From positions 1 to 60,000 of the forward strand of contig CAJJCA010000005.1 of assembly GCA_905182575.1 (NCBI GenBank): a stretch of 60,000 bases of DNA, in the 5' to 3' direction. The notes below the pieces were generated by a model that was given only the letters and a program-made list of their open reading frames with translations, had not been told where the DNA came from and searched no databases. Positions 1-60,000 of the stretch are shown in pieces. The stretch is from an uncultured Flavobacteriaceae bacterium. GTDB lineage: Bacteria > Bacteroidota > Bacteroidia > Flavobacteriales > Flavobacteriaceae. Positions within the stretch are counted from its first letter, which is position 1; each line of letters opens with the position of its first letter. Position numbers and translations under genes: made by a program.

Positions 1-827
1 ATAATTTCGCAGGGAATGGCATTGCCATATTCCGTAGAAACTAACTTTCCAATAATATTCTATATGCCTGTATTTTTGCAATTTCAAAAAAATAATTTTC
101 TCCAATTGACACTTCAAAACAAACCTTATCCGGCAGGGTGCCTTTATCAGCGAGCATTAATAAATATTCATTGGCTTGCGCCAAACAAAATGCAACTTGC
201 TCGGAAATGGTTGCTCCTGCATTTTGAAAAATAGCACCAGAAATTTTGAAAGAATTAGAATTTGAATCAAAATAAAATTTCAACCTAATCCTGTAAATCG
301 TTTTCTCTTGATTTTTTCCAGTTTCCAGACTTTATTAAAGCATAAATTGGATCAAAACTTAATCTAAGGTTTGTTCCTTTCTTATCACAAACAGAAAATA
401 GACTTTCTAAATAAGATCGGCTTGGTGGCACCGAAAAAATAATCTCAATTATTTTTGGTTTAAATTCTACTTCTTTAATTAGGGATACAAGATCGATCTC
501 ATTTTTATCGAAAAAAGTCAATGCATCCACACCGCCTTTTAAGGCTTTATTTAAAAACGATAAACACCCTTCTTGAGTTTTAGCAAATATAATTTGACCT
601 ACAAGCCAATTAGATGGGAAATTTTCATTTAAAGAAATCTTTGAATCAAGATTATCTTTATGATAAACAGGCTTTAGCAAAACTCCTTGTTCAACCTTAT
701 GTTATTAGTGAAGTAGCCGCGGCTATTTAAAACAACCCTAGCCTGATTTCTGGTTCGCAACAGTACCCGCCGCATTCCATTGATTAGATTCTAAAAATGA
801 AAAGAATAAATTTTCGACTTGACTCAT
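1..827 (-). CDS. mutA: Methylmalonyl-CoA mutase small subunit, N-terminal part, frameshifted and cut by window edge
   Basis: Small subunit of the B12-dependent mutase that interconverts methylmalonyl-CoA and succinyl-CoA in propionate metabolism. The start is ATG at 825-827 (MSQVENLFFSF). The reading then moves frame near 690-740 and continues as LKPVYHKDNL and later DPIYALIKSGNWKK. It shifts again near 284 into SNSFKISGAIFQNAGATISEQ, and once more near 48 to run off the edge as LVSTEYGNAIPCEI. The FQNAGA and STEYGNAIPCEI stretches resemble the MutA substrate-barrel core as I know it. The rest of the barrel and the degenerate B12 domain lie outside the window. At least three frame changes with conserved sequence on both sides suggest base-calling errors more than decay. 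Confidence 0.75.
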
Positions 828-979
828 GTGTAATTGTAAGGATGGAAAGCTTATTCAAATATTAGTAAACTAAATTTAAAAAACACTAAGATATAAAGAT
901 TATAAAATGAAAATATTTTTAAAAAAAACTAAGTGCATATTTCCAAATATTTTATAAATCTTATTAACTTTAAAAAAAA

Positions 980-1171
980 ATGGCTACATACAAATGTAAA
1001 TCTTGTGAAATGGCAGTTAACGCTAGCTGTGCTAAATGCGATACCCCTCTAGTTGATGGTTTTTTAACTTTAGAGGACGGAACTAAAGTTCAGGTTTCTA
1101 GGTGTCCTGACTGTGAAGGTAAAATTAAATCACCTTCTTGTTGTGGTGTTGAAATGTCTTGTGATATTTAG
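980..1171 (+). CDS. Small cysteine-rich, zinc-ribbon-like protein (63 aa)
   Basis: The protein carries three CxxC pairs (CKSC, CAKC, CPDC) and a CCGVEMSC tail, nine cysteines in 63 residues, consistent with one or two zinc knuckles. There is no signal peptide or membrane segment, so it should be cytosolic. The start ATG follows an A-run rather than a clear Shine-Dalgarno site, as is common in this phylum. Similar short proteins occur in flavobacterial genomes, but I know no function. It stands alone between mutA and a DUF2911 gene on a short transcription unit. Real gene likely; the zinc role is inferred from the cysteine spacing. Confidence 0.7.
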   Translation: MATYKCKSCEMAVNASCAKCDTPLVDGFLTLEDGTKVQVSRCPDCEGKIKSPSCCGVEMSCDI

Positions 1172-1225
1172 GGATTAAACTATTTTAGTTATATAGTCAA
1201 ATAAGAAATTTAAAAAATAACTCAA

Positions 1226-1756
1226 ATGAAAAAATTAATTTTTATTCTATTAGTTGCATGTGTCTCAGTAACGCAAGCACAAAAATTTAAAGGACTAGAC
1301 AGCAGTCCTCTGGACAAGTCTACTTATCCAGTTGCCAATAAAATAACAGAGAAGGCTGCTATTGTTTATTATAGTCGTCCTCAATTAAAAGGAAGGCTTA
1401 TGGAAGACATCCTTGCCTATGGCAAGGTTTGGAGAACAGGTGCCAATGAGTCTACTGAAATTATTTTTAACAAATCTGTTAAAATTGGAGAGACCGTAAT
1501 TCAACCTGGAACTTATTCTTTATATTCAATTCCGTCTGAAGAAAGTTTAATGGTTATTATAAATACTGCGAAAAATACTTGGGGTGCTTACAACTACAAA
1601 AAAGATAATGATGTCGTAAGAATCAATTTGGCTGTTATGGAAAGTGATGAAGAGCTTGAAGCCTTGTCGATGGTATTTACAGGTGAAAAAAACAACGCAA
1701 AACTTCACATGGGCTGGGGATATGCTAGAGTAGAGATGCCTTTCACTATTCTCTAA
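1226..1756 (+). CDS. DUF2911 domain secreted protein (176 aa)
   Basis: A signal peptide of about 18 residues ends in TQAQ. The mature chain is a single DUF2911 domain (about residues 45-170) with the family hallmarks YSRPQLKGR, VWRTGANESTEI and GTYSLYSIP. The family is common in Bacteroidetes; no biochemical role is established. Likely exported to the periplasm or cell surface. A second, longer DUF2911 protein lies at 14542-15381 on the other strand. A strong hairpin terminator directly follows the stop codon, so this gene closes its transcription unit. Confidence 0.88.
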   Translation: MKKLIFILLVACVSVTQAQKFKGLDSSPLDKSTYPVANKITEKAAIVYYSRPQLKGRLMEDILAYGKVWRTGANESTEIIFNKSVKIGETVIQPGTYSLYSIPSEESLMVIINTAKNTWGAYNYKKDNDVVRINLAVMESDEELEALSMVFTGEKNNAKLHMGWGYARVEMPFTIL

Positions 1757-1773
1757 ACTTATTCTTTTATAAA

Positions 1774-1807
1774 GAAAAAAACCTCTTCATTTGAAGGGGT
1801 TTTTTTA
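1774..1807 (+). terminator. Rho-independent terminator
   Basis: AAAACCTCTTC, a short ATTTG loop, then GAAGGGGTTTTTTT, about 18 bases after the DUF2911 stop codon. The stem ends in a run of seven T. It separates DUF2911 from the channel gene that follows on the same strand. Confidence 0.85.
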
Positions 1808-1837
1808 TCTTTATTTTTTAATTTTAATTGACCTACA

Positions 1838-3067
1838 ATGGACTTTAATTTCTATGATTTATATTTAAGAGCTGGCTTATCTGATCCAATTGCAAAATCA
1901 TTAGATTCAATTACTTCCTCTTTTATCGTTCTTGTGCTTGCTTTTATTGTCACCCTAATTTTCAAAAAAACATTGCTTGTTTTTTTTAATCAAATTGCAA
2001 AAAGAACCAAATCTAATTTTGATGATTACTTAATAAAAAATAAAGTTCCAGCAACGCTCTCTTACTTTCCCGGATTGTTTGTTTTGATTTGGCTTTTACC
2101 AAATACCCTAGAAAACTTTTCAGTGCTTAAGAATCCGGTCTCTGTTGTTTTAGATGTTATCGGGGCGCTTCTGACCATCGGTATTATTAGAAAGTTATTA
2201 AATAGCTTAAAAGACTTTTTAAAAATATTACCTGCATTTAAAGACAAACCTATAGACAGCTACATTCAAGTCTTTATGATATTTGTTTGGTTTGTTGGGA
2301 TTATCACAATTCTCTCTTTACTGTCTGGAAAAGATATAAGTGCCTTTTTGACTACTCTGGGAGCGATGTCCGCAATAATTTTGCTCATTTTCAAGGACAC
2401 CATCATGGGTTTTGTTGCCAGCATTCAAGTAACGATCAACGACACTGTCAGAATTGGAGATTGGATCACCATGAAAAGCTGTGATGCAGATGGTGACGTT
2501 ATTGAAATCAATCTTTCTACGGTAAAAGTTCAGAATTTCGATAAAACCATTACGACTATTCCAACCTACAAGCTAGTTTCTGACTCTTTCATAAACTGGA
2601 GAGGAATGAGTGAAGCCGGAGGTAGACGGATTAAAAGATCGATTCAGGTTAAGGTGTCAAGCATCAAATTCATTGACGAAAACTCAATAAGTAAGTACGC
2701 TAAGATTCAAAGAATCTCTGATTTTGTATCACAAAAATCAAAAGAAATCGAAGATGACAATGCCAAAAAAGGAATTGATAAATCTTTAATGGTTAATGGA
2801 AGGAACATGACCAACTTAGGTCTCTTTCGACGTTATGCCCTGGATTATCTAGAAACACATCCAGAAATAAATCAAGATATGACCGTAATGGTGCGTCAAC
2901 TGTCTCCAACTCCACAAGGAATCCCCATTGAAGTTTACGTTTTTATCAAGGATAAAGTTTGGCTTAATTATGAACAAATTGTCTCTGGTATTTTCGATCA
3001 TCTCCTTGCATCACTCTCTTATTTTGAGTTAGAATCTTTTGAGCTTTTTGGAGATAAAAAAGTTTGA
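1838..3067 (+). CDS. Mechanosensitive ion channel, MscS superfamily, YbdG type (409 aa)
   Basis: Inner-membrane channel that opens under membrane tension and protects against osmotic downshock. Residues 1-180 contain about five hydrophobic helices, the last (about 168-190, LTTLGAMSAIILLIFKDTIM) being the pore-lining TM3 position. The soluble vestibule follows with VRIGDWITM, DGDVIEINLSTVKVQNFD, TIPTYKLVSDSFINWRGMSE and GGRRIKRSI, which match the YbdG/MscM branch rather than classic MscS. Length about 410 residues is normal for YbdG. The next gene starts 50 bases downstream on the same strand and may be co-transcribed. Confidence 0.9.
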   Translation: MDFNFYDLYLRAGLSDPIAKSLDSITSSFIVLVLAFIVTLIFKKTLLVFFNQIAKRTKSNFDDYLIKNKVPATLSYFPGLFVLIWLLPNTLENFSVLKNPVSVVLDVIGALLTIGIIRKLLNSLKDFLKILPAFKDKPIDSYIQVFMIFVWFVGIITILSLLSGKDISAFLTTLGAMSAIILLIFKDTIMGFVASIQVTINDTVRIGDWITMKSCDADGDVIEINLSTVKVQNFDKTITTIPTYKLVSDSFINWRGMSEAGGRRIKRSIQVKVSSIKFIDENSISKYAKIQRISDFVSQKSKEIEDDNAKKGIDKSLMVNGRNMTNLGLFRRYALDYLETHPEINQDMTVMVRQLSPTPQGIPIEVYVFIKDKVWLNYEQIVSGIFDHLLASLSYFELESFELFGDKKV

Positions 3068-3117
3068 GTTTTAAAATAATCATTATTTAAATTATTTATA
3101 TTTAAAAAAATTAATTT

Positions 3118-3540
3118 ATGTCAATTAAAGACCTGTATACACCAAGCTTTAAAAATCGAAACCGTAGTCATTTTGCATCAATTGTTAAGATTGCTTTAGC
3201 AGATGATATCATTACGGAAGAGGAAAAAGCTTTCATCGACCGATTGGCAATTTATTTAGAGATCGAGCCAGAAATGGCAGATAAAATAATGGAATCTCCT
3301 GAGGATTATAAAATCAGCCCACCTTCTGATGAAAAATCGAGGCTAGAACGTCTTTATGATATTGGACGCATGGTCTATGCTGACTACATCGCTGATGATG
3401 AAGAAAAAATGCTGATGAAGCGAATGGTTATTGGGCTTGGATTTGAAATTGAAAGTGTAGAATCTCTTGTGAACAACGCATTAGACCTTATAGAAGAAGG
3501 TTTAGATCAGGACGAATTTGTAGAGAGGTTTAATATTTAA
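3118..3540 (+). CDS. TerB-like tellurite-resistance domain protein (140 aa)
   Basis: Helical cytosolic protein with the acidic TerB/DjlA N-domain pattern: a HFASIVKIALADDIITEEE stretch, then YDIGRMVYADYIADDEE, each giving an EF-like D/E-rich turn after a helix. TerB folds are thought to bind metal at acidic residues; most stand-alone copies are not tied to tellurite. It follows the channel gene by 50 bases. Its last 11 bases overlap the 3' end of the convergent DUF6174 gene. Family assignment is good; function unknown. Confidence 0.8.
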   Translation: MSIKDLYTPSFKNRNRSHFASIVKIALADDIITEEEKAFIDRLAIYLEIEPEMADKIMESPEDYKISPPSDEKSRLERLYDIGRMVYADYIADDEEKMLMKRMVIGLGFEIESVESLVNNALDLIEEGLDQDEFVERFNI

Positions 3541-3991
3541 AATCACTTAATTTATAGGTGATTTCATCGTCTGCTATCTGTTCCACAGGATCAAGAGCTA
3601 TTCGATTTGGAAAACCATATTGTTTGTTGTAGTTAACTCCAAAAGAACTTGGATCACTTTTAGCTTTCTCCTCAATAAAATCAAAGAAACCATTGATCGT
3701 CCTGAAGTCGTAATGCACTTCGGGATTGTAATTCTCTCCATTAATTGAAACGATCGTTTCCTCTACAACACGTACTTCATTTGGAAGTCGATATTCCTCC
3801 GTACAATAACACGAAATCGTCTGAGTGAAGTAGTAATCGTTTGTGTCTAATTCCTCCCACTTAGCCAAATTAGTCTCAAAATCCGTTTGAGGATTCTGAG
3901 GGTTATCATCATTACAACCAATTAGAAAGATTGCAAATAACAAAAATATATTATTTGTTAATGTAGCATCTAAATAACACTCTAATGACAA
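3530..3991 (-). CDS. DUF6174 domain lipoprotein
   Basis: The short hydrophobic N-terminus ends in a lipobox (FLIGC), so it is probably lipid-anchored. The rest matches DUF6174: WEELDTNDYYFTQTISCYC near the start, a VRVVEETIVSING strand, and the closing VNYNKQYGFPNRIALDPVEQ plus YKLSDF. The N-terminus before NNIFLLFAIFLIGC is a poor signal peptide, so the true start may lie further in, or a base error may hide it. Function unknown. It is convergent with the TerB-like gene. Confidence 0.8.
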   Translation of the reverse strand: MSLECYLDATLTNNIFLLFAIFLIGCNDDNPQNPQTDFETNLAKWEELDTNDYYFTQTISCYCTEEYRLPNEVRVVEETIVSINGENYNPEVHYDFRTINGFFDFIEEKAKSDPSSFGVNYNKQYGFPNRIALDPVEQIADDEITYKLSDFKY

Positions 3992-4006
3992 ATTTAATGC
4001 CAGTAT

Positions 4007-7000
4007 TTATTTTTTATAGAACTTATTGAAACGCCAGTAGGATAGAATCCCAAGTATAGAAATAATTACAAGGGCGTAATACACGAAATTAGGAGTGATA
4101 ATCTTATCGCCACTTGCATAAGAATGAAGTCCAACTAAGTAGAAATTAACACCGAAATAAGTCATTAGAATACTTGCAAAAGCAACAATACTCATAAAGT
4201 TAAAAGTCCAATTACTCCGTAATCCAGGAACTAAGCGCATGTGAATTACAAATGCGTAAACCATGATACTGATAAGTGCCCAGGTTTCTTTTGGATCCCA
4301 ACCCCAATATCTCCCCCAACTTTCATTGGCCCACATGCCTCCTAGGAAATTCCCAATGGTAAGCATAATTAAACCGACGGTTATTGATAATTCATTGATT
4401 ATTGTGAGTTCTTTTATATTCAATTCAATTTTTTCTTTATTTTTTTTATTGGTCAACAGCATTAACAACAAAGTCACAACTCCTATGATCATTCCGAGTG
4501 CAAAAGGTCCATAACTCCCGACAATAACTGCAACGTGAATCATGAGCCAGTAACTGTCCAAAACAGGCTGTAAATTTGCTATTTCAGGGTCCATCCAGTT
4601 CCAATGCGCAATCATTAAAATCATGGAAGAAACAAAAGCGGTTGAAGCCAATGTTAAGTCAGATTTTCTTCCAAAAATTAATCCCGAAAAACAAAGTTGC
4701 CCAAGCAACATAAATCATTGATTCATAGGCATCACTCCAAGGTGCATGCCCCGAAATAAACCACCTTGCGATCAAGCCTCCTGTGTGGAGGATAAAAAGG
4801 AAAAGAATTATATATTTTAAAAAAACTATTAAAAACTTTAGTGCTTTATTGTTTTTAAATATTTGAACTAAAAGAACAACAAACAAAAGCATGCCAGCAT
4901 AGAGATACCAGCTGAAAAGCTTCTTAAATATGTCGTACTTATTGTAGGTGATTTCAGCATCTATTCTTTTGGCTGAAGGCAACACCTGCTTGCCAAATTT
5001 CCTTTGAAAGCCTTCTATGCTTTCTAACAAACCATTGGATTGCTCATAGTCCCCTCCGTTTTTAGCCAACCTAAGGGCATTGAAATACAAAGGCAATATG
5101 TTATAGACATAAAGTGAATCCTTTCCTTTGAAACTCGAATCTTTTAATTCTGGATAAGAAACCCATTTGTTAGATAATTCATTGGGAATTGGAAAAATTC
5201 TTAAAACCTTTCCTTCCAATGCTGAATACAACAAATTTACCCTCCGGTCTACTTCAATAAAATCTTTTTGGAATTGATTCGGTACTGCAGCGCGATAAGC
5301 ACTTTCTAATTGAGAAGATATTTTATAATTTCCTTGGTCATCAAAAAACGAAACCAAAGAAGCCTTTTTTTGCTTCGAGTCTACTTCAAGAATACTTCTT
5401 AAACTATCATTGCCTCTTTTTAGATAAATAATTGGGATGTTATACCAAACCGCAGGGTTTTCAATCATCGACATCATCACCTGATCGGCATTAAGTTCGC
5501 CATATTTGTCACTCTTACTTACTTTCCTCAACAACTCTGAAGAAAAAGTGTTTGCTGGCTTCATCCTTCCCCCAAGGTCTTGGATCACAAGGCGACCAAA
5601 TTTTCGCGCATGTTCTTTCGAAACTACATTTGTATTAACTACTGAATCAAAATTAAATACGGGACGCGTGGTGTGTCCATGAGATTGTCCATTGGCAAAG
5701 GAAAGACCAAACAACAAAAGCATCAATGTTAAACTTTTCTTTTTCTGCTTTAACTTTTCAAGCTTTGCAGATAAATCTTTAAATCGAGTTTTGCCAATAA
5801 AAAAGATTCCCATCATACTTAAATACAATAAAATATAACCCGCATAGGTAATATTCGTTCCCCAAAAATCATGATTTACCGAAAGTACCGTTCCGCGTTC
5901 GTCAGGGTCAAATGAAGCTTGAAAAAAACGAAATCCTTGATGATCTAATACGTGATTCATATAAACCTCATATTCAAAGGGATCTTTGTCCTCGACTGTA
6001 ATCTCACTCTTAAATGAAGAATAGCTTTTTTCTGTACCAGGATATTTTTCCGCAATAAAATCATTCAATCTAATTGAAAAAGGCAATTCCTTTCTTAGAG
6101 AACCATATTTTAAATAAAAATCCAATCCCCCTAAAGTTATTTTCTTCATGTTATTAGAGATTCCTTTGCCTCCAAGAATCGTAATTGAATCAGATTGGTT
6201 TCCCGCAATTATATTTAATCTTAGCGCATCTTCCGCTTGTTTTGTTTCTTCTGAAATTTTAACCCATTCAAATTGTCCTCTTAGAGGAGGATCTGGAATT
6301 ACAAATTGGAAATTGGCTAAATTATATAACGATCTCAATTGGAGAGTCTGCTCAATTAATTCTTCAACATTTCCTGTTTGTTGATCGGCCATTCTCATGT
6401 AACTCCCCTCGAAAGGTGATGTTATGTAATGGAGTCCGCCTTCTGATCGCAGATTTATTGCGCCCGCAATAGGGTTGTTAAGGGTAAACAGAATGTTATG
6501 AATACTTGCAACCTCCCCCTCTTTTAAATAATGGTCATGACGCGAACCATCTCCCGATTCAACAATCTTTATGTAACGGTCTCCACTGTCGTTCAGGACC
6601 AGTTGTTCCTCAACATCCTCAGTATAGTTGAGATAATTTATAGAAAATGGAATTTTATTAAACTGATTGTCCCAACTGAAATCATTGTTGACATGCTCGG
6701 AAAACAAAAAGTCTTTTTCGAGTGTTTTACGCTGAGCAATGCCGTCAATCTCGCCTTCAACAAAGACTGTTAAATAAGTTTTATCCGTTAGAAAAGTGTT
6801 CTCAGTTGCTCCCTCTCTGATCGGCATTACGCCTTCATAACCAAAATATCTTGTAATAAATGCTCCGAAAATGATCAAAATAAAAGAAAGGTGAAGCATT
6901 AAAACCGTCCATTTTTCTTTTCTAAATAATTTATATTTAAAAATATTTCCGAAAAAATTAACCATTAATAAGACTAAAATAAGCTCGAACCACCAAGCGT

Positions 7001-7145
7001 TATAAATCCATATTTTAGAGGTATCCGTACTGTACCAACTCTCTATGAATGTTCCCAATGCCATTGCGGTAGGAAAAACAACAAAAAGAATTGCCATTAA
7101 GCGGTTTGAAAACAAATACTTTAGAAATTTTTCCTTCATTATCAA
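4007..7145 (-). CDS. ccsA: Fused ResB-CcsA cytochrome c biogenesis protein (about 1045 aa), one frameshift
   Basis: System II cytochrome c maturation: delivers heme across the membrane and attaches it to CXXCH sites. The N-terminal part is ResB-like (four membrane helices with a large periplasmic domain). The C-terminal part is CcsA, with the heme-handling WGRYWGWDPKETWA motif and conserved histidines in GLIARWFISGHAPWSD, YWLMIHVAV and VIHMRLVPG. Start ATG at 7143-7145. A single extra base near 4680 splits the reading between LFFG and LIFGRKSDLTLA; total length 3139 bases (one more than a multiple of three) fits exactly one insertion. Fused ResB-CcsA proteins of about 1050 residues are normal in this phylum. 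A good promoter lies upstream. Confidence 0.9.
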
Positions 7146-7163
7146 TTGATATCTTTTCGCTTA

Positions 7164-7192
7164 CAAAGATACTTGTTGAGATTTAATTACAA
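7164..7192 (-). promoter_or_regulatory. Bacteroidetes-type promoter of ccsA
   Basis: On the minus strand: a -7 box TATCTTTG (7164-7171), 18 bases of spacer, and TTG (7190-7192) as the -33 element. This matches TTTG-N18/19-TAnnTTTG and lies about 20 bases before the ccsA start. Confidence 0.7.
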
Positions 7193-7235
7193 CAAAATCA
7201 AACTATCAAATTGAATGCAATAAGAAATAATTCGA

Positions 7236-7430
7236 TCAAAACTGAAATGAAAACACTTTGAAAACAATTTCGCGGCTAAACTGAGCCGATATGGCAGCCA
7301 AGTAAGACATTGCTGCTAAAACAGATACCGCCAATTGAATGAAGTTAAAGATGTTCATGCCCTTCATCTTGATATACATCGTTGCAAACGAGCCGCTTCA
7401 TCCTACTATTAGGATGGAAACAGGAATCAT
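7236..7430 (-). pseudogene. Small membrane protein (64 codons) interrupted by an in-frame TGA
   Basis: An ATG at 7428-7430 opens MIPVSILIVG, then TGA at codon 11 (7398-7400), then the same frame continues open as SGSFATMYIKMKGMNIFNF, a hydrophobic helix (LAVSVLAAMSYLAAIS) and a QFSREIVFKVFSFQF end. Two hydrophobic stretches separated by a short basic loop suggest a small two-helix membrane protein. If the TGA is real, translation could restart at MYIKMKG (47 residues). It lies upstream of, and in the same direction as, ccsA. Family not recognised with confidence; the stop may be a base error. Confidence 0.45.
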
Positions 7431-7536
7431 TAAATAATATTTTGAAAGATAATTGCGCCGAAGGGTGCTGTAGAAACTCTATGAGTGATTTAGATAATAT
7501 AAATTTAGGTAAAAATATCTTTATGTATTTTTGAAA

Positions 7537-8291
7537 ATGATTAAAATCGTATTGTTAGGAGCTGGGAATCTCGGTCATCATTTTCAAAAACTTTTTCATG
7601 AAGCTGAAAATGTTGATTTGGTTCAATGGTACAATAGAGATTTAAGTGCAATTAGAGTTTGCTGAAAAAGACACTAAGATCACTAATGAACTTTCTCAAT
7701 TAGAAGACGCAGATCTTTATATAATTGCAGTTTCAGATAATTCCATAGCCAAAGTAAGTTCCCAAATGAATAGGCAGCGCTTGGTTGTCCATTGTGCAGG
7801 TGGCGTTGACATGAAAATCTTAGAATCTGGAGGAAGAAAAGGCGTGTTTTACCCTTTGCAAACTTTTACAAAATCACATGAATTGTCTTTTAAAGACCTT
7901 CCCATTTGTATTGAAGCTGAAGATGAAAAGGATAAAATCACATTATTTAGCCTCGCAAAAGAACTTGGCGCACTCCCTTATGAAATGAATTCTAGTCAGA
8001 GGGAAGTGTTACATTTGACTGCAGTTTTTATCAATAATTTTGGAAATCATCTTTTTAATATTGGGATTAAAATTGCCGAATCAAACAATATTCCTTGGTG
8101 GATTACCGAATCCAATTATTCTTGAAACAGCAAAAAAGGCAATTGCACAAGGACCTGAAAAGTCTCAAACTGGACCTGCAATTAGAAATGATGAAAACAC
8201 AATTAAAAAGCACTTGGATTTATTAGAAAATACTCAATACAAAGAATTATATTTAAATCTTACAGCTTCAATCAAACAGAACAATGAGTGA
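7537..8291 (+). CDS. Rossmann-like / DUF2520 NAD(P)-binding protein, two frameshifts
   Basis: The N-terminus IKIVLLGAGNLGHHF is a classic Rossmann dinucleotide loop; the body has LYIIAVSDNSIAKVSSQM, VVHCAGGVDM and VFYPLQTFTK, and the C-terminal helical DUF2520 domain has VLHLTAVFINNFGNHL and QTGPAIRNDENTI. The family is related to F420/NADP oxidoreductases and pyrroline-5-carboxylate reductase; substrate unknown. The reading shifts near 7640 and again near 8110-8125. The end (TGA 8289-8291) overlaps the next ATG by 8 bases, the usual DUF2520-KdsC-Maf order in Bacteroidetes. A TATTTTTG box sits only three bases before the ATG. Confidence 0.82.
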
Positions 8292-8808
8292 AAAAAATTA
8301 CAAAGAAAAATTAAACAACATCAGAGCTTTTATTTTCGATGTCGACGGAGTGCTTACCGATGGTAGGGTATTGGTGACAACCTCTGGAGAACTGCATCGT
8401 TCTATGAACACAAAAGATGGATTTGCAATGAAATTTGCCTTAACAAACGGCTATAAGATTGCCATTATATCTGGTGGGACAAACGAAGGCGTAAGAGATC
8501 GTTTTGAAGAACTAGGCGTTCAAAAAGTTTATTTAGGTGCACATCAAAAAGACGATTCTTTTGACGATTTTGTAAAAGAAAACAATCTCAATTCAAGCGA
8601 GGTTTTGTACATGGGTGATGACATTCCTGATCTCTCAGTGATGGAAAAGTCAGGTCTTTCGACCTGTCCCAACGATGCAGTAACTGACGTAAAAGATGCT
8701 GCAGATTATATTTCTCATAAAAAAGGAGGAGACGGCTGTGTCCGTGAAATCATAGAACAGGTCCTCCGAGTTCAGGGGAATTGGCCTTTTGGGAAAAATA
8801 ACAAATAA
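8284..8808 (+). CDS. KdsC-like HAD phosphatase (174 aa)
   Basis: HAD-family phosphatase of the 3-deoxy-D-manno-octulosonate 8-phosphate phosphatase (KdsC/YrbI) type, a step in LPS inner-core synthesis. All HAD motifs are visible: FIFDVDGVLTDG (nucleophile Asp), IISGG (motif II), and MGDDIPDLSVM (Mg2+-binding acids), with the short capless architecture and a glycine-rich tail (KKGGDGCVREIIE) typical of the tetrameric KdsC group. Length 174 is normal. The start overlaps the DUF2520 gene by 8 bases, indicating translational coupling. Confidence 0.88.
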   Translation: MSEKNYKEKLNNIRAFIFDVDGVLTDGRVLVTTSGELHRSMNTKDGFAMKFALTNGYKIAIISGGTNEGVRDRFEELGVQKVYLGAHQKDDSFDDFVKENNLNSSEVLYMGDDIPDLSVMEKSGLSTCPNDAVTDVKDAADYISHKKGGDGCVREIIEQVLRVQGNWPFGKNNK

Positions 8809-8813
8809 AGCTT

Positions 8814-9405
8814 TTGGATATATATTCACTTAATGGCTATGAAATAATTCTGGCCTCTGGATCTCCAAGAAGGAAAGATTTTTTGAATCAAATCGGCTTG
8901 CCTTTTACCATCAAGACCTTTTGATGTAGAGGAAAGTTTCCCCAACTATCTAAAGGGCAGAGAAATTGCTGATTACATTGTCGCAAAAAAGTCAGCCCCT
9001 TTCAAAGAAATCATTCAGCCAAAACAAATTGTCATCACTGCCGATACAATCGTTTGGTGTGAAAATGAATATTTGGGAAAGCCAAAAGACGAAACCGATG
9101 CAAAAAAAATGTTGCAAAAACTTTCTGGAAAATCACACGAAGTGATAACAGCAGTTGGATTTCTTTTTGATGGTCAATTTGACATCATCACCGAAATAAC
9201 TGAAGTGCATTTTAAAGCGCTTTCGGAAATTGAAATTGATCAATACATCAGTCAACACAATCCGTTAGACAAGGCTGGAGCCTATGGCATTCAAGACTGG
9301 ATCGGGGAAATTGGAATTATTAAAATTAATGGCAGTTACACCAATGTGGTCGGATTACCTCTCGCTCAGGTTTTTCAAAAAATTAAATCTATAATTCAGA
9401 ATTGA
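8814..9405 (+). CDS. maf: Maf family nucleotide pyrophosphatase, one frameshift
   Basis: House-cleaning pyrophosphatase that hydrolyses non-canonical NTPs. Signature IILASGSPRRKDFL at the N-terminus, then TADTIVW, YLGKPKDETDA, LSGKSHEVITAV, and DKAGAYGIQDW near the C-terminus, all Maf motifs in the right order. The first part reads from TTG at 8814 (no ATG fits) and breaks at TGA near 8922; the rest (VEESFPNYLKG onward) lies in another frame, so one base change near 8915-8925 splits the gene. It starts 6 bases after the KdsC-like gene, third in the operon. Confidence 0.85.
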
Positions 9406-9450
9406 TTCTTTTTTTTAAATAATGTAACTTAAACCTTAAAATCAAAACAA

Positions 9451-10330
9451 GTGATACACAAAATATTTAGCAGTCTGTTTCTTGTTTATTCTTTGATCAG
9501 CTGCTCAGAGCAGCAGTTAAATTCAGAAAAAGTTAATCTTAGCAACGAATTCAAGTCTTATTGGTTTGATGGGAAAGCAGAAATATCTACTTACAGTTTG
9601 TCTCAATCGAGGTATGGGGAAATGCGTTCGGGAAATGCTGTTTTGATTTTTGTAACAGAAGATTTTTTAAAAAATAAACAAGTAAAAGCTAACATTTCTT
9701 CCGAAAAAAGTGAGTCTGTATTAAAGCTTAAATCGTACCGTTAATTTCTTAACCGGAATCTATCCTTATCACATCATGAACAGTTCTTTCGTTTCATTGG
9801 AGGAGAAAGAATCTTTAAGAAAAATAACAGCTTCCATTCAAGAATGGTGTGGGCATACTTACCTTCAGCTCAATAAAAAATCAGAGCTTAAGATCAAAAG
9901 ACATTCTTATTTTGAGGGAGAAGCAGATCAAGAACTTAATTTTAAAAATGCCTTGACAGAAGAAGAGCTTTGGAGTACAATCAGAATAAATCCCAGCAGC
10001 TTGCCCATTGGAAATTTAAACATAATTCCCTCCTTGGATTTATTGCAGCTGAATCACTTAAGAATAAAACCCTATCAAGCGATTGCGAAATTAGATTTCA
10101 AGAATAATTATTTTACTTATAGTCTTGAGTTTCAAGATTTAAATCGTTTACTTAAAATTAAATTCAAAAATAGTTTTCCCTACCAAATAGAAGGATGGGA
10201 AGAGTTTTCACTTAAGGAAAACATTCAGCTGAGCAGGGCAAATCGATTGACCACAAAAAAAATTAGTTATTGGCAAAATAATAAATTAGGAGATGAAAAA
10301 TACAGAGACAGCTTACTACTCAATCCATAA
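9451..10330 (+). CDS. Conserved flavobacterial lipoprotein (about 293 aa), one frameshift
   Basis: N-terminus IFSSLFLVYSLISC is a lipoprotein signal with a lipobox ending in Cys. Recognisable blocks are SYWFDGKAEISTYSLSQSRYG, VLIFVTEDFLKNKQVKA, then, after a frame change near 9742, NFLTGIYPYHIMNSSF, IQEWCGHTYLQL and SYFEGEADQELNF. I know this protein as a conserved flavobacterial family that is often mislabelled 'septum formation inhibitor Maf', probably because it neighbours the real Maf; it has no Maf motif. Function unknown; envelope location inferred from the lipobox. The next start lies 4 bases after its stop. Confidence 0.75.
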
Positions 10331-10334
10331 GATT

Positions 10335-12784
10335 ATGATGCGTTTCATTATCTTTATTATGAGCATGAACCTCATTCATGCCCAAAGTTCTTCGGAGATC
10401 TACAAAAGTATTCAGAAGTTAAATTTCCTGGGTTCAGTACTTTATGTTGCAGCACATCCGGATGATGAAAACACAAGAATGATTTCTTATTTTTCAAATC
10501 ACCTTCTTGCGCGAACTGCCTATTTATCTCTGACAAGAGGAGATGGAGGACAGAATTTAATTGGATCTGAATTAAGGGAAGCTTTGGGTTTAATAAGAAC
10601 ACAAGAACTGTTATCAGCCCGACGCATTGATGGTGGAGAGCAATATTTTACAATGGCCAGCGACTTTGGTTACTCAAAACATCCAGATGAAACATTTTCG
10701 ATTTGGGATAAAGAAAAAGTTCTTTCACAAACCATTGAAAGAATAAGACAATTCAAACCCGATATTATCATCAATCGTTTTGACCACAGAACTCCCGGAA
10801 AAACACATGGTCATCACACCAGTTCAGCAATTATAAGCACCGAAGCCTTTGAACTCTCTGGCTCAAAAAACGCTTTTTCTATCTCTGAAATCTGGCAGCC
10901 CAAAAGGCTGTTTTTCAACACCTCTTGGTGGTTCTATGGAAGTCGTGAAAAGTTTAACAAATCGGATAGATCCAATTTAATTGAATTTGACAGTGGCGTT
11001 TATGATCCTTTAACGGGGAAAAGTAATTCTGAAATTGCTGCAATGAGTAGAAGTCAGCACAAGTCGCAGGGGTTTGGAAGCGCTGCGCAACAAGGTCGTC
11101 AGGTAGAGTACCTGGAGTTGATTAAAGGAACGCCACTAAAATCAAACAATCCATTTGAAGGGATTAACACAAGCTGGACGCGCCTTGCAGGCGGTGCTGA
11201 AATTGAGAAGCTGATTATTGACGTTATCAATGAATTTAATTTCTCAAAACCTTATCTGAGCGTATCGAAACTTGTTCTGGCCTATGATAAAATCAAAAAA
11301 CTGAAGAACAAGCATTGGAGTGAAATAAAATCAAAAGAAATTGAAGGTGTTATTTTGCGGTGTCTTGGGGTTGATCTTCAAGTAAATGCTTCAGTGCCTT
11401 ATGCGATTTTTGGCGAAGAAATAAACATAATAATTAAAGCAGTCAATCCCAGTCCGATAAAAGTTATCATTAAACAGCTTGAAAAAATCAAGCAAACCGA
11501 ATCAATCGAAAAATTATTGGTGCAAAACTTAGTTTTTAAAAAAAAATTAAAACATATAATAAAAGGGGAGATTAGTAGCCCATATTGGCTTTCTGAGGAA
11601 AGTTCAACAGGAATGTACAGCACGTCGAAAAAAAACCTCATCGGGTTGGCAGAAACTCCAGCAGCAATTGTCATTGACTTTACGCTTTTAATTGAGGGTG
11701 TGGAGATAAAAGCGACCCTGCCCCTCTCCTATCGCAAGACAGACCCTGTCAGAGGGGAAGTTGTCGTGCCATTCCAAATACTTCCTGCCACCACAACTCA
11801 AATCGAAGAACCGGTTTATTTGTTTTCAGGAAAAGAAAAAAAATCAATTAATATAAAGGTCAAAAATAATGGTGAAAGTTTTGAAGGAAACATTCACTTA
11901 AAGGGAAATAAACATTGGAAAATTTCACCAGAAAATCATAGTATTGTTTTGATGGAAAGGGTGCCGAGAAAAACCTTTCATTTGAAATAACACCCCCTGA
12001 CTTTCCAGATCAATTCGAGCTTAAACCTCTAATAGAAACTAGTAAAAACAGTTTTAACGCATCGATGCAGGAAATCGAATACGATCACTTCCCTAAGCAA
12101 TACATGGTCGTTCCGGCAAGTTCAAAAGCAATTACATTAGATTTAAAAACTGACGTAAATAAAATTGGTTACATCAATGGCGCTGGAGACAAAATCCCTG
12201 AAAGTTTGCGAGCGGTGGGAATCGAAGTTGAAATGCTTGATGCGGATCAAATTAGTCTAGAAAAACTGAACAACTATGCCTCAGTAGTGATGGGCATTCG
12301 GGCGTTTAATGTGAATGAATCCTTACCCTTTAAAAATAAAATCTTATGGGAGTATGTCGCTCAAGGTGGAACCTTATTAATTCAATACAACACCAGCAGA
12401 GGACTAAAAACAAATGAAATTGCGCCCCTCAATCTAAGGCTTTCGAGGGATCGTGTAACTGATGAGAATGCAGCTGTAACAATTTTAGATGGCAAGCACC
12501 TCCTGTTAAACCATCCTAACAAAATAAGCTCTAAAGACTTTGAAGGTTGGGTGCAGGAGCGCGGATTGTATTTCCCTAACCAATGGCACGATGATTTTAA
12601 ACCGTTATTAAGAATGAATGATCCCGGAGAAAACCCGAAAGATGGCGCGTTGTTGTCCGCAGATTACGGAAAAGGAAAGATTGTTTACACTGGACTAAGT
12701 TTTTTCAGGCTTTTACCGGCTGGAGTTCCGGGAGCTTATCGATTGTTTTTTAATTTAATCGCACCTAAAAATGAAAGAAAATAA
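10335..12784 (+). CDS. Secreted PIG-L (LmbE) family deacetylase with C-terminal extension (about 816 aa), one frameshift
   Basis: Zinc-dependent N-acetyl-sugar deacetylase family. The signal peptide MMRFIIFIMSMNLIHAQ begins at ATG 10335, preferred over an in-frame ATG at 10293 that lies inside the preceding gene. The catalytic domain holds AAHPDDEN (zinc ligands), TRGDGGQNLIG and the distal GKTHGHHTSS histidines within residues 30-200. The remainder is beta-rich and ends in a class I glutamine amidotransferase-like region (YASVVMGIRAFNVNE, GGTLLIQYNT, GKGKIVYTGLSFFR). The frame changes near 11965; total length is one base short of a multiple of three, so one missing base explains it. It precedes a coupled symporter. 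Confidence 0.85.
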
Positions 12785-12869
12785 AATTTCAAAAATATAT
12801 TTAGGTTTAATTTTAACTCAAATTGTCTATTGGGCACTCTTTTATTTATTCATGAAATATTATAATTAA
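12771..12869 (+). CDS. Tiny single-helix membrane peptide (32 aa) coupled to the symporter
   Basis: ATG at 12771 inside the end of the deacetylase gene reads MKENKISKIYLGLILTQIVY and continues WALFYLFMKYYN. It has a basic N-terminus and one hydrophobic helix of about 20 residues. Its stop TAA shares its last base with the symporter ATG (TAATG), and it overlaps the deacetylase stop by 14 bases, so it is positioned for coupled translation. This layout suggests an accessory subunit, as DUF4212 is for another symporter in this window. Family not known to me; the coding call rests on composition and overlaps. Confidence 0.6.
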   Translation: MKENKISKIYLGLILTQIVYWALFYLFMKYYN

Positions 12870-14539
12870 TGGGAAATATTGACTGGATCATCTTGGGTTT
12901 TACCTTAACATTCATCATCCTCTATGGGATAAGAAAAAACAACTCTCACAAAAACATTCAAGATTATATTAAAGGAGGAAACAAAGCCTCTTGGTTTACC
13001 GTAGGCCTATCTGTTATGGCAACTCAAGCCAGTGCAATTACTTTTCTCTCTACTCCAGGACAAGCTTTTAATGATGGTATGGGGTTTGTGCAGTTTTATT
13101 TTGGTTTGCCTTTTGCGATGGTGATCATCTGTCTTTTTTTTCTACCTGTTTATCATAAATTAAAAGTATTCACAGCTTATGAATTTTTAGAAAAAAGATT
13201 TGATCTTAAAACAAGAATTTTAACTGCAATACTTTTCCTTATTCAACGAGGATTAGCAGCAGGAATAACAATTTATGCACCGGCCATAATTCTAAGCGTA
13301 GTTTTAGGTTGGGATTTAAAAATGCTTATCGTAATCATAGGATTCTTAGTTGTTTTTTACACAATGATTGGTGGAACCCAGGCTGTCAGTGTCACCCAAA
13401 AACAACAAATGTTCATTATATTTTCAGGAATGATCGCCGCTTTTATTTTTATCGTTTGTGCTTTGCCCGAAAATATAAATTTTTCCAATGCACTAGAATT
13501 GGCAGGAATCAATGAGAAATTAAATGTGTTAGATTTTAGCTTTGACCCAAACAATCGATACACTTTCTGGAGTGGAATAACGGGAGGGCTTTTTTTAGCA
13601 CTTTCTTATTTTGGTACTGACCAAAGTCAGGTTCAACGCTACCTATCGGGAAAATCATTAAAAGAAAGTCAACGAGGCTTAATCATGAATGGATTCTTAA
13701 AAATCCCAATGCAGTTTTTTATATTGTTAACGGGAGTTATGGTTTTTGTCTTTTTTCAGTTTGAAAAAGCCCCGATACATTTCAACAAGAATGCCATTGA
13801 AAAAGTCAAGGGGTCCTCTCATCGAAGTGCATTTGTTGAATTAGAAAAACTAAATGATCAGCTGCACCTTGAGAAACAACAATACATTAATGAAACGTCA
13901 TTTTTTGAAAGCGAACCGCTGAAAGAGAAATACCTTCAAGTTCAAAATCAATATGAGCAAAACCGAAAAGCAGCCAAAAAACTAATTGAACAAGTAGAGC
14001 CAAAAGTCGAGTCGAATGACAAGGATTATGTTTTTATTTATTTCATTTTAGAGCACCTACCAAGAGGATTAATAGGGCTTCTTTTGGCCGTAATACTTTC
14101 AGCTGCCATGAGTTCCTCTGCCTCCGAAATTAATGCACTTTCAGCAACGAGTGTGGTGGATCTTTACAAAAGATTTAAACCCAACTCTGAACCCAAACAT
14201 TATGTCTGGGCTACCAAAAGCTTCACCGTACTTTGGGGATGTATTGCGATTTTATTCGCAATGGTGGGGAATTTGTTTGAGAATTTAATTCAATTGATTA
14301 ACATCATTGGATCGCTTTTCTACGGAACCATTCTTGGGATTTTCTTAATTGCAATTTTCATTAAATTCATCAGACCAAACGCCGTTTTTTTTGCTGCAAT
14401 AATTACAGAAATTATGGTGTTGTATGTATACAAAATGGACATCGTTAGTTTTCTTTGGCTCAACGTAATTGGCGCAATACTCACCATTATGTTGGCCATA
14501 ATTTTACAAGCAATTTTTAAAGAAACAGTAAAAGCTTAG
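12869..14539 (+). CDS. Sodium:solute symporter, SSS family (556 aa), with a hydrophilic insert
   Basis: Secondary transporter with about 13 membrane helices. SSS features include the unwound TM1 region VGLSVMATQASAITFLSTPG, IGGTQAVSVTQKQQ, TDQSQVQRYLSGKSLKESQ and, late in the chain, LLLAVILSAAMSSSASEINA. Substrate not determinable; sugars, sialic acid or organic acids are typical of the branch. Between helices, about residues 297-388 form a charged, coiled-coil-like insert (NKNAIEKVKG, FVELEKLNDQLHLEKQQ) not found in the basic SSS fold. It is preceded by a secreted PIG-L deacetylase and a 32-residue peptide with which it overlaps by one base. Its 3' end almost touches the convergent DUF2911 gene. 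Confidence 0.88.
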   Translation: MGNIDWIILGFTLTFIILYGIRKNNSHKNIQDYIKGGNKASWFTVGLSVMATQASAITFLSTPGQAFNDGMGFVQFYFGLPFAMVIICLFFLPVYHKLKVFTAYEFLEKRFDLKTRILTAILFLIQRGLAAGITIYAPAIILSVVLGWDLKMLIVIIGFLVVFYTMIGGTQAVSVTQKQQMFIIFSGMIAAFIFIVCALPENINFSNALELAGINEKLNVLDFSFDPNNRYTFWSGITGGLFLALSYFGTDQSQVQRYLSGKSLKESQRGLIMNGFLKIPMQFFILLTGVMVFVFFQFEKAPIHFNKNAIEKVKGSSHRSAFVELEKLNDQLHLEKQQYINETSFFESEPLKEKYLQVQNQYEQNRKAAKKLIEQVEPKVESNDKDYVFIYFILEHLPRGLIGLLLAVILSAAMSSSASEINALSATSVVDLYKRFKPNSEPKHYVWATKSFTVLWGCIAILFAMVGNLFENLIQLINIIGSLFYGTILGIFLIAIFIKFIRPNAVFFAAIITEIMVLYVYKMDIVSFLWLNVIGAILTIMLAIILQAIFKETVKA

Positions 14540-14541
14540 TA

Positions 14542-15381
14542 TCAGTTACTCCATTTTTCTATGGACTCATTGTTCATGATTTCATAATCTTTATTACCCG
14601 CCTTTATGGCAAGTGCCAAAGACTTCTTAGCCGCAGCAATAGCAGCAGAGGTTTCATTTAAACCTGCTAAAATTAAAGATTGTTGACGGAACATCCAAAA
14701 AGCATCATCTTGCATCTCAACTGCTTTAGATATCCAAGTTTTCGCCTGATTAAGGTCGTGTCCTTCGTTAAGATAATAAACCGCTGCGTTGTAATAATCT
14801 CCAGCTTTGGGATTATTAGATAATGTTTTTTCAATACTTAACATGGCTTGTTTAACAGAGGGAACTTCTACAGGCAGGGAGATCGAGGTGTTTTCCCATG
14901 ATAGGTTTATGTTGGCGCCACTACTCTTTATATCAGAGATGTCAATCGTAAAAGTTTCGACTTCTTTGTCAATTCTTTGGACGGGTAAAGTGATGCTAAG
15001 TGCAATTTTGCTTTCCTCCCACTCTTTAGGAACACCCCAAGAGTCTGTCCTACTATAAAAATACAACACCCAACTGTTTTCATTTGGCAGGGTGTAAATA
15101 GCGTATTTTCCTGAAGGTATTTCCTTACCCTTAATCATTATTGTGTCAGAAAACTCAATGGTTGTATTTTTATTGGCACCCGTTCTCCATAATTCTCCAA
15201 AGCGTATTAAATTTCCAACAATTGCTCTGCCTCTTTTCGAAGGGCGTGCGTATTCAATCGTAAAATCTGTCATCCCAACAACTTGAGATATTTTAGCCTT
15301 AGGACTCGGCTGGGGTGTTCTTACTTGAGCAAATGTTATGCTACAAAATAAAGAAACGGCTAATAATAAATAGTTTTTCAT
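14542..15381 (-). CDS. DUF2911 domain protein with C-terminal TPR-like region (279 aa)
   Basis: Signal peptide MKNYLLLAVSLFCSITFAQ; DUF2911 domain about residues 30-170 (SQVVGMTDFTIEYARPSKRG, LWRTGANKNTTIEF, GKYAIYTLPNE). Residues about 185-275 are helical and TPR-like (GDYYNAAVYYLNEGHDLNQA, WISKAVEMQDDAFW). Two-part DUF2911-TPR proteins of about 280 residues are common in Flavobacteriia; function unknown, probably periplasmic. It is the longer paralogue of the protein at 1226-1756. A TATTTTTG -7 box is found about 40 bases upstream on its strand (15422-15429). Confidence 0.88.
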   Translation of the reverse strand: MKNYLLLAVSLFCSITFAQVRTPQPSPKAKISQVVGMTDFTIEYARPSKRGRAIVGNLIRFGELWRTGANKNTTIEFSDTIMIKGKEIPSGKYAIYTLPNENSWVLYFYSRTDSWGVPKEWEESKIALSITLPVQRIDKEVETFTIDISDIKSSGANINLSWENTSISLPVEVPSVKQAMLSIEKTLSNNPKAGDYYNAAVYYLNEGHDLNQAKTWISKAVEMQDDAFWMFRQQSLILAGLNETSAAIAAAKKSLALAIKAGNKDYEIMNNESIEKWSN

Positions 15382-15421
15382 GTTATGGTTTTAAATTTAA
15401 ATTTCAGGCATAAAACTATTA

Positions 15422-15429
15422 CAAAAATA
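15422..15429 (-). promoter_or_regulatory. Putative -7 element for the DUF2911-TPR gene
   Basis: Minus-strand TATTTTTG fits TAnnTTTG, about 40 bases before the start codon. No clear TTTG -33 element is present at the expected spacing, so it is only a candidate. Confidence 0.4.
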
Positions 15430-15480
15430 TAATATTGAAATAGTTTTTAAGGTAAGTTAACTGAAAATTCTTTATTAATT

Positions 15481-15539
15481 GTTTATATTTTGTTTAAGTA
15501 TGTATAAAAATAGTTAAACGTTTGTTTATATTTGTTTAA
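15481..15539 (+). promoter_or_regulatory. Direct repeats and -7 box upstream of the photolyase operon
   Basis: GTTTATATTTTGTTTAA (15481-15497) and GTTTATATTTGTTTAA (15524-15539) are near-identical direct repeats, 43 bases apart start to start. The second contains a perfect TATATTTG -7 box (15527-15534). Between them, GTTTAA (15492-15497) faces TTAAAC (15514-15519) as an inverted repeat. Repeats overlapping the -7 box fit a repressor operator; B12/MerR-type regulators control such operons elsewhere, but no regulator gene is in view here. Confidence 0.5.
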
Positions 15540-15555
15540 ATAAATATATTAATTT

Positions 15556-16010
15556 ATTTATCGCAAGCATACTTTCCAGAATCTTCCAATAACTTGCGAC
15601 CAAGCTTGGGATTTTTTGTGTGATCCAAATGTCTTTTTTAGAAACTGATTATATGGGGTTTGAAATTTTAAGCGGTGCTGAAAAGAAAATGTATGCCGGT
15701 CAAATTATTCAGTATATCGTTACTCCAGTCATGGGAATTCCTACGAAATGGGTGACTGAAATTACACATGTAAAGGAAGGTGAATATTTTGTAGACGAAC
15801 AACGTTTTGGCCCCTATGCATTATGGCACCACAAACACTTTATTCGTCCGATTGAAAACGGTGTTGAAATGGAAGACATTATTGACTATAAAATTCCTTT
15901 TGGAACACTCGGAAGATTGGCACATCCGATAATTGTCAAGCCCAAACTCAATGAAATATTTGATTAACGCAGAAAAAATAATTGAACTTTTTGGAGAATA
16001 TAAAAACTAA
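15556..16010 (+). CDS. SRPBCC family protein, first gene of the photolyase cassette, two frameshifts
   Basis: Small alpha/beta-grip protein of the SRPBCC (START-like) superfamily. Pieces in three frames join in order: YRKHTFQNLPITCDQAWDFL and CDPNVFF (to about 15635), then DYMGFEILSGAEKKMYAG through PLGRLAHPI-type residues (FGTLGRLAHPIIVKPKL), then KIIELFGEYKN ending at TAA 16008-16010. No standard start codon is visible; the first residues follow a TAA at 15550-15552, so the start near 15556 is approximate. Such proteins often head flavobacterial photolyase operons; a hydrophobic ligand is likely but unknown. It ends 2 bases before the SDR gene. Confidence 0.75.
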
Positions 16011-16012
16011 AT

Positions 16013-16711
16013 ATGAAAAAAAATATACTAATAATTGGGGGTAGCTCAGGAATTGGACTCGAATTGATCAAATTAATTGGGGGAGAAAATAACGTTTTTT
16101 CGGCCTGCAGAACCAACGAACATTTGACTGGCTTGAATGTAACTCACATTCCTTTTGACGTTTTAACTGACACCTTGGATCTCTCTGTGTTACCAGAATC
16201 GTTAGACGGTTTTGTTTACTGCCCTGGAAGCATCAATTTAAGACCTTTCAAAGGACTTAAACCTGAAACTTTTCTTAATGATTTTTCAATCAATGTAATG
16301 GGAGCTGTCAAAACATTACAGTCCGTATTAAGCAAATTACAAAGTGGAGATGTTACAGCAAGCGTTGTGTTTTATAGCACTGTCGCAGTCCAAACTGGGA
16401 TGGCCTACCACGCAAGTGTTGCCGCTGCAAAAGGAGCATTAGAAGGCTTGGCGAGATCATTGGCAGCAGAATTAGCTCCAAAAGTAAGGGTCAACGTCAT
16501 TGCACCTTCGATTACAGATACTCCGCTAGCAGATAAGTTCCTGAACAACGACACCAAAAAAGAAAATGCAGCTGGAAGACATCCACTACAACGTTTTGGA
16601 AGTGCCGAAGAGATGGCAGAAGCAACCGCATTTCTTTTAAGCAATAAAAGCAGTTGGATGACTGCTCAAGTTCTTCATATCGACGGAGGAATTGGAGACA
16701 TAAAAAGTTAA
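16013..16711 (+). CDS. Short-chain dehydrogenase/reductase (232 aa)
   Basis: Classical SDR fold: ILIIGGSSGIGLELIKL (NAD(P)-binding Gly-rich loop), VYCPGSINLRPF at the NAG-motif position, catalytic Ser in VVFYSTVAVQTG, YHASVAAAKGALEGLA (Tyr replaced: the usual YxxxK reads H-A-S-V-A-A-A-K, with Tyr one place earlier in AYHASVAAAK), and the closing IAPSITDTPLADKFL. Substrate unknown. It is a regular partner in photolyase cassettes of this group. Spacing is 2 bases from the SRPBCC gene and 6 bases to the photolyase, so it is in the same operon. Confidence 0.85.
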   Translation: MKKNILIIGGSSGIGLELIKLIGGENNVFSACRTNEHLTGLNVTHIPFDVLTDTLDLSVLPESLDGFVYCPGSINLRPFKGLKPETFLNDFSINVMGAVKTLQSVLSKLQSGDVTASVVFYSTVAVQTGMAYHASVAAAKGALEGLARSLAAELAPKVRVNVIAPSITDTPLADKFLNNDTKKENAAGRHPLQRFGSAEEMAEATAFLLSNKSSWMTAQVLHIDGGIGDIKS

Positions 16712-16717
16712 ACAAAA

Positions 16718-18022
16718 ATGGGAAAAGTAACTTTATTTTGGTTTCGTCGAGACCTGAGAGTCTTCGACAACAGAGGTCTTTATGAGGCCTTAAAGCATTC
16801 AAATAAAGTTCTGCCTATTTTTATTTTTGATGAAAAAATCCTAGACAAGCTTCCAAAAAAAGATGCTAGAATAACATTTTTGTTAAAAGCCTTGGGGGGC
16901 ATCAATAAAGCGATGAAGGGGAACAGATGTACTGTAGGAATTTATAGAGGCGCTCCCAAGGCTATTTTTAAAAAACTCACCAATGATTATGAGATTGACA
17001 AAGTAATTGCTAATCATGATTATGAGCCATACGCTTTGGAACGTGATGGTGAAATAAAAGAACTATTAGGGGACAAAGGAATTGACTTTATTACCTACAA
17101 AGACCAAGTAATCTTTGAAAAAGATGAGATTTGTAAGAACGATGGAAAGCCATACCTCGTTTATACTCCCTATTCCAAAAAATGGATTGCGAATCTAAAG
17201 CCTCAAGATACAAATCATTATCCCTCAGAAAATCATCTTGGTAATTTATACAATGATTCGTCTCTTCCTACATTAACCATAGCGGATTTAGGTTTTGAAT
17301 CCTCAGAAAAAGAACCGCTTCCACATACATTTACTGATGAAGTAATTGACAATTATGAAGCAACTCGAAATTTCCCAATGCTTGACAGTACTTCCCGTTT
17401 AGGAGCTCACCTTCGATTTGGCACAGTCAGTGTCAGACAACTAGTTGAGAAAGCAGCTGTAGCCAAAGAAATTACATTTTTAAAAGAGCTGATTTGGAGA
17501 GAGTTTTTCATGCAGATTTTGTGGCATTTTCCTCATACCAAAGACAGTAATTTTAAATCAAAATACGATCGGATAGTGTGGAGAAATGACGAAGAAGAAT
17601 TTGAGAAATGGTGTGCTGGTGAAACAGGATATCCATTTGTAGATGCGGGAATGCGGGAATTAAACGAGACTGGTTTCATGCACAATCGAGTGCGGATGTT
17701 GGTGGGTAGTTTTTTGTGTAAACACCTTTTGATCGATTGGCGATGGGGGGAAGCTTATTTCGCTGAAAAGCTATTGGATTATGAAATGTCAAGCAATGTA
17801 GGAAACTGGCAATGGGTAGCGGGCTGTGGTGTTGATGCAGCACCCTATTTTAGAATCTTTAATCCTACCGAACAGATTAAAAAATTTGATAAAGAACTCA
17901 AATACATTCAAAAATGGGTGCCTAATTTTCAAGAGTTAGACTATCCACAACCCATTGTTGATCATAAGTTTGCTCGCGAACGTTGTTTGAGTGTTTATAA
18001 AGCAGCATTAAACATGGCATGA
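16718..18022 (+). CDS. phrB: Deoxyribodipyrimidine photolyase, class I type (434 aa)
   Basis: Light-driven repair of cyclobutane pyrimidine dimers. The N-terminal antenna-binding domain starts [22 protein letters not shown]; the C-terminal FAD domain shows [48 protein letters not shown] and [18 protein letters not shown], with the Asn that faces flavin N5 and the Trp of the electron-transfer chain both present. Length about 434 is at the short end of the class. The stop overlaps the DUF2256 start by 4 bases (ATGA). Confidence 0.92.
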
Positions 18023-18153
18023 AGCGGGTATTAAAACAAAATTTACCTGAGAAAATTTGCCTGACTTGCAATCGTCCATTTCAGTGGAGAAAGAAATGGG
18101 AACGTGATTGGGAAAATGTCAAATATTGTAGTAAAAAATGTAAATCCACATGA
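18019..18153 (+). CDS. DUF2256 small zinc-binding protein (44 aa)
   Basis: [20 protein letters not shown] followed by [20 protein letters not shown] and CKST: the CxxC...C...C pattern and WRKKW/VKYCS blocks are diagnostic of DUF2256, a tiny protein nearly always found beside cryptochromes or photolyases. Four cysteines suggest one zinc. It overlaps the photolyase stop and the cry-DASH start by 4 bases each, so it is tightly coupled. It is easily missed because of its length. Function unknown. Confidence 0.88.
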
Positions 18154-19452
18154 CAACAGCTTTGGTTTGGTTACGAAACGATGTGCGTTTTCAAGACCAA
18201 CAGTCCTTTTTCAATGCTTGCAAGTCTTATGACAGGGTCGTGGCATACTATACTTTTGAGCCAAAAGATTTTGAAAAAACAACTTGGGGTTTTCAAAAAA
18301 CAGGAAAGTTTAGAACACGTTTCAATATTGAAACACTTCAATCCCTTCAACTTGAATTAAAAGAAAAAAATATTACGCTAATCGTTGAAAAGCGATCTGC
18401 AACAGTGGGAATTCCCCATTGGATCGAAGGCCTAAACGCAAGCGCCTTGTTTTTTCAAGAAGAATGGACAGCTGAAGAAAAATTAATTTCAAATGCAGTT
18501 TGTGATAGTTTATCAAAGAAAATTCAGGTTTTTACTAATTACGATCAATTCCTATTTCATCCCGATGATATCCCCATGGACATTGATTCAATACCACAGG
18601 TGTTTACTGTTTTTAGAAAAAAATGTGAGAAATACAGCACTATCAAATCCTGCATTCCAGAACCCGTAATTTTAGATAAAAAATCTTTATTAACTGCGTC
18701 CTTCACCATTCCTACTCATGAAGAATTAGGGTTTGCATCTTTTGAGACCCTCAACGCATGCAGCCTTTCCATTTTTGGGAGGAACGTCGTCGGCATTGAA
18801 TCGCATAACGGACTACTTTTGGAAATCCGAGCGCCTTTCATTTTATAAGCAAACCAGAAATGGTTTATTAGGAACAGATTACAGTTCAAAATTTTCACCT
18901 TGGTTAGCCAACGGTTCCCTTTCAGCAAGAATGATTTATTGGGAAGTACAACGCTATGAAAAAGAAATTCAAAAAAATGAATCCACCTATTGGTTAATTT
19001 TTGAATTGATTTGGCGAGATTATTTTAAGTACATCTCATTAAAGCATGGAAATGCAATCTTTCATCTGGGTGGTATTTTGGATAAAAAATATACTTGGGA
19101 TTCCAATTCGGAAATTTTCTTAAAATGGACTGAAGGAAAAACCGCGGAGCCTTTTGTCAACGCCAATATGATTGAACTTAAAAAAACAGGTTTTATGAGC
19201 AATCGAGGCAGGCAAAATGTTGCAAGTTTTTTTGCCAAAAGCATGTTGATGGATTGGCGCATGGGAGCCGCTTATTTTGAGCAACAACTTATTGATTACG
19301 ATGCACATAGCAACTGGGGGAACTGGCTCTACGTTGCAGGTGTTGGCAATGACCCACGTGACCGAAAATTTAATATAAAACTACAAGCAGATCGTTATGA
19401 TGCCAAAGGGCAATATCAAAAACGCTGGTTGCAAAACACCTTGTTTGAATGA
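18150..19452 (+). CDS. Cryptochrome DASH, one frameshift (about 434 aa)
   Basis: Cry-DASH photoreceptor/ssDNA photolyase. The N-terminal part reads [20 protein letters not shown] and [21 protein letters not shown]. After one base change near 18745 it continues as [55 protein letters not shown], and [18 protein letters not shown] with NDPRDRKFN, the DASH hallmark. Length (1303 bases, one over a multiple of three) fits a single error. Start ATG overlaps DUF2256 by 4 bases; the stop overlaps the iron-sulfur photolyase start by 4 bases. Confidence 0.92.
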
Positions 19453-20981
19453 AAGTACGATTAATCCTTGGCGATCAATTAAATCTAAACCATTCTTGGT
19501 TTGATCAAATTGACGATTCGGTCTGTTATGTGATGATGGAGGTTCGGCAGGAAACCGATTATGTCAAGCATCATTTACAAAAAGTAGTTGCTTTTTTTAA
19601 CGCCATGCGCCATTTTAAAAGTGCTATTGAAAACAAAGGACATCGCATTCATTATTTTAAATTAGACAATCCAGAAAACAAACAAAGCATTACGGAGAAT
19701 TTGAATCAAATAATTGGTCAATATGAAGCCACTCATTTTGAGTATCAGTTTCCTGATGAGTACCGACTTGATTTAGAATTAAATCAATATTGTAAAACAC
19801 TCTCTATTTCCTCCTCCGTTATAGACTCAGAACATTTCATGACTTCAAGGCTTTTTCTTACTGAATTTTTTGAAGGGAAAAAGCAGTTGGTGATGGAGTT
19901 TTTTTATCGCAGAATACGCAAAGATTTCAATCTGCTAATGGAAGCTGGAAAACCCTTAGGAGGTCTTTGGAACTTTGACAAAAACAATCGGAATAAATGG
20001 AAGGGAGAACCTGCAATTCCACAACCATTTAAAGGAGCTCCAACATCCATTGATGCTTTGGAGGAACTCTTAAAAAAACAAGGGGTTGAAACTTTAGGAA
20101 CCTTAGATTCAGCTAATTTTTTGTATCCGGCCACTCGGGAAGAAGCCCTGCTTCAATTGGATTATTTTAATCAGCATTTACTAGAATATTTTGGACATTA
20201 TCAAGATGCCATGCACACCCAAGAGGTGAATTTGTTTCATTCCCGTCTTTCCTTTGCATTAAATACAAAAATGGTTTCCCCTTTAGAAGTGGTTACCTCG
20301 GTAATTGAATATTATCACGCCAATGAAGAAACAATTGAGATTTCTCAAGTAGAAGGTTTTGTACGTCAGATTATTGGTTGGCGAGAATACATGCGAGGAA
20401 TTTATTGGAGAGAAATGCCAAACTATGCAAAGAAAAATGTTTTGGATAATCAAAATTCACTTCCTGATTTTTATTGGACCGCCAAAACCAAAATGAATTG
20501 CTTGCATCACAGCATTCAAAATTCATTAGACCATGCCTATGCTCACCACATACAGCGTTTGATGATCACTGGAAATTTTGCTTTGTTAGCGCAAGTACAT
20601 CCCGATGAAGTGGATCAATGGTATTTAGGGGTCTATGCTGATGCGGTGGAATGGGTGCAAATGCCTAATACTCGAGGGATGAGTCAGTGGGCAGACGGGG
20701 GAATTGTTGCCACAAAACCCTATGTTTCTGCAGCGGCCTATATTCATAAAATGAGTAATTATTGTGGTGATTGTCAATATGATAAAAAGAAGCGAGTGGG
20801 TGACGATGCCTGTCCCTTCAACAGCTTGTATTGGAACTTTTTAGATGATAAAAAAGAGCATTTCGCAAAAAACAATCGCATGGCAATGATGCTGCGTTTG
20901 TTGGAAAAAATTCCTGCGGCGGATCTTGCTGAAATAAAAAAGCGTGCTTATGAAATCATAACCCAACCCGATGCATTTTAA
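19449..20981 (+). CDS. Iron-sulfur bacterial cryptochrome/photolyase, FeS-BCP, (6-4) type (510 aa)
   Basis: Prokaryotic (6-4) photolyase family. Starts [18 protein letters not shown]; the FAD domain has [19 protein letters not shown] and [19 protein letters not shown], the His-rich block used in (6-4) repair. The four cysteines expected to hold a [4Fe-4S] cluster are present: one in KMNCLHH, two in YCGDCQYD, one in [11 protein letters not shown]. Trp and Tyr residues near [17 protein letters not shown] are also typical. Length about 510 is normal. It overlaps cry-DASH by 4 bases and the next cryptochrome by 11 bases. Confidence 0.92.
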
Positions 20982-22449
20982 GACCAAAAAACTTAATGTA
21001 ATTTGGTTAAAAAGAGATCTAAGACTTTTAGACCATGAAGCCCTCCATGTTGCTTTGGCGTCTGACAACAACTGCCTTCTCTTATATGTTTTAGAAGAGG
21101 AATTATTAAACGACAGCCATTACAGTGAGCGTCATTTCAATTTCATCAAACAGTCAATCGCACAATTAAATCAACAATTAAAACCGCATAATACTAAAGT
21201 GCTGTGTGTGCAAGGAACTGTTTTAAGTATTTTGAAAAGTTTAAATGAACGTATTCCGATTTCATTGTATTCTCATCAAGAAACCGGGATTCAACTCACA
21301 TTTGATCGGGATAAGGAAGTCCGACAATGGGTAGATTCTAAAAAAATTATTTGGAAGGAGTTTTTGCAGCAAGGTGTTTTTAGACGCTTGAGGAATCGAA
21401 AAAAATGGATTCATTTATGGACTGCCCATATGAATCGACCTATTTTGACTTTTTCTCCCAAAGAAAATCAGTTGGTTGATTCGGAAACGATTCTCGAACT
21501 TGAATCTCATTTTGAGGTTGTTTCGTTGGATACATCAAAATCAGCATTACTTCAACCTGGGGGAGAACACAATGCGCATCGTTATCTAAATTCCTTTTTT
21601 GAAAGTCGTTATTTAAATTATCAAAAACACATTTCAAAACCCAATTTGGCTCGAAAGAGTTGCAGCAGACTTTCTCCATATATTGCTTGGGGAAATATTT
21701 CAATGCGGCAAGTTTTGCAGCGAACAGAAGGAGAAAAAGAGCAGGGTAAAAGGAGTCGTGCCTTATCCGCTTTTGATTCACGCTTAAGATGGCAAGCTCA
21801 TTTTATTCAAAAATTTGAAATGGAATGTGTAATGGAATTTAAGAGTATTAATAAAGGATATCATGCCCTTACAAAAGAAAAACGTTCTGATCATTTGACT
21901 GCTTGGGAAACCGGGCAAACGGGAGTACCCATGGTAGACGCTGCCATGCGGTGCTTGGTTGCAACGGGTTATTTAAACTTTAGAATGCGTGCTTTGGTCG
22001 TTTCTTTTGTGATTCATCAACTGTGGCAACCTTGGCAATCCATTTCAGGGTTTTTGGCCCGTCAGTTTTTAGATTTTGAACCGGGAATTCATTTTCCTCA
22101 AATTCAAATGCAAGCAGGTGAAACCGGAATAAATACCCTTAGAATTTATAATCCAGTTAAAAATGGACTGGAGCACGACCCGCAAGGGTTATTTGTAAAA
22201 CAATGGATTCCAGAATTGGCTACTTTGCCTCAAGCTTTCCTTCACACCCCCTGGAATTTAACGCCCTTGGAAGCTGCTTTGTATGATTTTAAGTTAGGAG
22301 ACAATTATCCATTGCCCATAGTTGATTTAACCAAAAGCCGTGAAAAAGCAAGTCAAACCTTGTGGAACCTTCAAAAAAACAGTTTGGTTAGAAAAGAAAG
22401 CAAACGAATTTTAAATAGACATACCTTACCAAATAGTAGAGAATCATGA
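20971..22449 (+). CDS. Divergent cryptochrome/photolyase family flavoprotein (492 aa)
   Basis: Two-domain photolyase architecture: [20 protein letters not shown] at the N-terminus, then [41 protein letters not shown] and [20 protein letters not shown]. At the place where photolyases have N-x-G-x-W-Q-W this one has [20 protein letters not shown], so the Asn facing flavin N5 and the proximal Trp of the electron chain appear to be missing. A related marine family shares this block. DNA repair is therefore doubtful; a sensor role or single-strand activity is possible. It overlaps its neighbours at both ends (11 and 4 bases). Confidence 0.88.
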
Positions 22450-22730
22450 AAAAAGAAATCACATTAGAGGAAGTTCAAATTGATCGAGTTATCGAAATGG
22501 CATGGGAAGATCGCACTCCTTTTGATGCCATCCTAATGCAATTTGGTTTAAAAGAACAGGATGTCATTAAGTTGATGCGAAGGGAGATGAAACTCTCCAG
22601 TTTTAAGATGTGGCGGGCTAGAGTTCAGGGGCGAAAAACCAAGCACAGCAAAAGCCGATCAGAAACTGTAGATCGTTTTAAATGTACCCGTCAAAGAAAT
22701 ATTAGCAATAATAAGGTTTCAAAACGCTGA
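22446..22730 (+). CDS. TIGR03643/DUF2805 family protein (94 aa)
   Basis: Short basic protein with [37 protein letters not shown] and [15 protein letters not shown], the TIGR03643 pattern. The first half looks like a helix-turn-helix; the tail is Lys/Arg-rich and could bind nucleic acid. The family is usually located beside cryptochromes or photolyases, and here it closes the cassette with a 4-base overlap. Function unknown. Confidence 0.88.
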
Positions 22731-22757
22731 TTTTTATTAGCTTATGATGAAAATCCC

Positions 22758-23156
22758 ATGTCCTCCAACAAAACAAAACCTACCGCTACCTCTGTCCATC
22801 TGTTTTTAGAAGACCTAGTCCCTGAGGGAAACAAATTGATAGATGGGGATTATACCGAATGATATTTCGCCATAGGGGAGCACAGACGAATTCTTTGTGG
22901 CAATTCCATTACCGACCTTGGTTATTATCATTATAAATATGCGAGCGGGAGAGAAGGCGATTGGTTTTTAACTGGTTTTCCCCCTAAAAAATGCCCTTAC
23001 ACTTTATCTGATATGCGATATTTCCCACAAGAAATTTAATTTTGAAGCCCTTGGAAAACACAAAAAAGGCAAAGGTTGCCTTTATATTAAAAAGTTAGCA
23101 GATGTGGATTTAAAGGTTCTCGAAGAGATCTTTGTTAGATTTTCCTTTAATTGTTA
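22758..23156 (+). pseudogene. DUF1801 domain protein, broken
   Basis: ATG 22758 reads MSSNKTKPTATSVHLFLEDL, then an in-frame TGA at 22860-22862; the frame goes on as YYHYKYASGREGDWFLTGFP (a near-perfect DUF1801 block) and shifts near 22993 into TLYLICDISHKKFNFEALGK and GCLYIKKLADVDLKVLEE. The length is normal for the family (about 130 residues) but the segment before YYHYKY is poorly conserved. A stop plus a frameshift in a non-essential gene suggests real decay. Its 3' end overlaps the convergent CarboxypepD_reg gene by 10 bases. Confidence 0.7.
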
Positions 23157-24004
23157 AAAAAGCTTTGGTATCGAACTTCCACGTTCATTCCAACACTTGC
23201 TGAACCAAGAGCGGACCATGTTCCTTGACTAACTTCTCTAGCAATGAGTTGGGCTCCAAAAAAGCCTCCAGAGAAAAACAATTTGCCAGGTCCCAAATCC
23301 TCTATCCATTCTATGGCGATAAAAAAATCTTCATCGATAACAATTTCATAAGGCGTTAAATCAACAGTGACGATACCGGATTCAATATCTGTTTCCACTA
23401 TAATATTTTCATTGAGTATATTTTCGTTTGGAAGTCCGTTGACCAGATCATAAAAGTTTAAACGAAATTTAATTGGACCGTAATCGTTTTCAACCAAGGA
23501 GACATTGAATTTCTTTAAAATCATCGGGCGTTTTCTTCCCCGAACAACAAAACCCATTTCATTTCCAAGCTTATTGGTGGTAAAGGCTGCATACAGCAAT
23601 TTTGAAGTGGTTTTATTTCCTAATATTTTTGTTTGATATTTCGTTTTACGATCCCAAGTCAAAATTACTTCGTCCAGCTCAGTTGCTTTTTTTGTTAAGG
23701 AAATTTCTATAAGTTGCTGATCTAAAAAATCCTTTAAAACAAATGATTTTGATTCAAAGCCAATCATGGAAAAAAGCAAGGTGTCTTGCGCATTCAATTG
23801 TGCATTGACACCCAATTCGAAATAACCATAATCATCCGATACAGTCCCAATGTTTTTATTGATTAATCCAATATTTACATAGGGGAGGGGTTCTTTTGTT
23901 GCGGCGTCAAGAACTTGCCCTATAAGATCAGACTGTGCGAACACTGACTGTCCAAAAACAACTGAACAAAAGATACTTAGTAGGATAATAATTTTCTTTT
24001 TCAT
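23147..24004 (-). CDS. Secreted protein with carboxypeptidase-like regulatory domain (285 aa)
   Basis: Signal peptide (KKKIIILLSIFCSVVFGQ, ending SVFAQ) followed by a CarboxypepD_reg-like beta-sandwich, about residues 26-105 (LIGQVLDAATKEPLPYVNIG, TVSDDYGYFELG, ATELDEVIL). The C-terminal 170 residues are beta-rich and unassigned (GFVVRGRKRPMILKKFNVS). In this phylum the domain is common at the N-terminus of surface and outer-membrane proteins; here no barrel follows. It lies 29 bases after murA on the same strand and may share its transcript. Confidence 0.8.
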   Translation of the reverse strand: MKKKIIILLSIFCSVVFGQSVFAQSDLIGQVLDAATKEPLPYVNIGLINKNIGTVSDDYGYFELGVNAQLNAQDTLLFSMIGFESKSFVLKDFLDQQLIEISLTKKATELDEVILTWDRKTKYQTKILGNKTTSKLLYAAFTTNKLGNEMGFVVRGRKRPMILKKFNVSLVENDYGPIKFRLNFYDLVNGLPNENILNENIIVETDIESGIVTVDLTPYEIVIDEDFFIAIEWIEDLGPGKLFFSGGFFGAQLIAREVSQGTWSALGSASVGMNVEVRYQSFFNN

Positions 24005-24033
24005 TGGGTGTGAAGTGAAGCAACGTTAAGCGG

Positions 24034-25341
24034 TTATACACGTGTTATTTTAGCTCCAATTGCTTGAAGACGTTCTACAATTTTCTCATAACCACGATCA
24101 ATTTGTTCGATGTTATGAATTGTACTGGTTCCTTCAGCAGAAAGTGCTGCAATAAGCAACGATATTCCCGCCCGAATATCAGGAGAGGTCAATGTTGCTG
24201 ATTTAAGTTGGGATTCAAAGTCATGACCAATAACCGTTGCTCGATGTGGATCACACAAGATGATTTTGGCTCCCATGTCAATTAATTTATCAACAAAGAA
24301 CAAACGACTTTCAAACATTTTTTGGTGGATCAAAACACTTCCACGTGCTTGGGTTGCAACCACGAGAATAATACTCAAAAGATCAGGCGTAAACCCTGGC
24401 CATGGAGCATCAGAAATAGTTAATATAGAACCATCAATATAACTTTGTACTTCATACCCATTGGTATGTGCAGGGATAAAAATATCATCTCCCTTTTTTT
24501 GAATTGTAATGCCTAACTTTCTGAAAACACTAGGCATTTGTCCTAAATATTCCCAGCGTACATTTTTAATCGTGATTTCACTTTTGGTCATTGCGGCTAA
24601 ACCAACCCAACTTCCTATTTCAATCATATCTGGTAGAATGCTGTGATCTGTTCTCCCTAGGTTTTCAACGCCATGAATGGTTAATAAATTAGAGCCAATT
24701 CCAGTGATTTTGGCTCCCATTCGATTGAGCATATTACAGAGTTGCTGTAAATAAGGTTCACAAGCAGCATTGTAAATTGTAGTTGTTCCGGTTGCTAATA
24801 CCGCAGCCATTAAAATGTTAGCAGTTCCAGTAACAGAAGCCTCATCCAGTAACATGTCGGTACCGATTAATTCTTTGGCTTCAACGCTGTAAAAATAATC
24901 TTCACGATTATAATTAAATTTAGCTCCTAGTTTGATCAAACCTTCAAAGTGGGTATCCAGTCTGCGTCTTCCAATTTTATCTCCTCCTGGTCTGGGTATA
25001 CTTCCTTTGCCAAATCGCGCTAAAAGGGGACCTACCAACATGATGGAGCCTCGCAGCTCTTTTCCGTCCACTTTAAATTGTTCAGAACTTAAATAATCAA
25101 GATCAATAGCATCGGCCTGAAAGCGAAAACTACCCTTTGCTATTTTCTCAACTTTTACGCCAAAATTCTTAAGGAGTTGAATGAGTTTATTGACATCGAT
25201 GATGTCTGGAATATTATGAATATTTACTACTTCTGGAGTAAGTAAAACAGCACATAAAATCTGTAAGGCTTCGTTTTTTGCTCCTTGTGGAGTGATCGAT
25301 CCACTTAACTTGTGTCCTCCTTCAATTTGAAAACTCCCCAT
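24034..25341 (-). CDS. murA: UDP-N-acetylglucosamine 1-carboxyvinyltransferase MurA, Asp-type (435 aa)
   Basis: First committed step of peptidoglycan synthesis: enolpyruvyl transfer to UDP-GlcNAc. The catalytic Lys is seen in PQGAKNEALQ (K22-N23), and the loop reads PRPGGDKIGRRRLDTHFEGL. The position of the usual catalytic Cys115 (GGC in E. coli) is Asp here (D121, codon 24979-24981). Asp-type MurA enzymes, as in mycobacteria and chlamydiae, are active and resist fosfomycin. Length is normal. It lies 12 bases downstream of DUF4290, probably the same operon. Confidence 0.95.
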   Translation of the reverse strand: MGSFQIEGGHKLSGSITPQGAKNEALQILCAVLLTPEVVNIHNIPDIIDVNKLIQLLKNFGVKVEKIAKGSFRFQADAIDLDYLSSEQFKVDGKELRGSIMLVGPLLARFGKGSIPRPGGDKIGRRRLDTHFEGLIKLGAKFNYNREDYFYSVEAKELIGTDMLLDEASVTGTANILMAAVLATGTTTIYNAACEPYLQQLCNMLNRMGAKITGIGSNLLTIHGVENLGRTDHSILPDMIEIGSWVGLAAMTKSEITIKNVRWEYLGQMPSVFRKLGITIQKKGDDIFIPAHTNGYEVQSYIDGSILTISDAPWPGFTPDLLSIILVVATQARGSVLIHQKMFESRLFFVDKLIDMGAKIILCDPHRATVIGHDFESQLKSATLTSPDIRAGISLLIAALSAEGTSTIHNIEQIDRGYEKIVERLQAIGAKITRV

Positions 25342-25353
25342 TAAAATTAAAGT

Positions 25354-26007
25354 TTAATATCGTTTACGATTGTTATTGTTTCGTTTGTTTCGTTGAGGTG
25401 GCTTATGATTACTTTTTGGACCATTTCCGTTTTTAGGTCTCCCTTTTAGAAGTTCCGCGGAGTCCGTAAGTGGAAGCAACTCTTCTTTAACAGTTAGAGT
25501 TTTATCCGAAAGCTCTGCCAAATGATTGAGTATTACGATATCTTCTACAGTGTCTTTGTTCCAATTAAGAAAACATTTTTTCATGTGATTGGCAATATTA
25601 AAAACCAATGCACTTTTCATGTCTCCATCTTCCCAACCCTTGGCAACATTGATCATACTTTTAAGGTTATTACCATAAAAACGATATCTAGGGAATTTTT
25701 GAGGATAAGGCAATCTGGCTGGTTTTTCCTCCAACAATTCCCTTGAAGGTTTTTCATAAGGACCATCAACATCCAATTCAAAATCAGACATGATGAACAA
25801 TTGATCCCAAAGTTTGTGTTGAAAGTCAGGAACGTCCCTCAGGTGCGGACTTAAATTTCCCATGATGCCAATAATTGCTTTTGACATTTTGTTGCGTTCT
25901 TCCTTATCTTCTGTTGCAACGAGTTGGTTGACCATGATTTGCACATGACGCCCGTATTCAGGTATGATAAGTTGAGTACGCTTAGTATTGTATTGTAAAG
26001 ATTCCAT
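25354..26007 (-). CDS. DUF4290 family protein (217 aa)
   Basis: Bacteroidetes-specific family usually found directly upstream of murA, as here (12-base gap). Recognisable blocks: ESLQYNTKRTQLIIPEYGRH, IIGIMGNLSPHLRDVPDFQH and LWDQLFIMSDFELDVDGPYE. The last 40 residues are a basic, Asn/Arg/Lys-rich tail (KPPQRNKRNNNNRKRY) that may bind nucleic acid or be disordered. No signal peptide. Function unknown. Confidence 0.9.
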   Translation of the reverse strand: MESLQYNTKRTQLIIPEYGRHVQIMVNQLVATEDKEERNKMSKAIIGIMGNLSPHLRDVPDFQHKLWDQLFIMSDFELDVDGPYEKPSRELLEEKPARLPYPQKFPRYRFYGNNLKSMINVAKGWEDGDMKSALVFNIANHMKKCFLNWNKDTVEDIVILNHLAELSDKTLTVKEELLPLTDSAELLKGRPKNGNGPKSNHKPPQRNKRNNNNRKRY

Positions 26008-26100
26008 TATGGAGAGTGATTTAATTTACTAAGATGCAGTTTAATAATATTGCAAATTACTAAAATTCGAATTATTGTCCTTTTAAAATATAATGTTTTA

Positions 26101-26391
26101 TTATAATGTAATAACGTCCTTAAACTCAGCGGCTTTTTTATAAATCGTGATCACCTCATCAGGAGAGTTCATTTCTAAAGTTATGGTTAGACTTTGAAAC
26201 TTTTTCTTTGAAGAAGCAACCAGACTCACTTTTTTCTCTTTGGTGTTGAATAGTGCTTTTAGATTATCAACCTGAGGGTTTTCAGTTTTAACAATAAACT
26301 TAAACATATAAGTTCCGGGCCAAGATTGAGATTTCTCAAGTTGGGAGTAAAATCGTGAATAAAATTCATCTGAATTTTCCTTTGATTTCAT
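26101..26391 (-). CDS. DUF493 (YbeD-like) protein (96 aa)
   Basis: Small ACT-like alpha/beta protein with WPGTYMFKFIVKTEN, ALFNTKEKKVSLVASSKKKF and QSLTITLEMNSPDEVITIYK, matching DUF493. Homologues include the E. coli YbeD protein, of unknown regulatory role. It is divergent from the AAA ATPase gene. A TATATTTG -7 box (26412-26419) lies about 20 bases before its ATG. Confidence 0.87.
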   Translation of the reverse strand: MKSKENSDEFYSRFYSQLEKSQSWPGTYMFKFIVKTENPQVDNLKALFNTKEKKVSLVASSKKKFQSLTITLEMNSPDEVITIYKKAAEFKDVITL

Positions 26392-26419
26392 TAAGGAAAG
26401 CTAATTTTGTACAAATATA
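26381..26419. promoter_or_regulatory. Back-to-back divergent promoter between DUF493 and the AAA ATPase gene
   Basis: Plus strand: TTTG (26381-26384), a 17-base spacer, TAATTTTG (26402-26409). Minus strand: TATATTTG at 26412-26419. The two -7 boxes are only two bases apart around a TTTGTACAAA palindrome, so RNA polymerase could hardly occupy both at once. Confidence 0.6.
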
Positions 26420-26429
26420 AGTTATTAAA

Positions 26430-27009
26430 ATGAAAAATAAGTTTTGAAAGAAAACCTCCTTGTAAATAAAAAAATTGTCATCAGTGGCGGGCCTGGAAGT
26501 GGTAAAACAACCTTGATCAACCTCCTTATTAACAATGGCTATCATTGCTTTGAGGAGTTTTCGAGATCTGTTATCGATGCTGGAAAAGCAAAGGGTATTC
26601 AAAATTTCTTTGAAACAGAACCATTGATCTTTAGTGAAATCATCTTTCAAGAAAGAAAAAAACAATATTTGTCCGCCCCTAAAATCGACCATTTATCAGT
26701 TTTCCCATATGTGTTTTTTGATCGAGGACTACACGATATTATTGCTTATTTAGATCATCAAGGAAACCCTGCTGATGAAATGAGCATTGAAATACAAAAC
26801 TTCAACATTGCTTGCAAGAATATAAGTTTGATATTTATAAAAATGATGAACATCGGATGGAATCTTTTGAAGAATCTGTTTCAGTTTTTGAGTCTATTAA
26901 AAAAACCTATGAAAAATTTTCTATTCCTATTGTTGAAATTCCTTTTAATACGCCAAATTCAAGAATAATGAGTATACTTGAACTATTAAAAAATGAAAAT
27001 TATTCTTAA
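26430..27009 (+). CDS. AAA_28-type P-loop ATPase, frameshifted
   Basis: Small P-loop NTPase: VISGGPGSGKTTLINLL (Walker A), CFEEFSRSVIDAG, and VFFDRGLHDIIAYLDHQG (Walker B position). After a frame change near 26810 it continues EYKFDIYKNDEHRMESFEES. Where homologues have a stretch like VFILPPW between 'YKFD' and 'IYKNDE' nothing is present, so about ten residues seem to be missing as well. An upstream ATG at 26430 (MKNKF) would need one more base change; otherwise the start is TTG 26444. Family is AAA_28 or deoxynucleoside-kinase-like. Its end overlaps the recQ start by 17 bases. Confidence 0.7.
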
Positions 27010-28888
27010 AATCTTCATAATATTGGAAATTTGAGGGGTTTCGTCCTTTACAAGAGGAGATAATCAATCATTATACCTCAGGAAAAGACACGGTGGTCTT
27101 GTTGCCTACAGGAGGAGGGAAATCTCTTTGCTATCAACTGCCTGCACTTTTAAAAGAAGGAATGACACTGGTCATCTCTCCGTTGATTTCTTTGATGCAA
27201 GATCAAGTAAATCAGATGAATGCGATGGGAATTAAATCGATGTTTTTTCAAAGTAATTCTCAAAAATTTCCAATTAATCAACAGATGGATAATGCCAGGT
27301 TTGGAAAATTCAAGCTGATTTATTGCTCCCCCGAACGGTTATTGAATGCAGATTTTATTAGTCAATTAAAACTTTTACCACTCAATGGCATTGCTGTTGA
27401 TGAAGCGCATTGTATTTCAGAATGGGGTCACGACTTTAGGCCTGCTTTTAAATCCATTAAAGATTTAAAAGAATTATTTCCTAATCTATCGTTGATTGCA
27501 TTGACAGCCACCGCAACGCCCATCGTTCTTGAAGACATTAAAAAAGAACTTAATTTAAAAGAAGCAATGTCTTTACTACTTCTTTTGAAAGAAAAAACTT
27601 GTGTTATGAAACCCTTCAAACAGAAGATAAAATAGGAACTTTAATTAAATATTTTAATAACAATCGGAACCCTGCAATTGTTTATTGCCGCTCAAGAGTT
27701 AGAACAGAACAAGTCACCCAGCAACTGAAAAACGCTGGATTGAAATGTGATTTTTTTCATGGAGGGCTGAGTACGGATATTAAAAAAGAGAAACTAGGCG
27801 ATTGGATCAGCGAAAAAAACCTAATCATGGTGGCGACCAGTGCTTTTGGGATGGGAATCGACAAGAGCAATGTTGGGACGGTGGTGCACCTGTTGCTTCC
27901 GGAAAGCATGGAGGCTTTCTACCAAGAAACCGGAAGGGCCGGAAGAGACGGTACAACTGCAAAAGCTTTACTCCTATTACACCCCTCCGATTATGATCAA
28001 TTAAAAAATCAATTTTTGTGTCATCTGCCCGATACTGAGTTTATAAAAAAGTGTTTTTCTAACTTGTGTAGCTACTTGCAAATACCCTATGGAGAAGGAG
28101 AAGGGTTTGAATATCAGTTGAATTTAAAAGAGTTTAGTAGTCGCTATAAATTAAATACAAAAAAATCTTTCGAGACTTTTAAAATTTTGGCCAGAGAAGG
28201 TGTTTTTGAATTGGTGCAAGTGTATCAAAACAAAACCAAAGTTCAAATGATTTGCAGTCAAAATCAAGCCTTAGACACCATCAATCAAGGAGGGAAAACA
28301 GCTGTTGTTGTTCAATATTTAATGCGAACTTATGAGGACGTGTTCAACAACGAGCAATGGGTGAAGTTGGATGAAATCTCAAAAAGAACAGGTTTTTCTC
28401 AATCTGAAATTCTTAAAATTTTTAATAATCTTTTTCAAAATAAAAATATTGACCTCCAAATACACAATACCGATCTTGAGTTGTTTTGGAACGTGCCGAG
28501 GGAAGATCAGTATACTTTAAATCCATTTTTGAATAATATTAAAGAATACAACAGAATAAAAGTGCAGAAAGTGCAAACGATGATTGATTACGCCTCGGAA
28601 ACGGAAAGGTGCAAACGCAACATGATATTGAATTACTTTGGCGAAAAAAAGCGTACCAAATGCAAGCAATGTTCCTCTGACTCTTGTCGGAGTGAAGAAC
28701 CATTTCCCAAAGAATTGTTTCAACTAATCATCAATTTATTGAAAACAGGACCAAAATCAGCCTATGAAATCTACGGATCACTCCCTTCCAAAAACGAATT
28801 CATTGTTTTAGCTTTGCAGCAATTGCAAGAAAATAAAACCATTACCCAAAATGATGCCAACCAATTTTATTTGAATGATGAAAAATAA
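26993..28888 (+). CDS. recQ: RecQ family ATP-dependent DNA helicase (about 632 aa), two frameshifts
   Basis: 3'-5' helicase in recombination repair. The ATG at 26993 (MKIILKIFI) shifts frame near 27025 into [20 protein letters not shown]. Then come [16 protein letters not shown] (Walker A), [17 protein letters not shown] (DEAH box), and, after a second change near 27566, [47 protein letters not shown] and ETGRAGRDG. The zinc-binding part of the RQC is visible ([21 protein letters not shown]). Total 1896 bases is a multiple of three, so the two errors compensate. HRDC is absent, as in many short flavobacterial RecQ proteins. Confidence 0.9.
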
Positions 28889-29830
28889 GAGAATTGTGTT
28901 TTTCGGAACACCCACTTTTGCAGAAATTTGCTTGGATAAAATGATTAAGGAAGGCTGCAATGTTGCTGCTGTTGTTACCGCTCCCTGACAAAGGCTCTGG
29001 AAGAGGAAAAAAAATAAATTCCTCAGCGATCAAACAGTTTGCCTTAAATGCAAATCTCCCCATACTTCAGCCGGTTAACTTAAAAGAGCCATGTGAGTTA
29101 TTGAGAAATTAAAAAGCTTTCAGCCCGATTTGTTCGTGGTGGTTGCCTTTAGGATGTTACCTGAAGTGGTCTGGTCGCTTCCTCCTTTGAGAACTTTTAA
29201 CTTGCACGCTTCATTACTTCCCAATTATCGTGGGGCAGCTCCGATCAACTGGGCCATTATTAATGGTGAAAAAAATAGTGGTGTGAGTACATTCTATATT
29301 GATGATAAAATCGATTCTGGTGGACTATTGATGCAAGCGTCTATTCAATTAACTTCTAATGAAACCGTTGATACACTTCACGATAAGTTAGCGAAAATTG
29401 GGAGTGAACTTATCTGTCAGACCGTTATGGGGTTGGCAGAAGGAAGTCTCTCAGAAAAACAACAGCAACTTACTGGCTTGGAAAAACTTGCTCCCAAGCT
29501 CAATAATAAAAATGTTAGTATTGATTGGGATTTATCTTTAAAACAAATTGAGTCTCATATCAGAGGATTGAATCCTCATCCTGGAGCAAGAACTTCATTG
29601 ACCTATAAAAACAAAACGGAAGTGATGAAGGCATTGATTATATTTTAGTAGTTTTGCATCATGATTTTAAAAACCATCAATTAATTAAATAACGACAAAG
29701 AGATTTTAATTTCTCATCCTGAAGGATTTTTGGTGTGTGAAGAGGTACAACTTCCAAATAAAAAAAGAATGACCTAGCCATTGATTTACTTAATGGTTAC
29801 ACATTTTCAAGCAAAATTAGTGTCAAATAG
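28875..29830 (+). CDS. fmt: Methionyl-tRNA formyltransferase, at least five frame disruptions
   Basis: Formylates Met-tRNAfMet for translation initiation. It starts [20 protein letters not shown] at ATG 28875 inside the recQ end. Conserved Fmt segments run on in different frames: PDKGSGRGKKIN (near 28985), LKSFQPDLFVVVAFRMLPE (29108 on), TFNLHASLLPNYRGAAPINW, GVSTFYIDDKIDSG, HIRGLNPHPGA, then HHDFKNHQLIK, NDKEILISHPEGFLVCEE and IDLLNGYTFSSKISVK, ending at TAG 29828-29830. The catalytic N-H-S/D set (NLHASLLPNYRG) is intact. Net length of about 318 codons is exactly normal, which argues for base-calling errors. Confidence 0.85.
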
Positions 29831-29903
29831 TTACAAAAGCGCCTTCATTATTAACAAATATCCATACTTATTAACAATAACAAGGATTTACAGGCGGTTT
29901 TTC

Positions 29904-29933
29904 TTTGGTGTTTGAGTAATCCTTTTAAATTTG
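29904..29933 (+). promoter_or_regulatory. Promoter of the HU gene
   Basis: TTTG (29904-29907), 18-base spacer, TAAATTTG (29926-29933): a clean Bacteroidetes sigma-70 promoter, about 30 bases before the ATG. Confidence 0.8.
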
Positions 29934-29962
29934 TGTAAATAACAATTAAATCATTTATAATT

Positions 29963-30235
29963 ATGAACAAATCAGAATTAATCGATGCAATGGCAGCTGA
30001 CGCTGGCATTTCTAAAGCTGCAGCTAAACTAGCACTTGAATCAATGATATCAAGTGTTGGAAAAACTCTTAAAGATGGTGGACGTGTTTCACTAGTAGGA
30101 TTTGGATCTTGGTCTATTTCAAATAGAGCCGCTAGAGATGGAAGAAACCCACAAACTGGTGCTACTATCAAGATTGCTGCAAAAAATGTAGTGAAATTTA
30201 AAGCAGGTGCTGAATTATCTGGTTCAGTAAACTAG
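29963..30235 (+). CDS. hup: HU family DNA-binding protein (90 aa)
   Basis: Nucleoid protein that bends DNA. MNKSELIDAMAADAGISKAA gives the helical dimer body; GGRVSLVGFGSWSI and RAARDGRNPQTGATIKIAAK are the beta-arm with the conserved R-N-P intercalation tip. Length 90 is standard. It has its own promoter (29904-29933) and terminator (30255-30284), so it is a single-gene unit that is probably highly expressed; codon use is clean and the frame is intact in an otherwise error-rich stretch. Confidence 0.96.
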   Translation: MNKSELIDAMAADAGISKAAAKLALESMISSVGKTLKDGGRVSLVGFGSWSISNRAARDGRNPQTGATIKIAAKNVVKFKAGAELSGSVN

Positions 30236-30254
30236 TCTTTACAATTCAAAAATT

Positions 30255-30284
30255 AAAAAGCCTCCAAGTTGGAGGCTTTTTTTT
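30255..30284. terminator. Strong rho-independent terminator after HU
   Basis: AAAAGCCTCCA-AGT-TGGAGGCTTTT stem-loop followed by T-run (eight T in all), 20 bases after the HU stop. The A-run on the other side would let it work in both directions. Confidence 0.92.
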
Positions 30285-30339
30285 GCCTTTAATTCTTTAA
30301 AAAACAAAAATTTATAATGTAAACTTAATTAAAAAAATA

Positions 30340-30886
30340 ATGAAATCGGGAGATTTACTCATTGCGGAGCCCTCTATTTTTGGAGATTTAAACTTTCATC
30401 GATCTGTTGTCATTTTGGTAGATCATAAGATTGAAGGTTATTTAGGTTTTATAATCAACAAGGTACTCCCCTATACCCTAAAAGACATTATTTCAGAAAT
30501 CAAAGTGGATCTTCCACTTTTTTCAGGCGGCCCTGTCGAGGAAGACAGTTTGTTTTTCATTCATAATGTAGGGGCATCTTATTCCAGAGAGTGAAAAAAT
30601 TAGTGAAAATCTTTTTTGGGGAGGCAATATAGAAAAAGCCATCGCATTAGTGAATAGTAAAATTATTTCGGAAAAAGAAATTCGCTTCTTTTTGGGTTAT
30701 TCTGGTTGGTCAGAATATCAACTTGAGCAAGAAATAGAAACGGAATCTTGGGTGGTTGTTAAAAACAAATATGCCTCAAAAATCCTCGAAGTAAACCCTA
30801 ATTATTTTTGGAAAAACCAGATGGTAGCACTTGGCGGCAAGCGATTGGTTTGGGCAAATAGCCCAGAAAACCCTCACCAAAACTGA
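30340..30886 (+). CDS. YqgE/AlgH family protein, one frameshift
   Basis: Starts MKSGDLLIAEPSIFGDLNFH RSVV-type (family signature), with GYLGFIINKVLPYTLKDI and LFSGGPVEEDSLFFIH. Near 30570 the frame shifts into LIPESEKISENLFWGGNIEK, then FFLGYSGWSEYQLEQEIETE and WANSPENPHQN at the end. These match YqgE (about 180 residues) throughout. The role is unclear; alginate regulation is reported only for pseudomonads. Convergent with the aminotransferase gene, whose apparent end overlaps it. Confidence 0.87.
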
Positions 30887-31706
30887 CTTTAAAGTTGATT
30901 CTTTGATTAAATCAAAAAGAGCATTACTTCGCTCTGTCTCGTAAACCTTTTTTCTAAACTGCCGAATATTATTAAACCCTGAAGACAATGAAAGTGTGAA
31001 AATTTCATCTGCTTTTTGAAGTGAAAAGGAGGCAATGTTAGTTTCTTCAAACTGTAATGACTTTTCGAGTTTGATTTGTTCAATAAACTTTGATCTTAGA
31101 ACAGTATTCACTGTTCCAGAAGACAAGTCTGGGGTTTTAATTGTACCCGCTGATATTAAGAATAGTGTTCCATGGGTAGTTTCTACTAAATATTTACCTT
31201 GATTCAACAACAAACAGCCGCCGAATTGATTCTCATAGGCAAAAATTTTTGCCAAATCACGAAGTGCAAAGTTGGTTTGATAAAGGTTTGAATATTCTCC
31301 TGGGTTGATATAGTAGTCTTTGTATAGCTCAACCGTCATATTATGCTTTTCAAAAACAGTTTGGTTTTTATAAAAAAACAAATATCCGTAATGGGTTGAG
31401 ACAAATTGGGAGACGAAGTCCTATAAAATTGAATGGAAACAAGTGAATTGGAGCCTAGTTCAGCATTACCATCTGTAGATCCCTGATTTGATCCTGAAAA
31501 TATTCCATTGTATAAGTCATGGGAATATTCACACGAGATTTCCGCAAAGTAGCCATCAACATAAAGTAATGGTCTTCCCAAAAAAGGATACCCACCTTAG
31601 AACACATCAATATTTCGGTGTGAAGTGGAATGCCTGAAAATATACTAAGATTTTTTTCGGGGACTTTCCCTAAAGAATCATAATGAGATCCGTCAAAATT
31701 AATCAT
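30776..31706 (-). CDS. Class IV PLP aminotransferase (IlvE/PabC-like), multiple frameshifts
   Basis: Fold-type IV aminotransferase. MINFDG near 31706, then ILFWEDHYFMLMATLRKSRV and IPMTYTMEYFQDQI in the first frame; the middle part continues in others; the C-terminal part is intact from about 31381 (DYYINPGEYSNLYQTNF, GCLLLNQGKYLVETTHGTLFL, TPDLSSGTVNTVLRSKFIEQ, FSLQKADEIFTLS). The pyridoxal lysine should lie in the damaged centre and cannot be placed. The last 35 residues run into yqgE on the opposite strand and are probably misframed, so the true end may lie near 30890. At least three base errors. Confidence 0.65.
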
Positions 31707-31716
31707 TAAAAAAGAG

Positions 31717-32109
31717 TTAAGAAGACCCTAAAACCTGCTTTAAATCAGCAATGAGACTTCTCCAAAGCAATTTGGACTCTTCTACTTCATCATCGTCTGA
31801 ATAATCAGAGATGATAAGAGAAAGGTCTTTAGTGATTTCATCAACTTGAATCTTAAATTCAAAATAATAGTCTTCACTGTCTTCTTCGTCATTCATCCAC
31901 TGAAAACGTACCCTTTCATTGTTTTTACTTTGAATCATTTTGGCCTCTTCTTCTGAATCGTCCCATATGAATACAAAGTCTTCCCCCCGCGAATTCACAT
32001 TGTCTGCAAACCATTCTGACAAGCCAGAAGGGGTTGATAAATATTGAAACAATAGCTGTGGTGAAGCTTGGAAATCAAATTCTAAAGAATAGAATATTTT
32101 TTTACTCAT
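31717..32109 (-). CDS. START-like domain protein (130 aa)
   Basis: AHSA1/START-like fold: KKIFYSLEFDFQASPQLLFQ, LSTPSGLSEWFADNVNSRG, DFVFIWDDSEEEAKMI and the acidic tail EESKLLWRSLIADLKQVLG. This is a well conserved flavobacterial family of unknown function, predicted to bind a hydrophobic ligand. Acidic overall, cytosolic. It lies just upstream of the aminotransferase on the same strand (10-base gap). Confidence 0.85.
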   Translation of the reverse strand: MSKKIFYSLEFDFQASPQLLFQYLSTPSGLSEWFADNVNSRGEDFVFIWDDSEEEAKMIQSKNNERVRFQWMNDEEDSEDYYFEFKIQVDEITKDLSLIISDYSDDDEVEESKLLWRSLIADLKQVLGSS

Positions 32110-32159
32110 CTAAATTAAAAATTTTTGGTAATATATTAAAAAAATTAACCTTCCTGTGA

Positions 32160-32937
32160 TTAATAATTGTTTTTTTTAAATGAAAAGTTTAAACTTGCAA
32201 AAATAAAATGGAAGTTGAATAAAATTATACCGATTAGTTCCGTCTCGCACCACCTTCAAGTAGCCTATAACCAATGTTTCCTTGTAGGCTTTTTAGTGAA
32301 ACTATATCTTCCAGATAAGGAAAGGTCAATTGCTCTGCCTTTACTTGCAATTATACCTTCTCCTAAAAAATCTATAACTGCTTTTTGAGAAATATTCCAA
32401 TTGGCTAATACGTTTATTAGTGGTGCAAAACCAATACTGAAATTTTCACTTAATAGTTCTTTATTTTTCAATGAGGTTCCAGCATCTCTAATTTTTGCAG
32501 AAAGGCCAAGACCAAATTTAAATTTGTTGTTATCTTATGATTCTTCGATTATAGGTAAGTCGATAAGAATTAAACTTATAAACAGCTTCTAATGGTATGT
32601 TCGCTTTAAAATATTTTCCATCAAAAAGGATATCCCTATCTATTGTTCCAGTTACTAAACTTTTTAATGGAGCATAAAGAATTGAAAAGTGGTGTTTATT
32701 ATTTAATAAAAAACCCGCACGAAGTCTTAAAAATGGACTTGGTGGAGTCGACAAATCATTCTTCAGAGAAAATAGCGTTCCATTAGTTCCATTACGAATA
32801 TTATTTAAGCCTGTAAATAATACTCCTGACTCGATATTAACGAAAGTTTGAGCATTTATAGATAAATTAAAAGTCAAACAAATAAAAAAAATCCAAAATC
32901 TTGATTGAAAAAAAGTGTTAGAAGAAAAAAGGTTCAT
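32160..32937 (-). CDS. Putative outer-membrane beta-barrel protein (about 255 aa), several frameshifts
   Basis: A signal peptide precedes SINAQTF; alternating beta-strand-like segments follow (NIESGVLFTGLNNIRN, FLRLRAGFLLNNKHHFSILY, LEAVYKFNSYRLTYNRRI), then in other frames KFKFGLGLSAKIRDAGTSLK, FLGEGIIASKGRAIDLSLSG, NIGYRLLEGGA and, at the 3' end, FHFIFASLNFSFKKNNY. The FASLNFSF stretch resembles a barrel-closing final strand with terminal aromatic residues. Family not recognised. At least three frame changes; either an old pseudogene or base errors. It lies at the edge of the gene-poor 32-35 kb stretch. Confidence 0.55.
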
Positions 32938-33037
32938 AATAAAAATACTAAGTTAACATATTCTTTTGGACCTTTGCTTGACTGATGAAGCTTTACTGTC
33001 ACAAAAGAGGTTTTTTCATAATGTTGGTTTTAGATAT

Positions 33038-33154
33038 TTAAATATGAAGAGTAATATAGACTAATCTAACCAGCCACTCTCTCTGTAAATAGTCATCTAA
33101 GTTACGTGCCATATCAAAGTTAATGACTTGAATATTCTCCACCTGACATTCCAT
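33038..33154 (-). other. Short ORF (38 aa), unrecognised
   Basis: ATG at 33152-33154 reads MECQVENIQVINFDMARNLD and DYLQREWLVRLVYITLHI. It looks coding in composition but matches nothing I know and is probably the tail of a lost gene. It lies 30 bases after the stop of the BspA-like gene. Confidence 0.25.
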
Positions 33155-33183
33155 AATAATTCAAATAGAAATATTTGTTTAAC

Positions 33184-34200
33184 TTATTTAAGAGGTTTAG
33201 AAATACCTGAACTTACTGAAGATGATATAACTGCTTCAGGACAACTTCCCCAGATGGGATTTTTTGATGTAGAAAAAGCCGAAAAATAAGTTGGGATGCT
33301 GCTTATATTTAGAACACACCAATTTGTTAAGTCTTTATTAAATGAGGTTGCAAATAAAAACATACTGTCCATATTAGTCACCTTCGAAGTATTCCAGTTA
33401 CCAATATTACCATTAAATGAATTGGCTTTATAAAACATATAAGACATATTAGTCACACTTGAAGTATCCCAAGTTCCTAAGTTTTGACTAAATCTTGATG
33501 CATCTCCAAAACATACCAAACATATTAGTGACATTAGAAGTATTCCAAACACTTATATCCCTATTAAAAATAGTTGCATTAAAAAACATCCCCCTCATAT
33601 TAGTCACTTTTGAGGTATTCCAATTCCCAATGTCTTGATTGAATGTCGATGCAAAATGAAACATTTCTGACATTTCAGTAACTTTAGAAGTGTCCCAACT
33701 CCCTATATCCTGATTGAATGAAGTTTGATTTAAAAAAAGACTTTTCATGTTCGTTATATTTGATGTGCAAACACAAGTAACATCTTCTTCTTTAGAAATC
33801 ATATCTCTAAGGCTAGCTTCATCAACCACAGTGTAAACCTTACCGTTGACTTCAGCTATTTCTCCAAAATTAGCATCAGGACACATTATAGTTTCTCCAT
33901 TGGCCGCTAAAACTATTTTTTTTTCTGAAAAGTTTGCTGTAATATTTTTGTTTCCATCTATTATTATTGTAATTGTGCTTTCGCTACTGGAAACACTTCC
34001 TGTCCAACTTGTAAAATCATACCCATCTTTTGGTATAGCAGTTAATGTTACAGAGCTATTAAATTGATAGGTTCCACTTAGTATATTTCAATGTCCCTCT
34101 GACTCAACAAGGGTTCGCTCGAATTCCTGCACGGTATTATCTTTACTACAAGCAAAGATTAAAAGAATAATAACATAGCAATAAGAATCAGCTTTTTCAT
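33184..34200 (-). CDS. BspA-like (DUF285) surface lipoprotein with InlB-type B-repeat, frameshifted
   Basis: The start is ATG at 34198-34200 ([10 protein letters not shown]); a frame change within the first 15 codons then gives [11 protein letters not shown] with a lipobox Cys. Next, after an in-frame TGA (34088-34090), comes an InlB/Flg_new B-repeat ([35 protein letters not shown]). Then five or more DUF285 units of about 25 residues: [60 protein letters not shown] and, after a shift near 33520, [20 protein letters not shown] and [20 protein letters not shown]. These solenoid repeats occur in BspA-type surface proteins. Damage in at least three places may mean a pseudogene. Confidence 0.75.
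33330..33760 (-). repeat. DUF285 protein-coding repeats (75-bp unit)
   Basis: At least five degenerate units encoding F-x-x-[DN]-I-x-x-W-[DN]-T-S-x-V-T-[NE]-M-x-x-M-F, each about 75 bases, inside the BspA-like gene. One unit spans the break near 33520. Confidence 0.8.
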
Positions 34201-34282
34201 AGTGTTGGTTATTTAGCATTTTAAGATAGATGAAAACATATCTGAATGCCTGGTTGGTCAATAACATTTTCTTCAAGTTATT

Positions 34283-34372
34283 CTAATAAGCTATTGAAAG
34301 ATAAATCCTGTAGGCGAGATAAACTCCTGTTACTCCCCATATCCACCAACGGTTTTTTATGTACCATTCCAT
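34283..34372 (-). other. Possible small membrane peptide (29 aa) in a gene-poor gap
   Basis: The gap 34201-34513 holds no clear gene. The only open frame with a sensible start is ATG 34372: MEWYIKNRWWIWGVTGVYLA, then YRIYLSIAY. It has one hydrophobic segment with five Trp/Tyr in the first half. No similarity known; coding status uncertain. The rest of the gap shows AT-rich sequence and nothing else I can name. Confidence 0.25.
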
Positions 34373-34513
34373 TACACTAATATATAAACTTTATGAAGAA
34401 CCACAACTCATTGAGCCCAATAGTGCTTAAGAGAATTAATCCCTAAACTTAACGAAGAGAATATCCAAATGATATAAAAAAACCTATCATAAAGATAAAT
34501 TTTTGAAATGAAA

Positions 34514-34942
34514 TTATTTAGAGTATGCTCCATCTGGTGCTTTGCCCCAAATTCCTACCATTAAAATTAATAGAATAACTACATAAAAAATAATTTGAGG
34601 GATATCAGGTATTCCGGCGCTAAATGGAGCTGATGGATTACCAAAAAACTCAATTGATACCTCACTTACTTCAGATATTGGAGTTCCTGATTCTTTAAGT
34701 TGCTTTAAATTAAACGCAGTATTATGCTGAAATGCTCTTAAAAATGTAGCAACTTGAATTCCACCATAAACAGATATTAATGAGAAGAAAGATATCATTG
34801 CTTTACCATAAGTAGGAAAATTTAATTCACGACTTCTTCTAACCAGATAAAAATTTATTGCTAATAAAATAAAAATTGCTATGGTATAGGAAGCGTTATG
34901 TTGTTTTTTTTCTCTTCCAATTGTTAATTTCCAATGTTTCAT
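34514..34942 (-). CDS. Putative membrane protein (142 aa)
   Basis: Basic cytosolic N-terminus (KHWKLTIGREKKQHN), then helices at about 19-34 (YTIAIFILLAINFYLV), 49-66 (ISFFSLISVYGGIQVATF) and 118-133 (IIFYVVILLILMVGIW), with a 50-residue extracytoplasmic loop between the last two. I recognise no family. The start codon abuts a 13-base tandem duplication (34943-34968). It is divergent from tRNA-Met. The frame is intact and the membrane pattern is consistent, so a real gene is likely. Confidence 0.55.
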   Translation of the reverse strand: MKHWKLTIGREKKQHNASYTIAIFILLAINFYLVRRSRELNFPTYGKAMISFFSLISVYGGIQVATFLRAFQHNTAFNLKQLKESGTPISEVSEVSIEFFGNPSAPFSAGIPDIPQIIFYVVILLILMVGIWGKAPDGAYSK

Positions 34943-34968
34943 ACTGTCAGTTTTTACTGTCAGTTTTT
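34943..34968. repeat. 13-bp perfect tandem duplication
   Basis: ACTGTCAGTTTTT occurs twice back to back (34943-34955, 34956-34968), between the start of the membrane-protein gene and the tRNA-Met -7 box. Confidence 0.9.
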
Positions 34969-34972
34969 ATTT

Positions 34973-34980
34973 TATCTTTG
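34973..34980 (+). promoter_or_regulatory. Probable -7 element of the tRNA-Met gene
   Basis: TATCTTTG fits TAnnTTTG and lies 10 bases before the tRNA 5' end. A T-run 18 bases upstream is the best -33 candidate. Confidence 0.6.
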
Positions 34981-34990
34981 CAATCTTAAA

Positions 34991-35066
34991 TGGCGAGGTA
35001 GCTCAGCTGGTTAGAGCGTCGGATTCATAACCCGGAGGTCGGGGGATCGTGCCCCCCTCTCGCTAC
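34991..35066 (+). tRNA. tRNA-Met (anticodon CAT)
   Basis: Acceptor arms TGGCGAG/CTCGCTA pair, the D-arm reads TAGCTCAGCTGGTTAGAGC, and the anticodon loop TTCATAA carries CAT. The T-arm reads GGGGG-ATCGTGC-CCCCC, without the usual TTC at the loop start, and the last anticodon-stem pair is A-C. The lack of an initiator-type 5' end (C-A mismatch) makes it elongator Met; tRNA-Ile2 (lysidine-modified CAT) is the alternative. No encoded CCA. Confidence 0.85.
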
Positions 35067-35068
35067 AA

Positions 35069-35185
35069 TTAAAGTCGAAGTGTTTTCTTTGGCTTAGAAG
35101 TATCAAATAATTCTTTGTTGATTTCGATTCCTATGGCATCTTTACCTAATTTTGGTCCTATATCATAAAATAGCCCAGACTTCAT
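35069..35185 (-). other. ORF fragment (38 aa) beside tRNA-Met
   Basis: Minus-strand reading MKSGLFYDIGPKLGKDAIGI followed by EINKELFDTSKPKKTLRL, with the same frame open further upstream (SGGSDFLIIILGLMKSG) but no start. It looks like the C-terminus of a lost protein. Family not recognised. Its stop lies 3 bases from the tRNA end, so it could be a remnant of an element that used the tRNA, but that is inference. The remaining gap up to 35318 shows nothing else. Confidence 0.3.
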
Positions 35186-35318
35186 CAGTCCTAAAATAAT
35201 TATTAAAAAATCGCTCCCTCCTGATTGATCTGAATAGTGATTTTAAAAAAAGAAAGTTCTGCCAATCATAAATCAAATATTTATAATAAATTAGTATAAA
35301 ATAAAATCTAAAATCTAA

Positions 35319-35915
35319 ATGAAAAATATCTTTATAACGCTGTTTAGCCTAGCGACAATGGCAAGTGCGACAGCCCAGAAAACTTCTCTTTTTAATGGTT
35401 CTGACCTTGAAGGATGGAACATTCACGGAACTGAAAAATGGTATGTTGCAGCTGAAGGGTCTTGATCTGTGAAAGTGGTCCTGAGGAAAAATATGGCTAC
35501 CTATCGACAGATAAGTTTTATGATGATTTTATACTCACCCTTGAATTCAAACAAGAAGCCAATGGCAACAGTGGTGTGTTTTTTAGATCTACTTTGGAGG
35601 GCACCAAAATAAGCGGCTGGCAAGTAGAAGTTGCTCCACCAAATCATGATACGGGTGGAATCTATGAATCCTACGGAAGGGGATGGTTAATCAAACCAGA
35701 CGCTAAAAAAGACAAAGCTCCTAAAAATGGGGGAATGGAATAAAATGAAAATAAGAGTGGTTGGTGAAAAAGTAACCACTTGGCTCAATGGAAAAAAGAT
35801 GGTTTGCCTAAGTGATGAAAAAATAGGAGCTGGCAAAGGCGCTATTGCCCTTCAGATTCACGATGGTGGAGGCATCAAAGTGATGTGGAGGAATATCAAC
35901 ATAAAAACACTTTAA
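35319..35915 (+). CDS. DUF1080 (3-keto-disaccharide hydrolase type) secreted protein, two frameshifts
   Basis: Signal peptide MKNIFITLFSLATMASATAQ, then the DUF1080 fold: LFNGSDLEGWNIHGTEKWYV, (shift near 35462) YGYLSTDKFYDDFILTLEFK, NGNSGVFFRSTLEGTKISGW, (shift near 35735) EWNKMKIRVVGEKVTTWLNG and GAIALQIHDGGGIKVMWRNI. Total 597 bases is a multiple of three, so the two changes compensate. Some family members cleave 3-keto-glycosides made by GMC-type dehydrogenases; the GMC oxidoreductase 4.5 kb away makes that a plausible role here. A terminator follows. Confidence 0.85.
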
Positions 35916-35934
35916 GCCTTTAGGGAGGCTTTTT
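35914..35934 (+). terminator. Terminator after the DUF1080 gene
   Basis: AAGCCT-TTAGGG-AGGCTT followed by T-run, overlapping the last base pair of the gene's stop codon. Stem is six pairs. Confidence 0.7.
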
Positions 35935-35955
35935 CTGTAAAATGACTTAGTTTTA

Positions 35956-38121
35956 CTATTTATTTATATACTGGAAAATAGCATTGGTGTCGTCTTCATT
36001 TTTAATCGCCTTAATTTCTTTGAGCGCCTCTTCCAAGTCACTAGTCGGCAATCGACACACTCGGTTTTTGCAAACATAAATTAAGGTTTCCCCAGCGACA
36101 TACCTGTTTTCAAAAAGGGGTAAATAAGCATCCGAGACACTGGCTTGAAGTATTGAATTTGGAAGGTCATTTTTCAATAAGACCGAAGTATAGGCGTTGG
36201 CTTTGTCTCCCATTACGATGATTTCAACAAAAGGAAAAACTTTGCTGGCGTAGAGCGATGCCCAAACACTATAATCAGAAACACTATTCAAAACATCATT
36301 GCTGGCGGCTTTAAGCATTTTATCCGCCTGCTCAGCATAGATTTTGTTTTCTAACAAAATTCCCAAAAGGAAAAGGTTGTTCGCCATCGTACTGTTTGGG
36401 GAAGGAATTACTCCATCGTCGATTTGAACCATCGAAGGATAGATCGAGTTTTCGGAAGTGTATTGAAACATTTCAGAATTCGGATCGTCAAACAGCGCCA
36501 TCGATTTTAAAGCAAATTTGTCTGCAAAATTGAGGTAACGAATTTCTGTCGTGGTACTGTATAATTTTAAAGCGGCGGCAATTAGAAAAGCATAATCTTC
36601 AATAAACCCTTTAACTTTAACGCTTCCCTCTTGATAGGTGTGGTAAACTCGATCTTTTACGATTAGTTGATCCTCCAAGAAGTCAAACACCTTTTGGGCG
36701 CGGATTAGGTAATCTTTATCTCCAAAAGCATCGTAGGCATCAGCCAATCCGATAACGGTAAGTGCATTCCAAGAAGTGATGATCTTATTGTCAATACCCG
36801 GAAGCTCTCTCTTTGACATTTCGGCTTTCAATAATTTTTCCCAATTACTTTTTAGGGTTAAAAATTGCTTTTCGCTCAAACGATATTTTTTCTTAAAATC
36901 TGAATCAGAAATTACATTTCGCAACAAATAAAACTTATCTTCCCATGGGTTTTTCCAGTCAATTCCATAGTAAGCTTCAAAATAAGGCAAGTCATCAATC
37001 AGTCGAATTAAAGTCTCTCTTTCCCAAGCATAATAACGCCCCTCCCCTTCCGAACTGTCCGCATCAATCGAGGCTCCATAGGCGCCTGTGTCATTTAACA
37101 AACGAAGGTCTAAAAATGATTTAATAGCCCTTGAACGATTTTTAAATTCGGGGTTTTTGTCTCTTTTATAGGCTTGCGCCATTAAACTCAAAAGCTGTGC
37201 ATTGTCATAAAGCATTTTCTCAAAATGGGGGATTCTCCAGTTACTGTCAACGGTGTACCGGTAAAACCCACCTTCAATGGGATCAAAAATTCCGCCTTTG
37301 ATGATCGCTTGCAAGGTGGCTCCAATGTACTGATCCTTTTCAGCAGAGGGCTGAAGGGCCTGCATTTTCATTAAAAAAAGTAGCCGCGAAGGCCTGATGA
37401 ACTTTTGAGATTCTCTAGTCATGCCGCCATTAACCAAATCCCATTCTTTGCTCAAAACTGCTAAACTCTCCAAAAGTTTTTCTTTTTCAAAAACCACCTC
37501 CTCCGTTTGCAGCGCAACTGGATTTAAGGATTTTATCCCTTGCTCCAATTTATCAGCATATGCGATCATTTCATCTGGCTTTTCATCGTAGAACTTTTTA
37601 ATGTTCGTTAAAACCTGAATCCATTGATCCTTACTGTGGTATGTGCCACCATAAACCGGTCGCCCATCTGGCAGGCAAACAACATTGAGTGGCCAGCCGC
37701 CACTTCCTGTCATTAACTGCAGCGCGCGCATGTAGTACATGTCAATGTCAGGGTTTTCCTCTCGGTCAACTTTTACCGACAAAAAATTAGAATTCATGTA
37801 TTCGGCAACTTCATTGCTCTCAAAAGTCTCCTCCTCCATCACATGACACCAGTGACAACTAGAATAGCCAATGCTGACAACAATCAACTTACCGCTTTTG
37901 TTATCTTCTGAAAATACTGATTTATCCCAGCGCACCCAATCTACAGGATTGTGAGCATGTTGGAGTAAATACTTACTGGTTTCATTTATTAAGCTATTGG
38001 TGTGCATAAAATCTTGACCTTTGGTTGTGTTAACCAAAAGTAGAAACATTAATAAGTGAAGTCTAAAAAAAAAATAGAATTTATTTCCAATTAACTTCGC
38101 TACTCGGATAATACTTAACAT
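35956..38121 (-). CDS. DUF255 thioredoxin-domain protein (YyaL/SPATA20 type, 721 aa)
   Basis: N-terminal thioredoxin-like DUF255 domain with NPVDWVRWDKSVF, GYSSCHWCHVMEEETFESNE (Cys-x-x-Cys) and MTGSGGWPLNVVCLPDGRPV. The rest is an (alpha/alpha) barrel related to N-acyl-glucosamine 2-epimerases (PHFEKMLYDNAQLLSL, NKIITSWNALTVIGLADAY). A hydrophobic stretch before the first domain (FRLHLLMFLLLVNTTKG) suggests export. The first ATG overlaps the hexosaminidase stop by 41 bases; a Met at 38049 is an alternative start. It follows GH20 on the same strand. Function unknown; a role in the sugar locus is possible. Confidence 0.85.
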   Translation of the reverse strand: MLSIIRVAKLIGNKFYFFFRLHLLMFLLLVNTTKGQDFMHTNSLINETSKYLLQHAHNPVDWVRWDKSVFSEDNKSGKLIVVSIGYSSCHWCHVMEEETFESNEVAEYMNSNFLSVKVDREENPDIDMYYMRALQLMTGSGGWPLNVVCLPDGRPVYGGTYHSKDQWIQVLTNIKKFYDEKPDEMIAYADKLEQGIKSLNPVALQTEEVVFEKEKLLESLAVLSKEWDLVNGGMTRESQKFIRPSRLLFLMKMQALQPSAEKDQYIGATLQAIIKGGIFDPIEGGFYRYTVDSNWRIPHFEKMLYDNAQLLSLMAQAYKRDKNPEFKNRSRAIKSFLDLRLLNDTGAYGASIDADSSEGEGRYYAWERETLIRLIDDLPYFEAYYGIDWKNPWEDKFYLLRNVISDSDFKKKYRLSEKQFLTLKSNWEKLLKAEMSKRELPGIDNKIITSWNALTVIGLADAYDAFGDKDYLIRAQKVFDFLEDQLIVKDRVYHTYQEGSVKVKGFIEDYAFLIAAALKLYSTTTEIRYLNFADKFALKSMALFDDPNSEMFQYTSENSIYPSMVQIDDGVIPSPNSTMANNLFLLGILLENKIYAEQADKMLKAASNDVLNSVSDYSVWASLYASKVFPFVEIIVMGDKANAYTSVLLKNDLPNSILQASVSDAYLPLFENRYVAGETLIYVCKNRVCRLPTSDLEEALKEIKAIKNEDDTNAIFQYINK

Positions 38122-39628
38122 CTAAAGAGTCTAATATTGCACTATGATAAGAAAGTCTTGAAGAATAATTTTTCCAATTTCTTTTTTCTGATTTTGTCCA
38201 ACCGATTTCCGAATACCCCAATAGTCTTGGGAAAGCCATTTGAGCAATGTCGTCAAAATCCTCTAAAGTCTCACTCCAAATAGGAGCTTCAATACCAATT
38301 ATTCTGGTAGGATCTAACTCAGGAACCAATTCCGCAGGATCCCATTCATATCCTTTCTGAACAGAAATATATCCTGCCCATTTTAAACCTAACTTAGTGA
38401 TGCTGTCATATTTCATATCCAGATAGGCATAAGAAGCAGGAGACATCAACACATTTGCTTTTTTATCCATCGCCATGATAGCATTTTCTGCCTTTGCCCA
38501 GTATTGCGCTACTGTAACTTCAGGAATATCAGCCAACACGACCTCGTCCCAACCCATTGGTATTTTGTTGTTCTGCTTTACAATATCAATCACACGATTC
38601 ATAAATTTAATGTAGTCCTTTTTAGGGGTAACATGAGACTCGTCTCCTCCAATGTGAAAATAAGCACCGGGCGTCATGGCAGATATTTCTGAAACCACAT
38701 CAGCAACAAATTCATAAGTCAGTTCCTTGTCAACACACAATGTAGAAAAGCCAACTTCCATTCCCGTATAAAGCGCTTTGATTTCATTATCACAATTAAG
38801 CTCAGCATAAGAAGCCAACGCGGCATTCGTGTGACCCGGCATGTCTATTTCTGGCACTATGGTGATGAATCGTCTTTGGGCATAGGCAACGATCTCTTTG
38901 TAATCCAATTGGGTGTAAAATCCGCCTTCAGCGCCACCAACTTCTGTCTTCCCTCCTATTGAGGTCAATTTTGGCCACGCTTTTATTTCAATACGCCAAC
39001 CTTGATCGTCAGACAAATGCAAGTGAAGAAAATTGATTTTATAAATGCTTAATAAGTCTAGGTATCGTTTTACCTCTTCAACTGAAAAAAAGTGTCTTGA
39101 AACATCTAACATCGCACCGCGGTATCCATAAACAGGAGCATCTTCAATCGTACCTGTTGGAAGTGCTTTGATTGTTTGCATACCACTCAAATGACTTAAT
39201 GAAATAATTTGTTCTAAAGTTTTAACCCCTCTATAAACACCCGCAGCTGTTTGACCGAGAATGGTGATCTGATTTTCACCCATCTGAAGCTGGTAGTATT
39301 CCTCATTTTGATTTGAAAAATCTTTTACTTCAAGAGAAATGGCATTAGAATTGTTTTCAGATTTATTTTTCAATCCAACTTCAAGTTGGGTATGTGCTGT
39401 CCAAAAAGATTGTAAATCCAAACCCATTTCAACCAAGGTTGAATTTGATTCATCAAACTGAATCGATTTTATTTTTTTAACATTTAAAACCTCCACAGAC
39501 GGAGAAACCGCATTTGGATAAGGAATCAATGCAACTTGATCCATAGTAAAAACTGGAAGGTGTTTTTCGCACGAAAAAGCGCCTATTATTAATATAATTA
39601 AAACTAAATTTTTAATAAAAATATTCAT
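38081..39628 (-). CDS. Beta-N-acetylhexosaminidase, GH20 lipoprotein (515 aa)
   Basis: Removes terminal N-acetyl-hexosamine residues from chitin oligosaccharides or glycans by substrate-assisted catalysis. The lipobox (IIGAFSC) predicts a surface or periplasmic lipoprotein. The GH20b domain is followed by the TIM barrel: VYGYRGAMLDVSRHFFSVEE, INFLHLHLSDDQGWRIEIK, IVPEIDMPGHTNAALASY and the catalytic Asp-Glu pair in YFHIGGDESHV. Late Trp residues of the active site are in QYWAKAENA and EAPIWSETL. Frame intact. It is between gluconate-dehydrogenase-type subunit 3 (10-base gap) and the DUF255 gene. Confidence 0.93.
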   Translation of the reverse strand: MNIFIKNLVLIILIIGAFSCEKHLPVFTMDQVALIPYPNAVSPSVEVLNVKKIKSIQFDESNSTLVEMGLDLQSFWTAHTQLEVGLKNKSENNSNAISLEVKDFSNQNEEYYQLQMGENQITILGQTAAGVYRGVKTLEQIISLSHLSGMQTIKALPTGTIEDAPVYGYRGAMLDVSRHFFSVEEVKRYLDLLSIYKINFLHLHLSDDQGWRIEIKAWPKLTSIGGKTEVGGAEGGFYTQLDYKEIVAYAQRRFITIVPEIDMPGHTNAALASYAELNCDNEIKALYTGMEVGFSTLCVDKELTYEFVADVVSEISAMTPGAYFHIGGDESHVTPKKDYIKFMNRVIDIVKQNNKIPMGWDEVVLADIPEVTVAQYWAKAENAIMAMDKKANVLMSPASYAYLDMKYDSITKLGLKWAGYISVQKGYEWDPAELVPELDPTRIIGIEAPIWSETLEDFDDIAQMAFPRLLGYSEIGWTKSEKRNWKNYSSRLSYHSAILDSLDVKYYPSSEVNWK

Positions 39629-39638
39629 TTTTTGTGTT

Positions 39639-40337
39639 TTAAGTCAATAGATTCCCATCGTCATCCCAAACGGCTATTTCGTTTCGTTTCGACTGATCGA
39701 TACATTTTGCCAACCAAGCTTCTTCATAAGCCATCCCATGATCGTCCAAAACATCCTGAGGAATTCCATCCCATACATTTGGTGAATTTCCCATGTATCC
39801 GAGGTCTTTTAGACCGACTTCGGAAGTGAAATAACCTGTAACCACAAGGTCACGCATCAGGGTGAAAAAATTGACTTCTTGAGATTGTTTTTTCTTTCCA
39901 GGAACTGGAAAAGCAATTTCATCAAAAATAGCTTTTTGATCCGCTTCAGAACAAGCAACGAAAAGTTTATTAAAACGCTCGCTACATTCGCTATCCAACC
40001 ACATTAAACCCCCGCGGATTGGTAGTTGAAATTCAGGGATATCTTTTACGATAAACTCAATAAACTCAGGAACGTCAGCTTGAGCGATGGAACCTTTATC
40101 ATGAGGCGGTAAAATTATATCTGCCACTCTGGTGATCGTCTCCATCTCAATAGGTGTGAAAAATTGCTCTGAAAATAGTTTTTCGTCAAACGCTGCTTCC
40201 TGCGGAGTTCGCCCATATTGATATTGCCAAATTTTTTCTTGTAGTTCTTCTGGGGTAGTGTCCACACAACTTTGAAGCAGAAAGCCTGTTCCCACTGAAC
40301 CCAATAAAATTGATTTTATACTTTCTCTTCTATCCAC
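39639..40337 (-). CDS. Gluconate 2-dehydrogenase subunit 3 family protein (232 aa)
   Basis: Small partner of membrane-associated GMC dehydrogenases. The N-terminus MDRRESIKSILLGSVGTGFL carries a twin-arginine motif followed by a lipobox-like LLQSC, so Tat export of a folded complex is likely. The DUF1376-like core has ETITRVADIILPPHDKGSIA and FIVKDIPEFQLPIRGGLMWL. The 3-base gap to the upstream GMC gene indicates co-expression as one complex. In Bacteroidetes such pairs oxidise sugars or glycosides. Confidence 0.9.
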   Translation of the reverse strand: MDRRESIKSILLGSVGTGFLLQSCVDTTPEELQEKIWQYQYGRTPQEAAFDEKLFSEQFFTPIEMETITRVADIILPPHDKGSIAQADVPEFIEFIVKDIPEFQLPIRGGLMWLDSECSERFNKLFVACSEADQKAIFDEIAFPVPGKKKQSQEVNFFTLMRDLVVTGYFTSEVGLKDLGYMGNSPNVWDGIPQDVLDDHGMAYEEAWLAKCIDQSKRNEIAVWDDDGNLLT

Positions 40338-40340
40338 GAT

Positions 40341-42055
40341 CTATATGTTTTGCTTTTTAAGTTCTTCTATAATAAATTCTGATGTTCTCCATGAAAGTGC
40401 CATGATGGTCCAAGTTGGATTTTTATCTGCTTGTGAGACAAAAGGTCCAGCATCAACGATAAATACATTTTCAACGTCATGAAGTCTTTCAAATTCATTG
40501 ACTACAGAAGTTTTAGGATCACTTCCCATTCGAGTCGTCCCTACTTCGTGTATAATTCTTCCAGGATTATGCAATCCATATTTCTTTTCCGGTCCTGGTT
40601 TATCGCCCAAAAGTTTGCCTCCCATGTTTCCTAAAACCTCCTCGAAGGTTTCGTGCATGTGTCTGGCTTGCTTGAGTTCATTATCAGACCATTGGTAATT
40701 AAACCTTAAGACAGGAATTCCAAATTCATCCACAGTTGTAGGATCAATTTCACAATAGTTTTCTTTTCTTGCGATAGATTCACCTCTTCCTGACAGCCCC
40801 ACTAGGGAGCCATAGAAGTCTTTCACTTCATCCCTAATCTTATGACCATAGCCTCCAACTTCCTCGCCTATGTATTCGTTGACAGCACTCTGATTAAAAC
40901 CAAAACCATAGGAGGGCATTCCCATACCACCCCAAAGTTCAATGTGATATCCTCTTGGGAAATCAAGTTTTTTATTGTCTAACCACCAAGGCGAATAAAC
41001 ATGCATTCCTCCAACTCCATCTTCGTGGTAGCCACAGCGTTAACTCTGGAACAAAAGCCACCAACGTCATAACCGACGCCTCGGCAGCAAGAAACGGAAC
41101 CAGATTACTGCTATTCCCTAGGCCATTAGGGTGATGGGTGCTTTTTGAGTTCAATAAAATACGTGCTGTGCTACAGGCAGAGGCTGCCAAAACAACAACC
41201 CTTCCTTTAATTGAGTACTCGCGGCGATCGTCTTTATTGATGAAATTTACGCCAGTAGCTTTCCCATTGTTGTCTACGGTGACTTCCTTAACCATACTGT
41301 TTACATAAAGATCAACTTGACCACCAGATTTTTGAGCTGGGAAAATCAAGCAGGAACCTGATGAAAAGTCAGCGTATACAGAACACGAACGACTGCATTG
41401 ATTGCAGTAGAAGCAAACCCCTCGGTCGTTGTTGATCCGTTTGGTTAAAATCGAGAGCCTAGACGGAATTACTTTAACATTCGATTTCTTCGCACCCTTT
41501 ATGTAATACAACTCATGTAAACGCGGTTTCGGTGGAGGTAAGAAAAATCCATCTGGTTTGTTTAGCAATATTTTCTTTACTCCCAAACACTCCAATTAAC
41601 TTATCAACCTTGTCATAATAAGGCTTAAGGTCGTCATAACCTATCGGCCAATTGTCTCCCAAGCCATCTCGATCTTTACCTTTAAAATCTCGAGGGCCAA
41701 AACGAAGTGAAATCCTTCCCCAATGATTTGTTCTTCCTCCTAGCATTCTAGAACGAAACCAATCAAACTGTGTGTCTCCAACTTGGTTGTAGGGTTCCCC
41801 TTTGATTTCCCATCCGCCATAGGCCATATCGAATTCTCCAAAGGGTCTTCTGCTTCCAGCGCCTCTTCTGGGTGATTCATATGGAAATTTAAGTTGCGTT
41901 TGTTGACTTGGATTTGCAGGATCAAAATAAGGGCCCGCCTCAATAACTGCAACTTTGAGTCCAGCATCAGCCAGTACTTTAGTTGCCATTCCTCCTCCTG
42001 CGCCTGAGCCAACAATTATTACATCGTATTTCTTTTGATTTTCTATGATCTGCAT
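40341..42055 (-). CDS. GMC family oxidoreductase (about 571 aa), two frameshifts
   Basis: FAD-dependent sugar/glycoside dehydrogenase. The Rossmann loop VIIVGSGAGGGMATKVLADA is at the N-terminus; MLGGRTNHWGRISLRFGP follows. Shift near 41565 leads to GFFLPPPKPRLHELYYIKGA, Cys-rich VCFYCNQCSRSCSVYADF, and VVVLAASACSTARILLNS; shift near 41030 leads to GGMHVYSPWWLDNKKLDFP, and the C-terminal domain has IIHEVGTTRMGSDPKTSVVN and DAGPFVSQADKNPTWTIMAL with the catalytic His and the NPT motif. The subunit 3 gene follows after 3 bases. Bacteroidetes relatives make 3-keto-glycosides; the exact sugar is unknown. Confidence 0.9.
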
Positions 42056-42155
42056 AGGGTGATTTTTTCTTTAATATGTTATTTTAAAAATAACGCTTTA
42101 TAATGGCATAAAAGTTTTAATTTTTTTAATTGTATTATAAATAAAAGTGGATCTG

Positions 42156-44075
42156 TTAAAAATAATATCTCTTAAACAATTCCATTGCTTGGTAATCGGC
42201 CAGACCTAAATCCTTATATTTTTTTGCACTTAGTCTGTTTCTATCTTCCGCCCGCATCCAGAACTCTCTGTCATCACTCCCTTGAAACATTACTCCGTCT
42301 TTTTGAGATTGGTGATAAAAAATAGCTTTTCGTTTTCTTAAAACTTGGTCAGGACTCATCGGAACTGCCATTTCTATTTCATGAACATCAAACTCTTGCC
42401 AAGCACCTCGGTACAACCAAACCCAACAATCATCCATAAACGATTGTTTTTTCAATTGCGAAAGAGAATCAAAAATAATATTCAAACATATTCGGTGAGT
42501 TCCATGTGGATCTGCAAGATCACCCGCCGCATAAATCTGATGTGGTTTAATGTCAGTGATCAACTCATTTGTAAAATCAATATCAACCTGCGATGGATTG
42601 GACTTTTGAACTTTTCCAGTCTCATAAAAAGGTAGATTTAGAAAGTGTACTTGAGAATCAGGAATGCCAATATAACGAGTCGCTGCAACAGATTCTCTCT
42701 TACGAATAGCTCCTTTTAATTTTCTTAATTCTAAAGAATCAATTGCTGCTTTAGATTTATTTCTAAGTTCAGATAATAAGTCACTGTAGGTGAATTTTTC
42801 CTCGGGTTTCATGTCCATAATTACTTCAATATACTTTAAGGCATCATCATCTGAAACGGCAATATTACCTGACGTTTGATAGGCAACATGCACCTCGTGA
42901 TCCTGAGCAACCAAACGGTCAAAAGTTCCTCCCATAGAAATCACATCATCATCGGGATGTGGACTAAAGATGATACATCTTTTCTTGCTAGGAACTGACC
43001 TTTCGGGTCTTTTACTGTCATCGGACTCTGGCTTTCCGCCCGGCCAACCTGTAATCGTGTTTTGAATACGATTAAACATTTTAATGTTCAATTCGTAGGA
43101 ATTCCCCTCTATGTTTAAAAGCTCGGACATTCCATATTTGTTATAGTCCTCATCGGTTAATCTAAGTATGGATTTATTGGTTTTTTCGCACAACCAGTTG
43201 ATCGCTTTACACTTAATTGATTCGTCTTCCCATTTACAATTTCCACTGATCCATGGCGATTTGATTCTGGTAAGATCCGATGCTGCTTCTTGGTCTAATA
43301 CCAGGGTTGTGTTCTTGTGCTCTTGTAAATAAGACGTTGGGAGGTAGGAAGTGACTTCTCCTTCTATGGCCTTTTGGATAACTTCTCCTTTATTGGTTCC
43401 CCAAGCCATTAGGATAATTCGTTTTGCCTCAAGAATAGTTTTAATCCCCATTGTTATTGCTTTTTCAGGAACATTCTGAATTCCTTTAAAAGCAGGACCC
43501 GCATCGAATCGAGTGAGGTGGTCTAGCGTAATCAAACGTGTTTGAGAGTTGATGTGCGAACCTGGTTCGTTAAAACCAACATGCCCTGTTCTACCAATAC
43601 CTAGCAATTGTAGATCGATCCCTCCTAAGTCTTTAATTTTCTTTTCATAAGCATTACAAAAAGATCTAACTTTTTTTAATTCAACCTCTCCGGTAGGAAT
43701 ATTAATGTTTTCAGCAGGAATATCGATGTGGTCAAATAGGTTCTCATGCATGAAATAATGATAGCTATTCAAATCATTTTTTTCGAGACCATAATATTCA
43801 TCCAAATTAAATGTGATGACATTTTTAAAACTCAATCCTTCTTCTTGATGAAGTTTAATCAAGGCTTTGTAAACACTCAAGGGAGACGAGCCTGTTGCTA
43901 AACCTAAAATACAGTTCTCACCAGTTTTTTGTTTTTGTTTTATGAGGGATGCAATTTCATTTGCTACTTCCTTTGATCCTGAGAATGAAGATTCAAACAC
44001 AACATTGTGCAATTTTTCAAATCGTTGCTCTTCGAATGACCCTGGAAATTTGAATGCTATTGAGTTATTTTTCAT
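42156..44075 (-). CDS. nagB: Glucosamine-6-phosphate deaminase fused to a PIG-L domain (639 aa)
   Basis: N-terminal NagB domain (about 1-270): LGLATGSSPLSVYKALIKLH, VITFNLDEYYGL (active-site Asp), LGIGRTGHVGFNEPGSHINS (catalytic loop), MGIKTILEAKRIILMAWG. C-terminal PIG-L/LmbE domain (about 365-639): CIIFSPHPDDDVISMGGTFD (zinc ligands) and YAAGDLADPHGTHRICLNII. The first releases ammonia from GlcN-6-P to give fructose-6-P; the second may deacetylate a related N-acetyl sugar. This two-domain form is typical of Bacteroidetes. Upstream of it, on the same transcript direction, lies the acetate-type symporter (29-base gap). Confidence 0.92.
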   Translation of the reverse strand: MKNNSIAFKFPGSFEEQRFEKLHNVVFESSFSGSKEVANEIASLIKQKQKTGENCILGLATGSSPLSVYKALIKLHQEEGLSFKNVITFNLDEYYGLEKNDLNSYHYFMHENLFDHIDIPAENINIPTGEVELKKVRSFCNAYEKKIKDLGGIDLQLLGIGRTGHVGFNEPGSHINSQTRLITLDHLTRFDAGPAFKGIQNVPEKAITMGIKTILEAKRIILMAWGTNKGEVIQKAIEGEVTSYLPTSYLQEHKNTTLVLDQEAASDLTRIKSPWISGNCKWEDESIKCKAINWLCEKTNKSILRLTDEDYNKYGMSELLNIEGNSYELNIKMFNRIQNTITGWPGGKPESDDSKRPERSVPSKKRCIIFSPHPDDDVISMGGTFDRLVAQDHEVHVAYQTSGNIAVSDDDALKYIEVIMDMKPEEKFTYSDLLSELRNKSKAAIDSLELRKLKGAIRKRESVAATRYIGIPDSQVHFLNLPFYETGKVQKSNPSQVDIDFTNELITDIKPHQIYAAGDLADPHGTHRICLNIIFDSLSQLKKQSFMDDCWVWLYRGAWQEFDVHEIEMAVPMSPDQVLRKRKAIFYHQSQKDGVMFQGSDDREFWMRAEDRNRLSAKKYKDLGLADYQAMELFKRYYF

Positions 44076-44104
44076 GTACGAGTAGTTGTTATTTTAAAAT
44101 TCTA

Positions 44105-45769
44105 TTAATTTGGTTTTCTAATGTTTTCAATAAGTGATTGAATTTCTTGTCCTGGGGGGGGTGTTAATTTTGAAACAATAATTGATACTACAAAATTAAC
44201 CAACATCGCAAAAGAACCAAATCCTTCAGGAGAAATTCCGAACCACCAATCTTCGTTCGTTCCTCCGCCGAACCAGCCAAACTTAAATTTGGTCATATAA
44301 AAGAGCATCAACAGGATACCGACAACCATTCCAGAAACAGCTCCCTCTTTATTCATTCTTTTACTGAAAATCCCCATCACAATTGCTGGGAAAAATGAAG
44401 CCGCTGCAAGACCAAATGCTAATGCCACCGTTGCCGCCACAAAGCCTGGAGGGTTCACTCCGAAATAACCTGCCAACAACACTGCTCCAAAAGCAGAAAG
44501 TCTTGCGGCAATTAATTCATTTTTTTCACTCACTGCTGGATTAATTATTTTTTTAATTAAATCGTGTGAAACAGATGCTGAAATAACCAAAAGCAATCCT
44601 GCAGCTGTCGACAAAGCAGCCGCCAAAGCACCTGCTGCCATCAATGCAATTACCCAATTGGGTAGTTTTGCAATTTCAGGATTGGCTAATACCATAATAT
44701 CGGCATCAACTATCAACTCGTTAATCTCTGGATCTGCCACATATTGGATCAATCCATCTTGATTTTTATCTTCAAATTTTATTAGTCCTGTTGTTTGCCA
44801 TTTCTCAAACCAACCGGGCAAATTTGCATGTTCTTTATTACTAACTGTTTCGATCAGATTTGTTCTTGAAAAAACAGCAATAGCAGGAGCTGTTGTGTAC
44901 AAAATTGCTATAAAAAGCAATGCCCAACCAGCAGATTTTCTTGCATCACTTACTTTTTTAACGGTAAAAAACCGAACGATTACATGCGGTAATCCTGCGG
45001 TACCTACCATCAGAGCCAAAGTGATTAAAAAGACATCTAAAGTGGACTTAGACCCTGTGGTGTACTCATGAAAACCAAGTTCTCGATGAAGACCGTCCAA
45101 TTTGTCTAATAAATAGACTCCATCCGATCCAGTAGCACCAAAACCGATTTGGGGTATTGCATTGCCAGTCATTATAATAGAAATAAAAACGGCAGGAACC
45201 ATAAAGGCAAAAATTAACACGCAATATTGCGCCACTTGTGTGTAAGTAATCCCTTTCATTCCTCCCAAAACAGCGTAAAAAAGAACGATACACATCCCAA
45301 TTACTACGCCTGTCGTTATGTCTACCTCGAGGTAACGTGAAAACACGACCCCAACACCTCTCATTTGTCCTGCGATATAAGTGAAAGAGACTATTAGCGC
45401 ACAAAAAACGGCAACACCTCGCGCATAGTTAGAGTAATACCGATCCCCAATAAAATCAGGAACCGTAAATTTTCCAAATTTCCTTAAATAGGGCGCCAAC
45501 AATAGCGCCAGTAAAACATATCCTCCTGTCCAACCCATCAAATAAACTGAGCCGTCATATCCATTAAATGAAATAATTCCCGCCATCGAAATAAATGATG
45601 CGGCTGACATCCAGTCTGCTGCAGTGGCCATTCCGTTTGCAATTGGATGTACTCCCCCACCCGCAACGTAAAACTCTTTTGTCGATGATGCTCTTGACCA
45701 TATGGCAATTCCTATATAGAGTGAAAAACTTATTCCAACTGCTATCCAAATCCAATATTGTAACTCCAT
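44105..45769 (-). CDS. Cation/acetate-type sodium:solute symporter, VC_2705-like (554 aa)
   Basis: SSS transporter of about 13 helices: AAADWMSAASFISMAGIISF in TM1, FTYIAGQMRGVGVVFSRYLE, GTAGLPHVIVRFFTV, and LMAAGALAAALSTAAGLLLV near the end. The long periplasmic loop at about 290-350 (FEKWQTTGLIKFEDKNQDG) is typical of the VC_2705 branch, which always pairs with a DUF4212 subunit. Its DUF4212 partner lies immediately upstream (1-base overlap). Acetate or another short organic acid is the likely substrate, consistent with acetate release by deacetylases at this locus. Confidence 0.9.
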   Translation of the reverse strand: MELQYWIWIAVGISFSLYIGIAIWSRASSTKEFYVAGGGVHPIANGMATAADWMSAASFISMAGIISFNGYDGSVYLMGWTGGYVLLALLLAPYLRKFGKFTVPDFIGDRYYSNYARGVAVFCALIVSFTYIAGQMRGVGVVFSRYLEVDITTGVVIGMCIVLFYAVLGGMKGITYTQVAQYCVLIFAFMVPAVFISIIMTGNAIPQIGFGATGSDGVYLLDKLDGLHRELGFHEYTTGSKSTLDVFLITLALMVGTAGLPHVIVRFFTVKKVSDARKSAGWALLFIAILYTTAPAIAVFSRTNLIETVSNKEHANLPGWFEKWQTTGLIKFEDKNQDGLIQYVADPEINELIVDADIMVLANPEIAKLPNWVIALMAAGALAAALSTAAGLLLVISASVSHDLIKKIINPAVSEKNELIAARLSAFGAVLLAGYFGVNPPGFVAATVALAFGLAAASFFPAIVMGIFSKRMNKEGAVSGMVVGILLMLFYMTKFKFGWFGGGTNEDWWFGISPEGFGSFAMLVNFVVSIIVSKLTPPPGQEIQSLIENIRKPN

Positions 45770-46017
45770 TATTCTTTAGTTTTATATTTAGCGTCTAAGC
45801 GATTCATCAAATAGATATAGACGAATATCAGGATTACAAACACATATATTGAACCTTGTTGTGCAAACCAAAAACCAAGTTTAAATCCTCCCATTTTAAT
45901 TTCATTTAAAGCGTCTACAAATAAGATTCCAAAGCCGAAGGAGGCTATAAACCATATAGACAATAGAATAACTAAGTATTTTAAATTGGTATTCCAGTAA
46001 GTGTTTTCTATTTTCAT
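45769..46017 (-). CDS. DUF4212 small symporter subunit (82 aa)
   Basis: Two-helix membrane protein: YWNTNLKYLVILLSIWFIAS starts helix 1 and WFAQQGSIYVFVILIFVYIY forms helix 2, with FGFGILFVDALNEIKMGGFK between. These are DUF4212 signatures. It is the small partner of the VC_2705-type symporter whose ATG overlaps its stop. Start ATG at 46015-46017. Confidence 0.93.
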   Translation of the reverse strand: MKIENTYWNTNLKYLVILLSIWFIASFGFGILFVDALNEIKMGGFKLGFWFAQQGSIYVFVILIFVYIYLMNRLDAKYKTKE

Positions 46018-46019
46018 AT

Positions 46020-46145
46020 ATTTTAAAATCTGGAGAAGCTATAAGCCCTCCTGCTTGTAAGGATTTAAAAACTTATCCAATTAAAGTTGAAAATGATAAG
46101 ATTAGGTCAATAAATAATTTTGGAGTGAATGTAAATCAGATATAA
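46020..46145 (+). pseudogene. C-terminal remnant of a Rieske-type [2Fe-2S] ferredoxin
   Basis: In the gap between DUF4212 and the acetyltransferase, the opposite strand reads LKSGEAISPPACKDLKTYPI and then KVENDKIRSINNFGVNVNQI before a stop. This is very like the last strand of Rieske ferredoxins (GxAxxxPxxxxLKTYPVKxEN in dioxygenase ferredoxins). No cluster-binding Cys/His region is present upstream; the sequence there is the antisense of the DUF4212 start. It is a decapitated gene tail, left over from a rearrangement. Confidence 0.6.
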
Positions 46146-46151
46146 TTAAGC

Positions 46152-47253
46152 TCACAATTTAATGAATATTTTTCTTTTATACAGGATATAAGTTGGAATC
46201 CATATAATAACTAAATAAAGGGCCGCATAGAGCAAAGAACTGAACTTAGAGGAAAGTCCAATACTGGTCATTTGTTCCATAAAAAGACCACTGAAAGAAA
46301 AACCCCAAATTTTACTGCTGTAAAAGACTGTAACCAAAAGGCCAGAAAGTGCATAGGCGAAAAATGGCGTTCACTCCGAATACATGAGCAAAATTGAAAT
46401 ATTTAGCATTGTTTTTCACATCAACCCAATAGATGAAAAATGAGAGAAGCAAGCAGGAAATCCCTCCCGTCATTAGGGTATAAGAACTGCTCCATAAACT
46501 CTTGTTAAGGGGAACGATATAACTTGAAAGATCTCCTAGAATGAGCAAGAGGGTTGCGAATAAAAATAAGGAGATTATTTTTTCTTGAATGTCATTCTTT
46601 TTAACAATCAGATAACCAGAGAGCATTCCCAAAATACCTGTAACCACAGCTGGAAAAGTGCTCAAAATACCTTCGGGATCCCAAGTTGTTTTCCATAAAT
46701 ACCCGGGTAGGTAAAGTTTGTCAATGTAGTGCGCCCAATTCTTTTCGGGCAAACTGAGGTCTGGAATTCCGATCCCAGGCACCGGAAGGTATTTCATAAC
46801 GATGCAATAACCGATCAATAGAATCGACCCAATTATTAGTTGAGTGCGTTGACTGATATAGAGATATAGTATACCGCAAACCAAAAAAACGATAGAAATG
46901 CGTTGTAAAACTCCTACCCAACGAATCGAATCAAAATTAAAGTCAGGCCACAGCCATAGAAATAGACCTACGAGGTATATCTTAAGACTTCTCCAAACTA
47001 TTTTTTTTAGAATACTTTTTTTGGCAATCCCATTCTGAATTTGTTTCGAAATCGACAACACCACAGAAACTCCTAAAATAAAAAGGAAACTCGGAAAAAC
47101 ATAATCAGTAGGAGTGATGCCATTCCATGAAGCGTGTAAAAGTGGAGTAAAAACATGACTCCATGAGCCAGGGTTATTTACAATGATCATTAAAATGATT
47201 GTTAGACCTCTCAAGACATCGAGAGAAAGCAGTCTGCTGATAGGCTTTTCCAT
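46152..47253 (-). CDS. HGSNAT-like heparan-alpha-glucosaminide N-acetyltransferase (DUF5009), one frameshift
   Basis: Multi-helix membrane acetyltransferase. Signatures near the N-terminus: LSLDVLRGLTIILMIIVNNP, LHASWNGITPTDYVFPSFLF and the catalytic-His region GSWSHVFTPLLHASW. About ten hydrophobic helices follow. The frame changes near 46360 between VFGVNAIF and TVFYSSKIWGFSFSGLFMEQ. Human HGSNAT acetylates terminal glucosamine from cytosolic acetyl-CoA across the lysosomal membrane; the bacterial form would modify glucosamine in the periplasm so that GH20 can cleave it. This fits the GH20/NagB context. It is the first gene of the minus-strand sugar operon. Confidence 0.85.
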
Positions 47254-47310
47254 AGTTTAGAAAGATTAATTGTAGAATATAAATCGAATTTAAATATAGA
47301 AAAATTAAAA

Positions 47311-48170
47311 CTACTTTTGGAAAGTTTGTTTCTGTTTAGACTTATAAATCAAATTGAATACTAGACCCATTATTATTAAAAACACGCCCACTAAGCTATA
47401 AAAATTATACAGTTCCTGAAAGAAGAGCAAACCAAACAACAGAGAGAAAACAACTTCAACATATTTAAGAGGTGCTATCTGAAAAGCGGGACCGATCTGA
47501 AGGGCTTTGGTCATGAAAATCTGAGCGAAAAAACCAACAATTCCTAATGAAAGCAATAAAACCCATTCGATCCCAACAGGAGTTTTCCAATCAAAAAAAC
47601 ATCCAATTGCACCTACTAAGGTGGCTAAAAACATAAAATAATGTATAATAATAACTGGATGATCTCCTTTACCAATTTTTGAGATTAATAAATAGACAAT
47701 TGCAGAGAAGAAAGCACATATTAAAATAATCGTAAATCCATAAAAATCAACGGTTGGGTCAAAGCCTTTTACCATTAATACCCCAATAAATGCAAGTATA
47801 AAGAAAATCCATTGTAGATGTTTTATTTTTTCTTTTAATAAAAAAACTGCTAATAGGGCAACAAAAAGAGGTGAGGTATAACGGAGTGTGACAGCAGCCC
47901 CAACTGACATATAGCGCAATGAAAAGAAAAATAATATCATCGAAGTCACCTGGCGATTCCTCTAAAAACTAATAATCTTTTTTGATTTCCCCACAAGGGT
48001 ATTTTTTGATGGATTAAAAAGGAAAATGTAAAAAACAAAGAACCTAGAGATCGAAAAAACACCAGCTGAAATGTTCCGAAATCAACCAAATATTTAACCA
48101 TAGTATTCATTACTGTAAACAACAGTGTGCTTATGAACATGAACCTAATCACCAAATAATATGTTTTCAA
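47311..48170 (-). CDS. EamA (DMT) family transporter, one frameshift
   Basis: Ten-helix drug/metabolite transporter: VIRFMFISTLLFTVMNTMVK, FQLVFFRSLGSLFFTFSFLI, then (frame change near 47948) FFFSLRYMSVGAAVTLRYTS, PLFVALLAVFLLKEKI, VSLLFGLLFFQELYNFYSLV and GLVFNLIYKSKQ. Two EamA repeats are visible. Substrate unknown. Divergent from the TauE/SafE gene; 860 bases is one short of a multiple of three, so one base is missing. Confidence 0.85.
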
Positions 48171-48302
48171 ATTGCAGTTTTAACAAAGATCATATTTTGT
48201 TTGAAACCTAAAGAATCAAAAAGTTAAAAGTTTGGCTCCAACAGGAATATATTCAATAATTTTACACATCTCTTTAAATAAGGGGTAAAAACTCATTGAC
48301 CA

Positions 48303-49061
48303 ATGATGCTTATTCAAACGCCCGTTCCATTTCTAAGTTTAGGCTTTCTTATTGCCTTGGGCTGTTCCCTTCTGTTGGGAATTGCAAAGTCAGGAATTAA
48401 GGGGGTAGCGGTTTTAATTGTCACAGGTTTGGCACTGGTCTATGGCGGAAGAGAGTCCACTGGAATCCTGATGCCTTTGCTTGTCTGTGGTGATATCTTT
48501 GCTGTGATTTATTACAAACGTCATGTAGAGTGGATCTATCTCGTTAAGCTTTTACCCTGGATGGTTATTGGTGTTTTAATCGGTGTTGTTTTAGGAAAGG
48601 ATTTACCCGAAGATTTGTTTCGCGTGGGCATGGCATTAATCATCTTGTTTAGCGTTGCCATGATGTATTATTGGGAAAAAAAGAAAAACAAAAAAGTACC
48701 TACCCATTGGAGTTTTGCTGCATCAACAGGATTGTTAGCAGGGTTCTCAACCATGGTGGGGAATCTGGCAGGTGCTTTTTCAAATATTTATTTCTTAGCC
48801 ATAAAGCTCCCCAAAAATGAATTCATAGGAACCGCCGCTTGGCTTTTTTTTATTATAAACCTCTTTAAGGTACCTTTCCACATATGGGTTTGGGAGACGA
48901 TTAATCTGGAATCTATAAAAATAAGCTTAACACTTGTTCCTGCAGTGATTTCAGGATTATTATTGGGGGTGTTTTTGGTTAAAAAAATCAACAATGACAA
49001 ATACAGAAAACTGATATTGATCTTTACAGGACTGGGGGGTTTGGCCATTCTTTTTCAATAA
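48303..49061 (+). CDS. TauE/SafE family sulfite exporter-like permease (252 aa)
   Basis: Eight-helix permease: FLIALGCSLLLGIAKSGIKG, GILMPLLVCGDIFAVIYYKR, LLPWMVIGVLIGVVLG, STGLLAGFSTMVGNLAGAFS and ISLTLVPAVISGLLLGVFLV. The paired SGI/STM segments are the TauE motifs. Family members export sulfoacetate, sulfite or similar anions; the substrate here is not known. The DUF983 gene follows after 22 bases. Confidence 0.88.
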   Translation: MMLIQTPVPFLSLGFLIALGCSLLLGIAKSGIKGVAVLIVTGLALVYGGRESTGILMPLLVCGDIFAVIYYKRHVEWIYLVKLLPWMVIGVLIGVVLGKDLPEDLFRVGMALIILFSVAMMYYWEKKKNKKVPTHWSFAASTGLLAGFSTMVGNLAGAFSNIYFLAIKLPKNEFIGTAAWLFFIINLFKVPFHIWVWETINLESIKISLTLVPAVISGLLLGVFLVKKINNDKYRKLILIFTGLGGLAILFQ

Positions 49062-49083
49062 TTTCAAGTCTAAAAATCAAAAC

Positions 49084-49464
49084 ATGAAACTCATTCCTAA
49101 AGGCTCAAAACTCTACAGCATTATACACCTCAAATGCCCGCGATGTCACCGAGGAAAATTCCTTCAAAGCCCTGCCTATAACATGAGTAAAATCACAAGG
49201 GTGAGGTCTCATTGTGAGGAATGTGATTTAAACTACAAGATAGAACCGAGCTTTTATTACGGTTCTATGTATGTCTCTTATGCAGTTGGTGTGGCAATTA
49301 TGATCGCGATTATTGGATGTTTTTTAATCTTTTCCGATGAGTTCTCCTTCCTGAAAACGTTTATCACATTGGTCGTAGTGATTGTTGCTGGGGCACCTTA
49401 CATCAATGCCGTTTCAAAAATATTGTGGGCAAACCTATTTTTTAAATACGATACTAAAAAATAA
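49084..49464 (+). CDS. DUF983 zinc-ribbon membrane protein (126 aa)
   Basis: CxxC zinc-ribbon motifs in HLKCPRCHRGKFL and SHCEECDLNY, followed by two membrane helices (MYVSYAVGVAIMIAIIGCFL and FITLVVVIVAGAPYINAVSK). This matches DUF983, widespread in Bacteroidetes and alphaproteobacteria and sometimes linked to cytochrome oxidase; function unproven. It lies behind the TauE gene, convergent with rny. Confidence 0.9.
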   Translation: MKLIPKGSKLYSIIHLKCPRCHRGKFLQSPAYNMSKITRVRSHCEECDLNYKIEPSFYYGSMYVSYAVGVAIMIAIIGCFLIFSDEFSFLKTFITLVVVIVAGAPYINAVSKILWANLFFKYDTKK

Positions 49465-49473
49465 TTTTCAGTG

Positions 49474-51035
49474 CTATTTGGCAACGTTTACCGCTCTTGT
49501 TTCTCTAATCACCGTAACTTTTACCTGACCGGGATAAGTCATGTCTGTTTGAATTTTTTGTGAAATCTCAAAAGAAAGTTCCGCCGATTGATCATCCGTT
49601 ACTTTCTCACTTTCTACGATCACACGAAGCTCACGACCTGCCTGAATTGCGTAGGCTTTATTCACCCCATTGAAATCATAAGCGATGTTTTCAAGATCCT
49701 TAAGCCTTTGGACATAACTGTCTAAAACTTGTCTTCTTGCTCCTGGACGCGCGCCAGAAATGGCGTCACACACTTGGACAATTGGAGACAACAAAGAAGT
49801 CATTTCTATTTCATCATGGTGTGCACCTATGGCATTACAAACCTCTGGAATTTCGCCATATTTCTCAGCCCATTCCATCCCTAATATTGCATGAGGAGTT
49901 TCTGCTTCTTCTTCTGGTACTTTTCCAATATCGTGTAACAATCCTGCGCGCTTCGCTAATTTTGGATTCAAGCCCAATTCAACTGCCATTACGCCACATA
50001 ATTTAGCCACTTCTCGGGAGTGCTGTAAAAGATTCTGACCATAAGAAGAACGGTATTTCATTCGCCCAATGATTTTAATTAATTCAGGGTGCAAACCGTG
50101 AATTCCCAATTCAATCACCGTCCGTTTTCCAACCTCGATGATTTCATTGTCAATTTGTTTTGTTGTTTTGTTGACCACCTCCTCAATTCGAGCGGGATGA
50201 ATTCTACCGTCAGTTACCAATCTGTGTAAAGAAAGTCTCGCGATCTCTCTTCTAACAGGGTCAAAGCAAGATAGAATGATCGCCTCTGGTGTATCATCAA
50301 CTACGATTTCAACACCTGTGGCAGACTTCTATGGCACGAATATTTCGTCCTTCACGACCAATGATCCTACCTTTAACGTCATCAGAATCTAAGTTAAAAA
50401 CAGACACACAGTTTTCAATAGCCTCTTCAGTTCCAATCCGTTGAATGGTACTGATGATTATTTTCTTGGCCTCTTGTTCGACCGTTAGTTTGGCCTCTTC
50501 CAGACTTTTCTGAGCAAAAGCCATAGCTTCGGATTGTGCTTTCTTGTTTAAAGATTCAATCAATTCATTTTTAGCCTCCTCAGCGGAAATACCGGAAATG
50601 ACTTCTAATTTCTGAACTTGAACTTTGTGAGAGTCATCCAGTTCATTTTGCTTATGCTCTAGTTTAACAAGTCGCTTCTGAAGTATTTCGTTTTTCTGCT
50701 CAAGCGATTGGGAAATGCTCCTGTTTTTATTGAGATCATTGTTGAGCTTATTTTCCTTATCACGAAGTCGGCCCTCGATATCAGAAACTTTCTTTTCTCT
50801 TTGAAAAATTACTTTTTCATGTTCCGACTTCAACTCAATAAAACGCTCTTTTGCCTGAAGCATTTTTTCGTCTTTTATTCTTTCTGCTTTTTGCTTTGCA
50901 TTTCGAAGAATGTCATTGGCTTCAAGCCTAGTTGATTCGAGTATTTTTGAATTCTTTCCTTTTTGAAAAAAAATTCCAATTATTAATGATAGTTCCTAAA
51001 AGTGATAAAATAACTGAGTTTATATCTAGGTTCAT
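49474..51035 (-). CDS. rny: Ribonuclease Y (about 520 aa), two frameshifts
   Basis: Membrane-anchored endoribonuclease of bulk mRNA decay. Start ATG 51033-51035: [17 protein letters not shown] membrane anchor (near 50980, frame change) leading to [20 protein letters not shown], a long coiled coil ([40 protein letters not shown]), KH domain ([15 protein letters not shown]), a second change near 50328, and HD domain ([44 protein letters not shown]). All RNase Y parts are present in order. 6S RNA and zapA lie upstream on the same strand. Confidence 0.93.
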
Positions 51036-51055
51036 TGTTTTTACGTTTTAAAATT

Positions 51056-51221
51056 AAAAAAGCCTGTATTAGCATAAGGTTTTGGATAAACTCCCAAACA
51101 GACAGGTTTGAGGCTACTTGACTGGTCAAGGATCTGCTCAAGGCAGCTTGCTTTTACAATCACAACTCACCTCTTTTAATTAAAAAAACGTTGAGTTTAT
51201 CAAAAAATCACTAATACAGGC
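51056..51221 (-). ncRNA. ssrS: 6S RNA (6S-Flavo type)
   Basis: Between zapA and rny, minus strand. The ends pair as an 11-bp perfect stem, GCCTGTATTAG (51211-51221) with CTAATACAGGC (51062-51072), then a T-run (51056-51061). A second 9-bp stem GATAAACTC (51193-51201) with GAGTTTATC (51085-51093) lies just inside. The interior holds a large open region and two small hairpins (CTTGAC-CA-GTCAAG; CTGC-CTTGA-GCAG). Rod shape with a central bubble, length about 165 and position next to zapA (as for ssrS in gamma-proteobacteria) all fit 6S RNA, which inhibits sigma-70 RNA polymerase. Confidence 0.78.
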
Positions 51222-51246
51222 AGTATTGTATTTCTATTTAAAGAAC

Positions 51247-51542
51247 TTAATAAGTAGCCAAGTGTAAATCAATCAATTCAATAAATTCATTGATTTTTAG
51301 AGCACCTAAACTCCCTCCTAAAATTAATTTTCACTTTGTTTTTCCAACTGTGCTGCATATTGAAGGGCACACATTGCAAGAACATCTTGTTTGTCACGCA
51401 CGGCGTAGTTTTCTTCCAACTGTTTGATCATGGCATCAATTTTTTTTGCTGATGCACGCAGTGAGGCTTCCTGATCGGCGGTAATTGTCATTGGATAGAC
51501 CCGATCTGCAAGCGTCAATTTAATCTTTAGCTTATCACTCAT
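51247..51542 (-). CDS. zapA: Cell division protein ZapA, one frameshift (about 98 codons)
   Basis: FtsZ-bundling protein. The N-terminal part reads MSDKLKIKLTLADRVYPMTI, DQEASLRASAKKIDAMIKQL and LAMCALQYAAQLEKQSEN, ending in a stop near 51324. A frame change there opens LGALKINEFIELIDLHLATY to TAA 51247-51249, which supplies the usual coiled-coil tail and restores a normal length (about 96 residues). So the gene ends about 75 bases later than the first stop and reaches to within 25 bases of the 6S RNA. The coiled-coil gene at 51546 is directly upstream. Confidence 0.9.
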
Positions 51543-51545
51543 TAA

Positions 51546-51830
51546 TCAATTTATTTCAGTGAGTTGATGTATACAAAAATCTACTTCTTTTATTAAACTG
51601 TTTATTTTGCGTTTGGTTACTGCCTTACTTTCTTCACTGCCAAGTAAAGAGTTTGCAACCTTAAGCGATTCATTTTCAGATTTTAAATGCGAAACTTTGT
51701 CTTTAAAATCGAGATTTTGCTTTTCCAAACCCTGCTTTTCCTCACTTAACTGACTGATAAGCAAATGGTTTTCTTTCAATTTATTTAAAAGCTGAACAAT
51801 TCTCTCTTCTAATAATACTAGATTCTTCAC
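51546..51830 (-). CDS. Coiled-coil protein upstream of zapA (94 aa)
   Basis: Almost entirely coiled coil: MKNLVLLEERIVQLLNKLKE, ISQLSEEKQGLEKQNLDFKD and VSHLKSENESLKVANSLLGS, then KRKINSLIKEVDFCIHQL. It lies 3 bases upstream of zapA. In gamma-proteobacteria the ZapA partner ZapB is a similar short coiled coil, but sequence similarity is not expected at this distance, so the ZapB-like role is inferred from position and fold only. Confidence 0.75.
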   Translation of the reverse strand: MKNLVLLEERIVQLLNKLKENHLLISQLSEEKQGLEKQNLDFKDKVSHLKSENESLKVANSLLGSEESKAVTKRKINSLIKEVDFCIHQLTEIN

Positions 51831-52028
51831 TGAAACGCTTTTTTAAGATTTTAAATCTTTAATATAAATTACAATAATTCAAACGTAATATAACTGATAT
51901 TGAAACTTACTTTTAAAAAATTTAATATAAAAGCAAATCATTATTTTTGATTTTTTTAATGATAAATAAATATTGATTTAAGATATAGTAACAACTAAAA
52001 ATATTGATCCATTTGAATTAAAAAAATG

Positions 52029-52036
52029 TATTTTTG
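52029..52036 (+). promoter_or_regulatory. Putative -7 element of the M23 peptidase gene
   Basis: TATTTTTG fits TAnnTTTG, about 25 bases before the ATG at 52061. The -33 element is not at the normal distance, so this is a candidate only. Confidence 0.4.
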
Positions 52037-52060
52037 AAAAGATCTCTAAATTTAATTTTA

Positions 52061-53724
52061 ATGAAATTTCACTTTTTTGAAGAGACACTTATTTCTCTTC
52101 TCAATTCAAGTCATTGGACAGCACAATTCAACCTATGAAAATCCTTTGGATATTCCACTCGCACTTTCTGGAACGTTTGCTGAAATCAGATCGAGTCACT
52201 TTCATGCAGGAATTGACATTAAGACTAAAGGAAAACAGGGACTCCCCGTTAAAGCGGTAAGCAATGGTCGCGTGAGCAGAATCCGCATTGCTACTTCAGG
52301 TTATGGAAAGGCCATTTACATTGATCACCCAGATTTCAAGACTTCTGTTTATGCGCATCTTAAAAAGTTCTCTCCTAAAATCGAAAAATATATTAAAGCG
52401 GCACAATATGAAAAAGAAAGCTATACCGTTCAAAAATTCCCTAGAAAAGACGCTCTATTAGTTGAAGCGGGAGAAGTCATTGGTTACTCTGGAAACACTG
52501 GAGGTTCCTTTGGCCCTCACCTGCATTTTGAAATTCGTGATTCAAAAAATCAACATCCACTCAACCCTTTGCTTTTTGATTTTAAGGTTGAAGACAACTT
52601 AAGACCACAACTTCAAAGATTGTTTTTGTATGAGGAAGGTTCCAATGATGTTGTCATTAAAACTAAGAATGCAAGTCTGGAAAGAGTCAATGACAGCCTT
52701 TACAAAACACCACTTCTTTTTGCTTCGGGTCGTATTGGGGTCGGAATTCAAATGTTTGACAGACAAGATTTGAGTTACAACAAAAATGGCATTTATAGCA
52801 TGGTCGTAAATGTGAATGGAAAACCCACTTTCAAATATAAATTTGATAAAATTGATTTTAATGACTCAAAGTACATCAATCTGATTATTGATTATAAAAA
52901 CTTTAAGGAAAACCGGTATCGAATTCAAAAGTTATTTAGGCCTAAAACTGCAAAGTTTAGTTTTATGGATAATGCTTTGGAACCAGGGTTTTTTAATCTC
53001 GAAGAAGGAAAGTCATATCAAGTATTGATCGAAGTAAGTGATTTCTCGGGAAACACCTCTTATGTTGAGACCTACGTTGTGGGTCAAAAACAAAAAACAA
53101 AAATTGAAGGTCTAGAGAAGCAAATTAACCCAGAGCTTGATTATCTTTTTGAATTTCATCCAAATGAAATTTATATTCCAAAAAATACATTTTTTAATCC
53201 CATTCAATTGGAAATCCAAACCCACAGTGACGGTATCAAAATTGGTCCTGACATTCATCCTTTTAAAGGTGCTTTCGAATTGAGTTTTAAAACCGAACTC
53301 AAGGACTCATTGAAAATGAAAAAATCTTTTATTGCTTTAAAAGAAAAAGACAATTTAACTTACCTCCCCACCGAAAATAAAAACGGAAAACTAACTGTCA
53401 AGTCAAAAAAGTTTGGTGACTTTGTTATCGCAAGCGACTTAACTCCGCCTTCAATTAAATCTGTAAATTTTAGAAATGATCAATGGCTCAGTGGATTTAA
53501 ATTTTTAAGAGGTAAAAATTGATGATGATTTTTCTGGAATAAAATCTTACCGAGGAACTATAAATGGAAAATGGGTTTTATTTGAATACGAACCCAAACA
53601 AAAACTTTTGACCTATGACTTTTCAGACCTAACTTTTGATACGGAAAAACACGAGTTGGAAATAGTAGTGGAAGACAATGTGGGGAACAAAACTTTGTTT
53701 AAAGCTTTGTTTTTCAGGAAATAA
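52061..53724 (+). CDS. M23 family metallopeptidase (about 554 aa), two frameshifts
   Basis: Secreted peptidoglycan endopeptidase family. The N-terminus begins MKFH at ATG 52061, shifts near 52075 into a signal ending LFSIQVIGQ. LytM/M23 zinc residues are seen in SSHFHAGIDIKTKG (H-x3-D) and GPHLHFEIRD (HxH), with NTGGSFGPHL between. The C-terminal 300 residues are beta-rich, Ig-like. A second change near 53518 leads to SGIKSYRGTINGKWVLFEYE and VEDNVGNKTLFKALFF, ending at TAA 53722-53724. It is divergent from the zapA block. Net length 1664 bases fits one lost base. Confidence 0.88.
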
Positions 53725-53744
53725 ATGTCTAAAATTTAGTGCTT

Positions 53745-54890
53745 TTAATTGTCGACGAAGGCCGCTAAGGTCTTAACGACATAATCAATCTCTTCCCGCT
53801 TGTTGAAACGGGAGAAAGAAAGTCTTAAAGAGGGCCAGCTTCTAACTTCCTCGCTTCGATTGAGCTCTTGTAACACATGAGAACCTAAATTTGATCCTGA
53901 CTGACAGGCACTGCCTTTGGAACAAGCAATTCCTTTTAAATCTAAATGAAAATCTAATAGTTGCGCCTTGGAGGAATCTAATGGCAAAGCAACATTAATT
54001 AACGTAAAAGTACTTCGTTCAAAATCACCGGAAAGTCCATTGAAATGGGCATTAGGGAACACTTCTTTTATTTCTTGAATAAAATATTTTTTTAAATCTA
54101 ATACATAAGCTTTTTCAGAGGCAAGCTCTTCATAAGCAATTTCGAGTGCTTTCTGTAAGCCAACGATATTGTGAACTCCTTCGGTTCCTGCTCTCAAACC
54201 TCGCTCTTGGGGACCCCCTACGATAAACGAATCCAAGCCTGAGTTTTTTCTAACAAATGAAAAGCCAATCCCTTTTGGACCATGAAACTTGTGCGCAGCT
54301 GAAGATAAGAAATCAATTGAAATTTCTTTTAAATCAATCGAAAAATGCCCGACTCCTTGCACTGCATCTGTATGGAAATAGGCGTTATTTAATTTGCATA
54401 AATCACCCACTTTCTTAAGTGAGAGTATGTTGCCTATTTCGTTGTTGACATGCATCAAACTGACTAGTTTCCTTGTAGCAGTTGCTGTCAATAGCTTTTC
54501 CAAATGAACCAAATCGGGAGATCCCTCCAAATCAAGACCAACGTATAGTATTTCAACACCTTCAGTTTCAAGAGATGTGAGCGTATGTAAAACGGCATGG
54601 TGTTCTATTCGAGAAGAAATGATCGTTTTAATGCCCAAATCTTTAACTCCACATCGCAAAATCATATTGTCAGATTCTGTTCCGCCAGAGGTAAAAATTA
54701 TTTCTTGCGCTTCACAATTGAGATGACTGGCAACACTTTTACGGGCCGTTTCTATGGCAGATTTGGCTGTTCGTCCAAAGCCATGGGATGAAGAAGGATT
54801 TCCGTAGTTCAACTCCATACTTCCGACCATTACATCTATGACTTCTTTTCTTATTGGTGTCGTAGCTGCATTGTCAAAGTATACTTTCAT
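53745..54890 (-). CDS. Cysteine desulfurase (381 aa)
   Basis: PLP enzyme releasing sulfur from cysteine for Fe-S and tRNA thiolation (IscS/NifS class). Motifs: YFDNAATTPIRKEV, SGGTESDNMILRCG, MHVNNEIGN, AYFHTDAVQGVGH (Asp/His), SSAAHKFHGPKGIGF with the PLP-binding Lys, ERGLRAGTEGVHNIVG, and the Cys-bearing loop SKGSACQSGS. Length is right. A stand-alone gene between the M23 peptidase (convergent) and rocD (same strand). Confidence 0.93.
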   Translation of the reverse strand: MKVYFDNAATTPIRKEVIDVMVGSMELNYGNPSSSHGFGRTAKSAIETARKSVASHLNCEAQEIIFTSGGTESDNMILRCGVKDLGIKTIISSRIEHHAVLHTLTSLETEGVEILYVGLDLEGSPDLVHLEKLLTATATRKLVSLMHVNNEIGNILSLKKVGDLCKLNNAYFHTDAVQGVGHFSIDLKEISIDFLSSAAHKFHGPKGIGFSFVRKNSGLDSFIVGGPQERGLRAGTEGVHNIVGLQKALEIAYEELASEKAYVLDLKKYFIQEIKEVFPNAHFNGLSGDFERSTFTLINVALPLDSSKAQLLDFHLDLKGIACSKGSACQSGSNLGSHVLQELNRSEEVRSWPSLRLSFSRFNKREEIDYVVKTLAAFVDN

Positions 54891-54936
54891 CTTTCTTTTG
54901 GTTCGTGTATCAAATGCTGATTGAGCTTTTCCTTAG

Positions 54937-56236
54937 CTAAGAAGAAGTCTTTTCAAACCCTTTTAAAGTATTGGTTATTATCAATACACAGTCAAGCAAT
55001 TGTTCTTCCGTGATCACAAGTGGCGGTGCAAAGCGAATGATATTCCCGTGGGTTGGTTTTGCCAATAAACCATTGTCGCGAAGTTTTAGACAAATGTTCC
55101 AAGCCGTATCACTATCAGTACTATCATTGATCACAATTGCATTGAGCAGTCCTTTTCCACGCACCAACTGCACGATTCCGCTATTAGCGATATATTTATT
55201 TAATTCATTCCTAAAAACCTCTCCAAGACGTCTTGCATTTTGGGGTAAAACCCCAGCCTTTAATAACTTCTAGTGCTTTGGTTGCTACAGCAGCTGCCAT
55301 AGGATTTCCACCAAAAGTACTTCCGTGTTGCCCTGGTTGAATTACATCCATAATCTCAGAATCACAAAGGACACCCGAAACAGGATAAGTTCCGCCACTG
55401 AGGGCTTTCCCAAGAATTAAAATATCAGGACGAATATAAGTTGCGGGTTGCTGTTCGCAAGCATCCTCACAAGTACAGTCTCCACAAACAGCAAGTAAGG
55501 AACCTGTTCGGCCGATACCTGTTTGAATTTCATCGGTTATTAACAACACATTGTATTGAGAACACAAGGCTCTTGCACCGCTTATAAAGTCTTTTCCTGG
55601 AGTGTAAACGCCAGCTTCTCCCTGAATTGGTTCTACCAAAAAACCAACAATATTCGGATTGCTTTCCAACGTTTGTTTTAAGGCCTCTAAATCATCATAA
55701 GGAATGTGCGTAAATCCATTGGTGTGAGGGCCAAAATGTGCTTTTGTATCAGGATCCGTAGAAAAAGAAATTATAGTTGTTGTTCTACCGTGAAAATTAT
55801 TGTTACAAACAACAATTTGCGCCTGATTTTCTGGAACTCCTTTTTTAAGGTAACCCCATTTTCTTGAAATTTTAATCGCAGTTTCTACGCCTTCGGCACC
55901 TGTATTCATTGACAAGAGTCGTTCAAAACCAAAATACGCTGTCACAAACTTCATGTATTCCCCTAACTTATTGTTGTGAAAAGCACGTGAAGTTAATGTC
56001 AATGTTTCAGCTTGTTCTTTCATAGCCGCGATAATGTCTGGATGACAATGACCTTGGTTTACTGCAGAATAAGCCGAAAGAAAATCATAGTATTTTTTCC
56101 CATCAACATCCCAAAGGTAAACGCCTTTCCCTTTTGCCAAAACAACAGGTAGTGGGTGGTAGTCATGCGCTCCATGTCGCGATTCAAGATCCAAATAATA
56201 GTCCTGAGATGTTTGTTGTTTTGTTTCCATAGCCAA
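54937..56236 (-). CDS. rocD: Ornithine-oxo-acid aminotransferase, one frameshift (about 433 aa)
   Basis: Class III PLP aminotransferase converting ornithine to glutamate-semialdehyde in arginine/proline metabolism. Motifs: GAHDYHPLPVVLAKGKGVYL, GHCHPDIIAAMKEQAETLTL, MNTGAEGVETAIKISRKWGY, CNNNFHGRTTTIISFS, FLVEPIQGEAGVYTP, TDEIQTGIGRTG, LILGKALSGGTYPVSGVLCD (PLP Lys) and HGSTFGGNPMAAAVA. The Cys-rich insert CGDCTCEDACEQQP is typical of flavobacterial RocD. A change near 55225 splits off the C-terminus (QLVRGKGLLNAIVINDSTDS). Size fits one extra base. Confidence 0.92.
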
Positions 56237-56289
56237 AGCGTTTTAAAATTGAAATATTCTCGAAAGAACACTTTAAAAATTGATTCTCA

Positions 56290-56297
56290 CAAAATTA
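56290..56297 (-). promoter_or_regulatory. Putative -7 element of rocD
   Basis: Minus-strand TAATTTTG fits TAnnTTTG, about 55 bases before the rocD start. The -33 element is unclear. Confidence 0.4.
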
Positions 56298-56412
56298 GAA
56301 ATATATAACAAAAAGTCAGTCATCTTACACCACTATATTCCATAATCAAAAAAATCCTCCTGAATTGTATGATTCTCCTGTATAAATAGCTCTAATTCGT
56401 GAAAAACAATAC

Positions 56413-56420
56413 TATTTTTG
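56413..56420 (+). promoter_or_regulatory. Putative -7 element just before rlmD (possibly leaderless mRNA)
   Basis: TATTTTTG ends 4 bases before the ATG at 56425. With the usual 5-7 bases to the start point, transcription would begin at or next to the ATG. No clear -33 element. Confidence 0.45.
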
Positions 56421-56424
56421 CAAG

Positions 56425-57831
56425 ATGTCTAGAAAATTTAAAAAAGAACGTTTTGATGATGTCGCAGTGGTTGACATTACTGCTAAGGGGAAAGGAGTCG
56501 TGAAATCAGAAAGTGGCAAAGTTATTTTTGTTGATGGTGTTGTCCCTGGAGATCATGTTAATGTCGAAACTTACAAGAAAAGAAGGGGTTATTTTGAAGC
56601 CAACTTACTGAAAATAGTCAAACCCTCCATAGATCGTGTAATACCCCCATGTGAACATTTTGGTGTTTGTGGTGGTTGTAAGTGGCAAAATCTAGACTAC
56701 GAAGCCCAATTGAGATACAAGCAAAAAGAAATACTTCATAATCTCACACACCTTTCAGGAATGAAGCTCCCTGAAATAGAACCCATAAAAAGTGTTGCTT
56801 CCCCCTATTTTTACAGGAATAAAATGGAATATTCTTTTTCCAATCAGCGGTGGTTAACTTCCGAAGAAATTGATAATAAAGATGAATCACTTGAAAAAAA
56901 GGGTTTGGGATTCCACAAAGCTGGAATGTGGGACAAGGTTGTAGACATTCAAAAATGTCACCTTCAAAAAGAACCTGCTAATGATATTAGAAACGGTATT
57001 AGGGAATATGCCATTAAAAATGATTTAGAGTTTTTTAACCCCAGAGCTCAAGAAGGTTTTTTAAGAACCCTGATGATTCGAAACTCCTCAATCGGAGAGT
57101 TTATGGTACTTATTCAGTTTTTCAAAGAAGACGAAACCAAAAGGGTCGCTTTATTGGATTATTTAAAAGATAATTTTGAAATTTCTTCCCTACTCTATTG
57201 CATCAATTCAAAAGCCAATGACACGCTCTATGATCAAGAAATTGAGCTTTTTGACGGAAGAGATTACATTATAGAAAAAATGGAGGATCTTGAATTTAAA
57301 GTTAATGCAAAATCTTTTTTTCAAACCAATTCAGATCAGGCCTTTGAACTCTATAAAATAACACGCGAATTTGCTGATTTAAAAGGAGATGAAGTTGTGT
57401 ATGATTTGTATACAGGGACTGGAACAATTGCCCAATTTGTTGCTAAAAAGACAAAAAAGGTTGTTGGTGTAGAGTCTGTACCAGAAGCCATCGAGGCTGC
57501 AAAGGAAAATGCCCAAGAAAACAATATTGATAATGCCTTTTTTGAAGTGGGCGACATGAAAGAAGTGTTCAATGAAGATTTTATTAACCGACATGGAAAG
57601 GCAGACGTCGTGATTACTGATCCACCAAGAAACGGAATGCATCCAGATGTTGTAAAGCAATTGATCGGTTTGGGAGCCGGAAAAATAGTCTATGTCAGTT
57701 GTAATAATGCTACGCAAGCTAGAGATTTAAGTTTAATGAGCCATGCCTACAAAATGACGCGATGTCGTGCAGTAGACATGTTCCCTCAAACACAACATGT
57801 TGAAAATATTGTACTTTTGGAAAAGATTTAA
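56425..57831 (+). CDS. rlmD: 23S rRNA (uracil1939-C5)-methyltransferase RlmD (468 aa)
   Basis: TRAM domain at residues 1-60 (ITAKGKGVVKSESGKVIFVD), then the [4Fe-4S] cysteines CEHFGVCGGCKWQNLDY (plus a later Cys), then a Rossmann methyltransferase: VVYDLYTGTGTIAQFVAKKT (SAM loop), ITDPPRNGMHPDVV and the catalytic Cys in IVYVSCNNATQARDL. SAM-dependent m5U formation in 23S rRNA (or tRNA m5U54 for some homologues). Frame intact and length normal. Followed after 5 bases by the DUF6452 gene. Confidence 0.95.
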   Translation: MSRKFKKERFDDVAVVDITAKGKGVVKSESGKVIFVDGVVPGDHVNVETYKKRRGYFEANLLKIVKPSIDRVIPPCEHFGVCGGCKWQNLDYEAQLRYKQKEILHNLTHLSGMKLPEIEPIKSVASPYFYRNKMEYSFSNQRWLTSEEIDNKDESLEKKGLGFHKAGMWDKVVDIQKCHLQKEPANDIRNGIREYAIKNDLEFFNPRAQEGFLRTLMIRNSSIGEFMVLIQFFKEDETKRVALLDYLKDNFEISSLLYCINSKANDTLYDQEIELFDGRDYIIEKMEDLEFKVNAKSFFQTNSDQAFELYKITREFADLKGDEVVYDLYTGTGTIAQFVAKKTKKVVGVESVPEAIEAAKENAQENNIDNAFFEVGDMKEVFNEDFINRHGKADVVITDPPRNGMHPDVVKQLIGLGAGKIVYVSCNNATQARDLSLMSHAYKMTRCRAVDMFPQTQHVENIVLLEKI

Positions 57832-57836
57832 ATAAA

Positions 57837-58319
57837 ATGAATTTTAGAATTTTCTTTATTGTTTGTTTATTAATCCTAAGCTCCTGTGAAAAAGATGACA
57901 TCTGTCTCGAAGGAACTCCTGCAACGCCAAGGTTGATAGTTGTTTTTAGAGACTATCAGGACACAGCAGTTAAAAAATCAGTTGAAAACTTAGTGATTCA
58001 AGGTTTTAACCAAGAAGAAATCTTACAAACCTTTACCGGAGACTCTATTGCCTTGCCACTTAGGAAAAACTTTGAGTTTTCACAATTTAAACTCTCTTTC
58101 AACGTAGATACAGATAGTTTAATTGCTGATTCTTTACAGTTCAACTATGATCGGTTTGACCTGTATATAAATCGCGCCTGTGGCTATAAATCAAATTATG
58201 TATTTCAAGAACCATCTCATTATCTATTGACTAAAAGTGAGGGCTGGATTCAAAACATAGAAAAATCAAAAGACACCATTTCAGATGAGCAAAATACGCA
58301 CTTGGTTATTTACCATTAA
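57837..58319 (+). CDS. DUF6452 family lipoprotein (160 aa)
   Basis: Lipoprotein signal with lipobox (CLLILSSC), then CLEGTPATPRLIVVFRDYQD and AVKKSVENLVIQGFN. These match DUF6452, a Bacteroidetes envelope family that lies next to RlmD and DUF6048. The gene overlaps the DUF6048 start by 35 bases. Function unknown. Confidence 0.88.
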   Translation: MNFRIFFIVCLLILSSCEKDDICLEGTPATPRLIVVFRDYQDTAVKKSVENLVIQGFNQEEILQTFTGDSIALPLRKNFEFSQFKLSFNVDTDSLIADSLQFNYDRFDLYINRACGYKSNYVFQEPSHYLLTKSEGWIQNIEKSKDTISDEQNTHLVIYH

Positions 58320-59007
58320 TCTAATACTGCTATGCGGAATGGGAAATGCTCAAGAAAGCGAACCCCTTTTAGAAAGCATCGATACAATTCAAAAACGGGT
58401 GAAAAAACCCTATACCCTAAGGTTTGGCATTGATTTGATAAAACCCGTTACAGCACAATTTGAAAAAGACTACTTTGGGTTAGAACTCGTTGGAGATTTA
58501 CGCCTTTATGGTGATTTTTATATTGCTGCTGAAATTGGAAACGAAAAAAGAACCGAACAGTCTGAGTTAATCAACTTCACCACCGCTGGCAGTTACATAA
58601 AATTAGGATTTGATTACAACATGTTTAAAAACTGGAAAGGCATGAACAACGCCATTCATATTGGTCTTCGACTCTGCAACAGTTTTCACACGCAGAACGT
58701 AAACAGCTATGAAACGTACAACCTTAATCACTACTGGCCAACTGAAATTACGCAAAATGGATTTCAAACGGGGGAAAGAGAATCTTTAAATGCACGATGG
58801 GCTGAGGTTGTTGTTGGAATAAAGGTTAGGCTTATCGATAACTTTTATATGGGATTTAGTTTGCGCATGAACAGATTATTTAGCGATACTGAACCAAACA
58901 ACTTTGACAATCTTTACATTCCAGGTTTTAACAGAAAAACCGATGAAAATGTTTGGGGCGCTGGATTTAACTACACCCTCACCTATGCCATTCCAATCAG
59001 ACTTTAG
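58285..59007 (+). CDS. DUF6048 family outer-membrane protein (240 aa)
   Basis: Signal peptide (WLFTINLILLCGMGNAQ), then a beta-barrel-like chain: YTLRFGIDLIKPVTAQFEKD, YFGLELVGDLRLYGDFYIAA, GSYIKLGFDYNMFKNWKGMN and a closing VWGAGFNYTLTYAIPIRL. These match DUF6048 (about 240 residues), a small barrel partner of DUF6452. It overlaps the DUF6452 gene by 35 bases and is the last gene of the rlmD operon. Function unknown. Confidence 0.88.
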   Translation: MSKIRTWLFTINLILLCGMGNAQESEPLLESIDTIQKRVKKPYTLRFGIDLIKPVTAQFEKDYFGLELVGDLRLYGDFYIAAEIGNEKRTEQSELINFTTAGSYIKLGFDYNMFKNWKGMNNAIHIGLRLCNSFHTQNVNSYETYNLNHYWPTEITQNGFQTGERESLNARWAEVVVGIKVRLIDNFYMGFSLRMNRLFSDTEPNNFDNLYIPGFNRKTDENVWGAGFNYTLTYAIPIRL

Positions 59008-59025
59008 AGCGACTAAAGTGTTTTT
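59001..59025 (+). terminator. Terminator after DUF6048
   Basis: ACTTTAG-AGCGA-CTAAAGT followed by GTTTTT; the first arm includes the DUF6048 stop codon (59005-59007). Seven-pair stem, moderate strength. Confidence 0.65.
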
Positions 59026-59206
59026 AGGGTTTTAATTAATGGCAATTTAACAAAGAGTTTGTTTTTATTTATTAAAAACTTAGGACAAAATATACTCGCC
59101 AGAAGAAAGCTGCATAACACCAAAGGCAGATAAGAAATCACTAGGAACTGCCCAATTTACAGCGAAAAATAAAAAACATCATGACCGAAGGAAATCAGGT
59201 TAAAAA

Positions 59207-60000
59207 TTAATGCTTTATTTTTTCATTTGTTTTTAATTTATGGATTTTTTTGGTTCCAGCATAAATCGGGAACAAACACAACCTCGATTCTAACTTTCCA
59301 TTGAATAATTTAATTTTCCGTGTGGGTCTCAATCCCACAAACTTCATTGCTTCAAAGTTAGAGCTGATCATCCAAGCATTGGTGTTGGGATAGTTCCTCT
59401 TGAGCGTGTCGCCAAACTCTTGATACAATCCATCAATATCTCCTTCCAAGCGCTCACCATAAGGCGGGTTGGTTAATAAGTGTAATGGAGTTTCTCCAAT
59501 TTTTGAAGAATGAAAAAAATTGGCACGATTCACATGAATAAAATCCTCTAAAGAGGCATTCTTAACGTTTTGAATTGCCTTTTCAACAGCTGATGGAGCT
59601 TTGTCAAATCCATATATTTTTCCAACAGGAGATTTCACTTTTTTAAGCTGAGACTGTCTTATTTTATCAAAAAGAGAAGCATCCCAGTCGCTCCATTTTT
59701 CAAAAGCAAACTCGTTTCTATTTAAATTAGCAGGAATATCGCAAGCAAGCATAGCAGCTTCAATCAAGATCGTACCACTACCACACATAGGGTCAATAAA
59801 ATCAGTCTGACGGTCCCACCCCGAAAGCTGCACCAAACAAGCGGCAAGTACTTCATTCATCGGAGCGATGTTCGTCGCCGAACGGTACCCTCGATGATGT
59901 AAGGAACTCCCAGAACTATCCAGCGAAATGCTACATTCATTTTCGTAAATGTGTAGATGAATCCTAAAATCGGGATGGCGAGTATCAACATTGGGTCGAT
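59207..60000 (-). CDS. THUMP-type class I SAM-dependent RNA methyltransferase (RlmL-like), 5' end outside window
   Basis: C-terminal 260 residues visible: RPNVDTRHPDFRIHLHIYEN and SISLDSSGSSLHHRGYRSAT (end of the THUMP domain), APMNEVLAACLVQLSGW, FIDPMCGSGTILIEAAMLAC (SAM loop), VEKAIQNVKNASLEDF and HLLTNPPYGERLEGDIDGLY (NPPY catalytic motif), then SSNFEAMKFVGLRPTRKIKL. Matches the RlmL/TrmN group that methylates N2 of guanosine in rRNA or tRNA. The frame is open to the window edge. Confidence 0.9.
   Translation of the reverse strand, partial: RPNVDTRHPDFRIHLHIYENECSISLDSSGSSLHHRGYRSATNIAPMNEVLAACLVQLSGWDRQTDFIDPMCGSGTILIEAAMLACDIPANLNRNEFAFEKWSDWDASLFDKIRQSQLKKVKSPVGKIYGFDKAPSAVEKAIQNVKNASLEDFIHVNRANFFHSSKIGETPLHLLTNPPYGERLEGDIDGLYQEFGDTLKRNYPNTNAWMISSNFEAMKFVGLRPTRKIKLFNGKLESRLCLFPIYAGTKKIHKLKTNEKIKH

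Follow-up and report, generated by a model that had tools for sequence, protein, structure and literature searches.

The window analysed here, a stretch of 60,000 nucleotides from an uncultured Flavobacteriaceae bacterium, contains a cassette of eight genes on one strand, preceded by an operator-like element and a putative promoter element (Table 1). From PHR onward, neighbouring cassette genes overlap by 4 bp, and one pair by 11 bp. The complete cassette, in one order and on one strand, is found in 17 of 20 loci of the genus; the other three are interrupted by contig ends. The 4 bp PHR/DUF2256 overlap recurs at 16 of 18 junctions in the genus, the 11 bp DPRP/CRY overlap at 16 of 20, and the 4 bp CRY/DUF2805 overlap at 12 of 20. 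Gene order, overlaps and a common upstream element thus back, within the genus, an earlier sequence-only reading that the genes form a functional module.

Table 1. Features of the cassette and its upstream region, in window positions.
Feature	Position	Strand	Basis
Operator-like element TGTTTA-N5-TGTTTA-N17-TTAAAC	15480-15519	+	Comparison with relatives; CarH consensus
Putative Bacteroidota -7 promoter element TATATTTG	15527-15534	+	Sequence; similar element likewise placed in most relatives
SRPBCC-like gene, frame-broken	15560-16011 (outer limits approximate)	+	Listed ORF only 15620-15967
SDR, short-chain dehydrogenase/reductase	16013-16711	+	PF13561
PHR, class I CPD-type photolyase	16718-18022	+	PF00875 and PF03441
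DUF2256, 44 aa	18019-18153	+	PF10013; C-x2-C-x19-C-x3-C; zinc-module-like model
cry-DASH gene, broken (ORFs 18150-18848 and 18733-19452)	18150-19452	+	TIGR02765; alignment to relatives
DPRP, Fe-S prokaryotic (6-4) photolyase, activity predicted	19449-20981	+	PF04244; 503.6 bits to 7ykn
CRY, cryptochrome-like, conserved subfamily with replaced repair residues	20971-22449	+	Profiles; residue alignment
DUF2805/TIGR03643, 94 aa	22446-22730	+	Profile match; all-helical, HTH-like model

The same reading described four flavoprotein genes in tandem, joined by 4 and 11 bp overlaps. Order, strand and overlaps hold, but cry-DASH is frame-broken in the window: neither the ORF list nor alignment gave a single open frame. 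The gene is split into two ORFs in different frames, with a 1 bp length difference near 18751 relative to both closest relatives (~95% DNA identity), whose own copies have an open frame of 433 residues. The SRPBCC-like gene has no in-frame N-terminus and shows a second frame shift near 15970; it is open in the close relative L081. Because similar indels occur throughout the contig (37 frame-changing indels specific to the window over 32 kb, counting those between genes), both breaks may be assembly errors. The name SRPBCC, given earlier, is tentative, as no Pfam family matched the window ORF and the relative's open copy scored 20.9 bits against Polyketide_cyc, below the cut-off of 23.4.

PHR has both domains and the key residues of a class I CPD photolyase, which we take to be E274, N378, W382 and W384 in E. 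coli photolyase numbering. The DPRP domain PF04244 scores 246.1 bits (curated cut-off 22.1), and all four cluster cysteines align with cysteines of 7ykn that are presumably the Fe-S cluster ligands. By profile and cysteines, DPRP is a Fe-S (6-4) photolyase, with predicted (6-4) repair activity. The C-terminal cry-DASH ORF alone reaches 358.7 bits against TIGR02765 (cut-off 317.05). In CRY, the conserved CPD-repair and proximal Trp residues are not present. Among the 54 members of its subfamily, the repair Asn and both Trp are replaced in every one, the repair Glu is replaced by S, C, A or, in three, D, and PQxQMQAG occurs in 36. These replacements fit a non-repair role, and speak only indirectly for the light sensing that the earlier reading suggested for the module. 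Assignment of CRY to the bifunctional PhrSph98 group was rejected, because that group is class II-like, according to the part of the literature at hand, whereas CRY scores far higher with profiles of class I type and of plant cryptochromes than with phr2.

Flavin photoproteins had been said to number usually one or two per genome. This does not describe the 198 Bacteroidota genomes counted by PF03441 plus PF04244 matches, where weak matches are included and a broken gene may score twice: 76 have none, 51 one, 12 two, 18 three, 33 four and 8 five, so that 41 have four or five. In genome G000, four PF03441 matches were counted, the fourth being without a location among the matches listed.

The operator-like element consists of two 11 bp direct TnnACA repeats, read on the other strand, and one opposed half-site, TAAACG in the window. 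Its core, TGTTTA-N17-TTAAAC, carries at most one mismatch in the window and in 16 relatives, which make up 17 of the 18 upstream regions compared; in the remaining one a contig end interrupts the sequence. The second tandem repeat (-11), compared at 17 cassette promoters including that of the window, is perfect in 10, has one mismatch in three and three to five mismatches in four. TATATTTG is called a promoter element by reference to TAnnTTTG, which we take to be the Bacteroidota -7 consensus. A relaxed operator pattern gave 48 matches versus 16 in a reversed control, and a strict pattern 56 versus 9. Among the 30 loci listed, the strict pattern marks 25 distinct sites on five promoters, those of the cassette (9), htpG/TetR-ABC1 kinase (10), msrA-folE (3), TonB/Rieske (2) and fasciclin (1), with products named by Pfam. 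Across ~1.4 Mb of other families' clusters the motif is rare and weak, with four two-mismatch matches plus G010 itself. Matches to a TGGTTATTAGATGTTTAAATATAG-type motif in G000, with comparable ones in G010 and G021, may be a repeat family and were set aside.

The CarH operator is described, in the part of PMC9304148 available, as tandem 11 bp TnnACA repeats. The window has two perfect repeats of this kind near the promoter, and its genome encodes a protein with MerR_1 and B12-binding_2 domains, RIWEKRY and Wx9EH. The CarH-like protein of G000 has the CarH domains, the Wx9EH motif and the helix motif, the last with one Arg to Lys change. Its B12 motif keeps the His (EVHELS; ExHxxS), with later glycines altered relative to D/ExHx2G/P...SxT/V...GG. 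The CarH-like gene precedes a phytoene-synthase-type gene (crtB) in all 10 genus loci examined, one of them by Pfam, and its own promoter has a loose operator match only. Likeness to the CarH/LitR B12 photoreceptor repressors, as far as that part of PMC9304148 describes them, thus extends to the MerR and B12-binding_2 domains, RxWEKRY and Wx9EH, an 11 bp TnnACA repeat operator near the promoter and a gene adjoining crtB. The differences here are an imperfect B12 lower-ligand motif, a photolyase operon as the supposed target, one inverted half-site, and a second tandem repeat that is degenerate in 4 of 17 promoters. The upstream operator resembles the CarH consensus; we infer control by light, with CarH as the likely binder.

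DUF2256 had been proposed as an undescribed part of the system, and its presence, absence and position in two phyla support this. Of the DUF2256 carriers, 63 of 64 in Bacteroidota and all 68 in Pseudomonadota have a photolyase-family gene. DPRP itself occurs in 58 of the 64 (phi 0.85) and 59 of the 68 (phi 0.81), and in 31 of the 34 genomes outside Bacteroidota that were found by way of DUF2256. The association of DUF2256 with DPRP persists in both phyla when the number of other photolyase genes is held fixed. In Pseudomonadota with exactly one PF03441 gene, for example, DPRP is found in 25 of 32 carriers versus 8 of 72 non-carriers (p 3e-11), a p value that, like the others, is inflated because the sampled genomes are related. 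Exceptions run both ways: DUF2256 without DPRP in 9 of 68 Pseudomonadota and 6 of 64 Bacteroidota carriers, and DPRP without DUF2256 in 10 of 69 and 7 of 65, respectively. The 78 Bacteroidota lacking a PF03441 gene show no tie, as none has both and one and two genomes have one of the pair.

In 46 of 61 Bacteroidota loci a photolyase-family gene is found no more than 1 kb from DUF2256, on the same strand in all 46; the same holds for 46 of the 80 loci kept from a wide search, where the strand is shared in 42. (The weak DUF2256 matches of G032 and G103 are in the genome counts and outside the 61 loci, because tblastn did not find them.) The nearest photolyase in the 46 Bacteroidota loci is DASH in 22, DPRP in 8, a short form in 7, CRY in 7 and PHR in 2. 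In the 59 Pseudomonadota with both DUF2256 and DPRP, the two are within 3 kb in 32; judged by spacing and strand, DUF2256 would follow DPRP directly in 16 of the 59 and directly precede it in 8.

DUF2805/TIGR03643, a profile match above cut-off, shares the co-occurrence: at least one photolyase-family gene is present in 53 of 53 orthologue genomes. Neither small protein, then, is found mostly without a photolyase. The stronger claim, that DUF2805 is nearly always beside such genes, is not supported: a photolyase lies within 1 kb in 16 of 52 loci, further off in 3, and nowhere in the stretch read in 33. Divergent paralogue stretches L191-L194 and locus L208 are outside these 52. The DUF2805 model is helical and helix-turn-helix-like, with a basic C-terminus. 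Its Foldseek matches, all weak with E >1, number among them resolvase, Lrp-type and TrpR DNA-binding domains. The protein is probably a small helical factor that binds DNA or protein and belongs to the same response.

DUF2256 matches the PF10013 profile, with all four cysteines, and has the conserved signature RPFxWRKKW/VKYCS. Foldseek with its model gave nothing significant (all E >1); YacG was nearest and FCS was among the top ten. A PDB sequence search with the two small proteins gave best E values of 0.38 and 0.066. DUF2256 is placed in the TRASH clan (PMC4047054, in the part available). By clan it is therefore akin to the TRASH/FCS-type treble-clef zinc fingers, YacG included, from which it differs by its own signature. 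We infer that DUF2256 binds zinc and may act as an adaptor.

PMC9649867, in the text available, knew of only two earlier reports of photolyases in operons. The UV-B operon of Synechococcus sp. PCC 7335 in that study likewise joins photolyase genes by an 11 nt overlap, but it has two genes and a class II-like bifunctional enzyme, and the available text mentions neither DUF2256 nor DUF2805. DPRP resembles the Fe-S bacterial cryptochromes/photolyases (PhrB, CryB, the Caulobacter (6-4) photolyase and others) in its score against 7ykn and its aligned cysteines, and the portions of the literature on them that were available mention no DUF2256 partner. Literature searches by family name or identifier (including COG4338, PF10013 and PF10985) found, in the texts accessible, no tie of either small family to photolyases. 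Work on prokaryotic (6-4) photolyases has mainly dealt with them as stand-alone enzymes. The function of their Fe-S cluster is still called unknown (PMC12082625, in the part available).

The explanation we prefer, with a confidence a little above even, is a photorepair operon under CarH control, with DUF2256 as a zinc-protein partner of the Fe-S photolyase. In darkness, a CarH/LitR-type repressor would probably sit on the 11 bp repeats just upstream of the promoter, to be released in the light. Among the operon's products, the class I photolyase would repair CPDs together with cry-DASH, the latter, by family, in single strands or loops, and DPRP would repair (6-4) photoproducts. CRY, its canonical repair residues lost, would act alongside. 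The 44-residue zinc-type module would work with DPRP in vivo as an adaptor, for DNA access, partner recruitment or tuning, and DUF2805 would be the probable small helical factor proposed above.

The most serious competitor, which we consider unlikely, is that light-induced regulation is all the genes share, DUF2256 and DUF2805 serving other photoprotective jobs and not touching photolyases. It would account for DUF2256 adjoining every class of photolyase, for the DUF2805 loci with no photolyase in the stretch read, and for the operator upstream of the msrA-folE and TetR-ABC1 genes. It does not account for DUF2256 following DPRP in both phyla when other photolyases are held constant, nor for the close, often directly adjoining, placement of the two in Pseudomonadota. 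A second view of the small proteins, with DUF2805 rather than CarH as the regulator binding the operator, appeals to the HTH-like model, basic C-terminus and DNA-binding fold matches; every such match has E >1 and the operator agrees with the published CarH repeat, in sequence and 11 bp spacing (PMC9304148, same part), so that we hold this view improbable.

DUF2256 as a maturation factor, loading Fe-S, FAD or antenna into DPRP, is suggested by its four conserved cysteines and its coupling to a Fe-S enzyme. However, the S. elongatus Fe-S photolyase made in E. coli BL21 is active and contains FAD and the cluster, lacking an antenna only until FO synthase is added (PMC9178010, in the part available), and the Caulobacter enzyme made in the same host is active (PMC12082625, likewise). 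DUF2256 was matched in our control genomes of S. elongatus and Caulobacter (Caulobacter vibrioides, which matches DPRP as well), and E. coli gave no match. It follows that DUF2256 is probably dispensable for loading FAD or the cluster and for the basic chemistry, and would be an adaptor instead; the maturation role has, in our view, a slim chance. Slimmer still is decay of the cassette in this lineage with its function gone: the two broken frames would agree with it, but cry-DASH is open in the two relatives and such indels are spread over the whole contig.

Returning to the preferred explanation, genome comparisons suggest that, across a wide range of bacteria, DUF2256 is an overlooked companion of the Fe-S repair enzyme. 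This tiny protein, following DPRP in two phyla, is a testable candidate for what a (6-4) photolyase needs in the living cell, and the operator offers a testable model for light control of photorepair in Bacteroidota. A wider version is tentative, and we would sooner doubt than accept it: DUF2256 would be a dedicated zinc-finger partner of DPRP across phyla, and as such an accessory factor so far missing from prokaryotic photorepair, forming with DUF2805 and a non-repair CRY a light-switched complex in Bacteroidota, within a CarH regulon that includes msrA-folE. No DUF2256-photolyase fusion was recognised by eye in the frames of 141 loci. At one locus, L329, DUF2256 is extended in frame onto an ORF that resembles, by eye, an NAD-epimerase.

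The cassette is a real, conserved photorepair operon whose enzymes are of known kinds. Its genes run in the order SRPBCC-like gene, SDR, class I photolyase (PHR), DUF2256, cry-DASH, iron-sulfur (6-4) photolyase (DPRP; PF04244), a cryptochrome-like fourth flavoprotein (CRY), and DUF2805/TIGR03643, with overlaps from PHR onward of 4 bp each and one of 11 bp. The proposal that they form one unit is upheld by the genus: the eight genes keep identical order and strand in 17 of the 20 stretches fetched, and in the other three, interrupted by contig ends, the order is kept. The 4 bp PHR/DUF2256 overlap recurs at 16 of 18 genus junctions and the 11 bp DPRP/CRY overlap at 16 of 20. In four of the 20 loci (L073, L077, L085, and L089), a different DPRP subtype (33% identity) occupies the DPRP position, and all neighbours read stay unchanged. 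A wide search recovered the full order as well in named loci, among them L277 (Candidatus Arcticimaribacter), L285, and L312.

In the window, the sequence-only reading of a tandem, overlapping photolyase cassette stands as to order and overlaps but not as to cry-DASH, the halves of which lie in different frames, with a 1-base length difference from both closest relatives; in these, the gene is open (433 residues each). The SRPBCC-like gene is also frame-broken, and SRPBCC is a weakly supported family name. Because the 32 kb over which both relatives align (about 94% identity) contain 37 frame-changing indels seen in the window alone, counting those between genes, the two breaks are contig background, whether error or decay, with nothing special to the cassette. 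The genome is incomplete (70.7% complete, 29 contigs). Directly after the cassette, about 400 bp hold, by eye, a gene in pieces in several frames, which we take to be DUF1801-like.

Coordinates of features in the window and in three fetched loci
Feature	Location	Position	Strand
Larger ORF upstream of cassette	window	14542-15381	opposite to cassette
Cassette	window	15.5-22.7 kb	+
cry-DASH length difference	window	near 18751	
Fragmented DUF1801-like gene	window	22740-23140	
Larger ORF downstream of cassette	window	from 23147	opposite to cassette
Region compared for indels	window	1-32178	
Short photolyase-like gene	L096	4671-5900	
Short photolyase-like gene (Pfam run)	L093	6121-7236	
DUF2256, possible fusion	L329	6001-6114	

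CRY was studied as a set of 54 proteins whose best match is the window's CRY, 19 from the genus (window included) and 35 others. All 54 carry NF for the HN of PHR's HNR motif and, in GNWQW, Gln for Asn and Met for the second Trp. The first Trp is replaced by L (33), F (10), I (7), V (2), M (1), or C (1), and the Glu position holds C (22), S (17), A (12), or D (3); the functional roles and numbering of these residues are our assumption. Since the replacements are universal and the motifs NFRMR (52/54) and QxQMQxG (53/54) are kept, CRY is a maintained subfamily rather than a decayed copy. The nearest solved chains are named Cryptochrome-2 (~138 bits), a plant cryptochrome.

Of the new points, the robust one is the link between DUF2256 and the Fe-S photolyase across two phyla, to which the operator and the CRY subfamily can be added. 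Among 198 Bacteroidota genomes (the window's own and 197 drawn with a completeness of 90% or more), 64 have DUF2256, 65 DPRP, and 58 both (phi 0.85); among 249 Pseudomonadota genomes, the phylum of Sphingobium (G236), the counts are 68, 69, and 59 (phi 0.81). The p values for co-occurrence are overstated because the genomes in the samples are not independent. Any photolyase-family gene is found in 68/68 Pseudomonadota carriers of DUF2256 and in 63/64 Bacteroidota carriers, the exception (G103) having a 22-residue partial match. Pseudomonadota with exactly one PF03441 gene have DPRP in 25/32 DUF2256 carriers versus 8/72 non-carriers, those with at least two in 33/35 versus 2/6, and those with none in 1/1 versus 0/103; the corresponding Bacteroidota figures are 3/4 versus 3/51, 55/59 versus 2/6, and 0/1 versus 2/77. 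Following DUF2256 beyond Bacteroidota led to 34 genomes, 31 of which have DPRP (34 of the 37 such DUF2256 loci, by manual sorting, were taken in). DUF2805 orthologues occur in 53 Bacteroidota genomes, a count leaving out three with a divergent paralogue only; all 53 have a photolyase-family gene and 48 have DPRP.

That both small proteins nearly always lie beside photolyases holds largely for DUF2256 but not for DUF2805. Of 63 Bacteroidota stretches read, tblastn located DUF2256 in 61; a photolyase-family gene lies within 1 kb in 46, always on the same strand, and farther off in one, while 14 stretches, some on short contigs, have none. The nearest is cry-DASH (22), DPRP (8), CRY (7), a short antenna-less form (7), or PHR (2). 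Among the best 80 of at least 592 loci in the wide search, 46 have a photolyase within 1 kb (42 on the same strand), 4 farther off, and 30 none within the stretch. In 32 of the 59 Pseudomonadota genomes with both, no more than 3 kb separates DUF2256 from the DPRP domain (25/32 on the same strand); by manual count, the spacing fits a position directly downstream of DPRP in 16 and directly upstream in 8. For DUF2805, linkage is looser: within 1 kb in 16 of 52 Bacteroidota loci, farther in 3, and none in the stretch in 33.

Several side observations concern these neighbourhoods. A short photolyase-like protein (~360–410 aa) without the N-terminal antenna domain adjoins DUF2805 and/or DUF2256 in L093, L096, L118, L120, L185, L187, and L188. 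In L329, DUF2256 is in frame with an upstream 476-residue stretch, NAD-epimerase-like by eye, a possible fusion. One genus within the same family carries a divergent second DUF2805 paralogue (E about 1e-18 to 1e-23; L191–L194 and L208); no photolyase was found nearby in the L191–L194 stretches. Near photolyase or DUF2805 genes, a flavin-reductase-like gene recurs in 12 loci (L096, L100, L101, L105, L119, L135, L144, L157, L165, L168, L185, and L188) and a TetR plus ABC1-kinase pair in eight (L114, L119, L125, L128, L135, L145, L170, and L180), with Pfam run on representatives.

A 33-row alignment of DUF2256 displays cysteines spaced C-x2-C, x19, C-x3-C and a strongly conserved stretch, RPFxWRKKW...VKYCS. 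Its predicted model (pLDDT 84, pTM 0.51) gave no significant match in a fold search; YacG is nearest, with FCS and XPA zinc modules in the top ten, and an excerpt of PMC4047054 places DUF2256 in the TRASH clan. A role as loader of FAD or the cluster is unlikely because Fe-S photolyases of DUF2256-bearing species are active when made in E. coli without it. The available portions of the sources describe this for the enzymes of S. elongatus, whose antenna was absent until FO synthase was added (PMC9178010), and Caulobacter (PMC12082625); our control rows have a DUF2256 match in both species and none in E. coli. An adaptor acting in vivo is the better guess. The DUF2805 model (pLDDT 77, pTM 0.54) is helical with an HTH-like centre, again with no significant fold match. 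An extract of PMC3597751 associates DUF2805 with translation domains through metagenome correlation, which differs from our suggestion. PMC8612006 tabulates PF10013 among domains that it scored for Xanthomonas lifestyle, photolyase being unmentioned in the portion retrieved, and the matching string in the PMC3681718 excerpt is a Plasmodium gene number. The retrieved portions of open-licence literature on DUF2256, DUF2805/TIGR03643, and their accessions showed no photolyase tie, an absence that is not proof.

Judged from its upstream region, the operon is probably light-controlled. The element reads TGTTTA-N5-TGTTTA-N17-TTAAAC, then TAnnTTTG. Of the 18 upstream regions, one is truncated by a contig end; the other 17 show the core TGTTTA-N17-TTAAAC with at most one mismatch (15 without any). 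The repeat 11 bp farther up is perfect in 10/17, has one mismatch in 3/17, and 3–5 in 4/17. For the opposed half-site, 12 of the 17 promoters read TAAACA, 2 read TAGACA, and 3, including the window's, read TAAACG. On the opposite strand, TAAACA fits the CarH repeat nnnnTnnACAn, an 11 bp tandem in the part of PMC9304148 retrieved. A protein combining MerR_1 and B12-binding_2 domains with the Wx9EH motif is encoded in the window's genome (G000:C27). This CarH-like gene was inspected at 10 loci, and at all 10 it precedes the same kind of gene, a squalene/phytoene synthase match in L266; for a Chryseobacterium, a passage of PMC7064467 speculates about a CarA/LitR-like gene next to crtB. Most likely, a CarH-like protein would repress the operon in the dark and be released in the light, the overlapping genes would be translationally coupled, and the products would repair CPD and (6-4) lesions.

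Genome-wide, a relaxed operator pattern gave 48 matches versus 16 for the reversed control, and a strict, nearly palindromic one, outside which the window's own site falls, gave 56 versus 9, a single site often being scored on both strands (~40 places by manual count). Among the strict matches listed, 30 loci represent 25 distinct sites at five promoters (products by Pfam): cassette (9), htpG/TetR-ABC1 kinase (10), msrA-folE (3), TonB/Rieske (2), and fasciclin (1). Of these, msrA and folE may fit a light regulon through oxidised-methionine repair and pterin/folate supply. The operator-like motif was seen at msrA-folE in L230 and L377, htpG/TetR-ABC1 in L235 and L361, TonB/Rieske in L234 and L368, and fasciclin in L366.
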